From Candidatus Hydrogenedentota bacterium (GTDB lineage: Bacteria; Hydrogenedentota; Hydrogenedentia; Hydrogenedentales; CAITNO01), in NCBI GenBank assembly GCA_903902895.1, contig CAIUWO010000435.1:1-41098 (forward strand): 41,098 nucleotides of DNA, given 5' to 3'. Shown here in pieces: positions 1-41,098 of the stretch. The first letter of the stretch is position 1; each line of letters opens with the position of its first letter. Made by a program: the position numbers and the translations under genes. The notes below the pieces were generated by a model. The model had not been told where the DNA came from. It worked only from the letters and a program-made list of their open reading frames with translations, and searched no databases.

Positions 1-1699
1 CGTCCATGTCCGCCTCGCCCAGGTCGAGCACCAGGCCCTCGCCGTACTTGGCGGAAGCGGCCAGTCCCAGCCCAAGGGTCTGCGGGAGTGTGCCGATGCA
101 CAGCACCATGCCGCCCGCTCCCTTCGCCAAGTGCCCGCGGTGGTCCCAAGCGTGGTCCGGTTGCAGGCCCTTGGCGGCGATGCAGACTTCCCGCACATCG
201 AAACCGGCTGCGCGAAGGGCCGCCGCCAGGGTTTTCCCGCGCCTTTCCTCGCCCGGCCTCAAGTCGCATGACACCAGGGTTATGCGCCGTTTGGCGCCCC
301 GCCCGGGTCCGGCCAGGCCCCCGGTATAATGGCCCCGCACATTCTCCGTAATGGCGGTCCTGACCGCCTCCTCCCCGAAGTGCCTGGTGTCGGAAGCCTG
401 TACTCCTGGGATAGGGCGCCGATAGAGCGCCAGATAGCGGTCCACATAGGCGGGTTCCTGCGCAAAGGTGTATTTGAGCACCAGATCCCAGTCGTGGCCT
501 TGCGGAAGCGATTCCGTGAAGCCCCCGAAGAGCCGGGGCAGTTCGGCCCGATGAAAGAAGCTGTTCAGGCGGACACCGTTCGTCTCCGAGAGCTGTTCAT
601 AGGAAAACGCCAGGGCGCGCCCCGAGTCCAGCCGCAGGGCGCCGTTTGCCGCCATCGTCGCGTCCACATGCCGCGCAAAGGCGCACCAGCGGCCGCTGCG
701 CTCTTCCAGTGTGCGCACCATGGTTTCCAGGCAGGCCGGATGCCACAGGTTGTCCGCGTCCAGATAGGCAATGTATGCCCCCTGCGCCTCGAACAGCCCC
801 CGGTTGCGCGCGAGAGCCGCGCCGCCGCGTGTCAACCGAAGCGCCCGAACCCGCGCGTCGCCCGCCGCGCAGGCCGCATCCGCCGTGCCGTCATCGCTGC
901 CGTCGTCGCACACGATCAGTTCCCAGTGCGGCCAGGTCTGGTCCATCACGCTGCGGACCGCCCCGGCAACCGTCTTGGCGCGGTTCCGGGCGGCCATGAT
1001 TACCGACACCAGCGGCTGACGGGACGGCGGCATGTCCCGATGCGCCGCGGCCAACCCCCGTTCACTGGCGCGAAAGACCGCGCCAAACGCGGGCCATTGG
1101 CCCTGTTCGGCCAGCGGCAGCACCCACTGGTGGAATTGTGACTTTTGCCACGCTTCCGGCGGGGACGCGGTTGGAATGTCTGTTTGCCCGGCGGGTCTGC
1201 GTTGCGGAAGCGCTTTCCAGCGGCGGAACCGGGCCATCACCGCGGAGGCGTCCTCGGTGGGTGCGTGGAATCCGGTCTTTTTCAGGCCCAAATCCCCGAA
1301 CAGCCGGCCCAGCGCGCGGCCCCCCCGCCACCAGGGCGACCCAGCGGCCCGCAATATCTCCCGGTGCATGGCCGGAACAAATTCTGTCAGCCGGGCTAGA
1401 CCGGTCTGCGCCGCGTTTCGGTCCAAGCTTCCCGCTTCCAGCCGGCCCAGCAACTCGCGCTGCAGCAGCACCGCTTCCTCCCGTCGCACGGCCGCCTGCC
1501 GGAGCGGTCCGTCGGCCCCGGCCCGCGCCAGACGAAGCCGCCCCCCAAGGCGCCACCACCCGTTTGCATCCATTTCCGCGGCGGCAAAACACAGGCTGTC
1601 CAGCCATTCGGAGAGCAGCAGGGCCTCCTCAAGCCAGTGGGAGCGGTCCCCGACGGGCAGGGACTCCAGTATGAGATTTTCCGGTTGGTCCTGTGTCAT
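1..1699 (-). CDS. Family 2 glycosyltransferase with long N-terminal region and a second C-terminal domain (partial, 3' end beyond window)
   Basis: This gene is absent from the ORF track because its stop lies left of base 1. Reading the minus strand from the ATG at 1699 gives an unbroken frame of at least 566 codons. The first ~220 residues are Arg/Ala/Leu-rich and I do not recognise them. A GT-A fold follows, with the family-2 start LVSVIMAARNRAKTVAGAV, then LIVCDDGSDDGT and the acceptor/metal-type YLDADNLWHP. The domain should transfer a nucleotide-activated sugar, perhaps onto a surface glycan. About 80 residues before the edge a new segment opens with RITLVSCDLRPGEERRGKTL, which resembles the start of a GT-B (GT4-like) domain, so the protein may be a bifunctional fusion. 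A weak GGA lies 8 nt before the ATG. It is divergent from topA. The acceptor and sugar cannot be read from the sequence. Confidence 0.8.
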   Translation of the reverse strand, partial: MTQDQPENLILESLPVGDRSHWLEEALLLSEWLDSLCFAAAEMDANGWWRLGGRLRLARAGADGPLRQAAVRREEAVLLQRELLGRLEAGSLDRNAAQTGLARLTEFVPAMHREILRAAGSPWWRGGRALGRLFGDLGLKKTGFHAPTEDASAVMARFRRWKALPQRRPAGQTDIPTASPPEAWQKSQFHQWVLPLAEQGQWPAFGAVFRASERGLAAAHRDMPPSRQPLVSVIMAARNRAKTVAGAVRSVMDQTWPHWELIVCDDGSDDGTADAACAAGDARVRALRLTRGGAALARNRGLFEAQGAYIAYLDADNLWHPACLETMVRTLEERSGRWCAFARHVDATMAANGALRLDSGRALAFSYEQLSETNGVRLNSFFHRAELPRLFGGFTESLPQGHDWDLVLKYTFAQEPAYVDRYLALYRRPIPGVQASDTRHFGEEAVRTAITENVRGHYTGGLAGPGRGAKRRITLVSCDLRPGEERRGKTLAAALRAAGFDVREVCIAAKGLQPDHAWDHRGHLAKGAGGMVLCIGTLPQTLGLGLAASAKYGEGLVLDLGEADMD

Positions 1700-1782
1700 G
1701 CGGTTTCCAGACAGTAATGATAGGTGAGGTTTGCCCGCGTATCCTAACCCACCTCCGAACAGCAGTCAACGCGGGGATATTC

Positions 1783-1810
1783 TTTGCGGTCAAAACGGGC
1801 GCAATATAAG
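1783..1810 (+). promoter_or_regulatory. Candidate sigma70 promoter for topA
   Basis: TTTGCG at 1783-1788 is followed after 16 nt by TATAAG at 1805-1810. It lies about 170 nt before the TTG start of topA, in the divergent gap with the glycosyltransferase gene. The assignment rests on consensus resemblance only. Confidence 0.3.
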
Positions 1811-1983
1811 AAATCTGCGGAGCGGTGTTCCGAGATTTGCTTTTTGGGTTGCTTTTTGCCAAGGATTTGTGTTGAAGTTTCCGTTCCGATGGTGTGCCCC
1901 GGCGGGAGGTGTGCATTCCCACCTCAAGCAAAGCGGGTTCCATCGCGCGGCGGCAGCGCCCCAACCAGCAGAGGACGAGTGCT

Positions 1984-4725
1984 TTGAAACTAGTTATTGT
2001 TGAATCTCCGGCCAAGGCCCAGACCATTGGCAAGTTCCTGGGCAAGGACTATAAAGTCGTGGCCAGTTACGGACATATCCGCGACCTGCCCAAGTCGGCC
2101 GATGAAATTCCCGAGGAGTTTAAGTCCCAGCCGTGGGCGCGCCTGGCCGTGGATGTGGACAATGGATTCCGCGCGGTCTACGTGGTGCAGAAGGAAAGCA
2201 AAAAGAATCTCGCCGAACTCAAAAAGCTGTGCAAGGAGGCCGAAGAGGTCATTCTCGCAACGGACGAAGACCGCGAGGGAGAATCCATCAGCTGGCATCT
2301 GCTTGAGGTGCTCAAGCCGAAGGTGGCGGTCAGCCGCATCGCGTTCCACGAAATCACGAAAACCGCCATCGAGCAGGCCGTCGCCTCGCCGCGGCAGGTG
2401 AATGACCAACTGGTCCGCGCCCAGGAAACGCGCCGCATCCTGGACCGTCTTTTCGGCTACGAGCTGTCGCCGGTGCTTTGGAAGCGGGTGCGCACGGGCC
2501 TCAGCGCGGGCCGGGTGCAGAGCGTGGCCGTGCGGCTCGTGGTCGAGCGCGAGGAAGAGCGCCGCGCGTTTCACCGGGCCGAGTACTGGGACGTGGAGGC
2601 AAAACTCTGCGCCCAGGGCAAGGAGTTCACGGCCGAACTCGTCTCGCTGGACGACAAACGCGTGGCCGAGGGCAAGGATTTCGACGCCGCGACCGGGCGG
2701 CTCAAGAGTCCCGGCGGGGAACGGGTCGCCTGGCTGGACCGCGCCGCCGCGGAAGAGCTGGCCCGCACCGCCCTCGGGGCGGTCCCCTGGCGCGTGGTGT
2801 CGGTGGACCAGAAGGAAACCCGCCAGCGGCCGCAGCCGCCCTTCATCACGTCCACACTGCAGCAGGCCGCATCGTCCGCCTACGGCTTCTCGCCGCGCCG
2901 GACCATGGAGATTGCCCAGCGGCTGTATGAGGGCGTGGACCTTGGCGAGGGCGAGCGCGAAGGCTTGATCACCTACATGCGCACCGATTCGGTCGTGCTC
3001 AGCGAACGGGCGCTGGCCGAGGCGGGCGAGGTGATTGCAAACCTTTTCGGAAGCCGCTACCACAGCCGCCGCCAGTACACGACCAAGTCGCGCATGGCCC
3101 AGGAAGCCCACGAGGCCATCCGGCCCACGCACCTGGCGCGCAGGCCCGAGTCAGTGGCCAATTGTCTGAATCCGGACGAACTTAAGCTGTACCGCCTGGT
3201 GTGGAACCGCGCCGTCGCCTCGCAGATGGCCGACGCGGAACTGCTCAAGACCACGGCCGACATTGAGGCCAACGCCGCCGGACAGCGCGCCCTGTTCCGC
3301 GCCGCCGGACAGGTGATCACCTTTGCCGGGTTCCTGCGGGTCATGGAAAGCCAGACCAAGGAGACCGAGCTGCCCCCGATCACCGAGGGCATGCCGGTCG
3401 GGCCGGGCCAGCCGATCGCCCTCAGCGCGGTGGACCCGGTGCAGCATGAAACCCAGCCGCCCGCGCGCTTCACCGAAGCGTCGCTGGTGCGCCGCCTTGA
3501 GGAGGAGGGCATCGGCCGCCCGTCGACCTACGCCCCCACCATCTCCATTATCCAGCAGCGCGGCTATGTTGAGCGGATGGGACAGGCCCTTGCGCCCTCC
3601 TTCCTCGGCATCGCCGTGACCATCCTGCTGCGCGGCCATTTCGCGGAATACGTCGATGTCGGTTTCACGGCAAAGATGGAGGAGGGGCTCGATGAAATTG
3701 CGGAGGGCACGCGCGAACTGCTCGAATTCCTGACGCGGTTCTACCACGGCGCCCCGGGCAAGCCCGATGAGAAGGGCCTCAAGCCCCGGATCGCCGCCGA
3801 AATGGAGCTTATCGAGTACCCGGCCATCCCCGTGGGCGACACCCCGGAGGGGGAGCCGCTTATCGTGCGGCTTGGGCGCAGCGCGCCCTTCCTCCAGCGC
3901 GGCGAGGGCGGCGAGGGCAATGTCGTCTCCATTCCCAAGGGTCTTTACTACGACGAGCTGTCCGTGGAAAAAGCCGTGGAACTGCTCGCCGCCTCGTCCA
4001 AGGCGGCCGAAGGCCTCGGAAACGACCCGAGCACGGGCCTGCCCGTTTTTGCCTTCGTCGGCCCCTATGGTCCCTATGTGCAGTTGGGCGTCACCGGCCC
4101 CGCAAAAAGCCCCAAACCCAAGCGCGCCAGCCTGCCCAAGGGCACGCCCGTTGAAGACGTCACCCTGGCGACGGCGCTCAAATACCTGTCCATGCCGCGC
4201 ACCTTGGGCGCGCACCCCGAAAAGGGCAAGCCGGTCGTGGTCAATCTCGGCCGTTTCGGCCCCTATGTCGGGTGCGACGGCGAATTCCGCAGCCTCGAAA
4301 AGGGCGAGGATGTCTTTGGCGTCACCTTCGAGCGCGCCATAACGCTGCTCAACCAGCCCAAGCCCAGCGGCGCCAAGAAGCTTCTCAAGAACCTCGGCAA
4401 CGCGCCGGGCACCGAAACCCCGATCGACGTGTACGAGGGCCGCTACGGCCCCTACGTCACCAACGGCGCCGTTAACGCGACCCTGCCCAAGACCCTGGCC
4501 GACCCGACGCAGGTGACCATGGAAGAGGCGCTGGCCCTGCTGGTCATTGCGGCCGAGAAGAAGCCGGGCCGGCCCTTCAAGCGCCGCGCCGCGCCCTTCA
4601 AGAAAGCCGCCGCATCCGACAGCGCCGCGCCCAAGAAAAAGGCGGCGGCAAAGAAGAAACCGGCCGCGAAGAAGAAGGCCTCCGCTAAGAAAAAGGCGGC
4701 GGCAAAGAAGAAGCCCGGGGCGTAA
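1984..4725 (+). CDS. topA: DNA topoisomerase I (type IA) with a Lys/Ala-rich tail
   Basis: The enzyme relaxes negative supercoils by a covalent 5'-phosphotyrosine step. The ORF track starts at 1894, but the family N-terminus KLVIVESPAKA follows a TTG at 1984, with GAGGA about 8 nt upstream, giving 913 aa. The Toprim domain lies at about residues 1-115 (ATDEDREGE is the acidic metal site). The type IA core follows, with catalytic Tyr331 in GLITYMRTDS and the RPSTYA motif. The C-terminus has no four-Cys zinc ribbons. It carries three GPYV-type Toprim_Crpt repeats (GPYGPYVQLG, GRFGPYVGCDG, GRYGPYVTNG) and ends in alternating KKKAAA blocks that look histone-like and probably bind DNA non-specifically. 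Zinc-free Crpt-type TopA proteins are known in several phyla. It appears monocistronic, with a terminator at 4758. Confidence 0.96.
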   Translation: MKLVIVESPAKAQTIGKFLGKDYKVVASYGHIRDLPKSADEIPEEFKSQPWARLAVDVDNGFRAVYVVQKESKKNLAELKKLCKEAEEVILATDEDREGESISWHLLEVLKPKVAVSRIAFHEITKTAIEQAVASPRQVNDQLVRAQETRRILDRLFGYELSPVLWKRVRTGLSAGRVQSVAVRLVVEREEERRAFHRAEYWDVEAKLCAQGKEFTAELVSLDDKRVAEGKDFDAATGRLKSPGGERVAWLDRAAAEELARTALGAVPWRVVSVDQKETRQRPQPPFITSTLQQAASSAYGFSPRRTMEIAQRLYEGVDLGEGEREGLITYMRTDSVVLSERALAEAGEVIANLFGSRYHSRRQYTTKSRMAQEAHEAIRPTHLARRPESVANCLNPDELKLYRLVWNRAVASQMADAELLKTTADIEANAAGQRALFRAAGQVITFAGFLRVMESQTKETELPPITEGMPVGPGQPIALSAVDPVQHETQPPARFTEASLVRRLEEEGIGRPSTYAPTISIIQQRGYVERMGQALAPSFLGIAVTILLRGHFAEYVDVGFTAKMEEGLDEIAEGTRELLEFLTRFYHGAPGKPDEKGLKPRIAAEMELIEYPAIPVGDTPEGEPLIVRLGRSAPFLQRGEGGEGNVVSIPKGLYYDELSVEKAVELLAASSKAAEGLGNDPSTGLPVFAFVGPYGPYVQLGVTGPAKSPKPKRASLPKGTPVEDVTLATALKYLSMPRTLGAHPEKGKPVVVNLGRFGPYVGCDGEFRSLEKGEDVFGVTFERAITLLNQPKPSGAKKLLKNLGNAPGTETPIDVYEGRYGPYVTNGAVNATLPKTLADPTQVTMEEALALLVIAAEKKPGRPFKRRAAPFKKAAASDSAAPKKKAAAKKKPAAKKKASAKKKAAAKKKPGA

Positions 4726-4757
4726 TCCGCCGACCGGGCGCAAACGGAACCACCGTC

Positions 4758-4801
4758 AATGGCCTGCGGCGGCATTCCCGCCGCGGGCCATTGTGTTTTT
4801 T
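4758..4801 (+). terminator. Rho-independent terminator after topA
   Basis: A 15-bp stem (arms 4758-4772 and 4778-4792, one T-G wobble, loop cattc) is followed by gtg and a run of Ts. It lies 33 nt after the topA stop, between convergent topA and the VOC gene. Confidence 0.75.
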
Positions 4802-4861
4802 GCCGCCGCCTGGCCGCCGTTGGCAGTGCCGGAGTCCTCGAAGCGATGTCTTGTCCGGCGT

Positions 4862-5266
4862 TTACTGCGCGACAAGAACCATCCAGAGCACGCCAAATTT
4901 GTCGTGAACCATGCCGAAGCGCGGGGAATAGAAGGTCTTGGTCAGGGGCATGAGCACCTGCCCGCCCGGGCACAGCGCCGCAAACAGCCGGTCGGCCTCG
5001 GCTTCGGTGGACACGGCGATGGACAATGAAAAGCCCTGGAACTGCGGCGGTCCGACGCAGCGGCCGTCGGAGGCGCACACCGTGGTGTCGCCGATGCGGA
5101 AGCTGCTGTGCATCACCTTGTCTAAGGTGCCGGGCATGCACATGGTGGGGTCCGGGCTGTCCTTGTAGCGCAGGAGCATGGTCAGTTCCGCGCCCAGCGC
5201 CGTGCGGTAGAACTCAAGCGCCTCATCGCAGCGGCCCTCAAAAAAGAGATAGGGTTGAAGTTGCAT
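4862..5266 (-). CDS. PhnB-like VOC (glyoxalase/dioxygenase superfamily) protein
   Basis: This 134-aa protein begins MQLQPYLFFEGRCDEALEFY, the typical opening of the PhnB/DUF1338-unrelated VOC group, and ends with FGMVHDKFGVLWMV, the matching last strand. The track start (5446) would add 60 unrelated residues. The ATG at 5266 has AAGGAG about 9 nt upstream and is preferred. The length fits a single two-module VOC unit of about 135-150 aa. Members are often annotated as 3-demethylubiquinone methyltransferase-like or glyoxalase-like, but the substrate is usually unknown and I cannot assign one. It is convergent with topA and divergent from the DEAD-box gene. Confidence 0.85.
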   Translation of the reverse strand: MQLQPYLFFEGRCDEALEFYRTALGAELTMLLRYKDSPDPTMCMPGTLDKVMHSSFRIGDTTVCASDGRCVGPPQFQGFSLSIAVSTEAEADRLFAALCPGGQVLMPLTKTFYSPRFGMVHDKFGVLWMVLVAQ

Positions 5267-5420
5267 GGTGCCTTCTCCTTGGTCTGCTTTGCCAATGCCT
5301 CCATTTTCAACCGCCGCCAACGGCCGGCACTTCCCGGGATTTCCGCACTCCAAGAGGGGCAACGGGGAGCGCTTGGCAGCGGGGAGCAGCGGGGTTTTAC
5401 GCCCTGACTTGCTACTTTTA

Positions 5421-5457
5421 GCGAAATTCGCCTTTTGCCACGCCAATGGTGTATACT
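5421..5457 (+). promoter_or_regulatory. Possible promoter region and small palindrome upstream of the DEAD-box helicase
   Basis: A good -10-like TATACT occurs at 5452-5457, but no convincing -35 stands 16-18 nt before it. A short palindrome (GCGAA-a-TTCGC, 5421-5431) lies just upstream and could be an operator. If this is the start site, the helicase mRNA has a 5' leader of about 140 nt. Weak evidence. Confidence 0.25.
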
Positions 5458-5524
5458 TTCCCTAATGCAAGAAGAGAAAACCTCTCACGCCGGATCGGGG
5501 TCAGGCAGTGTATGCCGAGGTGCC

Positions 5525-5545
5525 GGCTGGATCGTCTTTCCAGCC
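5525..5545 (+). other. Leader hairpin upstream of the DEAD-box gene
   Basis: GGCTGGA (5525-5531) pairs with TCCAGCC (5539-5545) across a 7-nt loop, about 60 nt before the helicase start. Cold-induced helicase mRNAs often have long structured leaders, but here the regulatory role is only a possibility. Confidence 0.3.
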
Positions 5546-5606
5546 GCACAAGTATATCCCAGTCTTTTCCGGCACGCACAACTCACAGGACAATTGAACC
5601 CCCCCC

Positions 5607-6821
5607 ATGACCTTTGACGAATTTGATCTCGACCCGCGCTGTCTGCGTGTGCTCGAGGGCCAAGGCATCAACGAACCGACGCCCATCCAGGAACTGGCCA
5701 TTCCCCCCGTACTCGCAGGCCGCGACCTCATTGCCACCGCCCAGACCGGCACCGGCAAAACGCTCGCCTTCTCGCTGCCGACCCTTTCCCGGTTGGCCAA
5801 CGAAAAGCCCGGCCCGAACCGCATGCTCGTGCTCACCCCCACCCGCGAACTCGCCCAGCAGGTCGAGTCCGTCATCAACCCCCTTGCCAGGAAACTGCAC
5901 CTGAGTTCTGTCGTCATATACGGCGGCGCGGGCATGCAGTTGCAGGCGGACAGGCTCCGCCGCGGCTGCGACATCATCGTCGCCACCCCGGGCCGCCTGC
6001 TCGACCACATGGGCCGCGGCTACCTGCGCTTCACCCATCTTGACATTCTTGTGTTCGACGAGGCGGACCGCATGCTCGACATGGGTTTCCTGCCGGACAT
6101 CCGCCGCATTATCGGCAAACTGCCCCAAGAACGGCAGACACTCATGTTCTCGGCCACCTTCGCCCCGGAGCTGCGCAGTCTGTCCGCAGACATGATGCAT
6201 GACCCGGAACGGGTTGGCGCGGGACCGGCGGCACGGCCCGTTGATGCGGTGCGGCAGGTGGTCTATCCCGTGCGCCAGGACGAGAAGTCCAAACTGCTGC
6301 TCCAAATTCTCCGGGAGAACCAGGTGGACTCGGCGCTCGTGTTCATGCGGACCAAGCACCGCACGGACCGGCTCGGCCGGATGCTCAAGGAGGCCGGCTT
6401 CAACGCCACCTTCATCCATGGCGACCTGTCCCAGGCGCACCGGCAGCGCGCGCTCGAAGGGTTCCGCTCGGGCCGGGCGAACATCCTGGTCGCCACGGAC
6501 GTGGCGGCGCGCGGGCTCGACGTGGACGGCATTTCTCACGTAATCAACTACGACATCCCGCAGACCGCGGACGACTACATCCACCGCATCGGCCGCACCG
6601 CCCGCGCCCAGCGCGAGGGCGACGCGATCACCTTCGTCTGCCCGAACGAGCATTCCGCCCTGGGCGCCATTGAAAAGGCGCTGGGACAGAACCTGCCCCG
6701 CAAGGAATACGAGGGTGCGCCGGTGATCATCAGCGTCTACCACGCGCCCGGAACGAAGGGCGCCGTCGGGGGCGCCGCCTCGCGCCGTGTGCGCGGCCGG
6801 AGCCTGCTCCGCCGCAGATAG
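5607..6821 (+). CDS. DEAD-box ATP-dependent RNA helicase (RhlE-type)
   Basis: This 404-aa protein unwinds short RNA duplexes using ATP, in roles such as ribosome assembly, RNA decay or cold adaptation. The motifs appear in order: Q motif near PTPIQ (25-29), motif I AQTGTGKT (45-52), Ia PTREL (78-82), Ib ATPGR, motif II DEAD (151-154), III SAT (182-184), and in the second RecA domain VATDVAARGLD and HRIGRTARA. The C-terminal tail is short and ends RRVRGRSLLRRR, basic as in RhlE-like helicases, without the DbpA or CsdA RNA-binding domains. The start is the ATG after a C-tract. The nearest SD-like AGGA is about 16 nt away, so initiation may be inefficient or leader-controlled. It is followed directly by a strong terminator, so it is probably a single-gene unit. 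Confidence 0.95.
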   Translation: MTFDEFDLDPRCLRVLEGQGINEPTPIQELAIPPVLAGRDLIATAQTGTGKTLAFSLPTLSRLANEKPGPNRMLVLTPTRELAQQVESVINPLARKLHLSSVVIYGGAGMQLQADRLRRGCDIIVATPGRLLDHMGRGYLRFTHLDILVFDEADRMLDMGFLPDIRRIIGKLPQERQTLMFSATFAPELRSLSADMMHDPERVGAGPAARPVDAVRQVVYPVRQDEKSKLLLQILRENQVDSALVFMRTKHRTDRLGRMLKEAGFNATFIHGDLSQAHRQRALEGFRSGRANILVATDVAARGLDVDGISHVINYDIPQTADDYIHRIGRTARAQREGDAITFVCPNEHSALGAIEKALGQNLPRKEYEGAPVIISVYHAPGTKGAVGGAASRRVRGRSLLRRR

Positions 6822-6846
6822 CACGCTTCGAATAACGGACAAGCAA

Positions 6847-6881
6847 GCGTCCCGCACCCTTCCCGGTGCGGGACGCTTTTT
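6847..6881 (+). terminator. Rho-independent terminator after the DEAD-box gene
   Basis: A perfect 12-bp stem (6847-6858 with 6865-6876, loop cttccc) is followed by TTTTT. It starts 25 nt after the helicase stop and is one of the two clearest terminators in the window. Confidence 0.92.
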
Positions 6882-7138
6882 ATGTGTGCCGCCGGGGGCC
6901 AGCTACCATTTCCAGGAGTTGCGGGGCGCTCGAAGCGAAGCGGGGCGCATCCTGCGGAACTGTGTGTTTTTCCGGGTACAGGCCCCCTTTTTTTCAGTGT
7001 GCGATGGTGCTGACGGGCCTTGGACTAAGGGGCCTGGCCCTTGCTGATATACCGTTTATGCAAGGCTTCGGTCAGATGTGAGCAAGGGGTCGCAACACTC
7101 TGGGCGTGATCGTTTTGCGGCCGTACCTTTGCTCCATA

Positions 7139-7172
7139 ACCCCGTTGGGGTGAAAACCCGCAAAACTCGGGT
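7139..7172. repeat. Pair of small hairpins (ACCCC-gtt-GGGGT and ACCCG-CGGGT)
   Basis: ACCCC/GGGGT (7139-7151) is followed at once by ACCCG/CGGGT (7156-7172). Such ccccgttgggg-type hairpins are dispersed in many environmental genomes and give rise to spurious small ORFs. That resemblance is from memory. Only the hairpins are seen here. Confidence 0.45.
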
Positions 7173-7308
7173 ATGAACCGGGACACGCGCCAATGATTGG
7201 TTCCCCGACTTTAACAGGCACCCTTTCCATGACAGGCAACTCATGCCCCCCTTGTCTCTGTGTTGACCCTACAAACGGCAGTCGGACCAAAAAAAAACAG
7301 GCCAAGTC

Positions 7309-7395
7309 ATGGACGCTATGGACAGTATGGACTTAACCCGGCGGGTGGTTCAGATTCTTGTCCATTACGTCCATTAATTCCATAGTGTCCCCGGA
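7309..7395. repeat. 9-nt-phased inverted array, ATGGAC type
   Basis: The left arm has three consecutive 9-nt units starting ATGGAC (7309, 7318, 7327). After a 24-nt spacer containing ACCC-ggc-GGGT, the right arm has four consecutive 9-nt units starting GTCCAT, GTCCAT, TTCCAT and GTCCCC (7360, 7369, 7378, 7387). ATGGAC and GTCCAT are reverse complements, so the array can fold as a long imperfect hairpin. A second element with the same architecture lies at 25883-25955. Confidence 0.7.
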
Positions 7396-7625
7396 TTGGG
7401 CGGTGCCCTTATCCCTGCGGTCTCCCATGAACAAGTGTGCGACTGGCCGGGGCTTTCTGTCTTTCTGCACCCCCGTTACTGGTTAAAAAATGCAACACTT
7501 GGTGCTGATCTAATAGGGGCACATCACACGGAACAGACGAGACCCCATTGGCCTGTTTTCTTCCTTTGGCTAAATTTTGTCAAGTTTTTATAGACAGAGA
7601 CCACAACATATGGTATTCTGTGCCT

Positions 7626-8090
7626 ATGAAGGCCTGTATATTGCTTGTCTTTACCCCGTTGTTGCTGGTGGCGGCTCTGGCCGTGACCGGGTGCGCCACC
7701 CACCCCAAGCCCAACGGGCGGGACTTTAAGAAAGGATTCCAGCGAAGCATGGAGGTCACCGCCTACGATTCCTGCCAGAAATGCACGAATTGGAAGCGCA
7801 ATTGGCGGGGCAGGACGGTGATAGCCAGCGGCCCCAGCGCGGGAAAGCCCAAGAAAGTGGGCATTACCGCGAGCGGTGCCAAGGCGGAAAAAGGGACCAT
7901 TGCGGCGGACACGTCACAATATCCGTTCGGGACGGTAATGTACGTGCCCGGATACGGATACGGCCGGGTAGAGGACCGTGGCAAAGCCATGAAGGGAAAC
8001 GCGAAAATCGACATTTACTTCGACACGCACAAGGAAGCCCTGCAGTGGGGTCGCCGCAACGCTTCCGTAAAGGTATGGCTGCCCAAATGA
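7626..8090 (+). CDS. Lipoprotein with a C-terminal 3D domain
   Basis: The 154-aa protein starts at the inner ATG 7626, where a signal peptide begins (MKACILLVFTPLLLVAALAVTGC). The lipobox VTGC places the lipidated Cys at residue 23, so the mature protein should sit in the outer membrane or periplasmic face of the envelope. Residues 42-153 form a compact domain with AYDSCQKCTNW and three spaced aspartates, D95 (IAAD), D117 (VEDRG) and D129 (IDIYFD). These match the 3D domain found in MltA-type and Rpf/YabE-like murein hydrolases. A role in peptidoglycan cleavage or remodelling is likely but is inferred from the family. It lacks MltA's larger barrel, so it is a minimal 3D protein. No good Shine-Dalgarno is visible. 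It is flanked by non-coding DNA and the opposite-strand esterase, so it stands alone. Confidence 0.85.
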   Translation: MKACILLVFTPLLLVAALAVTGCATHPKPNGRDFKKGFQRSMEVTAYDSCQKCTNWKRNWRGRTVIASGPSAGKPKKVGITASGAKAEKGTIAADTSQYPFGTVMYVPGYGYGRVEDRGKAMKGNAKIDIYFDTHKEALQWGRRNASVKVWLPK

Positions 8091-8188
8091 TCCCCTTCCT
8101 CTGCCTCATGCTGATTATGCGCGGATACCGCAACCTCCGCGCCCGCTTCAGTTAGTCCCCTTCTTCCAGCCCCTCCGTTCCCAGGGGA

Positions 8189-9109
8189 TTAGTTCTGTTT
8201 CTGGACATATTTGTCCAGAAAACTTTCGACCAGGCCCGCCAAGTCCTTGCCGTCGACATTAATGTCCCACACGCCGTGTCCCGCCTCTTTCACGGGGTAG
8301 TAGACGTTGGGGATGCCGTTCTTTTCGCAGGCCGCTTTGATGGTTTCGGCGGGCATCAGTGACAGGCCCACGGTGAAGTCTTTGCCGCCGTGCACGGTCA
8401 TAATGGGCGGGTCGCCCGGGCTGAACAACTCCAGAAACAGGTCTGCCATGCCCCAGAGGTTCACGATGGCCTTCGGTTTGGGCGTGACCCCGGGATGGTT
8501 CATTTCGGGCACGGGCAGACCCGGCAGGTCACAGGCAAACTGGTCCGGGTCCGAGAGCCCGGCACCCAGCGCCGTGATGGCCCCGGCGCTCTCGCCGCCG
8601 ATGACGATGCGGTTACGGTCCACGCCCAGGGACGCCGCGTGCGCCTGCACGTGGCGCAGCAGGACCTTGGCGTCCACGATGGCCGCGTGTCCGGCGGCCT
8701 TGAGCGGGTCCGGCGCGTAGGGCTCCGGCGCGGGCGGAAACTCGCCCGACAGCCGGTAGTTCATGACAAAGCACACGATGCCCCGGCGCGCCAGCGCGCA
8801 GGCCAGCGCCTGGATATGCCCCTCCCCCTTGTCGCCGCCCTCAAAGGAACCGCCGTGGATCAGCACCAGTCCCATGCGGGGCTGCAGCGCCTTGCCGCGG
8901 GGCGCGACTAGATCGAATTTCAGGTCGCGCAGCTCGTACTGCCCCACCGCGCCCGGCTTTTGCACATAGCCCCGCCCGTACACCACATCGCGCTCCACCC
9001 GGTACGCCATGCGCGGCCAGTCAAAGGCCGTGGACCCGGCGCACCAAAGCGCCAGCAGAAGCGCCAGCGCCGCCGGGGAGAGCCGCCGAATTGTCGCCGT
9101 TGTCATCAT
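8189..9109 (-). CDS. Exported alpha/beta-hydrolase, esterase/carboxylesterase type
   Basis: This 306-aa hydrolase probably cleaves carboxylic esters outside the cytoplasm, perhaps acetyl groups on glycans given the sugar-related genes nearby (inference). The track ORF runs to 10690, but that extension is the antisense of the terminase-like gene. The ATG at 9109 has GGAG about 11 nt upstream and opens a signal peptide (basic RR, then LSPAALALLLALWCAGSTA). The oxyanion motif HGG is at 85-87, the nucleophile elbow GGESAG has Ser174, and the likely acid and base are Asp244 (VHGGKDFT) and His278 (EAGHGVW). HGG and GESAG resemble the hormone-sensitive lipase/BD-FAE esterase group. It is divergent from the terminase-like gene with a gap of 102 nt. 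Confidence 0.87.
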   Translation of the reverse strand: MMTTATIRRLSPAALALLLALWCAGSTAFDWPRMAYRVERDVVYGRGYVQKPGAVGQYELRDLKFDLVAPRGKALQPRMGLVLIHGGSFEGGDKGEGHIQALACALARRGIVCFVMNYRLSGEFPPAPEPYAPDPLKAAGHAAIVDAKVLLRHVQAHAASLGVDRNRIVIGGESAGAITALGAGLSDPDQFACDLPGLPVPEMNHPGVTPKPKAIVNLWGMADLFLELFSPGDPPIMTVHGGKDFTVGLSLMPAETIKAACEKNGIPNVYYPVKEAGHGVWDINVDGKDLAGLVESFLDKYVQKQN

Positions 9110-9211
9110 GTCAGGTACCGCTCCATATTCCGGATAACAATACTCCGTTGGCCCCAACGGTTCCCAACCCCCGCATATTTCTGCGCACCCGCAGTCCAGG
9201 AGGCATCCCCC

Positions 9212-10687
9212 ATGAACCCGGACCGAATTCGCCGTCATCTTCAGCGCCGCGGCGCCAACCCCGAATGCCGGGACTATTGGGCGGCCCTTGCCTGCCGCGA
9301 GGAGTTTGTGCGCCGGCACTTTGCCGCGCCCGGCGGCGCGCCCTGGCGGGTGCGCGGCTACCAGCGCGGCTCGCTGGAGTCGCGCGCCCCGCGCAAGGTC
9401 CACTGCGACGGCCGCGACGTGGGCAAGACCACCGAAATCGAGATTACCGCCTGCTGGGCCGCGCTGGCCTGCCCCGGAACGGAAATGCTCATCGGCACCC
9501 AGTGCGAGAACCACCTCTACCCGCTCATGCACCGGCTCTGCCGCCGCTTCGAGACCATTCCCCAGTTGGCCTCGTCCATGGTCGAAATGCGGCGCACCCC
9601 GTCCTGGCATTTCCGCTTCTCCAACGGCTTCACGCTGTGGGGCCGCATCGCCGGGCCGCGCGGCGTCAATTTCCAGGGCATGCACGTGGACTGGCAGATT
9701 GTCGATGAGGCGCAGGAACTGACCGAAACTGCCTGGGCCGAAATGTTTCAGGCGCTCAACGCGGGCGGCCGCCGCTGGGTCTACGGCGTGCCCAACGGCC
9801 TGCGCAACAGCTTCCACCGCATGACGCAGGACCGCGGCGCCGACCAGTACAACTGGCCCTCCACCATCCATCCCGACTACACGCCCGAAAAGGACGCCGA
9901 ACTGGCCCGGCTCTACGGCGGCAAGGATTCGCCCGGCTACATCCACCGCGTGCTGGGCCTGCACGGCGAGCCCGCCCGCGCGGTCTTCTCGCTCGACGAC
10001 TACCTGGCCTGCGTCGACCCCGCCCTGACAACCGACTCCATTGTGCTGCGCGGCGACGACCCCTTCGACCCGCCCTGCCCCGATCAGACCGGCCGCCACT
10101 ACCTCGGCTGCGACCTCGGCTACGCCCGCGACCCCTCCGAGTTCGTCGTCTACCGCGACGCGCCGCCCCATCTGATCAACCTGCTTCGCGTGCGCCTCGA
10201 AGGCGTCAACTACGCCCGGCAGGAGGACATCATTGTCGCCCTCGACCGCGCATGGGGCTTCGCCGCCATCGGCATCGATGCGGGCAACAACGGCCGCGCC
10301 GTGACCCACCGGCTCATGACCCGCGGTCCCGAATGGTGCGCCAAGGTGCACGCCTTCGAGTTCGGTTCCGTCATCGACGCGGGCATCCTGCCCGACGGCA
10401 CCCCCGCCCGCCGCCGCACCAAGGAATTCATGACCGACCTGCTGCGCACCCGCATGGCCGAGCGTACCCTCGTCTTCCCCGCGCTGCCCGACCGCGAAAG
10501 CGAGTACGCCTCCCACACCTGCACCGTCGACGCCCAGGGCCGCATCCGCTACGACAAGGGCGACGACCACCTCATCGACGCCGACCGCTGCGCGCTGCTG
10601 GTGCATTACCTCGACACCGCCGAGCCCGCCCCCGGCCCCGCAGTGATGCCGCCGCTGGTGTTGCCGTTTCGATTTCCGGGAAAATGA
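9212..10687 (+). CDS. Orphan phage terminase large-subunit-like ATPase/nuclease
   Basis: In phages and gene-transfer agents this family packages DNA with an N-terminal ATPase motor and a C-terminal RNase H-like nuclease. This protein has 491 aa, close to the usual length. Its ATG (9212) has AGGAGG 8 nt upstream. The track start at 8960 is an overextension. Walker A is GRDVGKTT (67-74) and Walker B is WQIVDEAQE (161-169, D165/E166). The nuclease half offers LGCDLGYARDPS (D301), IGIDAGNN (D356) and YDKGDDHLIDAD (D448-D458), the spacing expected of a terminase_6-type nuclease triad. All motifs look intact and the frame is open, so it should be functional. No portal, protease, capsid, small terminase, tail or integrase gene is nearby. 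It is preceded by the divergent esterase and followed by the hairpin array. It could be a relic, a domesticated motor or a misplaced phage gene. Confidence 0.8.
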   Translation: MNPDRIRRHLQRRGANPECRDYWAALACREEFVRRHFAAPGGAPWRVRGYQRGSLESRAPRKVHCDGRDVGKTTEIEITACWAALACPGTEMLIGTQCENHLYPLMHRLCRRFETIPQLASSMVEMRRTPSWHFRFSNGFTLWGRIAGPRGVNFQGMHVDWQIVDEAQELTETAWAEMFQALNAGGRRWVYGVPNGLRNSFHRMTQDRGADQYNWPSTIHPDYTPEKDAELARLYGGKDSPGYIHRVLGLHGEPARAVFSLDDYLACVDPALTTDSIVLRGDDPFDPPCPDQTGRHYLGCDLGYARDPSEFVVYRDAPPHLINLLRVRLEGVNYARQEDIIVALDRAWGFAAIGIDAGNNGRAVTHRLMTRGPEWCAKVHAFEFGSVIDAGILPDGTPARRRTKEFMTDLLRTRMAERTLVFPALPDRESEYASHTCTVDAQGRIRYDKGDDHLIDADRCALLVHYLDTAEPAPGPAVMPPLVLPFRFPGK

Positions 10688-10789
10688 CAAGGACGGAAAG
10701 CCCTATTTTTGTGCGGTGGCATGGCCCCGGCGAAGAAAAGCGGCGGCACGGCCGCGCGCACTCAAAAGAAGACCGCCGCCGTCTTCAAT

Positions 10790-11182
10790 CCCCCTTCGAA
10801 GACAGGGAGGATAGAAGTCGGCAGTGCATTCTATCAGCCCGCTTTAGCGGGCTCCTCTTTGCCCCCGGCTTCAGCCGGGGGGTACAAAAGGGGTGACCGT
10901 ATAAGAACAGCACGCTTTAGCGCGCTTTCAGGAGGCTTTAGCCAAGTCTCGGCGGAAAGAAGGGCTGAAGCCTTGAAAAAGCACGCTGAAGCGCGCTGGA
11001 AAACCGGGAAAGGAGACCTCTTCCATGCCCCCCGGCTGAAGCCGGGGGCAAAGAGGAGCCGGCTGAAGCCGGCTGAAAAGCAAGCACGATCAGGGGCATG
11101 GCTGAGAAACAGGTACTTCCAACCCTCCGGATTGATAGTCCCTCTTCAAACCGACTACTGTCCTCCCTGTCTTCGAAGAGGG
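10790..11182. repeat. Nested palindromic element: four hairpin types mirrored around a centre, inside 32-bp inverted repeats
   Basis: Eight small hairpins occur in the order H1 H2 H3 H4 / H4' H3' H2' H1'. H1 is 10836-10853, H2 10862-10881, H3 10910-10925, H4 10934-10943, H4' 10963-10972, H3' 10981-10996, H2' 11029-11048 and H1' 11057-11074. Left copies have TTTA or TTCA at the loop and right copies TGAA, so the right half is the reverse complement of the left. Outer arms 10790-10821 and 11151-11182 match at about 29 of 32 positions. H1 (AGCCCGCTTTAGCGGGCT) and H1' differ in both stem arms yet still pair. This fits a REPIN-like or MITE-like composite. No transposase is near and no coding frame is credible here. 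Confidence 0.8.
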
Positions 11183-11247
11183 CAACCTCGCCGTATGCGG
11201 GGCGGGGGATGGTGCGCTCCGTTCCGCTTCGTGGAACTTCGAGCACC

Positions 11248-12081
11248 CTACCGCATCGCCGCCTGCAGGCCCATCTGGATCAAATTCACATTGCACACCA
11301 ACTGCACGCCGAATATCAGCGTCAGCACCAGCACCACCCAGTTGAACGCCGACTCGGACACATGGTCGTGCATCCACTTGCCGGTGAAGGAACCAATGGG
11401 CACGAGCGGCGACAGCACGAGCGCGAACAGGATCACCTTCCAGTTGATCAGGCCGATGATGCAGTAGAAGGGGAACTTGGTGCCGTTGATGAGCGCGAAG
11501 GTCCAGGCCACGGTGCCGGTGAACATCGTTTTGCCGAGGTGCTGCGAGAACATGAACAGGCTCACAATCGGCCCGGCCGCGTGGATGAGCGTTGAGGTGA
11601 ACCCCGCCGCGACGCCGCAGGCCACGCCCACCCCCGTGCCCGCCTTGTGCTTCTCCACCCACTGCATCGACATTTCCTTGGCCAGGATATAGAGTGCGAA
11701 GATGACCGCGAGCACGCCGGTCGGCACCTTGATCCACACGCCATACTGCTCCACGCCCGCCTTGCCCACCACATACCAGATGACCAGCGCCGGGATGGTG
11801 CCGACCAGCGACGGAATGAAGATGAGCATGACCAGCCGCCACACCTTGTTGCGCCAGTGGTGGTATATGGCGTTCATGTCGCAGAGAATCAGGATCGGCA
11901 GCAGCGTGCCCGCCACCTTGTCCACGGGCATGACCAGCATAAGCAGCGGCAGCGACAGAATGCCCGCGCCCCCGGCAAAGCCGGACTTGCTGATGCCCTG
12001 GATGATCACGGACACGGAGCAGAACAGCCAGAACAGCGCCGGCGGCACGCCGGGCAGAATGAAGTCGGAAAACCAGAGCAT
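11248..12081 (-). CDS. TSUP (TauE/SafE) family membrane permease
   Basis: This 277-aa, very hydrophobic protein has about 8 predicted membrane segments in two similar halves, as usual for TSUP. The first half contains the glycine-rich SKSGFAGGAGILSLPLL and the second the corresponding AAGFTSTLIHAAGPIVSLFMF. Family members export or import small sulfur or carbon anions such as sulfite, sulfoacetate or similar compounds across the inner membrane. The substrate cannot be told here. The ATG has AAGGA about 7 nt upstream and the length is typical. The overlapping 509-aa track ORF is in a shifted frame and is rejected. It is divergent from the hybrid kinase gene, so that kinase might control it, but no direct evidence exists. 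Confidence 0.9.
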   Translation of the reverse strand: MLWFSDFILPGVPPALFWLFCSVSVIIQGISKSGFAGGAGILSLPLLMLVMPVDKVAGTLLPILILCDMNAIYHHWRNKVWRLVMLIFIPSLVGTIPALVIWYVVGKAGVEQYGVWIKVPTGVLAVIFALYILAKEMSMQWVEKHKAGTGVGVACGVAAGFTSTLIHAAGPIVSLFMFSQHLGKTMFTGTVAWTFALINGTKFPFYCIIGLINWKVILFALVLSPLVPIGSFTGKWMHDHVSESAFNWVVLVLTLIFGVQLVCNVNLIQMGLQAAMR

Positions 12082-12192
12082 GGGGGAATCCTTCGGGCCG
12101 GGTTGCGCAAAACGCGCCCATTGTAGCGCACTGCCTGCGGGCGGGCCAACGCGGGAAAACAGGTGGAACCGGACCGGGCAGAAAAGCCATTC

Positions 12193-12223
12193 TTGGCAAA
12201 AAGGCGCGGAAGGGGTGTAAACT
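12193..12223 (+). promoter_or_regulatory. Candidate promoter for the PocR-domain hybrid kinase
   Basis: TTGGCA (12193-12198) is followed by a TGTAAACT element (from 12216) at 17-19 nt spacing, about 75 nt before the GTG start. Consensus resemblance only. Confidence 0.3.
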
Positions 12224-12298
12224 ATAGGCAGTCATAGACTGCGCGAAAGCAGGATGCAACAGAAAGAGGTTCAGGTGCGGTGGGCAAGGACATGAACC

Positions 12299-15028
12299 GT
12301 GGGTAAAAAGACGAACGCAGGCCGGGGGGGCGCGCGTAAGGACGCGGCCCAACCCGTGAACGAAACCGGGCAGCCTTCGCCCGAGGACTCCCTGCGGACG
12401 ATCCAGGAACTGCATCTGTACCAGACCGAACTGGAAATGCAGAACGAGGAACTGCAGCGGGCGCATGTGGAACTGGAATCCGTGCGCGCGCGTTATTTTG
12501 ATTTGTACGACCTGGCGCCGGTGGGCTACGTCACCATCAGCGAGAAAGGGCTGGTCTTGGAGGCCAATCTCACGGTCTCCACGCTCCTGGGCATGGCCCG
12601 GAGCGCGCTCGTCAACCAACCGTTCTCACGGTTCATTCTCAAGGAGGACCAGGACCTCTTCTACGTTCAACGCAGGCAGCTCTTTGCGGACGGCGGCCCC
12701 CAGGCGTACGAACTCCGGATGATGCGGGCGGACGGCACCCCAGTATCGGTCCGGCTGCGGACAACGGTCGCGAACGGAACAGACGGAACGAGGGTGTGCC
12801 GCGCCGTGATGAGCGACATCACCGGGCAAAAGCAGGCCGAACAGGCGCTTCAGGCAAGCAAAGCGCGCGTTCACGCCCAACTGGACGCCATTCTGCTGCC
12901 GGAGGGGGACGTGGGGGCGCTGGAACTGGTGGAGATCCTCGACCTGCCGGTCATTCAGCGCGTCATGGCCGATTTTTACAGCGTCACGGGCATCGGGGCC
13001 TGCATCCTCGACCTCCAGGGGGAGTTCCTGTTTGCCACAGACTGGGAGGAAGTCTGCGCGAAGTTCCACCGCGCCCACCCCGAAGCCGTAAGGCACTGCC
13101 GGGAGAGTGACACGGTGCTTTCGCGGGGAGTCGCGCCGGGAACCTGGAAAACCTACCGCTGCAAGAACAACATGCGCGAGGTGGTGACCCCCATCTGCGT
13201 GGGCGGAAAGCATCTCGGCAATCTTTTCCTGGGCCGCTTCCTGTTCGACGACGAGCCGCTGGACTACGAAGGGCTGCGCGGGCAGGCGCTGCGCTACGGC
13301 TTCGACGAGCGGGAATACATCGCGGCGCACGAGCGCATGCCGCGCTTCAGCCGCGAGAAGATTGGCGCGGCGGCGCGCTTCTACATGCATGCCCTGGAGA
13401 TGGTGGTCGGGCTGAGCCATGGCAACCTGCGGCTCGCCCGGGCGATGGCGGAGCGGGAACAGCTGCTGGATTCCCTGCGCGCGAGCGAGGAAAAATTCAG
13501 GATCATCGCCAACCACACGGCGAACCTGGAATTGTGGTTTGCGCCGGACGGCCACTGCGTCTGGGTGAATCCCGTGGTGTGGCATGTCACCGGGTATTCG
13601 GTGGAAGAAATCATGGAGATGTCCCTGTCGCAGTTTATTGAAACCATCGTGGACGGGGAAGACCGGAGCATGTTCGCCGGGCACGCCCGTGAGGCGCTGG
13701 AAGGCAGCCGGGTCCCCGACTTCGAATTCCGGTATGTGCACAGGAACGGTGTGGCGCGGTGGGGGAACACCTCCTGGCAGCCGGTTCGCGACGCGCAGGG
13801 CAACTTTCTCGGCATCCGCGCCAGCGGCCGTGACATACATGAGCGCAAACTGGCCGAGGCGGACAGGGAGAGGCTGGAGGCCCAGCTCCTGCAGTCGCAG
13901 AAGATGGAGGCCGTCGGCCAGTTGGCGGGCGGGGTGGCGCACGACTTCAACAACCTGCTGCACGTCATCCTGGGCTACACGAACATCCTGCGGGGCAGAC
14001 TGGGCGAGAAGAGCGAGGACCGTCACGCCATCGAGCAGGTGCACCGGGCCGCGGAGCGGGCGGCCGACCTGACCCGGCAACTGCTGGCTTTCAGCCGCAG
14101 GCAGATCATCCAGCCGGTCGCCCTGGACCTGAACAGCCTGATTCAGGGCGTCCTGAAAATGGTCCGGGCCGCCGTCGGCGCGCACATTGACCTCCTCTTC
14201 ATGCCCGGCCCGCGCCTCGGGGTGGTCCGCGCGGACCGCGGGCAGCTCGAGCAGGTGCTGATGAACCTGAGCGTGAACGCGCGCGACGCCATGCCCAACG
14301 GCGGCACCCTGACCATTGATACGAAAAATGTCGCCTTTGACGGGGCGTGGTGCCTGGAAAACCCGTGGGCCGCGCCGGGGCGCTATGTGCAGTTCAGCGT
14401 GGCCGACACGGGCTGCGGCATGGATGCGGAGACATGCGCGCAGATTTTTGAGCCCTTTTTCACGACCAAGGAGGTCGGACAGGGAACGGGGCTGGGACTG
14501 GCCATGGTCTACGGCATTGTGAAGCACCATGGCGGCCTGATCCATGTGGACAGCGCGCCGGGCAAAGGCGCCACATTCAGCGTGTACCTGCCTGCTGCCG
14601 ACCAGCCCGCAGACACGGCGGTGACGGCGGTCCGGACGGCCGGTGACGGCGGCACGGAAACCGTGCTGGTGGCCGAAGACGATGAGATGGTGCGCGAACT
14701 GGTCCGCTCCATTCTGGAAGCCGCGGGATACACCGTTCTCATGGCATGCGACGGGGACGACGCGGCGCGTTTGGTCGATGAGCACGCCAACGCCATCGAC
14801 CTGGCCCTGCTCGACGTGATGATGCCCAGGGGCGGCGGCCGGGCGGTCATGGACCACATCCGGACAGCGAGCCCCCGGACCCGCGTCCTGTTCAGCAGCG
14901 CCTACGGTGAAAGCGCCATTCATCTGAATTTCGTCATCAAGGAGGGGCTGAGCCTCCTCGTGAAGCCCTACAGCCGGGCCGAACTCCTGCACGCCGTGCG
15001 CGAGGCGCTCGGCACGCCCGGGAAGTAG
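12299..15028 (+). CDS. Hybrid sensor histidine kinase, PAS-PocR-PAS-HisKA-HATPase-REC
   Basis: This 909-aa cytoplasmic kinase has no membrane segments and so senses an internal signal. Residues 30-65 are a coiled coil (ELHLYQTELEMQNEELQRA). A PAS domain follows at about 62-180. Residues 205-375 match the PocR sensory domain (DLPVIQRVMADFYSVTGIGACILD), an N-terminal ligand module named after the propanediol regulator. A second PAS is at 395-520. HisKA has the phospho-acceptor His548 in GGVAHDFNN, the HATPase domain has N660 and the DTGCG G1 box, and a receiver domain ends the protein with Asp839 (LALLDVMM) and Lys889. Start is GTG with AAGGA 9 nt upstream. No cognate output regulator is adjacent, so the phosphate destination is unknown. 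The final receiver suggests a phosphorelay through a separate Hpt protein or direct self-control. Confidence 0.93.
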   Translation: MGKKTNAGRGGARKDAAQPVNETGQPSPEDSLRTIQELHLYQTELEMQNEELQRAHVELESVRARYFDLYDLAPVGYVTISEKGLVLEANLTVSTLLGMARSALVNQPFSRFILKEDQDLFYVQRRQLFADGGPQAYELRMMRADGTPVSVRLRTTVANGTDGTRVCRAVMSDITGQKQAEQALQASKARVHAQLDAILLPEGDVGALELVEILDLPVIQRVMADFYSVTGIGACILDLQGEFLFATDWEEVCAKFHRAHPEAVRHCRESDTVLSRGVAPGTWKTYRCKNNMREVVTPICVGGKHLGNLFLGRFLFDDEPLDYEGLRGQALRYGFDEREYIAAHERMPRFSREKIGAAARFYMHALEMVVGLSHGNLRLARAMAEREQLLDSLRASEEKFRIIANHTANLELWFAPDGHCVWVNPVVWHVTGYSVEEIMEMSLSQFIETIVDGEDRSMFAGHAREALEGSRVPDFEFRYVHRNGVARWGNTSWQPVRDAQGNFLGIRASGRDIHERKLAEADRERLEAQLLQSQKMEAVGQLAGGVAHDFNNLLHVILGYTNILRGRLGEKSEDRHAIEQVHRAAERAADLTRQLLAFSRRQIIQPVALDLNSLIQGVLKMVRAAVGAHIDLLFMPGPRLGVVRADRGQLEQVLMNLSVNARDAMPNGGTLTIDTKNVAFDGAWCLENPWAAPGRYVQFSVADTGCGMDAETCAQIFEPFFTTKEVGQGTGLGLAMVYGIVKHHGGLIHVDSAPGKGATFSVYLPAADQPADTAVTAVRTAGDGGTETVLVAEDDEMVRELVRSILEAAGYTVLMACDGDDAARLVDEHANAIDLALLDVMMPRGGGRAVMDHIRTASPRTRVLFSSAYGESAIHLNFVIKEGLSLLVKPYSRAELLHAVREALGTPGK

Positions 15029-15072
15029 TCTGGCCTTCCAGGTCGCGCCTGGTGGAACGCCGCCCCGCCGGC

Positions 15073-16191
15073 CTAGCTGCCGTAGAACCAGTCGACGCCG
15101 ATGCGCGCCACGTGCAGGCCGTCGCGCTGGTGATAGCTGATGATGGCGAGGCCCTCCGTGAACATCAGGCTGGGGTAGCCGTAATCGTCCGCGGGGTCGC
15201 CCATGATAACGCGTTCATTCTCCCAGGTGGCCCCGTCGTCTTTGGAGATCACCGAGACGAACGGGGTCCGGATACTTCTGTTTTCCTTCGGCGCGCCGCT
15301 GCACCGGAGGAGCAGCAGGTCTCCGGTGCCCGGAATGCGTTTGACGTTGAGCGCCGAACTGTTCGGGGGCAGCGGCAGCGCGGGAATCATCTCCCCTTTG
15401 GACCAGGTGCGCCCCTGGTCCGTGGAAAAGGACTGCGCCACGGACCCGCTGTAGGTGCGCATGAGCATGAGAACCCGGCCGTCTTTAAGCTCCACCACGT
15501 GGGGTTCCTGCGCCTCGACGGGAAGCATGTCGACAACATTCTCGCTTGCATGCCAACTGTACCCGTTGTCATCGGACTGAACGGTAAAGCTGATATAGCC
15601 GGCATGACCGTCGGCCGAGGGGACCTTTTCACGTTCGACCGGGGCGATGATCCGCCCCGTGGAAAGCTGGACGAACTTGTCGTTGTGGATAATGTTGTAG
15701 CCCGGGCAGGGCGTTGCGATGAACTGGTCGCCCCAGGTCTTGCCGTCGTCGTCCGAGCGCCGGTAGTAGTTGTGCCCAAACAGCGGGTCGGCCCCGGACC
15801 CGTAGATATAGGACAGCAGCAGCTGTCCGTTGGCCAGCCGCAGCAGGCTGGGATGGCAGTAAATATCCTTCGCAGCCGGTTTCGGCTTGGGCACAAGGCA
15901 GCTTTCGTCGCTCCAGGCCTTTCCCTTGTCGGAGGAATGGCGCGCGGCGATGGCGCCCGCTCCCTGTCCGTTGGCGTCATACTGCTGGTAGGTCATAAGC
16001 AGCCGTCCGTCGGTCAATTCCACGATGCTCCCCGGCATGCTGCGGTAGCCATAGGGGCCTGCCGGCATCTTGACGACATGAAAGTCCTCGAAGAGGGCGG
16101 AGGCCTTGGGGGCGTCCTGGCACACGCCGGGGAGCACGGGCAGGAAAACAAGCGCCAGGACGGACAGGATAAGGAAGCAGACCGTTCGCAT
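15073..16191 (-). CDS. Exported BNR/Asp-box sialidase-like protein
   Basis: The 372-aa protein starts at the ATG 16191 (AAAGGA 6 nt upstream). The track start 10 codons earlier lacks such a site. It begins with a signal peptide (MRTVCFLILSVLALVFLPVLPGVCQ). The mature part is a six-bladed propeller with several Asp boxes of the S-x-D-x-G-x-T-W type: SDDDGKTWG, STDQGRTWS and SKDDGATWE, plus weaker SDKGKAWS and SDDNGYSW. It resembles the exo-alpha-sialidase-like BNR family (GH33 clan), which hydrolyses terminal sialic acid or related sugars. Many such propeller proteins in environmental genomes have unproved activity, so I only infer a glycan-degrading role. The hybrid kinase converges on its 3' end with 44 nt between them. 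The oxidoreductase pair is divergent from it across 293 nt. Confidence 0.85.
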   Translation of the reverse strand: MRTVCFLILSVLALVFLPVLPGVCQDAPKASALFEDFHVVKMPAGPYGYRSMPGSIVELTDGRLLMTYQQYDANGQGAGAIAARHSSDKGKAWSDESCLVPKPKPAAKDIYCHPSLLRLANGQLLLSYIYGSGADPLFGHNYYRRSDDDGKTWGDQFIATPCPGYNIIHNDKFVQLSTGRIIAPVEREKVPSADGHAGYISFTVQSDDNGYSWHASENVVDMLPVEAQEPHVVELKDGRVLMLMRTYSGSVAQSFSTDQGRTWSKGEMIPALPLPPNSSALNVKRIPGTGDLLLLRCSGAPKENRSIRTPFVSVISKDDGATWENERVIMGDPADDYGYPSLMFTEGLAIISYHQRDGLHVARIGVDWFYGS

Positions 16192-16230
16192 GGCAATCCT
16201 TTCGGGTGCGTCAATCCACACATCTTAGCA

Positions 16231-16270
16231 CCGTCATTGCGAGGAGGCCAACGGCTGACGAAGCAATCTC
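16231..16270. repeat. Half copy of the dispersed cgtcattgcgaggag...gaagcaatc repeat
   Basis: CGTCATTGCGAGGAG followed by GACGAAGCAATCTC matches, from memory, a widespread bacterial intergenic palindrome that is often mistranslated as peptides like RDCFxSRWPPRNDG. Only one half is visible. The expected reverse-complement half is absent downstream, so this is a solo or decayed copy. Confidence 0.55.
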
Positions 16271-16392
16271 TTGGAACAATGGCCGGGAATGTGGGAAGGC
16301 TGTGGTCCGACGCGGCATTCTCTTGAAACGGCGGCCAGCACGGCACCAGACTGTGGCATGCACTGACACCGGAACCCCGCCCCGCGGGTCTT

Positions 16393-16421
16393 TTGAAACG
16401 CGGCCCTTTATGGGCTACACT
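16393..16421 (+). promoter_or_regulatory. Sigma70-type promoter upstream of the first oxidoreductase
   Basis: TTGAAA (16393-16398), 17-nt spacer, TACACT (16416-16421). Box sequences and spacing are near consensus, and the ATG lies 64 nt further on. The equivalent stretch before the paralog at 18162 seems to have lost both boxes. Confidence 0.5.
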
Positions 16422-16484
16422 GTCCCGGTTTTCCGGCCCCGGCCGGAAACGGGCGCAAACCAACACGTTCAGGAGACATTAACC

Positions 16485-17975
16485 ATGGCTGAGAAGATGG
16501 ATGCAGGGAAGGGCGGCCTGAGCCGCCGGGATTTCATAGCGGCGGCGGCCGGCGTGACGATGGTGGCCGGCGCGGCCAAGCGCGCTGATGCCAGCGTGTA
16601 CAAGTCGATCCTGCCCGCGACGGTGCTCGGCGCCAACGAAATTATCCGCACCGGCCACATCGGCCTGGGCGGCATGGGCACGGCCGATCTCAAGTTCGCC
16701 GTCATGAACGGCAGTTTCCAGCCGATCATGCTCTGCGACCTGCGCATTCCGCACGTCGAGAAGCGGGTCAAGCCGATGTTCCAGGAAAAGACCGCCAACG
16801 CCGTGGTCGTCGATGATTTCCGCAAGGTCATCGACAACAAGGATGTGGACGCCGTGGTCATTGCCACCCCGGACCACTGGCACTGCCTGCCCACGCTGTA
16901 TGCGGCCGAGGCCAAGAAGGCGATCTACTGCGAAAAGCCCCTGAGCACGACCATCGGCGAGGCGCACGCCATGCTCAAGGCCGTCAAGGACGCCGGCGTG
17001 GTGTTCCAGGGCGGCAACATGCAGCGCAGCGGCCAGCACTTCCGCAAGGCCGTGGAGTTGATCCAGGGCGGACACATCGGCAAAGTGGCCCGGGTCGAGA
17101 CTTTCTCCCTGGACAACTCGCCGATCACCGGCATCGGCATGGGCGAAACGGACGCCGCCAAGTACGCCGAGAAGGGCCTCAACTGGGACATGCACCAGGG
17201 CTGGGTCGAGCACAAGCCGTTCAACGTCAACCGCTGGGTCTACAACTTCCGCTGGTACCTGGACTACTCGGGCGGCAAGATCACCGACTGGGGCGCGCAC
17301 CTGATGGACATCGCCATGATGGCCATGGGCGACACGCTCCAGCCCAAGTCGGTCTCCACCGTGGGCGGCAAGTACCTCATGCAGGACAGCCGCACCACGC
17401 CGGACACGCTCGAAGTCCTCTACCGCTTCGACGACTTCATCCTGTCCTTCACCAACCGCGTGTGGAACCCGCTCACCTTTGACGGCAAGCAGCCCGACCA
17501 CGGCATCGTCTTCTACGGCGAGCGCGGCATTCTCCGCGTGGACCGCAACGGCCTCGACGTCTACGCCTCGCCGCAGAACCAGAGCGCCGACAAGAAGACC
17601 GCCACCGAGCGCATCGAGCCGGAAACGCCGGACCAGGAAGCCGCGCTCAACGTGCCGCACTGGAAGAACTTCGTCGACGCCATCAAGACCGGCGCCAAGC
17701 TCGACTCGCCCATCGACGTGCTGTTCAACACCACGCGCATCTGCCACATCGGCTCCTGCGCCTACGTGGCCGGCGCGCACTTCAATTCCGGCGCCAAGTT
17801 CGACGGCACCAGCATGCCCGACGAGGCGCCCGCCTACGGCCAGGCCACCCTTGACTGGGATGCCGAGACCCAGAAGTTCGCCGGCGGCAACGCCGAGGCG
17901 GTGAAGATCGCCAACAACTGGGCCTACCGCGAATACCAGAACGGCTGGAGCCTCAAAGCCCCGCACCACGCCTAA
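16485..17975 (+). CDS. Tat-exported Gfo/Idh/MocA family oxidoreductase (intact copy)
   Basis: This 496-aa protein oxidises or reduces a sugar-type substrate with a tightly bound NAD(P). The ATG at 16485 follows AGGAGA (16471-16476). The track start at 16206 runs through repeat DNA. The N-terminus has the Tat motif SRRDFIAAAAGVT, so the folded cofactor-loaded enzyme is probably exported to the periplasm. The Rossmann fold starts at HIGLGGMGT (59-66). Further motifs are VIATPDHWH (125-133), CEKPL (149-153, with the conserved EKP lysine) and WGAHLMD, which likely carries the catalytic histidine. Length fits the long, secreted Gfo/Idh/MocA proteins that are abundant in Planctomycetota and relatives. 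It is followed by a terminator and then a diverged tandem copy. Confidence 0.93.
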   Translation: MAEKMDAGKGGLSRRDFIAAAAGVTMVAGAAKRADASVYKSILPATVLGANEIIRTGHIGLGGMGTADLKFAVMNGSFQPIMLCDLRIPHVEKRVKPMFQEKTANAVVVDDFRKVIDNKDVDAVVIATPDHWHCLPTLYAAEAKKAIYCEKPLSTTIGEAHAMLKAVKDAGVVFQGGNMQRSGQHFRKAVELIQGGHIGKVARVETFSLDNSPITGIGMGETDAAKYAEKGLNWDMHQGWVEHKPFNVNRWVYNFRWYLDYSGGKITDWGAHLMDIAMMAMGDTLQPKSVSTVGGKYLMQDSRTTPDTLEVLYRFDDFILSFTNRVWNPLTFDGKQPDHGIVFYGERGILRVDRNGLDVYASPQNQSADKKTATERIEPETPDQEAALNVPHWKNFVDAIKTGAKLDSPIDVLFNTTRICHIGSCAYVAGAHFNSGAKFDGTSMPDEAPAYGQATLDWDAETQKFAGGNAEAVKIANNWAYREYQNGWSLKAPHHA

Positions 17976-17998
17976 ATCCCAGGCATAGACGAGAAACT

Positions 17999-18035
17999 AT
18001 CCGCCCGATCCGGCACCCCGGATCGGGCGGATTTT
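17999..18035 (+). terminator. Rho-independent terminator between the two oxidoreductase genes
   Basis: A perfect 15-bp stem (17999-18013 with 18018-18032, loop cacc) ends in TTTT. It sits 23 nt after the first gene's stop, so the two copies are probably transcribed separately. Confidence 0.9.
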
Positions 18036-18044
18036 ACTGGGAGC

Positions 18045-18062
18045 GCCGGCATCCCTGCCGGC
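18045..18062. repeat. Short hairpin GCCGGCA-tccc-TGCCGGC
   Basis: A 7-bp stem with a 4-nt loop, just after the terminator. It lacks a T-tract and is likely another dispersed palindrome. Confidence 0.5.
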
Positions 18063-18161
18063 TGTCTTTGCGAGAGCGATGACACCGGATTCCCGTGCGG
18101 CGGGTCTTTCTGAACGGAGTGTTGAACAGTTGACACAGACAACGTTCAGGAGGAAACAGCC

Positions 18162-19667
18162 ATGGCTGAAACGAAGGAAGACGGGAAGGGCGGCCTGAGC
18201 CGCAGGGACTTCATCACGGCGGCGGCTGGCGTGACCGTGGCGGCAGGCGCAGCCAAGCGGGCGGAGGCCGGTGTCTACAAGTCCATCCTGCCCTCGACGG
18301 TGCTTGGCGCGAATGAACTCATCCGCACGGGCCATATCGGTTTGGACTATTCCTGCCAATGCCGCGGGGGAGGCATTGACGAACTCATGTTCTCCATAAC
18401 GACGGAGCGCTTCCAGCCAATTATGCTGTGCGACACGCGCCGCTCCAATGTTGAAAAGCGCGTCAAGCCGATGTTCCGGGAGAAGACCGCCGACGCGGTG
18501 GTTGTGGATGATTTCCGCAGGGTCATCGAGAACAGGGATGTCGATGCTGTGGTGGTCGCCATGCAGGACCACTGGCACTGCCTGCCCGTGCTCTACGCGG
18601 CTGAGGCAAAGAAAGCCATCTACTGCCGAGTTCCCCTGTGCTCCACCCTTGCAGAGGCGCACGCCATGCGCAAGGCGATCAAAGACAACGGCGTGGTGTT
18701 CCAGGGCGGCACGGTCCAGCGCAGCGGAAAACATTTCCTAAAGGCCGTGGAAATGGTCCGGAACGGTTGCATCGGCAAGGTGGCCTGGATTGAAACCTTC
18801 TCTCTCGACAACACGTATATTAACGGCATCGGCATGGGCGAAACGGATGCCACGAAGTACACGGACAAGGGCCTCAACTGGGACATGGACCAGGGATGGG
18901 TCGAGCACAAGCCGTTCAACCTCAACCGCTGGATCAATTCCTGCATGTATCTGGACTACTCCGGCGGCAAGATTGCCGGTTGGGGCGCGCATCTGATGGA
19001 CATCGCCATGATGGCCATGGGGGATGACCGGCAACCCAATTCGGTGACGGCCGTCGGTGGCAAGTACCTCATGCAGGACAGCCGCACCACGCCCGACACG
19101 TTGGAGGTGCTCTACCGCTTCGACGACTTCATCCTGTCCTTCACCAACCGCGTGTGGAACCCGCTCACCTTTGACGGGAAGCAGCCGGACCACGGCATCG
19201 TCTTCTACGGCGAGCGCGGCATTCTCAGCGTCAACCGCCTCGGCCTCGACGTCTTCGCCTCGAAGCAGAACCAGACCGCCGACAAGGCGACCGTTACCGA
19301 GCACATTGATCCCGAAACGCCGGACCAGCAGGCCGCGCTCAACCTGCCGCACTGGCAGAACTTCGCCGACAGCATCCGCGGCATCGCGAAGCCCAACGCG
19401 CCCATCGACACACTGTTCAACACCACACGCATCTGCCTCATCGGCTCCTGCGCCTATGTGGCCGGCGCCCACTTCAATTCCGGTGCCAAGTTCGACGGCA
19501 CCAGCATGCCCGACGAGGCGCCCGCCTACGGTCAGACCACGCTGGACTGGGACGCCGAGACGCAGAAGTTCGCCGGCGGCAACGCCGAGACGGTGAAGAT
19601 CGCCAACAACTGGGCCTACCGCGAATACCAGAACGGCTGGAGCCTCAAGGCCCCGCACCACGCCTAA
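18162..19667 (+). CDS. Tandem paralog of the Gfo/Idh/MocA oxidoreductase with lost cofactor and EKP motifs
   Basis: A 501-aa paralog of the preceding gene. The frame is fully open, the ATG follows AGGAGG, and the Tat signal SRRDFITAAAGVT is intact. The NAD-binding GLGGMG is replaced by GLDYSCQCRGGG, with a 5-residue net insertion. ATPDHWH has become AMQDHWH, and CEKPL is now CRVPL (155-159), so the conserved Glu-Lys pair is missing. WGAHLMD remains. The C-terminal ~200 residues are almost identical to the sister, down to the last residues WSLKAPHHA and about 20 nt beyond the stop. Either it is a pseudoenzyme or partner subunit with a new role, or it is decaying without having yet gained a stop. 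The presumed promoter region also differs. Classical dehydrogenase activity is unlikely. Confidence 0.9.
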   Translation: MAETKEDGKGGLSRRDFITAAAGVTVAAGAAKRAEAGVYKSILPSTVLGANELIRTGHIGLDYSCQCRGGGIDELMFSITTERFQPIMLCDTRRSNVEKRVKPMFREKTADAVVVDDFRRVIENRDVDAVVVAMQDHWHCLPVLYAAEAKKAIYCRVPLCSTLAEAHAMRKAIKDNGVVFQGGTVQRSGKHFLKAVEMVRNGCIGKVAWIETFSLDNTYINGIGMGETDATKYTDKGLNWDMDQGWVEHKPFNLNRWINSCMYLDYSGGKIAGWGAHLMDIAMMAMGDDRQPNSVTAVGGKYLMQDSRTTPDTLEVLYRFDDFILSFTNRVWNPLTFDGKQPDHGIVFYGERGILSVNRLGLDVFASKQNQTADKATVTEHIDPETPDQQAALNLPHWQNFADSIRGIAKPNAPIDTLFNTTRICLIGSCAYVAGAHFNSGAKFDGTSMPDEAPAYGQTTLDWDAETQKFAGGNAETVKIANNWAYREYQNGWSLKAPHHA

Positions 19668-19688
19668 ACCCCAGACATAGACGATTCC

Positions 19689-21548
19689 CTACCCCGGGAA
19701 ATACATGGCCATCGCGAATTCCATCGCGAAGTCGGGGTCGTTGCTCAGTTCCACGTGCCGGGCCAGCCGCGCGATGACCTCGGCCCGCGCGCGGGCGCGG
19801 CGCGACAGGGCGCCCCACTTGGCGCCGGCGAGCGAGGCGTTGCCGATGTAGACGATGCGGTCGTGCGGCAGTTCGGGCGGCAGCAGGCCAATCCGCTGCG
19901 CGTTGTCGCGGCGGATGAAACTGCCGAAGCCCCCGGCCACCAGCACATGCCCAAGCTGATCGATTTCCAGCCCCGCCTGGCGCAGCAGGATGGCGATGCC
20001 CGCGCGGATCGCGCCGGCCGCCAGCTGCAGCTCGCGCACGTCGCGCTGGGTCAGGCTGACGCGGCGCGTGCCGTCGTCGGAAAGCACAAACTCCACCTCG
20101 CCGTCCGCGTCGCGCTGAAACCTTGCCGCCATGTCTGCCGGGATGTTTTCGGGCAGCGCCTCCGGCGCGGGCAGGCGCCCGTCGCAGCCGAGCGCCCCGC
20201 ACTTGAGCAGTTGGCCGCACAGATCAATGAGGCCGCTGCCGCACAGGCCCGCGGGCGCGCCGCCCCCGATGACGCCCAGCCGCACCCGCTCGTCGATGAC
20301 GACCTTCTCCACCGCCCCGGCCGTGGCGCGCATGCCGCAGGAAATGCGCGCGCCCTCGAACGCGGGGCCGGCCGCCGTGCTGGCCGCCCACAGCCGTCCG
20401 CCGTGGGAAAGCACGATTTCGCCGTTGGTGCCCACATCGACAAACAGCGTCGCGCCCGCGCGCTCGGGAAGCGCCGTGGCCAGCAGCCCGGCCACCGTGT
20501 CGCCGCCGACGAATCCGCCGATCACGGGGAACACGTAGGCCCGCGCCTCGGGATGAATGGCCAGCCCCAGCTCCGCGGCCGTCACCGAAAGGCCCCGGCC
20601 AAACACGGGGACGAAAGGAACCATGCTCAGCGGCGCGGGGTCAATGCCGCACAGCAGATGCTCCATGGTCGTGTTGCCCGAAAAAGCCGCCGTGTGCACC
20701 GCGCCCGGCGCGACACCCGCGCTGCGGCACAGCTCCGCGGCCATTTCCCCCGCGGCGGCCGTCACCGCGCCGCGCAGTTCCCGCAGTTCGCGCTCGCCCT
20801 GTACTGCGTGCGAAATCCGCGATATCACATCGTCGCCGTGCGCCGTCTGCGGGTTTATGCGCGACACCACCGCCTTTTCCGTGCCGTCCGACAGGTCTAG
20901 CAGCACGCCCGCGAGCGTGGTGGTGCCGATGTCAAAAGCCAGCGCATAACTGGGCGTGCGCGTTTCGCCGGGGTGGTAGTCCAGCATCGCGCCATCGCGC
21001 AGCAGCGCCCAGCCCTCATAGCCGCCGTCGCGCAGCGCCGCCACCGTGCGGTGCAGCGTCGCGGGCGACGCCTTTAGAACCCCGTCGCCGTTCCACGCGC
21101 CCGAGGCGCGCAGCGCCTCCTCAATGCGCACCAGGTCCGGCATGCCGTCCTCAAGCGTGGGGCGCCGCATGCGCACCCGCGCCTGGCGCACCTCCGGCTC
21201 CAGGTCGTGCACCGCGCCCGTGTCGTGGTCCGTGAGTATCTGGTGCCGTCCGCCGAACACCGACGATTCCGGCACGACCACCGTCATGTCGCGCGTCACC
21301 CGCTGGCGGCAGGCCAGCCGCCATCCCTGCGCCACCTCCGCCGCCGCAAAGGCCCTCTGCTCCGCGTCCACCGCCTCCGGCGCGTCGTTGACGCGCACCC
21401 GGCACTTGCCGCAGGTGCCCGTCCCGCCGCAGGGCATGTCCATGGCCGTGCCCGCGCGGCCCGCCGCCTCCACCAGCGACGTGCCCGCCAGCACGTCCAC
21501 CGTGCGGCCGCTCGGCTCAAACTTCACTTCAAAGCTTTGCTCGCCCAC
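19689..21548 (-). CDS. RACE protein: reductive activator of corrinoid enzymes (2Fe-2S plus DUF4445 ATPase)
   Basis: RACE proteins use ATP to reduce inactive Co(II) corrinoid on methyltransferases back to Co(I). This one has 619 aa. Start is GTG 21548 with AAGGAG 8 nt upstream. The track start adds 31 residues from a hairpin repeat. Residues 5-85 are a plant-type ferredoxin domain with C40, C46, C49 and C80 (CGGTGTCGKC). A linker leads to the ASKHA-like DUF4445 ATPase starting at LAFDIGTTTLAGV, with further phosphate motifs FVDVGTNGEIVLS and VLVAGGFGSF. No corrinoid protein or methyltransferase lies in the window, so its target must be encoded elsewhere. It is convergent with the oxidoreductase pair (21-nt gap). 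Confidence 0.93.
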   Translation of the reverse strand: MGEQSFEVKFEPSGRTVDVLAGTSLVEAAGRAGTAMDMPCGGTGTCGKCRVRVNDAPEAVDAEQRAFAAAEVAQGWRLACRQRVTRDMTVVVPESSVFGGRHQILTDHDTGAVHDLEPEVRQARVRMRRPTLEDGMPDLVRIEEALRASGAWNGDGVLKASPATLHRTVAALRDGGYEGWALLRDGAMLDYHPGETRTPSYALAFDIGTTTLAGVLLDLSDGTEKAVVSRINPQTAHGDDVISRISHAVQGERELRELRGAVTAAAGEMAAELCRSAGVAPGAVHTAAFSGNTTMEHLLCGIDPAPLSMVPFVPVFGRGLSVTAAELGLAIHPEARAYVFPVIGGFVGGDTVAGLLATALPERAGATLFVDVGTNGEIVLSHGGRLWAASTAAGPAFEGARISCGMRATAGAVEKVVIDERVRLGVIGGGAPAGLCGSGLIDLCGQLLKCGALGCDGRLPAPEALPENIPADMAARFQRDADGEVEFVLSDDGTRRVSLTQRDVRELQLAAGAIRAGIAILLRQAGLEIDQLGHVLVAGGFGSFIRRDNAQRIGLLPPELPHDRIVYIGNASLAGAKWGALSRRARARAEVIARLARHVELSNDPDFAMEFAMAMYFPG

Positions 21549-21583
21549 AAAAAGACTCCTTGGCGTCAGACTCAGACATGTGG

Positions 21584-21603
21584 GACAGCCGCCCTCGGCT
21601 GTC
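21584..21603. repeat. Hairpin GACAGCCG-ccct-CGGCTGTC
   Basis: A perfect 8-bp stem with a 4-nt loop, 36 nt upstream of the RACE start. One of a pair with the hairpin at 21612. Confidence 0.6.
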
Positions 21604-21611
21604 GGCCCAGA

Positions 21612-21639
21612 GTTTGACAGGCGGGGGCGCCTGTCAAAC
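21612..21639. repeat. Hairpin GTTTGACAGGCG-gggg-CGCCTGTCAAAC
   Basis: A perfect 12-bp stem with a gggg loop. It lies upstream of RACE, so a terminator role would only suit leftward read-through. It is more likely a dispersed palindrome. Confidence 0.65.
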
Positions 21640-21790
21640 ATCTTTCTTGGCAGAACTTGGAACGCTTCACATTAACGCCCCACGGGCTGTCGGCGCAACA
21701 AGGAACAGGGGAGGGGACGGACATGAATGGTTGGCAGAAGAACTGCGGAACGCGGAAATTCTCGGCAGAAGCGCCGGAAATGCTTTAGGC

Positions 21791-21919
21791 CCCCCTTCGA
21801 AGGGGGTGACCGCCGAAAGGCGGTCGGGGGATGTTGCCTTCGGTCTTGCTCGCATCGTCCACATCCCCGCCAGAGGCGGACAAGCCCCGCCGCTACGCGG
21901 CTGCCCCCTTCAAAGGGGG
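21791..21919. repeat. Second composite hairpin element (CCCCCTT...AAGGGGG type)
   Basis: CCCCCTTCGAAGGGGG (21791-21806), GACCGCCgaaaGGCGGTC (21808-21825), GGGGGATGT (21826-21834), then the mirrored ACATCCCC (21861-21868), CCGCCagaGGCGG (21867-21879), GCCGCtacGCGGC (21889-21901) and CCCCCTTcaAAGGGGG (21904-21919). It has the same nested mirror logic as the element at 10790. I see no gene between 21549 and 22038. Confidence 0.7.
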
Positions 21920-22038
21920 ACTTGGGGAAGCGCACGATCAGGTCGTGGCGGAGTATGTCCCCAGCCGACGATTGTCCCCCCGCAGCCGGGCAAATTTGGA
22001 CACAACCATTACTGGGCAGAGAAATCGGAAGGACAGCA

Positions 22039-22257
22039 CTATACAGCCATGGGCACTTCCACAAACGCGGCCTCGCTGGAAGGGTCGGGAATGGGCTCGC
22101 CAGACTCGCGCATCAATTCGAGATGTCCCTCAACGGCTTCCCTAATGCCTTCCAAAGCCTCATCCAGCGTATTTCCGGCGCTGGTACAACCGGGCAGGTC
22201 AGGCACATAGACCGAGTAGTTCTCGGGGCCTTTTTCAACAATAACGAGGTACTTCAT
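22039..22257 (-). CDS. hicB: HicB-family antitoxin (short form)
   Basis: This 72-aa protein begins KYLVIVEKGPENYSVYVPDLPGC, the HicB partial RNase-H-like fold that neutralises HicA, and continues TSAGNTLDEALEGIREAVEGHLE. The usual C-terminal helix-turn-helix or ribbon-helix-helix is absent: after the alpha-helix it ends at FVEVPMAV. Short HicB proteins still bind the toxin but may regulate poorly. AAAGGAGG lies about 8 nt before the ATG. Its ATG overlaps the hicA stop by 4 nt (ATGA), so the toxin gene comes first in the operon, as is common for hicAB. Confidence 0.9.
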   Translation of the reverse strand: MKYLVIVEKGPENYSVYVPDLPGCTSAGNTLDEALEGIREAVEGHLELMRESGEPIPDPSSEAAFVEVPMAV

Positions 22258-22463
22258 AGGGTGTCCTCCTTTCGGAGATCGGCTTGCTTTATTATACTTG
22301 CGTAGGTCTTGGGATGTAAGTCAAGACCCGGATTTCCTGGAACGGTCACGATTCCCGGTTTCTTGGGGTGGCGGTAGTGATGATGACTGCCCCGGGTGCG
22401 TACCAGTATCCAGCCATCTTCAAGAAGCATTCGCAGAACTTCCCGTACTTTGACGATCGGCAT
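22254..22463 (-). CDS. hicA: HicA-family mRNA interferase toxin
   Basis: HicA toxins cleave mRNA through a small double-stranded-RNA-binding-like fold with one catalytic histidine. This 69-aa protein has the family pattern: VREVLRMLLEDGWILVRTRGSHHHYRHP, with the catalytic His within GSHHHY, then VTVPGNPGLDLHPKTYASIIKQADL. Length is typical (60-80 aa). AAAGGA precedes the ATG by about 10 nt. It forms a two-gene operon with hicB and is divergent from the GH172 gene. Confidence 0.92.
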   Translation of the reverse strand: MPIVKVREVLRMLLEDGWILVRTRGSHHHYRHPKKPGIVTVPGNPGLDLHPKTYASIIKQADLRKEDTL

Positions 22464-22594
22464 CGATTGATTGTCCTTTGTTCCATCTATCTATTGTAAC
22501 GCGAAGCCATCGAACAGGCAAGGCAATGAGATTTCGCAACTTGGTGGCGAGTCGCCGTTTCCGCTATCCTCCTTCCAACAGGAGGTCCACCATC

Positions 22595-23620
22595 ATGGCC
22601 GCAATTGACCCGCTTGCCCTTGCCCGTCTGCGCGACGAGGAGACGCGCCAGTCCACCACCTTCAACCTTGCCACGCGGGGCAAGACGATCGACCTGCCGC
22701 GCGGCAAACGGGTCATTGTCGCCGAGGGGACCGGGCCGGGCTACATCGCCAACCTGTGGATGACCTTCCCCGGCTGGTTCTGGCAGCACTGGAACCCGCC
22801 CGCGCCCATCAGCCAGACGATCCTGAAGACGCTTATCGTGCGCATCTACTGGGACGGCGCGGCCCAGCCCGCCGTGGAGTGCCCCGCCGCCGACTTCTTT
22901 GGCCTGGGCCTGTGCGAGGCGGCCAATTTCGCCTCGCAGTGTTTCGGCCTGTCCAGCGGCGGTTTCTTCTGCAAGTTTCCCATGCCCTTCCGCCGCGACT
23001 TCCGCATCATCCTGGAAAACACGGACGAGAAGATCGACACCTGCGTCTTCATGAACGTGCTCCACCAGCATGCGCCGATTCCCGACGACGCCGGCTATTT
23101 CCATGCCCAGTTTCACACCGGCCGCAACCCCGGACCCGAGCCCGTGCTGGTGTCCGAATTCCAGGGGCGCGGGCACTTCGCCGGGCTCACGCTGGCCATG
23201 CAGGGCGAGGACCGCGGCTACATGAGCCACCTTGAGGCCCCCGAATACATTTACATCGACGACGACTGGGAAACCCCGCGCATCACCGGCACGGGCCTGG
23301 AGGACTATTTCCTCGGCGGCTGGTATTTCCGCGAGGGCGTCTTTGCCGGACCCCACCACGGCGTGCCCGCCAAGGACGCGCTCAATGCGTCCATCGCCAT
23401 GTACCGCATCCACGACCGCGACGCCGTCCACTTCAAAAAACGGTTCAAGATGGCCTTTGTAAACCCCTGGGCACCGGAGCGGCTCAAGCCCTTTTCCTGG
23501 TCCTCCTGCGCCTTCGCCTATCTCGACACGCCCGAGGGCCAGAACCCGCCCCTGCCCAACCGCGCCCAGCTCCTGTGCTGGTACCGCATGAAGAACACGG
23601 ACCACCAGAGCATCCCGTGA
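22595..23620 (+). CDS. GH172 (DUF2961) family glycoside hydrolase
   Basis: This 341-aa protein is of the DUF2961 family, now GH172, whose known members act on fructofuranose or D-arabinofuranose linkages (difructose dianhydride and arabinan enzymes). Start is ATG 22595 with AGGAGG 8 nt upstream. The track start adds 39 unrelated residues. Hallmarks are ARLRDEETRQSTTFNLATRGKTIDLP near the N-terminus, then GPGYIANLWMTFPG, and GTGLEDYFLGGWYF, whose Glu236 corresponds by position to the family's catalytic glutamate. There is no signal peptide, so it acts in the cytoplasm. It sits in the only gene pair in this stretch bracketed by toxin-antitoxin modules. Substrate is inferred from the family only. 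Confidence 0.88.
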   Translation: MAAIDPLALARLRDEETRQSTTFNLATRGKTIDLPRGKRVIVAEGTGPGYIANLWMTFPGWFWQHWNPPAPISQTILKTLIVRIYWDGAAQPAVECPAADFFGLGLCEAANFASQCFGLSSGGFFCKFPMPFRRDFRIILENTDEKIDTCVFMNVLHQHAPIPDDAGYFHAQFHTGRNPGPEPVLVSEFQGRGHFAGLTLAMQGEDRGYMSHLEAPEYIYIDDDWETPRITGTGLEDYFLGGWYFREGVFAGPHHGVPAKDALNASIAMYRIHDRDAVHFKKRFKMAFVNPWAPERLKPFSWSSCAFAYLDTPEGQNPPLPNRAQLLCWYRMKNTDHQSIP

Positions 23621-23785
23621 GCCCGGGCCGGGGGAATAGCGGCAACGGACGGCGCTGTTAATAGTTAACTGGCGCGTGGGAAAGCGGCCCGGCCATTCTG
23701 GTATACTCCGCAGTTCCCCGTGCTGCGCCTCCTCGGGCGGGCCGGGGTTTGGCAGTTTTTTTCCACAGAGCGAGGTGCTTTCGTT

Positions 23786-25198
23786 GTGACGCAACTGTAT
23801 TGCGGTGTCGATTTTGGCACGACCAACACCAGCGTGGCCATGTCGGACGGCGTGTCCGCGCGCGTGCTGCACCTGGACGAGCACAACGACCCGGGCACCT
23901 CGCTGCCCTCGCTGCTGTACATCACGCGCGAGGGGGAGTCCATCGTGGGCCGTTCCGCGGCAAAGGCGTTCATCGAGCGCAACGTGGACCGCGAGGTCAT
24001 TCTCAAGCAGATCGACCTCGGCGTCGAGATCGAGGCCTATGTCGCCTCCGAGCCCGACAAGAGCGAGAGCTACCGTCCCGGCGCCGTCGATCCTGAGCGC
24101 CGCGAGTCGGTCCGGGCGCACGCCATGGTGGAGATTAACTCGCCGGGCCGCCTGTTCCAGTCGCTCAAGACGCTGCTGCGCCACCGCGGCTTCACGGGCA
24201 CCGAGGTGTTCGGCACCAACTACCAGATTGAGGAGCTGGTCTCGGTCATCCTGCGCCGCATCAAGGCCGCCGCGGACGAGGCCGCCGGCGAGCCCGTCGA
24301 GCGGGCCGTGTTCGGCCGGCCGGTGCGCTTCTCCAAGGACCCCGAAGAGGACCGCACCGCGGAGCAGCGCCTGCTCACGGCCGCCCATCTGGCCGGTTTC
24401 CGCGACGTGAATTTCTTTTACGAGCCCGTGGGCGCCTGCGTCGAGTATGCCGTGGCGTCCGACGAGCAGCAGCGGCTCATGGTTGTGGACATCGGCGGCG
24501 GCACCTGCGACGTGTGCATCATGGAGTTTGGCGGCGGCCACGGCCCGGCGCAGCGCCTTGCCGAGAGCCGCATTCTCGCCGTGTCCGGCGTGCCCGTGGC
24601 GGGCGATGCCATCGACCGCGAGATCATCCGCAGCAAGCTGTTCCCCGTCTTCGGCAGCCGCGCCCGCTACGGCCCGAACAAGCTGCCCATGCCCCAGTTC
24701 GTCTACAACCAAATCCTCGACTGGCAGAACCTGTACAAGCTGAACACCGAGGAGACGATCAACTGGCTGCTGGCCGCCGAATGCAGCAGCGACCACCCCG
24801 AGGGGCTGCGCGCGCTGCGCTTCCTCATCCAGCGCAACTTCGGCTACCCCATCGTGCGCGAGGTCGAGGCGGCCAAGAAAAGGCTGTCCCAAAGCATGGA
24901 GACGGAGATATCCCTGCATTACATGGACATTCATTTGGACGAGCGGCTGGAGCGGGGCGAGTTCTCGCACATCATCGAGGACCAGCTTCAGGTCATGCTG
25001 GGCACCATCGAGGAGGCCGAGTCGGCCGCCGGGCTGCGGCCCGACCAGCTCGACCTCGTGCTCACCACGGGCGGCACCAGCCTGATCCCGGCCATCCGCG
25101 ACATGCTGCACGAGCGCTACGGCCCCGACCGCGTCCAGCAGCGCGACACCTTTACCAGCGTCGCCACGGGGCTGGCCATCGTCGCGCAGTACGTGTAG
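23786..25198 (+). CDS. YegD-like Hsp70 family ATPase
   Basis: This 470-aa protein has the Hsp70/actin ATPase fold without a full peptide-binding domain. Phosphate-1 is GVDFGTTNTSVA, phosphate-2 VVDIGGGTCDVCIM, and the adenosine motif TTGGTSLIPAI, all consistent with ATP binding. It is shorter than DnaK (about 630 aa) and resembles the YegD group, whose chaperone role is uncertain. The GTG at 23786 is preferred (GAGG 10 nt upstream, then MTQLYCGVDFGTT). The longer track start would put 22 odd residues in front. It follows the GH172 gene with a 165-nt gap and may be a separate unit. No partner such as DnaJ or GrpE lies nearby. Confidence 0.87.
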   Translation: MTQLYCGVDFGTTNTSVAMSDGVSARVLHLDEHNDPGTSLPSLLYITREGESIVGRSAAKAFIERNVDREVILKQIDLGVEIEAYVASEPDKSESYRPGAVDPERRESVRAHAMVEINSPGRLFQSLKTLLRHRGFTGTEVFGTNYQIEELVSVILRRIKAAADEAAGEPVERAVFGRPVRFSKDPEEDRTAEQRLLTAAHLAGFRDVNFFYEPVGACVEYAVASDEQQRLMVVDIGGGTCDVCIMEFGGGHGPAQRLAESRILAVSGVPVAGDAIDREIIRSKLFPVFGSRARYGPNKLPMPQFVYNQILDWQNLYKLNTEETINWLLAAECSSDHPEGLRALRFLIQRNFGYPIVREVEAAKKRLSQSMETEISLHYMDIHLDERLERGEFSHIIEDQLQVMLGTIEEAESAAGLRPDQLDLVLTTGGTSLIPAIRDMLHERYGPDRVQQRDTFTSVATGLAIVAQYV

Positions 25199-25261
25199 GC
25201 GGGCAATTGGGAATTGCGATGAAGGGGGCTTTGCCGTTGTTCTTGGGGCCCTTGCATGCAA

Positions 25262-25522
25262 TTATCGGCGGTACACTTCCCGTCTATGGCCCACTTCGAT
25301 TACGAGGACACGTAGAACGGCGTCCTGAATCTCATAAAGGATGCGGTAGTCGTCCACCCGGATGCGGTAAATGTCCTCCGTGCCGGAGAGCTTCCTGACG
25401 TCGGCCGGGCGCGGGGTGCTTGCCAGGGTGTCGATGGCGGGCTGCAGACGCCTGCGCACGTCCGCAGGCAGCTTCTTCATTGCGCGGAAGGCGTGCGGTG
25501 CCAATACGACCGTATAGGTCAT
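25262..25522 (-). CDS. RelE/ParE-superfamily toxin
   Basis: RelE-family toxins cleave ribosome-bound mRNA and ParE relatives inhibit gyrase. This 86-aa protein (ATG 25522; the track ORF adds 11 codons) has the common fold: TVVLAPHAFRAMKKLPADVRRRL, then DVRKLSGTEDIYRIRVDDYRILYEI and a final VLVIEVGHRREVYRR. The basic R/Y-rich end (YRIRVDDYRILY and HRREVYRR) fits RelE more than ParE, but function cannot be fixed from sequence. Its ATG overlaps the antitoxin stop by 4 nt (ATGA), so it is translationally coupled. Confidence 0.88.
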   Translation of the reverse strand: MTYTVVLAPHAFRAMKKLPADVRRRLQPAIDTLASTPRPADVRKLSGTEDIYRIRVDDYRILYEIQDAVLRVLVIEVGHRREVYRR

Positions 25523-25743
25523 TTCAGACCCAGTTCTCCCTTGGCATCCTTCCACAGGATGTCTTCCCCAGGCTCCTCCTTAATCCGCCGCACGGCATCC
25601 AGATCCATGAGGTCTTCCCATTCCTCAATGGACATGATCACGGCCACCTCCTTGCCGTCCTTGCTGAGCACAATCGGCGCGTGATCGCTGTTGACCCGCT
25701 GAATGGCATCGTCAAGGTTAAAGTCCTTCGTGGCCACGGTCAT
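25519..25743 (-). CDS. Phd/YefM-family antitoxin
   Basis: This 74-aa protein begins MTVATKDFNLDDAIQRVNSDHAPIVLSKDGKEVAVIMSIEEWEDL, the compact Phd/YefM DNA-binding fold, with a C-terminal helical toxin-binding tail. AGGAG precedes its ATG by 8 nt. It lies directly before the RelE-like toxin and shares the ATGA overlap, which identifies a complete toxin-antitoxin pair. The operon is probably autoregulated at its own promoter, as usual in this family. Confidence 0.9.
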   Translation of the reverse strand: MTVATKDFNLDDAIQRVNSDHAPIVLSKDGKEVAVIMSIEEWEDLMDLDAVRRIKEEPGEDILWKDAKGELGLK

Positions 25744-25882
25744 CTCTCAATCTCCTGTGTGTCCCACGAATTGTACCCCATATTCAGCAACTGCTCAAGC
25801 GGCCGTCTCCGGCGGATATTCCCGAAGCGCCGCTTTTACAGGCGGGAACGGACCCGCCGAGGGCGCTGGGATTACGCGAAGC

Positions 25883-25955
25883 ATGGGAGTTATGGGAAAG
25901 AAGCCCCCGCTCCGCCCTCTCCCATCACTCCCATCATTCCCATGCTTCCCACAAT
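25883..25955. repeat. 9-nt-phased inverted array, ATGGGA type
   Basis: The left arm has two 9-nt units starting ATGGGA (25883, 25892). After a 19-nt spacer, the right arm has four starting TCCCAT, TCCCAT, TCCCAT and TCCCAC (25920, 25929, 25938, 25947). The arms are reverse complements, and GAAGCATGGGA pairs with the far end. It has the same architecture as 7309-7395 with a different core. It sits between the lptB stop and the antitoxin gene. Confidence 0.7.
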
Positions 25956-25963
25956 CTGCCGGC

Positions 25964-26710
25964 TTACGCTAACTGGAACTTCTCGCCCAGGTAGATCTGC
26001 CGCACCTTTTCGTTTTCCGAAATTTCCCGCGGCGAGCCGGAGGCGAGCACGCTGCCCTCGTGGATGATGTAGGCGCGGTCCGTGATCTGGAGCGTTTCGC
26101 GCACGTTGTGGTCGGTGATGATCACGGCGATGCCGCTGTCGCGCAGGCGCGACACCGTGTCCTGCAAATCGGCCACGGCGATCGGGTCAATCCCGGCGAA
26201 GGGCTCGTCGAGCAGAAACACCTTGGGCTCGATGGCCAGCGCGCGCGCGATCTCGGTGCGGCGGCGCTCGCCGCCGGACAGCGTGAAGGCGGGGCTCTCG
26301 GCGAGGTGGGCGATGTTCATTTCCTGCAATAGCTTGTCGGCGCGCGCGTCCCGCTCCGCCCGGCCCATGTTCTGGTATTCCAGGATGGCGGTCAGGTTCT
26401 GGCGCACCGTGAGGCTGCGGAACACCGACGGCTCCTGCGGCAGGTAGGCGATGCCGCAGCGGGCGCGCCGGTACATGGGCAGCCGCGTGATGTCCCCGCC
26501 CTGGAACCGGATGCGGCCCGCGTCGGGTTTGAGCAGGCCGACGATCATGCTGAACGTGGTGGTCTTGCCCGCGCCGTTGGGGCCGAGCAGGCCGACCACC
26601 TCGCCGGCCTGGACTGTGATGGACACGCCGCGCACCACGGTGCGCTTCTTGAACGCCTTCACCAGCCCGTCCGTTTCCAGCAGCGGCGTCTTGCTCGGTG
26701 CGGCGCTCAT
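25964..26710 (-). CDS. lptB: LPS export ABC transporter ATPase LptB
   Basis: LptB powers extraction of lipopolysaccharide from the inner membrane with LptF and LptG. The 248-aa length is typical. Motifs are Walker A GPNGAGKTTT (44-53), the Q-loop region LPQEPSVF, signature LSGGERRR, Walker B VFLLDEPFAGIDP and the switch His in ITDHNV. The LptB-typical AYLPQE...RALAIEPKVFLLDEPFAGIDPIAV pattern separates it from other ABC ATPases. It overlaps lptA by 4 nt and completes the coaX-lptC-lptA-lptB run. LptF and LptG are not in the window. Confidence 0.95.
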   Translation of the reverse strand: MSAAPSKTPLLETDGLVKAFKKRTVVRGVSITVQAGEVVGLLGPNGAGKTTTFSMIVGLLKPDAGRIRFQGGDITRLPMYRRARCGIAYLPQEPSVFRSLTVRQNLTAILEYQNMGRAERDARADKLLQEMNIAHLAESPAFTLSGGERRRTEIARALAIEPKVFLLDEPFAGIDPIAVADLQDTVSRLRDSGIAVIITDHNVRETLQITDRAYIIHEGSVLASGSPREISENEKVRQIYLGEKFQLA

Positions 26711-27615
26711 GGCGCGGCCACCAGCTCCGGGTAGGCCGCGACCAGCAGCAGCCGGTTGAGCCGGGTCTGCTCCTCGGGGCCGCGTTTTTCGGCGGCCGAC
26801 AGTTTCTGCGCCTCCTCGCTCAGCGCGCGCCCTTTCCAGGCCGCCTCGCTGTACAGCTTCGGGCTCTTGAGCACCGAGTTGACCAGTTTCACAATGTCGC
26901 CCTTGCGCTGGAGCAGCACCGCCGTGTCCACGCTCATCAGCAGCTTCCGGTTGTCGGCGCTGATCTGCGACACAATCTGTTTTCCCGGCGCGGCGTCGCC
27001 GGCATTGGCCTCGGCGCGCAGCGCGTTGATGAGCGCCGCCCAGTCCTTCACGTCGCCCTCGCGCAGCAGCGACGGGTCGCCCTTGCCCCCGGCCCCGCCG
27101 TCCATGCCCTGCAGCGGCACCTGGTCGGCGCGCACGCGCGTGACCTCGAAATTGTTGGTCTTGACGTTGAGCATCATCTTCTCGCCGCGCAGGCCCTTGA
27201 TCTTGTCGTTGTTAACCACCGGGTCGCCCGTGAACACCACCTCGCCCGAGTCAAAGTTCCACTCGGCGTGGCCCGCGGTGATCTGCGCGTCGGGGTGGTT
27301 CACCTCAACGTTCTTGTCCATGACGATGGTGGAGGGGGTGCTCTGCCCCTCTTTCCAGGTGAATTTCATGGTCTGCGCCTTGATCGGCAGCGGCTTCTTC
27401 TCCGGGTCTTCCGAAAGCAGGCGAATCTTGACGCCCTCGGTCATCTCGTCGATGGCCCCGGTCGCGAAGTTGCCCTTCATGTGGCCCGCGTCGATTTCCA
27501 TCGAGCTGTAGCCGCTCATTCCCGAGCCCTGCGCCGGGGCGGCGGCGGGGGCGGGGTCCGCCGCCAGGGCGGCCGGGCAGAGGAGTGCAATGGCGCACAA
27601 CAGGCGCACGTTCAT
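26707..27615 (-). CDS. lptA: LptA-like periplasmic LPS-transport protein with long C-terminal extension
   Basis: LptA forms the beta-jellyroll bridge that carries LPS across the periplasm. A signal peptide (MNVRLLCAIALLCPAALAA) starts the 302-aa protein. The OstA-type core, about residues 40-165, has the alternating-strand pattern VEVNHPDAQITAGHAEWNFDSGEVVFTGDPVV. Beyond it lies about 130 residues rich in Ala, Lys and Glu (helical, ending LNRLLLVAAYPELVAAP) that normal LptA proteins (about 180-200 aa) lack. AAAGGA precedes the ATG. The gene overlaps lptC and lptB by 4 nt each, which supports the assignment strongly. What the extension does is unknown. Confidence 0.82.
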   Translation of the reverse strand: MNVRLLCAIALLCPAALAADPAPAAAPAQGSGMSGYSSMEIDAGHMKGNFATGAIDEMTEGVKIRLLSEDPEKKPLPIKAQTMKFTWKEGQSTPSTIVMDKNVEVNHPDAQITAGHAEWNFDSGEVVFTGDPVVNNDKIKGLRGEKMMLNVKTNNFEVTRVRADQVPLQGMDGGAGGKGDPSLLREGDVKDWAALINALRAEANAGDAAPGKQIVSQISADNRKLLMSVDTAVLLQRKGDIVKLVNSVLKSPKLYSEAAWKGRALSEEAQKLSAAEKRGPEEQTRLNRLLLVAAYPELVAAP

Positions 27616-28217
27616 AGTGAGTCCTTTCCGAAACGGACCGTGCCGGTGACCGCGGTCAGTTCAAACAGCTTGCTGTCAGGATACAGGCGCAGCGACGCCG
27701 CCTCCAACTGGAGCGACGGGTCGTTGATGGTGACATGATTGTCGGACCGCGCCACGCCGGGGCTGCCATCTTCGGGCTTCTCCCAGGTGATGTCGCTCAG
27801 ATTGAGCAGGAGCGTGCCGGCCTTGACCCGCACATCGTCCTGCAGTACGGCGCGGCGGTCCTGTTCGAAGGTGCCGCGCATGGCGTCGATGACCACGTCC
27901 TCGCGCCCCTCCTCGTCACTGTACACGACGGCCCGGGCGTTTTGAAAGGCGTAGGCGTTCTGCCCCTGCATGGTGAAGGCGGTGGCGTGCACCCAGAATT
28001 CGGGCTTCTGCGCCACGCCCTCCATCTGTTTGGAGCGGTGCATGTACAGGTTGATCTCGCTCATCTGCAGCGCGCTGTCCGGCTGGGCATAGGGGTCCGC
28101 CGCCGCCTGGGGCGCGTTTGGGGCCGGCGTTTCCGGCGCGGCCGGCGGCGCCGCGGGCCTGGAGCAGCCCGCCACGGCAGCCAGAACCAGCGGCAGCACC
28201 AGGTGACGGCGGCTCAT
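27612..28217 (-). CDS. lptC: LptC-like LPS-transport protein, lipoprotein form
   Basis: The 201-aa product begins MSRRHLVLPLVLAAVAGCSRP. A signal peptide with the lipobox VAGC makes it a lipoprotein, whereas E. coli LptC has an uncleaved N-terminal helix. After a Pro/Ala linker, strands such as NAYAFQNARAVVYSDE, VVIDAMRGTFEQDRRAVLQDDVRVKAGTLLL and SLQLEAASLRLYPDSKLFELTAV match the jellyroll of LptC. The assignment rests on this fold and on its place between coaX and lptA, with 4-nt overlaps on each side. Sequence similarity is low, so it could be another LptA/LptC-fold protein. Confidence 0.75.
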   Translation of the reverse strand: MSRRHLVLPLVLAAVAGCSRPAAPPAAPETPAPNAPQAAADPYAQPDSALQMSEINLYMHRSKQMEGVAQKPEFWVHATAFTMQGQNAYAFQNARAVVYSDEEGREDVVIDAMRGTFEQDRRAVLQDDVRVKAGTLLLNLSDITWEKPEDGSPGVARSDNHVTINDPSLQLEAASLRLYPDSKLFELTAVTGTVRFGKDSL

Positions 28218-28990
28218 GGGGCGGCCCCGTTGTTCTTTTCAAACACGGCGCGCAGGCCCTTGAGCGTGAGCAGCGGGTCGACCACCTCAATCTCCTTCGA
28301 CACGCCCGCGATGGTCTTGGCCAGGCCGCCTGTGGCGATGGCCTTGGCCCTGCCGCCCATTTCGGCGCGCATGCGCCGGATCAGCCCGTCGGTCATGTCG
28401 GCGTAGCCGTAGGTGAGCCCGGCGCGGATGTTGGTCACCGTGTCGCGGCCGATGACCGTCTTGGGCACCACGATGTCCACGCGCGGCAGTTTGGCGCAGT
28501 GCTCAAACAGCGCGTCGGCCGAAAGCTGGATGCCCGGCACGATGATGCCGCCGATCCATTCGGCCTTGGCGGTGAGCGCGTCGAAGGTCGTGGCCGTGCC
28601 GAAATCGACAATGATCAGCGGCCCCGCATGCTCCTCCAGCGCGCCGACCGCGTTGACGATGCGGTCCGCGCCCACCTCCCGGGGGTTGTCCACCTGCAGC
28701 ATGATGCCCGTCTTGACGCCGGGCTCGACCATGAGCGCCTCCACCTTGAAGGCATGGCGCGCCACCTGCTGCAGCGCCGGGTTCAACTGGGGCACCACAC
28801 TGGACACGCAGCAGCCGTTGATCTGGCGGGGGTGCAGTTCTATGCCCTGCAGCAGCATGAACAGCAGGATTTGCAGCTCGTCGCCGGTGCGGTAATTGGC
28901 CGTCACCACGCGCCAATGGCCGCGCAGCTCGCGCCCGTCATACAGGCCGAGCACCATGTGTGAATTGCCGACATCCACCACCAGTAACAT
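28214..28990 (-). CDS. coaX: Type III pantothenate kinase CoaX
   Basis: CoaX phosphorylates pantothenate, the first step of coenzyme A synthesis, and unlike type I kinases is not feedback-inhibited by CoA. The 258-aa protein has DVGNSHMVLGLYDG (phosphate-1), GADRIVNAVGA, and DFGTATTFDAL (phosphate-2), all standard, and IGGIIVPGIQLS. It is the first gene of the four-gene run with lptC, lptA and lptB, overlapping lptC by 4 nt. nadC lies 89 nt upstream on the same strand, so cofactor genes precede the envelope genes. The start has no strong Shine-Dalgarno. Confidence 0.95.
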   Translation of the reverse strand: MLLVVDVGNSHMVLGLYDGRELRGHWRVVTANYRTGDELQILLFMLLQGIELHPRQINGCCVSSVVPQLNPALQQVARHAFKVEALMVEPGVKTGIMLQVDNPREVGADRIVNAVGALEEHAGPLIIVDFGTATTFDALTAKAEWIGGIIVPGIQLSADALFEHCAKLPRVDIVVPKTVIGRDTVTNIRAGLTYGYADMTDGLIRRMRAEMGGRAKAIATGGLAKTIAGVSKEIEVVDPLLTLKGLRAVFEKNNGAAP

Positions 28991-29012
28991 GCCGCGGTTC
29001 CGATAATCGTTG

Positions 29013-29084
29013 GCTGAGGCTCAGGCCGGCCCCGTGCCCGGCCCCCGGCGGGGTGCCTGCGGCGCGGTCGCGGACAGCCTCAGC
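29013..29084 (-). other. Inverted repeat between nadC and coaX
   Basis: GCTGAGGCT (29013-29021) and AGCCTCAGC (29076-29084) are reverse complements, enclosing a very GC-rich loop. This could slow or attenuate transcription from nadC into coaX. No T-run follows it on the minus strand, so it is not a clear terminator. Confidence 0.3.
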
Positions 29085-29916
29085 TATTCTCGATCAGCAG
29101 GGTCAGGTCAACGGAGGGCGCCGAATGGGTCAGCGCGCCGACGGACACAAACTGCACGCCCGTCTCCGCCATGCCGCGCACCCGGTCAAGGGAGGCGTTG
29201 CCGCTGGCTTCAAGGATCACCCGGCGACCCCGGGCGCGGCGGACGGCCTCGGCCATCAGTTCATTGTCCATGTTGTCCAGCATGATCACGTCGGCCTCCG
29301 ACGCGAGCGCCTGCTCCAACTCGTCCAAATCCCGCACCTCGACCTCCACCCGCATCAGATGATGGGCGTGGTGCCGGGCGCGGCGGACGGCCTCGCCGAT
29401 GCCGCCGGCGGCCATGACATGGTTTTCCTTGATCAGCACCCCGTCAAACAGGGTGTGCCGGTGCGTGGCGCCGCCCCCGTGCACAATGGCGGACTTTTCC
29501 AGTTGGCGCAGCATCGGCGTGGTCTTGCGGGTGCCGCAGACGCGGCAGTCCAGTCCCTGCAGCGCGTCCGCAAAGCGGCGGGTCAGCGTGGCCACGCCGG
29601 ACAGGTGCTGCACAAAGTTCATCGCCGTGCGCTCCGCCGTCAGCACGGCCCGGGTCTTGCCGGTAAACGAGGCGACCAGTCCGCCCTTGCCGAAGCTGGC
29701 CCCGTCTTCCAGGCTGCTCCAGTCCCCGAGCTCCGCCCGCATCACTTCAAAGGCGGTCTTGAACGGCAGCATGCCGCTGAGCACGCCCTCCTGCTTCGCA
29801 AAGAGCCGCGCCCGGCAGCGCAAATCCGCACCGACGACACTGTTTGTCGTGATGTCCTCATGGCCCACATCTTCCAGCAGCGCCGAGGCGACCAGATTTT
29901 CCATCGTTATGTGCAT
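29080..29916 (-). CDS. nadC: Nicotinate-nucleotide pyrophosphorylase (quinolinate phosphoribosyltransferase)
   Basis: NadC converts quinolinate and PRPP to nicotinate mononucleotide, CO2 and PPi in NAD synthesis. From the ATG at 29916 the protein has 278 aa, the normal length. The track start 25 codons upstream reads an unrelated leader. Family motifs are LLEDVGHEDITT near the start, RTAMNFVQHLSGVATLT, CGTRKTTPMLRQLEKSAIVHGGGATHR, and the C-terminal LEASGNASLDRVRGMAETGVQFVSVGALTHS. MHITMEN allows a second start four codons on (29904). It has an extended -10 element just upstream and is probably read together with coaX and the lpt genes. Confidence 0.95.
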   Translation of the reverse strand: MHITMENLVASALLEDVGHEDITTNSVVGADLRCRARLFAKQEGVLSGMLPFKTAFEVMRAELGDWSSLEDGASFGKGGLVASFTGKTRAVLTAERTAMNFVQHLSGVATLTRRFADALQGLDCRVCGTRKTTPMLRQLEKSAIVHGGGATHRHTLFDGVLIKENHVMAAGGIGEAVRRARHHAHHLMRVEVEVRDLDELEQALASEADVIMLDNMDNELMAEAVRRARGRRVILEASGNASLDRVRGMAETGVQFVSVGALTHSAPSVDLTLLIENS

Positions 29917-29945
29917 AATTCGACAAACCGCCTTTCGAGCGGGCA

Positions 29946-29954
29946 ATTTTATCA
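29946..29954 (-). promoter_or_regulatory. Extended -10 promoter element for nadC
   Basis: On the minus strand TGATAAAAT matches the extended -10 TGnTATAAT with one change. A start about 7 nt on leaves a short leader of about 23 nt to the nadC ATG. No clear -35 was needed or found. Confidence 0.35.
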
Positions 29955-30109
29955 CATGGCGGGGCGTCTTCTCGACCCGGCCCCGCCGCACAGGTCACCG
30001 CATCAGCCCCGGATTTGTCCCGGACGCGCGGATGCCGGATCAGCGCCTGCACGGGAAGTGCCTGCGCCCGCATTTGAAAGGCCGGTCCGCCTCCGGCGCG
30101 GGATAGGGG

Positions 30110-30775
30110 CTAGAGGGAGGTCAATCCCTCGCGGATGGCGAACTTGGTCAGTTCGGCGATGCTGTGCAGGCCCAGTTTTTCCATGACCTGCTGGCGGTGC
30201 GTCTCAATGGTTTTCACGCTCAGGTTCATGGTGGTCGCAATCTGCTTGGTGCTGTGGCCCTCCGCCATGAGTTGAAGCACCTCGCGCTCCTTGGGGCTCA
30301 GGAGAGACGCCGGCGACCCGTCCTTGACCATCAACTGGCGCACGTAGTCGTCCGTGACGAGGGATGCGATGCTCGGACTCAGATACACCTGCCGCCGGGC
30401 CACCGTGTGGATGGCCTGGACCAGCTCCTTGAAGGCGCAGTCCTTGAGAAGATAGCCCGAGGCGCCGGCCTGAAGCATGCTGGATATGTACCGCTTGTCG
30501 GAGTGCATGGACAGGGCCAGAATGCGCACCTCCGGCATGTCGGCCTTTATCCGGCGCGCCGCGTCGATGCCGTTCAGGTCGGGCATGGCCACGTCCATCA
30601 CAACAACGTCCGGCTTCTGTTCCCGCACCAGCTGGATGGCGCTGCGGCCGTCCTCCGCCACGCCGACAATCTCCACCCGCGGGTCGCTGCGCAGCAGGCT
30701 GCACAAACCCTCCCGCATAATCTTGTGGTCATCCGCCAGCACCACGCGGACGCACATGCCTTGCTCTCCGTTCAT
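30110..30775 (-). CDS. NarL/LuxR-type response regulator
   Basis: The 221-aa protein has a receiver domain, about residues 8-125, with Asp61 as the acceptor (VVVMDVAMPD) and Lys111 (LLKD), and a LuxR-type helix-turn-helix, about 157-221 (LSPKEREVLQLMAEGHSTKQIATTMNLSVKTIETHRQQVMEKLG). Phosphorylation normally drives dimerisation and DNA binding. It overlaps the upstream NarX-type hybrid kinase by 4 nt (ATGA) and is the last gene of the operon, so it is the only DNA-binding output seen for the whole phosphorelay. Its targets are not identifiable here. Confidence 0.95.
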   Translation of the reverse strand: MNGEQGMCVRVVLADDHKIMREGLCSLLRSDPRVEIVGVAEDGRSAIQLVREQKPDVVVMDVAMPDLNGIDAARRIKADMPEVRILALSMHSDKRYISSMLQAGASGYLLKDCAFKELVQAIHTVARRQVYLSPSIASLVTDDYVRQLMVKDGSPASLLSPKEREVLQLMAEGHSTKQIATTMNLSVKTIETHRQQVMEKLGLHSIAELTKFAIREGLTSL

Positions 30776-32736
30776 GGCTCATCCTCCGGCGCCAGCGGCG
30801 CCGTAAGCACAATTCTCGTGCCCTTACCCAGTTGGGAATTAATCTCAATCTGTCCGCCCAGACAGGAAAGCCGCTCCCGAACGCTGAATAAACCAAAGCC
30901 GGCACCGGCGGGCGACCGCATTTCGAGGACAGTTCCGTCAAAACCAACACCGTCATCTTCGACTATTATACGGATATTCCCTTGGAAACGCGACACGGAC
31001 ACGCTGAGCAGGCCGGCCCGGGCGTGTTTGACCGCGTTCATGACCAGTTCGCGCACGGACCGGTACAGCGTCACCCGCAGGTCCTCGCGCAGCGGCTTTT
31101 CCAGTCCGTCGTCCTCGTACCGCACCGGCATCCTGTGCTCTTGCGCCATCTGCTCGGTCAGATACTGCAGCGCCGGTTCCAGGCCCAGTTCATACAGAAC
31201 CGGCGGGCTCAGCTCAAAGGTGAGCGACCGCAGGTCCGCGATGGCCGCGCCCGTGCTGTCCCGGACCGACTGGAGGGTGTTGCGGGCGTCATCCGTCTGC
31301 AGCGCCTCGCGCAGGCTGTCCAGCCGGATGGTGGCCACGGCCAGATTCTGAATGACCTGGTCATGCAGCCCCACGGCGATGCGGCGCCGCTCGCGCTCCT
31401 CGGCCAGGGCCAAGTCGGCGGCCAGGACGCGCAACTGTTGCTGTTGCTGCACCAGCCGGGTTTCGGCGTTCTTGCGCGCAATGGCGTCACCCAAAATATT
31501 GGCCATGGACTGAAGAAACAGCACATCGTGCCTTGAAAACGCGCGTCGGACGAGGGCGTAGGCGCCGAGCGCGCCGAAAGGCGCGCCATCGCCCGGGATC
31601 GCCATGGTGATCCCGCTCGCCGCGCCGTGCTCTTCCAGGGCGTCCACCCCCTCAAACGGGGTTCGGGCGCGCAGATTGTCCAAGAGGACCCCGTCGCTTC
31701 TCGTCAGGGTTCGGCCGGCCAGCGTCTCGGGACCCGCACCGACCGTCGCGCGGCCCACGAAGCCCTCTTTCCAGCCCGCGCCCGCGCGCAGCAGCAGCGC
31801 GCTCCGGTCCGGGAACAGCTCCAACACTTCGACCAGGCCCACATCCAGTCCCTGGGATGTCAGGTCCACCGCCTTATGCAGAATCACATCAAGGTCGTTC
31901 TCCACCAGGGCGCGCCGCCCGAGCTCCGCCACGGCCGCCTGCTGGCGCACCCGCAGCCGCAGCTCCTCTTCGATGCGCTTTACCGCCGTGATGTCGCTGC
32001 CCACGCTCAGTATGCCGACGAAGCCGCCGTGCTCGTCCTGGATGACTTTGTTCGACCACAGCACCCATATGCGCGCGCCGTTCTTGCGCGTGTTCTCGTT
32101 TTCATTGACCGCGTAGCGTTCGGGCTCGTTAAGAATGCCCTGAATCATGGTTTTCAGGGACAGCCCGGCGGAATCGGTTTCGGGGGTGATGGTGCCAATC
32201 ACGTTCTTCCCCAGAATCTCCTCCTGGGTGTAGCCGAAAAACTTTTCGGCAAACTCGTTGAAAAAGGTGACCCGGCCCACGGTGTCCATGCGCAGGATGA
32301 TGCTGTTCGCGTTTTGCACCAGTTCGCGGTACTGCGCCTCGCTTCTGCTCAGCGCCTCCGCGGTCTCGCGCCGCTCCACCGCGCGCCGGACCGTAATCAG
32401 CAGCTGCTCCATGTCGTAGGGCTTCACCAGATAGCTGTACGCCCCCAGATTAACCGCCGCAATGGCCGATTCCTGGGAGGCGTGCCCCGTCAGCAGGATG
32501 CACTCCATTTCGGGCAGCAACTGCTTGAACTGGCGGATAAGCGCAAGCCCGTCCATGTCCGGCAGCCGCAGATCGACCAGCGCCACGTCGGGGCGCCGCT
32601 CGCGCACCAGCGCGCACGCCGCGCCCCCCTGCGACGCGGCAAGGGGCTCGTATCCCTTGGCCCGGAGAATGTCCGTCAGTGTCCGGCAAAGATTGGCGTC
32701 ATCGTCCACCACCAGTATTTTGCGGGCAGTTGTCAT
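30772..32736 (-). CDS. Hybrid NarX/DegS-type histidine kinase: REC-PAS-GAF-HisKA_3-HATPase
   Basis: A 654-aa soluble kinase. The ATG at 32736 begins MTTARKILVVDDD. The track start 36 codons upstream overlaps the previous gene. The receiver at 1-120 has Asp55 and Lys105. A PAS domain (YRELVQNANSIILRMD) lies at 132-255, and a GAF domain at about 270-420. HisKA_3 dimerises through ERERRRIAVGLHDQVIQNLA with phospho-acceptor His458, followed by a HATPase (RELVMNAVKHA, VEDDGVGFDG). HisKA_3 kinases pair with NarL-type regulators, exactly the gene that follows. The N-terminal receiver lets the upstream proteins pass a signal into this kinase. Confidence 0.94.
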   Translation of the reverse strand: MTTARKILVVDDDANLCRTLTDILRAKGYEPLAASQGGAACALVRERRPDVALVDLRLPDMDGLALIRQFKQLLPEMECILLTGHASQESAIAAVNLGAYSYLVKPYDMEQLLITVRRAVERRETAEALSRSEAQYRELVQNANSIILRMDTVGRVTFFNEFAEKFFGYTQEEILGKNVIGTITPETDSAGLSLKTMIQGILNEPERYAVNENENTRKNGARIWVLWSNKVIQDEHGGFVGILSVGSDITAVKRIEEELRLRVRQQAAVAELGRRALVENDLDVILHKAVDLTSQGLDVGLVEVLELFPDRSALLLRAGAGWKEGFVGRATVGAGPETLAGRTLTRSDGVLLDNLRARTPFEGVDALEEHGAASGITMAIPGDGAPFGALGAYALVRRAFSRHDVLFLQSMANILGDAIARKNAETRLVQQQQQLRVLAADLALAEERERRRIAVGLHDQVIQNLAVATIRLDSLREALQTDDARNTLQSVRDSTGAAIADLRSLTFELSPPVLYELGLEPALQYLTEQMAQEHRMPVRYEDDGLEKPLREDLRVTLYRSVRELVMNAVKHARAGLLSVSVSRFQGNIRIIVEDDGVGFDGTVLEMRSPAGAGFGLFSVRERLSCLGGQIEINSQLGKGTRIVLTAPLAPEDEP

Positions 32737-32740
32737 GTGT

Positions 32741-33496
32741 TTAACGGCTTTCCCCGGCGGGGCTTTCCAGCAGGCGGCGCAGTCTTGCGTGGTGCAGCTC
32801 GGCGAGCATTGCCAGCAGTCGGTCCGCATCCACGGGCTTGTCAAGGCATGCGTGGAGCTCTTTCTTCAGTTCCTCTTTCATTTCTTCCCGGTAGCCAGTC
32901 ACAAGAACCACGGGAACCGTCTCCGACCTGCGGCGGATTTCCCTGAGGATTTCCAGCCCGCCTGTCCGGTCGAATTTCACGTCCAGCAGGATGATATGGC
33001 GTTCCGGGTGCCGCACGCGGCCCAGCGCGGCCGCGCTGGACACATGCTCCACCGAAAAACCGCGCGCCTCCAGAATGTCCTCAAGACGGAGGCAGAATTC
33101 GGGGTCGTCGTCGATAATCAGCACCGAACCGGCCTCGCGCACCCGGTTGAGAAAGCTGAGGACTCTTTCCATGTCAAAGGGTTTCATGATGGCGCCCACA
33201 ACGCCCTCAATGAGCCCCTGCCGCACTATTTCCTCATCGGCGTAGGCGGTCATGAAAATCACCGGCTGGGTGTGCCCGGCCTGCCGGATGGCGCGAAACA
33301 GGGTTAAACCGTCCATGGTGCCCATGCGGATGTCGGTCACCACACAGTCGAAGGGCATCCGGCCGAGCAGTTCCAGCGCCTCCTCGCCGCTGTGCGCGCC
33401 CTGGGGCGCATGGCCCTTGGCCCGAAATATGTCCACAAGCGTCTTGACCATCTTGGGGTCGTCGTCCACCACCAGTTCTCGAATGGGAACTTCCAT
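32741..33496 (-). CDS. Double receiver protein (two REC domains, no output domain)
   Basis: The 251-aa protein is two receiver domains in series. REC1 has Asp55 (VVTDIRM) and Lys105 (MKPFD). REC2 starts at about residue 124 (VLIIDDDPEF) with Asp172 (ILLDVKF) and Lys220 (DKPVD). There is no DNA-binding or enzymatic domain, only a short charged tail. Such stand-alone receivers relay phosphate or tune kinases. Position between the giant kinase (6-nt gap) and the REC-headed hybrid kinase (4-nt gap) suits a shuttle role, though no Hpt domain is visible. Confidence 0.92.
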   Translation of the reverse strand: MEVPIRELVVDDDPKMVKTLVDIFRAKGHAPQGAHSGEEALELLGRMPFDCVVTDIRMGTMDGLTLFRAIRQAGHTQPVIFMTAYADEEIVRQGLIEGVVGAIMKPFDMERVLSFLNRVREAGSVLIIDDDPEFCLRLEDILEARGFSVEHVSSAAALGRVRHPERHIILLDVKFDRTGGLEILREIRRRSETVPVVLVTGYREEMKEELKKELHACLDKPVDADRLLAMLAELHHARLRRLLESPAGESR

Positions 33497-33502
33497 AAAC
33501 GG

Positions 33503-36500
33503 TTACTCCTGTGCCTGCAGCACGATGGAAAAGGTGCTGCCCCGTCCGTGTTCACTCGTCACCTCAATCCCCCCCTCATTGGCCTCAAGGAGGTTCCTGG
33601 TCACCGAAAGGCCCAGACCAATGCCCCGCGCCTTGGTCGAATACAGCGGCTCGAAAATGCGCGACAACTCCTCCCCCGACATGCCGCAACCGGTGTCGGT
33701 CACGGATACCCGGATGCGGCCGCCTTCGACCCGCGCCCCCACCGTCAGCACGCCGCCCCCCGGCATCGCCTGACAGGCGTTCAGCATGAGATTGGCCAGC
33801 ACCTGTTTCATCTGGCCGGGATCGACCGACAGCTGGGGCAGGTCCGCCGGAATGTCTGTCACCACTTCCACCTCACTGCTCGGCGCGATCTGGGCCAGCA
33901 CCCCGGCCACCAGGGGCGCCAGGGCCACGACCGCGCGGTCTGCCCGGCTTGTGCGCGCAAAGCCCAGAAGGTCTGAGATAATTTTCTGAGAATTATACAC
34001 CTCCGACGAGATAATGTTGAGATATTCTTTGCTCGTCTCATCGGCGCCGGCGCCGCTCATTTTCAGGAAGTACACCGCGTTCGAGATGACTCCGAGCGGA
34101 TTGCGCAATTCATGGCCCACGCCGCCCGCCAACTGCCCCAGGACCGCCAGCTTTTCCTTGCGCACCAGCTCGTCCTGGGTGTCGCGCAGTTGCTGCGTCC
34201 GCATGTCGACCATTTGCCCAAGCCGGTCAGAGTAGGCTTTTAGGACAGCCTCTTCCTCTTTGCGGACGGTAACATCCCAGCAAAGGCCGGTCATGCGGAC
34301 CGCGCGGCCCGAAGCGTTCCGGTAGACTTTGCCCCGCACCGCAAGGTCATGAATGCTGCCGTCGGGCCATAGCATTCGAAATTCAGCGTCCACCTCAGAC
34401 TGCCGCCGCACTGCGTGCGTGATCTCAGCGTATATGCGGCTCCGATCTTCCGGGTGGACCGCGGCCATGAAATGCCCCGCCGTGTCCGAATGGCTGTCCG
34501 GTGCCAGGCCGAACAGGCGTCCGGCGTGTTCGTCCCAGACCTGTCTTCTCTCCGGGATCAGCCAGTCCCAGGTGCCCACCTCCGAGGAGTCCAGCGCCAG
34601 GCGCAGACGTTCCTGCGTTTCGCGCAGTGTCTCCGCAATGTGCTTCCGTTCCGTGATGTCCTCGGCCACACCGAGGATCCGGGCGGGCTGGCCGCGGTCA
34701 TCCAAGACCAGTTCGGCGACCACGCGCAGACTGCGCCGGGCGCCGCCGTCGATGGGGTTCACGGTGAGTTCAAGGTCATATGCACCGCGGGCGTTCAACT
34801 GCTCCAGCATGGCCTGATGTACACGCTCCCAGTCGGGTATGCGCGCCTCCACCATGTCGGCCGGCACTTCACCCTCGGCGGGCGGTATGCCGAGAATGCG
34901 GCAGGCCTCCTCGGTGCCCCAAATTTTGCGGGCATGGGGGTCATATTCCCAACTGCCAATGCGCCCGACCGCCTGGGCGCGCTTGAGGCGGTCTTGGTTG
35001 GCCAGAATTTCCCGTTCCGCCTTTTTGCGCTCCGTAATGTCCCGGGTGACGCCAAGCAGACCGGTCACATAACCCCGCTCGTCGGCCAATGCGGTGGTCA
35101 CAACCTCCGTGATGACCACCGACCCATCCTTGCAGCTTTGCTCCACGACGCAGGTTTGCAGCGGTTTGGAGCCCTCGCCGGTGTCGGGCGCGGCCATGAA
35201 CGCGCTGTCCCAGCGGAAAGAATTGGGGGTCAGGGCGGCATCAATGGGCTGCGCCATCACCTCTTCCGGCGTGTATCCGCGCAGCCGCAGCACCGAGGGG
35301 CTGACATAGGTAAAGCGCTGCGCGGCCAGGTCCAGCTGCCAAATGACATCACCCGTGTTTTCCGCGATCAGGCGGAAGCGCCGCTCGCTCTCGCGCAGCG
35401 CCTCCTCCGCGCGCCTGCGCTCGGTGATGTCCGTCATGACATGCACCGCCCCGGTCAGCGCCCCCGAGGCATTGAACACGGGACCGACCGTGACCTCATA
35501 CCAGCGGTTGTTGTAGAGCACATCCGCCGTGGCGCGCCGCCCCGTTTCCAGCACCGTTGCCATGGGACACCCGCCGTACAAGCCCTCCGCCCCATGCATC
35601 AGCGCATGATATTTCTGCCCGAGCACCTCATGGGGCGTCCGTTTCACCAAGTCTGCCGCGGCGCGGTTGCACTGCAGCACGACATCCCCGGCGTCCAGCA
35701 AAATGATGGCGTCGCTGATGGCGTCAAAGGTGCTGCGCCAGCGCTGTGCGGCCTCCTGAAGCCGGGCATCGGCGCGTTTGCTTTCGGTGACGTCCAGCAT
35801 CGTGCCAAACAGGCGTTCCGGCCGCCCCGCCGCGTCGAGAAAGAGCTTGCCCTGGGAATGGACAACCCGTGTTGCGCCGTCGGGCCGCACGATGCGGTAT
35901 TCGATGTTGTAGGGCCGGTCTTCCTCCCGCGTGGCGCGAATGGCCCCGGCGACCGCGTCCCGGTCTTCGGGGTGGACCCTCGCCAGGAAGGAGGACAGGT
36001 CCATGGGCCGCTCCTGCGGCGCGAGGCCAAACACGCGGTAGGCCTCGTCGGACCAGAGAATGGCATCCCCGTCGGGCGACCGCTCCCAGTAGCCGACATG
36101 GGCGATGCGCTCGGCCTGCGCCAGATTCGCCTCGCTCCGGCGCAGCGCCTCCTCGGCGAGTTTGCGGTCGGTGATGTCGATGTGGCAGCCGAGCATCCGC
36201 TCGGGCGCGCCGCCGGGGCCCAACAGCAGCACGGCGCGGCTCAATATCCACCGGTAGGACCCGTCCCGGTGCCGCAGGCGGAACTCGATTTCCCGGTAGT
36301 CCCCGCGGTCCTTGACAAACTGCTCCACGGCGGCCAGGGTCCATTCGCGGTCATCGGGGTGCAGGTTCTGCTCCCAATGCTTAAATGCGCCGGAGAACTC
36401 ACCGTCCTCATAGCCAAGCTGGCGTTTGTACTCCTGGGAGAAGTACACGGCGTTTGTGTGCAGGTTCCAGTCCCAAAGTCCCAGGCGGGCGCCCTCCACG

Positions 36501-38449
36501 GCCAGCGCAAGACGCTGCTGGGTTTGGAGCAGTTCTTCCTCGGCGCGTCTGCGCTCGGTGATGTCGCGCACGATGTAGAGGCGGTGCTCCGCGCCGCCGA
36601 TGTCCACCAGCCGCCCGCTGATCTCGACGGGGAAGGTGCCGCCGTCCGCGCGCCGGTGCTCCGTCTCAAACAGGACGCTCCCGTTCTGTTTGAGCTCCTC
36701 CAGTTTCAGTTCATAGGCCAAGCGGGCCTCGGGTGCGCGCAGCGTGAAGAGTTCCGTTTCCCGCAGTTCCGCCGGCGAACGGCCGTAGGCCTGTATGGCC
36801 CGGTCGTTGGCCTCCACGATTTTTCCGTTTTCACCCACCAGCAGGATCAGGTCATTGGCCTGGCGCATCACATGCTCGAAACGCTGGGCCAGCATGCTTT
36901 GCCGCTTTTCCTGCACCAGCGTCGCGCGGAAATATTCGAGGTTGCGCTGGCGCCACAGCGCCACAATGCCCAGTCCGCCGACGAGAATCAGCAGCGCCAT
37001 GATGGCCGCCACCTGCATCGCCTGCCCGCGCGAGGTCGCGTAGATCTCCGCCCGGTCCACCTTGGCCACCAGGAACCACGGAGAGTCCGGCACTTTGCGC
37101 AGGGCGGCCACCGCGGGCACACCCCGGTAGTCTCCCCCCTCGACGACACCGCTGATTCCCTGGACGGCCATTGCGGCGATCAGACCGGGCTGGTCCAGGG
37201 GAAGGCGCAGGCTCTTGGCCGCGCCTTTCCGATGGCGCAGATCATTGAGAAACAGCACCTCATCGCCTTCCCGGCGCACCAGGAGGGTCTCAGCGGAAAG
37301 GCTGGGCGAGGGCCACGATTGGATTAGTGGAAAGAGGAAGCGGTGCGGGTCCATTTGAAGAAGGATTACCGCAATCGGCGCGGCGGCCGGGTCCGCGCCG
37401 GGGGCGTGAATCGGCACGGTGAGGTCCAGGTGAACCCCATTATTCTCCGCACCGTGCAAATCGCTCAGGGTGACGGCGTTGCGCAGCACGGCCTCGGCCA
37501 CCAGCGCCTGAAGCTTGTCGCCCGGAAAAGCGGCCTGCGGGGGGACCGAAAAACGCGCGGTGCCGCCGGTGTCGAAGATGGTGGCACTGGTATAGCGGTC
37601 CCCCTTGAGGAGCGTCAGCCAGTTGAGCACCTCCGCCCTTGCCGCCTCCGAATCGGGGTCGGCCAACAGCGCCGCCACATCCCTGGCCGCGAACGCGGCG
37701 CTGGCCAGGAAAAAGGCATCGTGCGTTCGCTCCTGGCGCCATTGCACGATTTCTTCGCATTTAAGGTCCGCCACCGCGACAAGTTCGGCCTGTGCGGCCC
37801 TGCGCATGTGTGCCTGCTGGACTTGGAGATAGACCCCCCCGACCACCATGATGGCAGCGAAAAGGAGCAGGAAGGCGGCCGCGGGGCCTTTCGCGGTCCA
37901 CCGGGAGGGTTCTTTAGAGGGGTCGAAAAGAAGCATCGACATGGGCCAGACGGCGGGCCCCGAATTGTGGACCAGCCCCACGCTGAGCAGGGACAGCGCG
38001 ACCCCGCTCAGCATGGCCATGGGTATCGTCCTGGCGCCGTCGAGCAGCGGCGCGTCCAGCACATAGCCGAGAACGACGCCTGCACTGACCAGGCCGACGA
38101 CCGTCGCCAGGACGGCGGCGAGCTGCCGGTTTGCGCGGCAGCGCCCGAGGGGGGGGATTTCAAGCGCCAACGCTGCCGCGCCCAGCATCAGGACCAGCAC
38201 CGTCAGCGGGGACATGACCCCGATGGGAAAGCCCCCCGCCACGGCCCTTACCGGCGCCAGCCATGTGGCGAAGAGCAGGTTGGCCTTCCACAGGGAGGCG
38301 GCCATGCCCAGTACGCAGATTGTCGCCGAGCATACAAGGGAGAACCAGCAGAATCCGTTGACGAGGGCGCGGTTCGGAAGGTATATGCCCAGAAAAATGG
38401 AGAGTCCCAGCAGCAGGATCACCGCGGCCGTGTTGGGCGCCATGGGCAC
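33503..38449 (-). CDS. Giant membrane sensor kinase, 7TM-like region, dCache, seven PAS, HisKA-HATPase
   Basis: This 1648-aa kinase starts at GTG 38449, or at the ATG two codons later. The N-terminal ~165 residues have about five hydrophobic segments. After another membrane segment (AAAFLLLFAAIMVVGG) comes a periplasmic region of about 260 residues like dCache, closed by a last transmembrane helix (AAIMALLILVGGLGIVAL). Seven PAS domains follow, each introduced by a DITERxxAEE-type linker (RRAEEELLQ, RKLAEEAL, KRADARL, RRAEEALR, KKAEREI, KHIAETL). HisKA has His1446 in GGVGHELRNP, and the HATPase has DTGCGMS and GIGLGLS. It has no receiver, so it depends on its neighbours. No recognisable ligand specificity. 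Confidence 0.94.
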   Translation of the reverse strand: MPMAPNTAAVILLLGLSIFLGIYLPNRALVNGFCWFSLVCSATICVLGMAASLWKANLLFATWLAPVRAVAGGFPIGVMSPLTVLVLMLGAAALALEIPPLGRCRANRQLAAVLATVVGLVSAGVVLGYVLDAPLLDGARTIPMAMLSGVALSLLSVGLVHNSGPAVWPMSMLLFDPSKEPSRWTAKGPAAAFLLLFAAIMVVGGVYLQVQQAHMRRAAQAELVAVADLKCEEIVQWRQERTHDAFFLASAAFAARDVAALLADPDSEAARAEVLNWLTLLKGDRYTSATIFDTGGTARFSVPPQAAFPGDKLQALVAEAVLRNAVTLSDLHGAENNGVHLDLTVPIHAPGADPAAAPIAVILLQMDPHRFLFPLIQSWPSPSLSAETLLVRREGDEVLFLNDLRHRKGAAKSLRLPLDQPGLIAAMAVQGISGVVEGGDYRGVPAVAALRKVPDSPWFLVAKVDRAEIYATSRGQAMQVAAIMALLILVGGLGIVALWRQRNLEYFRATLVQEKRQSMLAQRFEHVMRQANDLILLVGENGKIVEANDRAIQAYGRSPAELRETELFTLRAPEARLAYELKLEELKQNGSVLFETEHRRADGGTFPVEISGRLVDIGGAEHRLYIVRDITERRRAEEELLQTQQRLALAVEGARLGLWDWNLHTNAVYFSQEYKRQLGYEDGEFSGAFKHWEQNLHPDDREWTLAAVEQFVKDRGDYREIEFRLRHRDGSYRWILSRAVLLLGPGGAPERMLGCHIDITDRKLAEEALRRSEANLAQAERIAHVGYWERSPDGDAILWSDEAYRVFGLAPQERPMDLSSFLARVHPEDRDAVAGAIRATREEDRPYNIEYRIVRPDGATRVVHSQGKLFLDAAGRPERLFGTMLDVTESKRADARLQEAAQRWRSTFDAISDAIILLDAGDVVLQCNRAAADLVKRTPHEVLGQKYHALMHGAEGLYGGCPMATVLETGRRATADVLYNNRWYEVTVGPVFNASGALTGAVHVMTDITERRRAEEALRESERRFRLIAENTGDVIWQLDLAAQRFTYVSPSVLRLRGYTPEEVMAQPIDAALTPNSFRWDSAFMAAPDTGEGSKPLQTCVVEQSCKDGSVVITEVVTTALADERGYVTGLLGVTRDITERKKAEREILANQDRLKRAQAVGRIGSWEYDPHARKIWGTEEACRILGIPPAEGEVPADMVEARIPDWERVHQAMLEQLNARGAYDLELTVNPIDGGARRSLRVVAELVLDDRGQPARILGVAEDITERKHIAETLRETQERLRLALDSSEVGTWDWLIPERRQVWDEHAGRLFGLAPDSHSDTAGHFMAAVHPEDRSRIYAEITHAVRRQSEVDAEFRMLWPDGSIHDLAVRGKVYRNASGRAVRMTGLCWDVTVRKEEEAVLKAYSDRLGQMVDMRTQQLRDTQDELVRKEKLAVLGQLAGGVGHELRNPLGVISNAVYFLKMSGAGADETSKEYLNIISSEVYNSQKIISDLLGFARTSRADRAVVALAPLVAGVLAQIAPSSEVEVVTDIPADLPQLSVDPGQMKQVLANLMLNACQAMPGGGVLTVGARVEGGRIRVSVTDTGCGMSGEELSRIFEPLYSTKARGIGLGLSVTRNLLEANEGGIEVTSEHGRGSTFSIVLQAQE

Positions 38450-38452
38450 ATA

Positions 38453-38590
38453 CTAGGGACCCAGTGTGCCCAGCATCCAGTTGCCGCTCACCCAAGTCGA
38501 CAGTACGAAGAGCGCCAAAACACCCGCCAAGCCGACACTAATGCCGGCCACCAGACGAATTGCACGCTCGTATGGCATCTTTGGCGTCAT
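38453..38590 (-). CDS. Small membrane protein upstream of the giant kinase
   Basis: Too short for the ORF track: ATG at 38590 to TAG at 38453, 45 aa. The sequence MTPKMPYERAIRLVAGISVG then a hydrophobic run AGVLALFVLSTWV gives one membrane helix. The R-x-x-AG pattern recalls the first half of DUF2892/YgaP-type membrane proteins, but it ends early. The stop is 3 nt before the kinase GTG, which suggests translational coupling. It could also be a leader peptide or chance ORF. Confidence 0.45.
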   Translation of the reverse strand: MTPKMPYERAIRLVAGISVGLAGVLALFVLSTWVSGNWMLGTLGP

Positions 38591-38792
38591 GACCTGCCCA
38601 CTTGCCCGTTCACCATAAGCGGCACCTGCACATCAGGCCGCTCAACCCCGCGGAAACACATAGCAGTACCGCACACTCTCCGAGAGTCGCGGCTCACCAC
38701 CGTTTCAAGAGTGCCCAGTCTTGTCTGCCCCGTGTGCCTGACAACAGTCCCTAACTGGATTTTTTCGAGTCTTTCTCGCCTACCGTGTTTTT

Positions 38793-38821
38793 ATAGTAGC
38801 GCGTCCTACCCCAAGTTGCAA
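38793..38821 (-). promoter_or_regulatory. Candidate promoter of the phosphorelay operon
   Basis: On the minus strand TTGCAA (38816-38821), a 17-nt spacer, then TACTAT (38793-38798). The small membrane ORF starts about 200 nt further on, so the mRNA would have a long leader. Confidence 0.35.
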
Positions 38822-38854
38822 GAGAATAATGCTTCCGAGAGCAAAGGCGGCATC

Positions 38855-39802
38855 CTATGCGCTGGCCTCATTAAGCAGTGCCACGGCATTGCCGTCCAGT
38901 GAAAGCGTAGCCGCCCGGACCAGTTCGTCCAGTTGCGCGAGGTTCGTGGCGCTGACGATGGGCGCGGTGACGCTGGGTCGCGCAATCAGCCACGCCAGCG
39001 CCACGCTGGCGGGGGTGGCCTGGTGCGCCGCCGCCACCCGGTCCAGCGCGTCCAGGATGCGGAACCCCCGGGTGTTCAGGCATTTCTTGACGCCCTGACC
39101 CCGGGCGCTTTTGGACAGGTCCGCCTCGGACCGGTACTTGCCGCTCAGAAACCCGCTGGCCAGCGAGTAGTAGGTGATGACCCCGAGCTCTTTCTCCAGG
39201 CACAACGCCTCCAGTCCCGACTCATATTCGCTGCGGTCAAACAGGTTGTACTCCGGTTGCAGGGTTTCATAGCGGGGGAATCCGTTGACCTCGCTGACCA
39301 CGAGCGCCTCGGCCAGGCGCGCTTCGGTGTAGTTCGACGCGCCGATGGCGAGGACTTTGCCCTCCTTGATCAGTTGGGCATAAGCCTCCAGTGTTTCCTC
39401 CAAGGGTGTCTCCGGGTCATCCGTATGGGATTGGTAAAGGTCTATGCGGTCCGTCTGCAGGCGTTTGAGCGAATCCTCCACGGCGCGCAGGATGTACTTT
39501 CGGGAGAGCCCCTTGCGGTCGTCCCCCATGTCCATGCCAACCTTGGTCGCCAGCACGACCGCATCGCGCTTGCCGCTTTGTTTGAACCAATTGCCGATAA
39601 TTCTTTCCGATTCGCCCCCAGAATTGCCCGGCACCCAGCGGGAATACAGGTCCGCCGTGTCCACCAGGCTGAATCCGGCCGCCACAAAGGCGTCCAGCAA
39701 CTTGAAGGACATGGCCTCGTCGACCGTCCAGCCGAACACATTCCCGCCGAAGGCGAGCGGGGCGATTTCCAGCCCAGAGTTTCCCAGTTTCCGCTTGATC
39801 AT
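38855..39802 (-). CDS. Aldo/keto reductase
   Basis: This 315-aa NADPH-dependent oxidoreductase of the AKR superfamily acts on aldehydes, ketones or sugars. Start is the ATG at 39802 (GGAG about 10 nt upstream; MIKRKLGNSGLEIAPLAFGG). The track start is 18 codons too long. The catalytic tetrad is visible: Asp48 (SLVDTADLY), Tyr53, Lys87 (LATKVGM) and His126 (YQSHTDD). The sequence LDAFVAAGFSLVDTADLYSRW and PLEETLEAYAQLIKEGKVLAIGASNYT follow the AKR11/AKR12-like pattern. It follows GH36 on the same strand with a 90-nt gap, so it may belong to a galactoside-use operon (inference). Confidence 0.92.
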   Translation of the reverse strand: MIKRKLGNSGLEIAPLAFGGNVFGWTVDEAMSFKLLDAFVAAGFSLVDTADLYSRWVPGNSGGESERIIGNWFKQSGKRDAVVLATKVGMDMGDDRKGLSRKYILRAVEDSLKRLQTDRIDLYQSHTDDPETPLEETLEAYAQLIKEGKVLAIGASNYTEARLAEALVVSEVNGFPRYETLQPEYNLFDRSEYESGLEALCLEKELGVITYYSLASGFLSGKYRSEADLSKSARGQGVKKCLNTRGFRILDALDRVAAAHQATPASVALAWLIARPSVTAPIVSATNLAQLDELVRAATLSLDGNAVALLNEASA

Positions 39803-39892
39803 GGCTTTGGCTCCAAAGTTGTGACACGCACGCCCTCCAACAATGGAGCTAAACAAATCAGACGCCGAAAATTGACCCGGAAAAGGCGACCG

Positions 39893-41098
39893 TTACTTGC
39901 CCGCGAGGGCGTATTTGAACAGCGCCGCGGCGGGTTTTTCGGGGAGATTGACGCGGAGGCCCGTTTCCATCAGTTCGCGGCCGGTCATTTCGGCGGCGCC
40001 GCCGGGCTTGTCGAGGTCGGTCACGGTATAGCGCGTCTCCGGGTTCAGGCCGCGCAGGGGCAGGCGGGCCGCGTCGTAGAAGCATGCGGCGCGGCGGAAC
40101 GCCTGCACCAGCCCCGTGCCCAGGTCGGGCCGGTCGAACTGCCAGGCCATCCAGACCTCTTCGCCGGTGCTGTAGGGCGTCAGGGGATACATGTCGCCCA
40201 AGTAATTGCCGGCCACCTCGCGCCACTGGCCGGTGAGCGTGCGCGCCAGCGGGTAGTCCAGGTCGCGTTTGCGCACGTCCCACACCAGCCCCATCCAGGG
40301 GCCCATGTCGCTGCGGAAGTCGTAGGCGGTGATGTCGCGGTTGCCGCAGCAGTGGTAGGGCAGCCACTGGTCGAAGCCGTAGGTGTGGCACTGGCTGGCG
40401 GCGGCGATGAACTCGCAGTCGGTGCGCAACAGCGGCACGGCGCGTCGCATGGACTCCAGGTCGTCGCGCCGTCCGCCGGACGCGCAGGAGTCGATGAGCA
40501 TGCCGGGATGGCGCGCGCGCAGCGCGTCCCAATAGGCGAGATAGCCCTCCACGTGGCGCATCTCGGTGATGCCCTGCCGGTCCTCGGCGTCGTTGGCGCG
40601 CCAGAAGGGCAGCGGGTCGATGTTGAAGTCCTGCCGGTACAGGTCGAGACCCTGCTCGGTGATGAGTTTGTCCACGTGGTCCGTGAGCCAGGCACGGGCG
40701 TCGGCGTTGCCGAGGTTGAGCAGTTTCTGGCCGTTGCCGGCACCGAGAAGCCATTCGGGATGGTTCTGGTAAAGCCACGAACCGGGCGTCACCCGTTCCG
40801 GCTCGAACCACAGCAGGGTGTTGACCCCCCTGGCGTGGGCGTGGTCGGAAACGGCGCGAATACCGTCCGGATAGCGCTCCTTGTCAACCTCCCAGGTGCC
40901 GACGTTGGGCCATCCGTCACCGCAGGGATACCAGCCCGCATCCATCCACCAGTAGTCGAGTTTAACCCCCTCCTCCAGGTAGCGGTCAATGAAGGAGATT
41001 TCGCCCTGCTGGTTGCACTTGAGCCCGGGGAACTGCCAGCCGCTGCACGCCGCCATGACGGGGCCCAGCGCGCCCTCTTTGGGCTTGGGGAAGTTGCA
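39893..41098 (-). CDS. GH36-type alpha-galactosidase (partial; 5' end beyond window)
   Basis: Melibiase-type enzyme that removes terminal alpha-galactosyl residues. The frame stays open to the right edge (402 codons visible), and the track's Met at 41056 is internal: the residues before it (CNFPKPKEGALGPV) are in frame. Hallmarks of the GH36 barrel are DYWWMDAGWYP, LLWFEPERVTPGS, LYRQDFN (nucleophile Asp, in place of the more usual KxD), and SCASGGRRDD, the acid/base motif with SCxSGGxRxD. A C-terminal beta-domain follows and ends at ALFKYALAGK. The N-terminal domain is missing because of the window edge, so a signal peptide cannot be judged. Confidence 0.92.
   Translation of the reverse strand, partial: CNFPKPKEGALGPVMAACSGWQFPGLKCNQQGEISFIDRYLEEGVKLDYWWMDAGWYPCGDGWPNVGTWEVDKERYPDGIRAVSDHAHARGVNTLLWFEPERVTPGSWLYQNHPEWLLGAGNGQKLLNLGNADARAWLTDHVDKLITEQGLDLYRQDFNIDPLPFWRANDAEDRQGITEMRHVEGYLAYWDALRARHPGMLIDSCASGGRRDDLESMRRAVPLLRTDCEFIAAASQCHTYGFDQWLPYHCCGNRDITAYDFRSDMGPWMGLVWDVRKRDLDYPLARTLTGQWREVAGNYLGDMYPLTPYSTGEEVWMAWQFDRPDLGTGLVQAFRRAACFYDAARLPLRGLNPETRYTVTDLDKPGGAAEMTGRELMETGLRVNLPEKPAAALFKYALAGK

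Follow-up and report, generated by a model that had tools for sequence, protein, structure and literature searches.

Positions 10834–11076 of the window, the whole 41,098-nt stretch of DNA that was analysed from an uncultured Hydrogenedentota bacterium, comprise a 243-base mirrored hairpin array with the order H1-H2-H3-H4/H4'-H3'-H2'-H1'. This core is very probably the gene-less miniature of a Y1 transposon whose inverted ends carry four hairpins each, and it would later have been captured in a second mobile unit, MITE-A. We favour reading the window copy as a non-autonomous derivative of that transposon, comparable to a REPIN. A preliminary description of this DNA, which saw a structured mobile element here, is supported by the copies of the array, by the covariation of their stems and by an HUH transposase gene lying between the same arrays in other genomes. 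It is confirmed in part: there are two nested mobile units, with the hairpin core inside MITE-A.

Architecture and conservation of the hairpin array

The mirrored order described previously can be read directly, as eight hairpins, at positions 10836–11074 (Table 1). Loops in the window copy are TTTA or TTCA on the left and TGAA on the right, and alignment of H1 plus H2 with H2' plus H1' (61 nt) shows 87% complementarity. As had been reported, H1 and H1' differ in both arms with pairing kept (AGCCCGC/GCGGGCT versus AGCCGGC/GCCGGCT). The same rule was claimed for H3 and H3' and does not hold within the window copy, where the two stems are identical on one strand, each with one A·C mismatch; H3 does covary between copies, although its two versions are identical here.

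Table 1. Features of the hairpin core and of the enclosing MITE-A, in window coordinates.
Feature	Position	Strand	Description
Core element	10834–11076	.	Mirrored eight-hairpin array, TC/AGCC...GGCT/GA ends; basis: own-genome BLAST copies, covariance-model matches, same ends around Y1 genes
H1	10836–10853	.	AGCCCGC-TTTA-GCGGGCT, stem 7 bp, loop TTTA
Linker H1/H2	10854–10861	.	CCTCTTTG; best-conserved unpaired stretch, CTTT invariant in 60 half-modules
H2	10862–10882	.	8 bp, one bulged G on 3' arm, loop TTCA
H3	10909–10926	.	7 bp, one A·C mismatch in window copy (bulge in other genomes), loop TTTA
H4	10934–10943	.	GGCTTTAGCC; adjoins transposase gene in full elements
Centre, H4 to H4'	10944–10962	.	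Transposase gene occupies same position in full elements (L060, L115, L135, L136, L138, L141)
H4'	10963–10972	.	GGCTGAAGCC
H3'	10980–10997	.	Loop TGAA, one A·C mismatch
H2'	11028–11048	.	Bulged C on 5' arm, mirror of H2
Linker H2'/H1'	11049–11056	.	CAAAGAGG, mirror of CCTCTTTG
H1'	11057–11074	.	AGCCGGC-TGAA-GCCGGCT
MITE-A	10802–11170	.	Separate TIR-bounded unit carrying hairpin element; basis: same TIR/TSD unit in C472 vs ten empty palindromes
MITE-A left TIR	10802–10821	+	ACAGGGAGGATAGAAGTCGG
MITE-A right TIR	11151–11170	-	Reverse complement ACAGGGAGGACAGTAGTCGG
Target-site duplication, left copy	10794–10801	.	8 bp, CTTCGAAG, centre of target palindrome CCCC-CTTCGAAG-AGGG
Target-site duplication, right copy	11171–11178	.	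8 bp, CTTCGAAG

Each strand folds far better than its shuffles, with folding-energy z-scores of -13.2 for the + strand as DNA and -11.7 for the - strand, and 0 of 200 shuffles were as good. Because of these z-scores, the lack of an equal among the shuffles and the many copies of the array, the hairpins are not a product of chance. In the minimum-energy fold of either strand, the left and right halves pair with each other as a single long hairpin. The small hairpins belong to a different fold and are not side branches of this one, and the long cruciform with side hairpins proposed earlier is not the minimum-energy structure.

BLAST located array copies at nine places in the window's own genome. 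When 85,462 species were scanned for an exact pattern, the H1-linker-H2 block turned up in Ca. Sumerlaeota, Ca. Hydrogenedentota and Ca. Electryonea. Outside the window's genome the hairpin order is the same and the array often complete. Relatives of the window within Hydrogenedentota lie on one contig from its genus (L063, genome G004) and one from its order (L061, genome G058). With two mismatches allowed, the pattern matched 6 of the 68 genomes of Hydrogenedentota; the reversed-pattern control gave no match in 68 genomes. A covariance model of the half-module (R1), run on 20 genomes, matched in 16, giving 16 matches in the window's genome and 2–73 in each of the other 15, and none in G039, G046, G067 or G034. 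Nine of the R1-positive genomes took no part in model building, and the positive hosts belong to Hydrogenedentota, Sumerlaeota and Ca. Electryonea. No array copies were present in the phage and plasmid records searched.

The stems of these copies covary. Across 60 half-modules, 99.6% of H2 cells are paired, as against 85.6 ± 0.9% in shuffles, and sliding the partner by 1–3 columns lowers pairing to 33–56%. Five of the eight H2 pairs show changes on both sides (47 double-change cells, no one-sided change), and all 61 half-modules compared carry the bulged G of the 3' arm; H1 and H3 covary too. The preliminary description had set out that, if other copies were lacking and stems failed to covary, the pairing would be chance or a one-off duplication; with copies many and stems covarying, that objection clearly fails. 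None of the 480 H2 cells is G-U (G-T), which fits DNA rather than RNA, or one arm correcting the other. Template switching can alter both arms of a palindrome together, and would mimic selection for pairing.

Covarying stems, together with one terminator-like hairpin (H3, - strand), are also what might be seen in a structured non-coding or regulatory RNA, such as a terminator, attenuator or sRNA, under selection for its fold. We regard this second option of the preliminary description as very unlikely: no Rfam family matched at the gathering score, and the best match at a relaxed threshold fell far under the cut-off; a promoter-like site was not found; 47 double changes in H2 with no G-U in 480 cells are unusual for RNA; and the copies are near-symmetric, occupy unrelated contexts and frame transposase genes.

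Two short stretches beside the element, 10711–10786 and 11205–11251, have matches at dozens of sites across the genus's three genomes; these are dispersed repeats of about 50–60 bp, CATGGCCCCGGCGAAGAAAAGCGGCGGCA... and GGATGGTGCGCTCCG...CGAGCACC. A long ORF to the left (8960–10687, +) resembles by eye a phage terminase large subunit and is a candidate for one.

A Y1/HUH transposase clade and its hairpin arrays

At locus L060 in Ca. Sumerlaeota, a gene for a 156-aa Y1 transposase lies exactly between H4 and H4'. Its product matches Pfam Y1_Tnp (4.5e-18), the NCBIfam IS200/IS605 model (61.9 bits) and solved IS200-type transposases, and the genes of this clade that are flanked by arrays encode HUH/Y1 (IS200-like) transposases of 146–156 aa. 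The sole strong homologue among the 68 Hydrogenedentota genomes, found in G040 with 63% identity, likewise sits between two arrays (L115), and a truncated transposase copy in Electryonea has kept its right array.

The association was put to a prediction test, in which the phylum Sumerlaeota was searched by protein alone and the flanks of the seven further homologues recovered were then checked for hairpins. L135, L136, L138 and L141 carry at least two correctly oriented TTYA/TRAA hairpins per side, in arrays that are complete or nearly so; L139 has two hairpins on one side and one on the other, L140 has a single hairpin, part of an array on one side, and L137, at a contig start, has no hairpins of its own. 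Correctly oriented hairpins thus accompany nine of ten clade members, L137 being the exception, and none of 22 other Y1 genes from the same genomes has two such hairpins on a side. The ten transposases form one clade with 100/100 support. His60, His62, Tyr119 and Gln123 are invariant in nine aligned members; of the clade motif Y---Q--HH, the Tyr, Gln and second His are invariant in the alignment, and most members have HH. Gene-bearing copies number only 1–2 per genome, gene-less copies many. AlphaFold, run on the transposase as a single sequence, gave a model with a mean pLDDT of 49.7, which was left out of the conclusions.

At three loci (L115, at about 903–919; L138; L141) H4 lies directly against the beginning of the transposase gene or runs into it, where it could mask the ribosome-binding site and limit translation.

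The preliminary description had advised looking in the genome for a RAYT or other HUH transposase. Such an HUH gene does lie between the same hairpin arrays in other genomes, and none does so in the window's own, where 13 Y1 genes were found, none with such hairpins and the best 29% identical to the clade. In this assembly (94.7% complete, 1056 contigs) the clade transposase may be unassembled or may have been lost, or the copies may be fossils. Viral contigs yielded no clade transposase, and plasmids only transposases of 27–31% identity. Another orphan population occurs in G109, which has 31 half-modules and no clade transposase at 1e-20.

Comparison with described Y1 systems and a proposed mechanism

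REPINs are the nearest functional parallel (PMC3116915). Like the REPIN/REPtron system with TnpA-REP (RAYT), the present one has inverted hairpin arrays, some of them bulged, and gene-less dispersed copies (PMC3116915, PMC6006769, PMC8266576), and its low-copy HUH/Y1 gene is flanked by the same hairpins as the gene-less copies. The biochemistry of TnpA-REP supplies reasons why bulges, loops and feet matter (PMC8266576). An inverted hairpin array, dispersed non-autonomous copies and a low-copy transposase might even suggest a classical REP/REPIN of a RAYT (TnpA-REP, class 2) system (PMC3116915, PMC8266576), but we consider this highly improbable. The GT[AG]G tetranucleotide is absent from the hairpin feet, the transposase has Y---Q--HH instead of Y---NP, and the NCBIfam RAYT model (REP_Tyr_transpos, cut-off 80) gives no match or 18.6 bits, as against 54.7–61.9 bits with the IS200/IS605 model (cut-off 55); the transposase falls outside class 2. 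The present ends also differ in having four distinct hairpins in fixed order with the conserved CCTCTTTG linker, and the gene lies at the centre of the mirrored array.

With IS200/IS605 (TnpA subclass 1.1, IS608, ISDra2) the present system shares a short Y1/HUH transposase, subterminal hairpins and the lack of an observed target duplication; scores against NCBIfam transpos_IS200 (cut-off 55) are 61.9, 58.0 and 54.7 bits, the third member falling just under. It differs in its ends, which have four hairpins each and mirror one another in inverted orientation (TTYA loops on the left, TRAA loops on the right), and in that 1–2 gene-bearing copies per genome stand against many gene-less ones. In IS608, both ends are recognised on the same strand. 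Same-orientation end hairpins on a transferred strand, as in IS200/IS605, were not found here, where loops and bulges are mirrored. Since the left TTYA and right TRAA loops and the mirrored bulges are unlike IS608, the standard IS200 pathway is not transferable unchanged.

The transposase clade resembles subclass 1.2 but forms its own 100/100 clade. The likeness extends to the motifs DH[VI]H or THVH, WQ and Y---Q--HH, a length of about 148 aa and low copy number (PMC6006769). Quentin et al. (2018) reported the Y---Q--HH, WQ proteins of subclass 1.2 as having no hairpins or REPs and a specific C-terminal domain (PMC6006769), whereas the present clade has elaborate hairpin ends. The tail F-EEFR-FLK---IEYDERY, which other Y---Q--HH proteins from the same genomes possess, is absent from the clade. 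TnpA-Y1 class 3, from Planctomycetes and Acidobacteria, has several atypical multicopy hairpins around the gene and is described as standing between IS and REPtron (PMC6006769). Several multicopy hairpins around the gene are common to both, but the W[TA] and YV--EQ motifs and the CnGA foot of class 3 are not seen here (PMC6006769). The open-access papers searched contained no account of an IS or REP repeat whose inverted ends have four hairpins, so the novelty of such ends is provisional. The palindrome-associated transposable elements (PATEs) of Haloquadratum, palindromic by name and reportedly described alongside IS200 and MITEs in one paper, are a lead only.

We suggest tentatively that these elements could represent a separate Y1/HUH system between IS200 and REPtrons: a transposase branch beside the supposedly hairpin-less subclass 1.2 that would read four different bulged hairpins, set in fixed order at inverted ends, and would move mirrored palindromes of 210–255 bp as wholes in trans in at least three phyla, with a genome-specific foot as cleavage guide. 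The findings supply hairpins and a probable mobile form for a Y1 branch whose neighbour, subclass 1.2, was reported without any. The occurrence of four-hairpin inverted ends across phyla raises the question of how a small HUH dimer that reads one strand uses mirror-image ends, and the linker, fixed bulge, loops and genome-specific foot are ready substrates for testing an IS200-type to REPIN-type transition.

Core copies start with T[CT]AGC and finish with GCT[AG]A, the hairpin feet being TYAGC preceded by genome-specific bases. Each genome has fixed bases immediately outside the core at both ends: position -1 is C at 25 of 26 ends in G088 and at 16 of 17 in G068, and position -2 is T at 10 of 11 ends in G000. 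These bases may be a guide or cleavage sequence, with the counts inflated by the shared ancestry of some flanks. The flanks of 25 core copies show no target duplication (direct repeats averaging 4.12 nt, versus 3.94 nt in cross-pairs).

We propose that the full form consists of H1-H2-H3-H4, the Y1-HUH transposase gene and H4'-H3'-H2'-H1'. Its transposase most likely works on single-stranded DNA, the lagging-strand template, where it would bind the small bulged hairpins and use its tyrosine to nick beside the H1 feet, so that the unit may be moved or copied with no target duplication, like those of TnpA-IS200 and TnpA-REP. The miniature would have kept both four-hairpin ends and lost the gene, and could therefore move only with a transposase supplied in trans, the role that RAYTs are thought to play for REPINs. 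Against this scheme stand the lack of a close transposase in the window's own genome and in G109 (31 half-modules) and of an empty site for the hairpin core: none was found in sister genomes, where the side genes lie on different contigs and homology ends before or beyond the element.

The enclosing MITE-A

The 32-nt outer repeats of the preliminary description (10790–10821 and 11151–11182) are present, with 29 of 32 positions (91%) complementary, and belong to a separate transposon rather than to the hairpin element. Each combines target palindrome and 8-bp duplication with the 20-bp TIR of a DDE-type MITE, here MITE-A, whose TIR sequence ACAGGGAGGACAGAAGTCGG goes with the 8-bp duplication. 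The assignment follows from the occurrence of empty target palindromes in the same genome: the palindrome CCCCCTTTGAAGGGGG is found, intact or nearly so, at ten places inside another dispersed repeat, and in C472 the composite splits it (CCCC-CTTTGAAG / ACAGGGAGGACAAAAGTCGG ... CCGATTTCTGTCCCTAGCAT / CTTTGAAG-AGGGG). The outer unit thus has the TIRs, fixed-length duplication and empty sites of a DDE-type MITE. The window's genome holds five composite copies of MITE-A plus array; MITE-A, with its 20-bp TIRs, would have captured one miniature there and spread these five composites into CCCCCTTYGAAGGGGG palindromes, duplicating 8 bp of the target. On this reading, MITEs that use one transposition chemistry carry mini-elements that use another.

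Outer inverted repeats were also considered as a general part of the hairpin element and rejected: only 8 of 31 copies exceed the 99% level of cross-pairs, mostly with differing sequences, because copies sit within other repeats or TIR elements.

Given the TIRs, 8-bp duplication and empty sites of MITE-A and an array common to five composites, the whole of 10794–11178 might be taken for a plain MITE of a DDE transposon with the array as its meaningless interior. This is scarcely credible: four further hairpin copies in the same genome (C251, C793, C859 and C617), like all those seen in other genomes, lie outside MITE-A TIRs; the TIR and duplication of MITE-A also occur in a 177-bp MITE (L246, L251) that has no hairpins; and arrays frame Y1 transposases in three phyla. 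Extremely unlikely, too, is an inert inverted duplication, kept palindromic through template switching and with no dedicated transposase, which would suit the both-arm changes, the absence of one-sided intermediates and the failure to find a clade transposase in the window's genome, but not the conservation of linker, loop type, fixed bulge and hairpin order across phyla or the success of the protein-to-hairpin prediction. The miniature of a Y1 transposon remains the preferred reading of the core.

The landing site of MITE-A, the CCCCCTTTGAAGGGGG palindrome, is internal to a further unit, MITE-B (TIR AGGGCAATCGCATTAAA; L247–L257 in G000), on contigs C520, C883, C462, C956, C581, C268, C214, C342, C660, C362 and C472, and on C472 mobile elements are nested three deep. 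In G040, four hairpin copies (L206–L209) have common flanks out to a GTCTGTCGATTTA inverted repeat, and there, too, a different TIR unit has apparently taken up the hairpin element.
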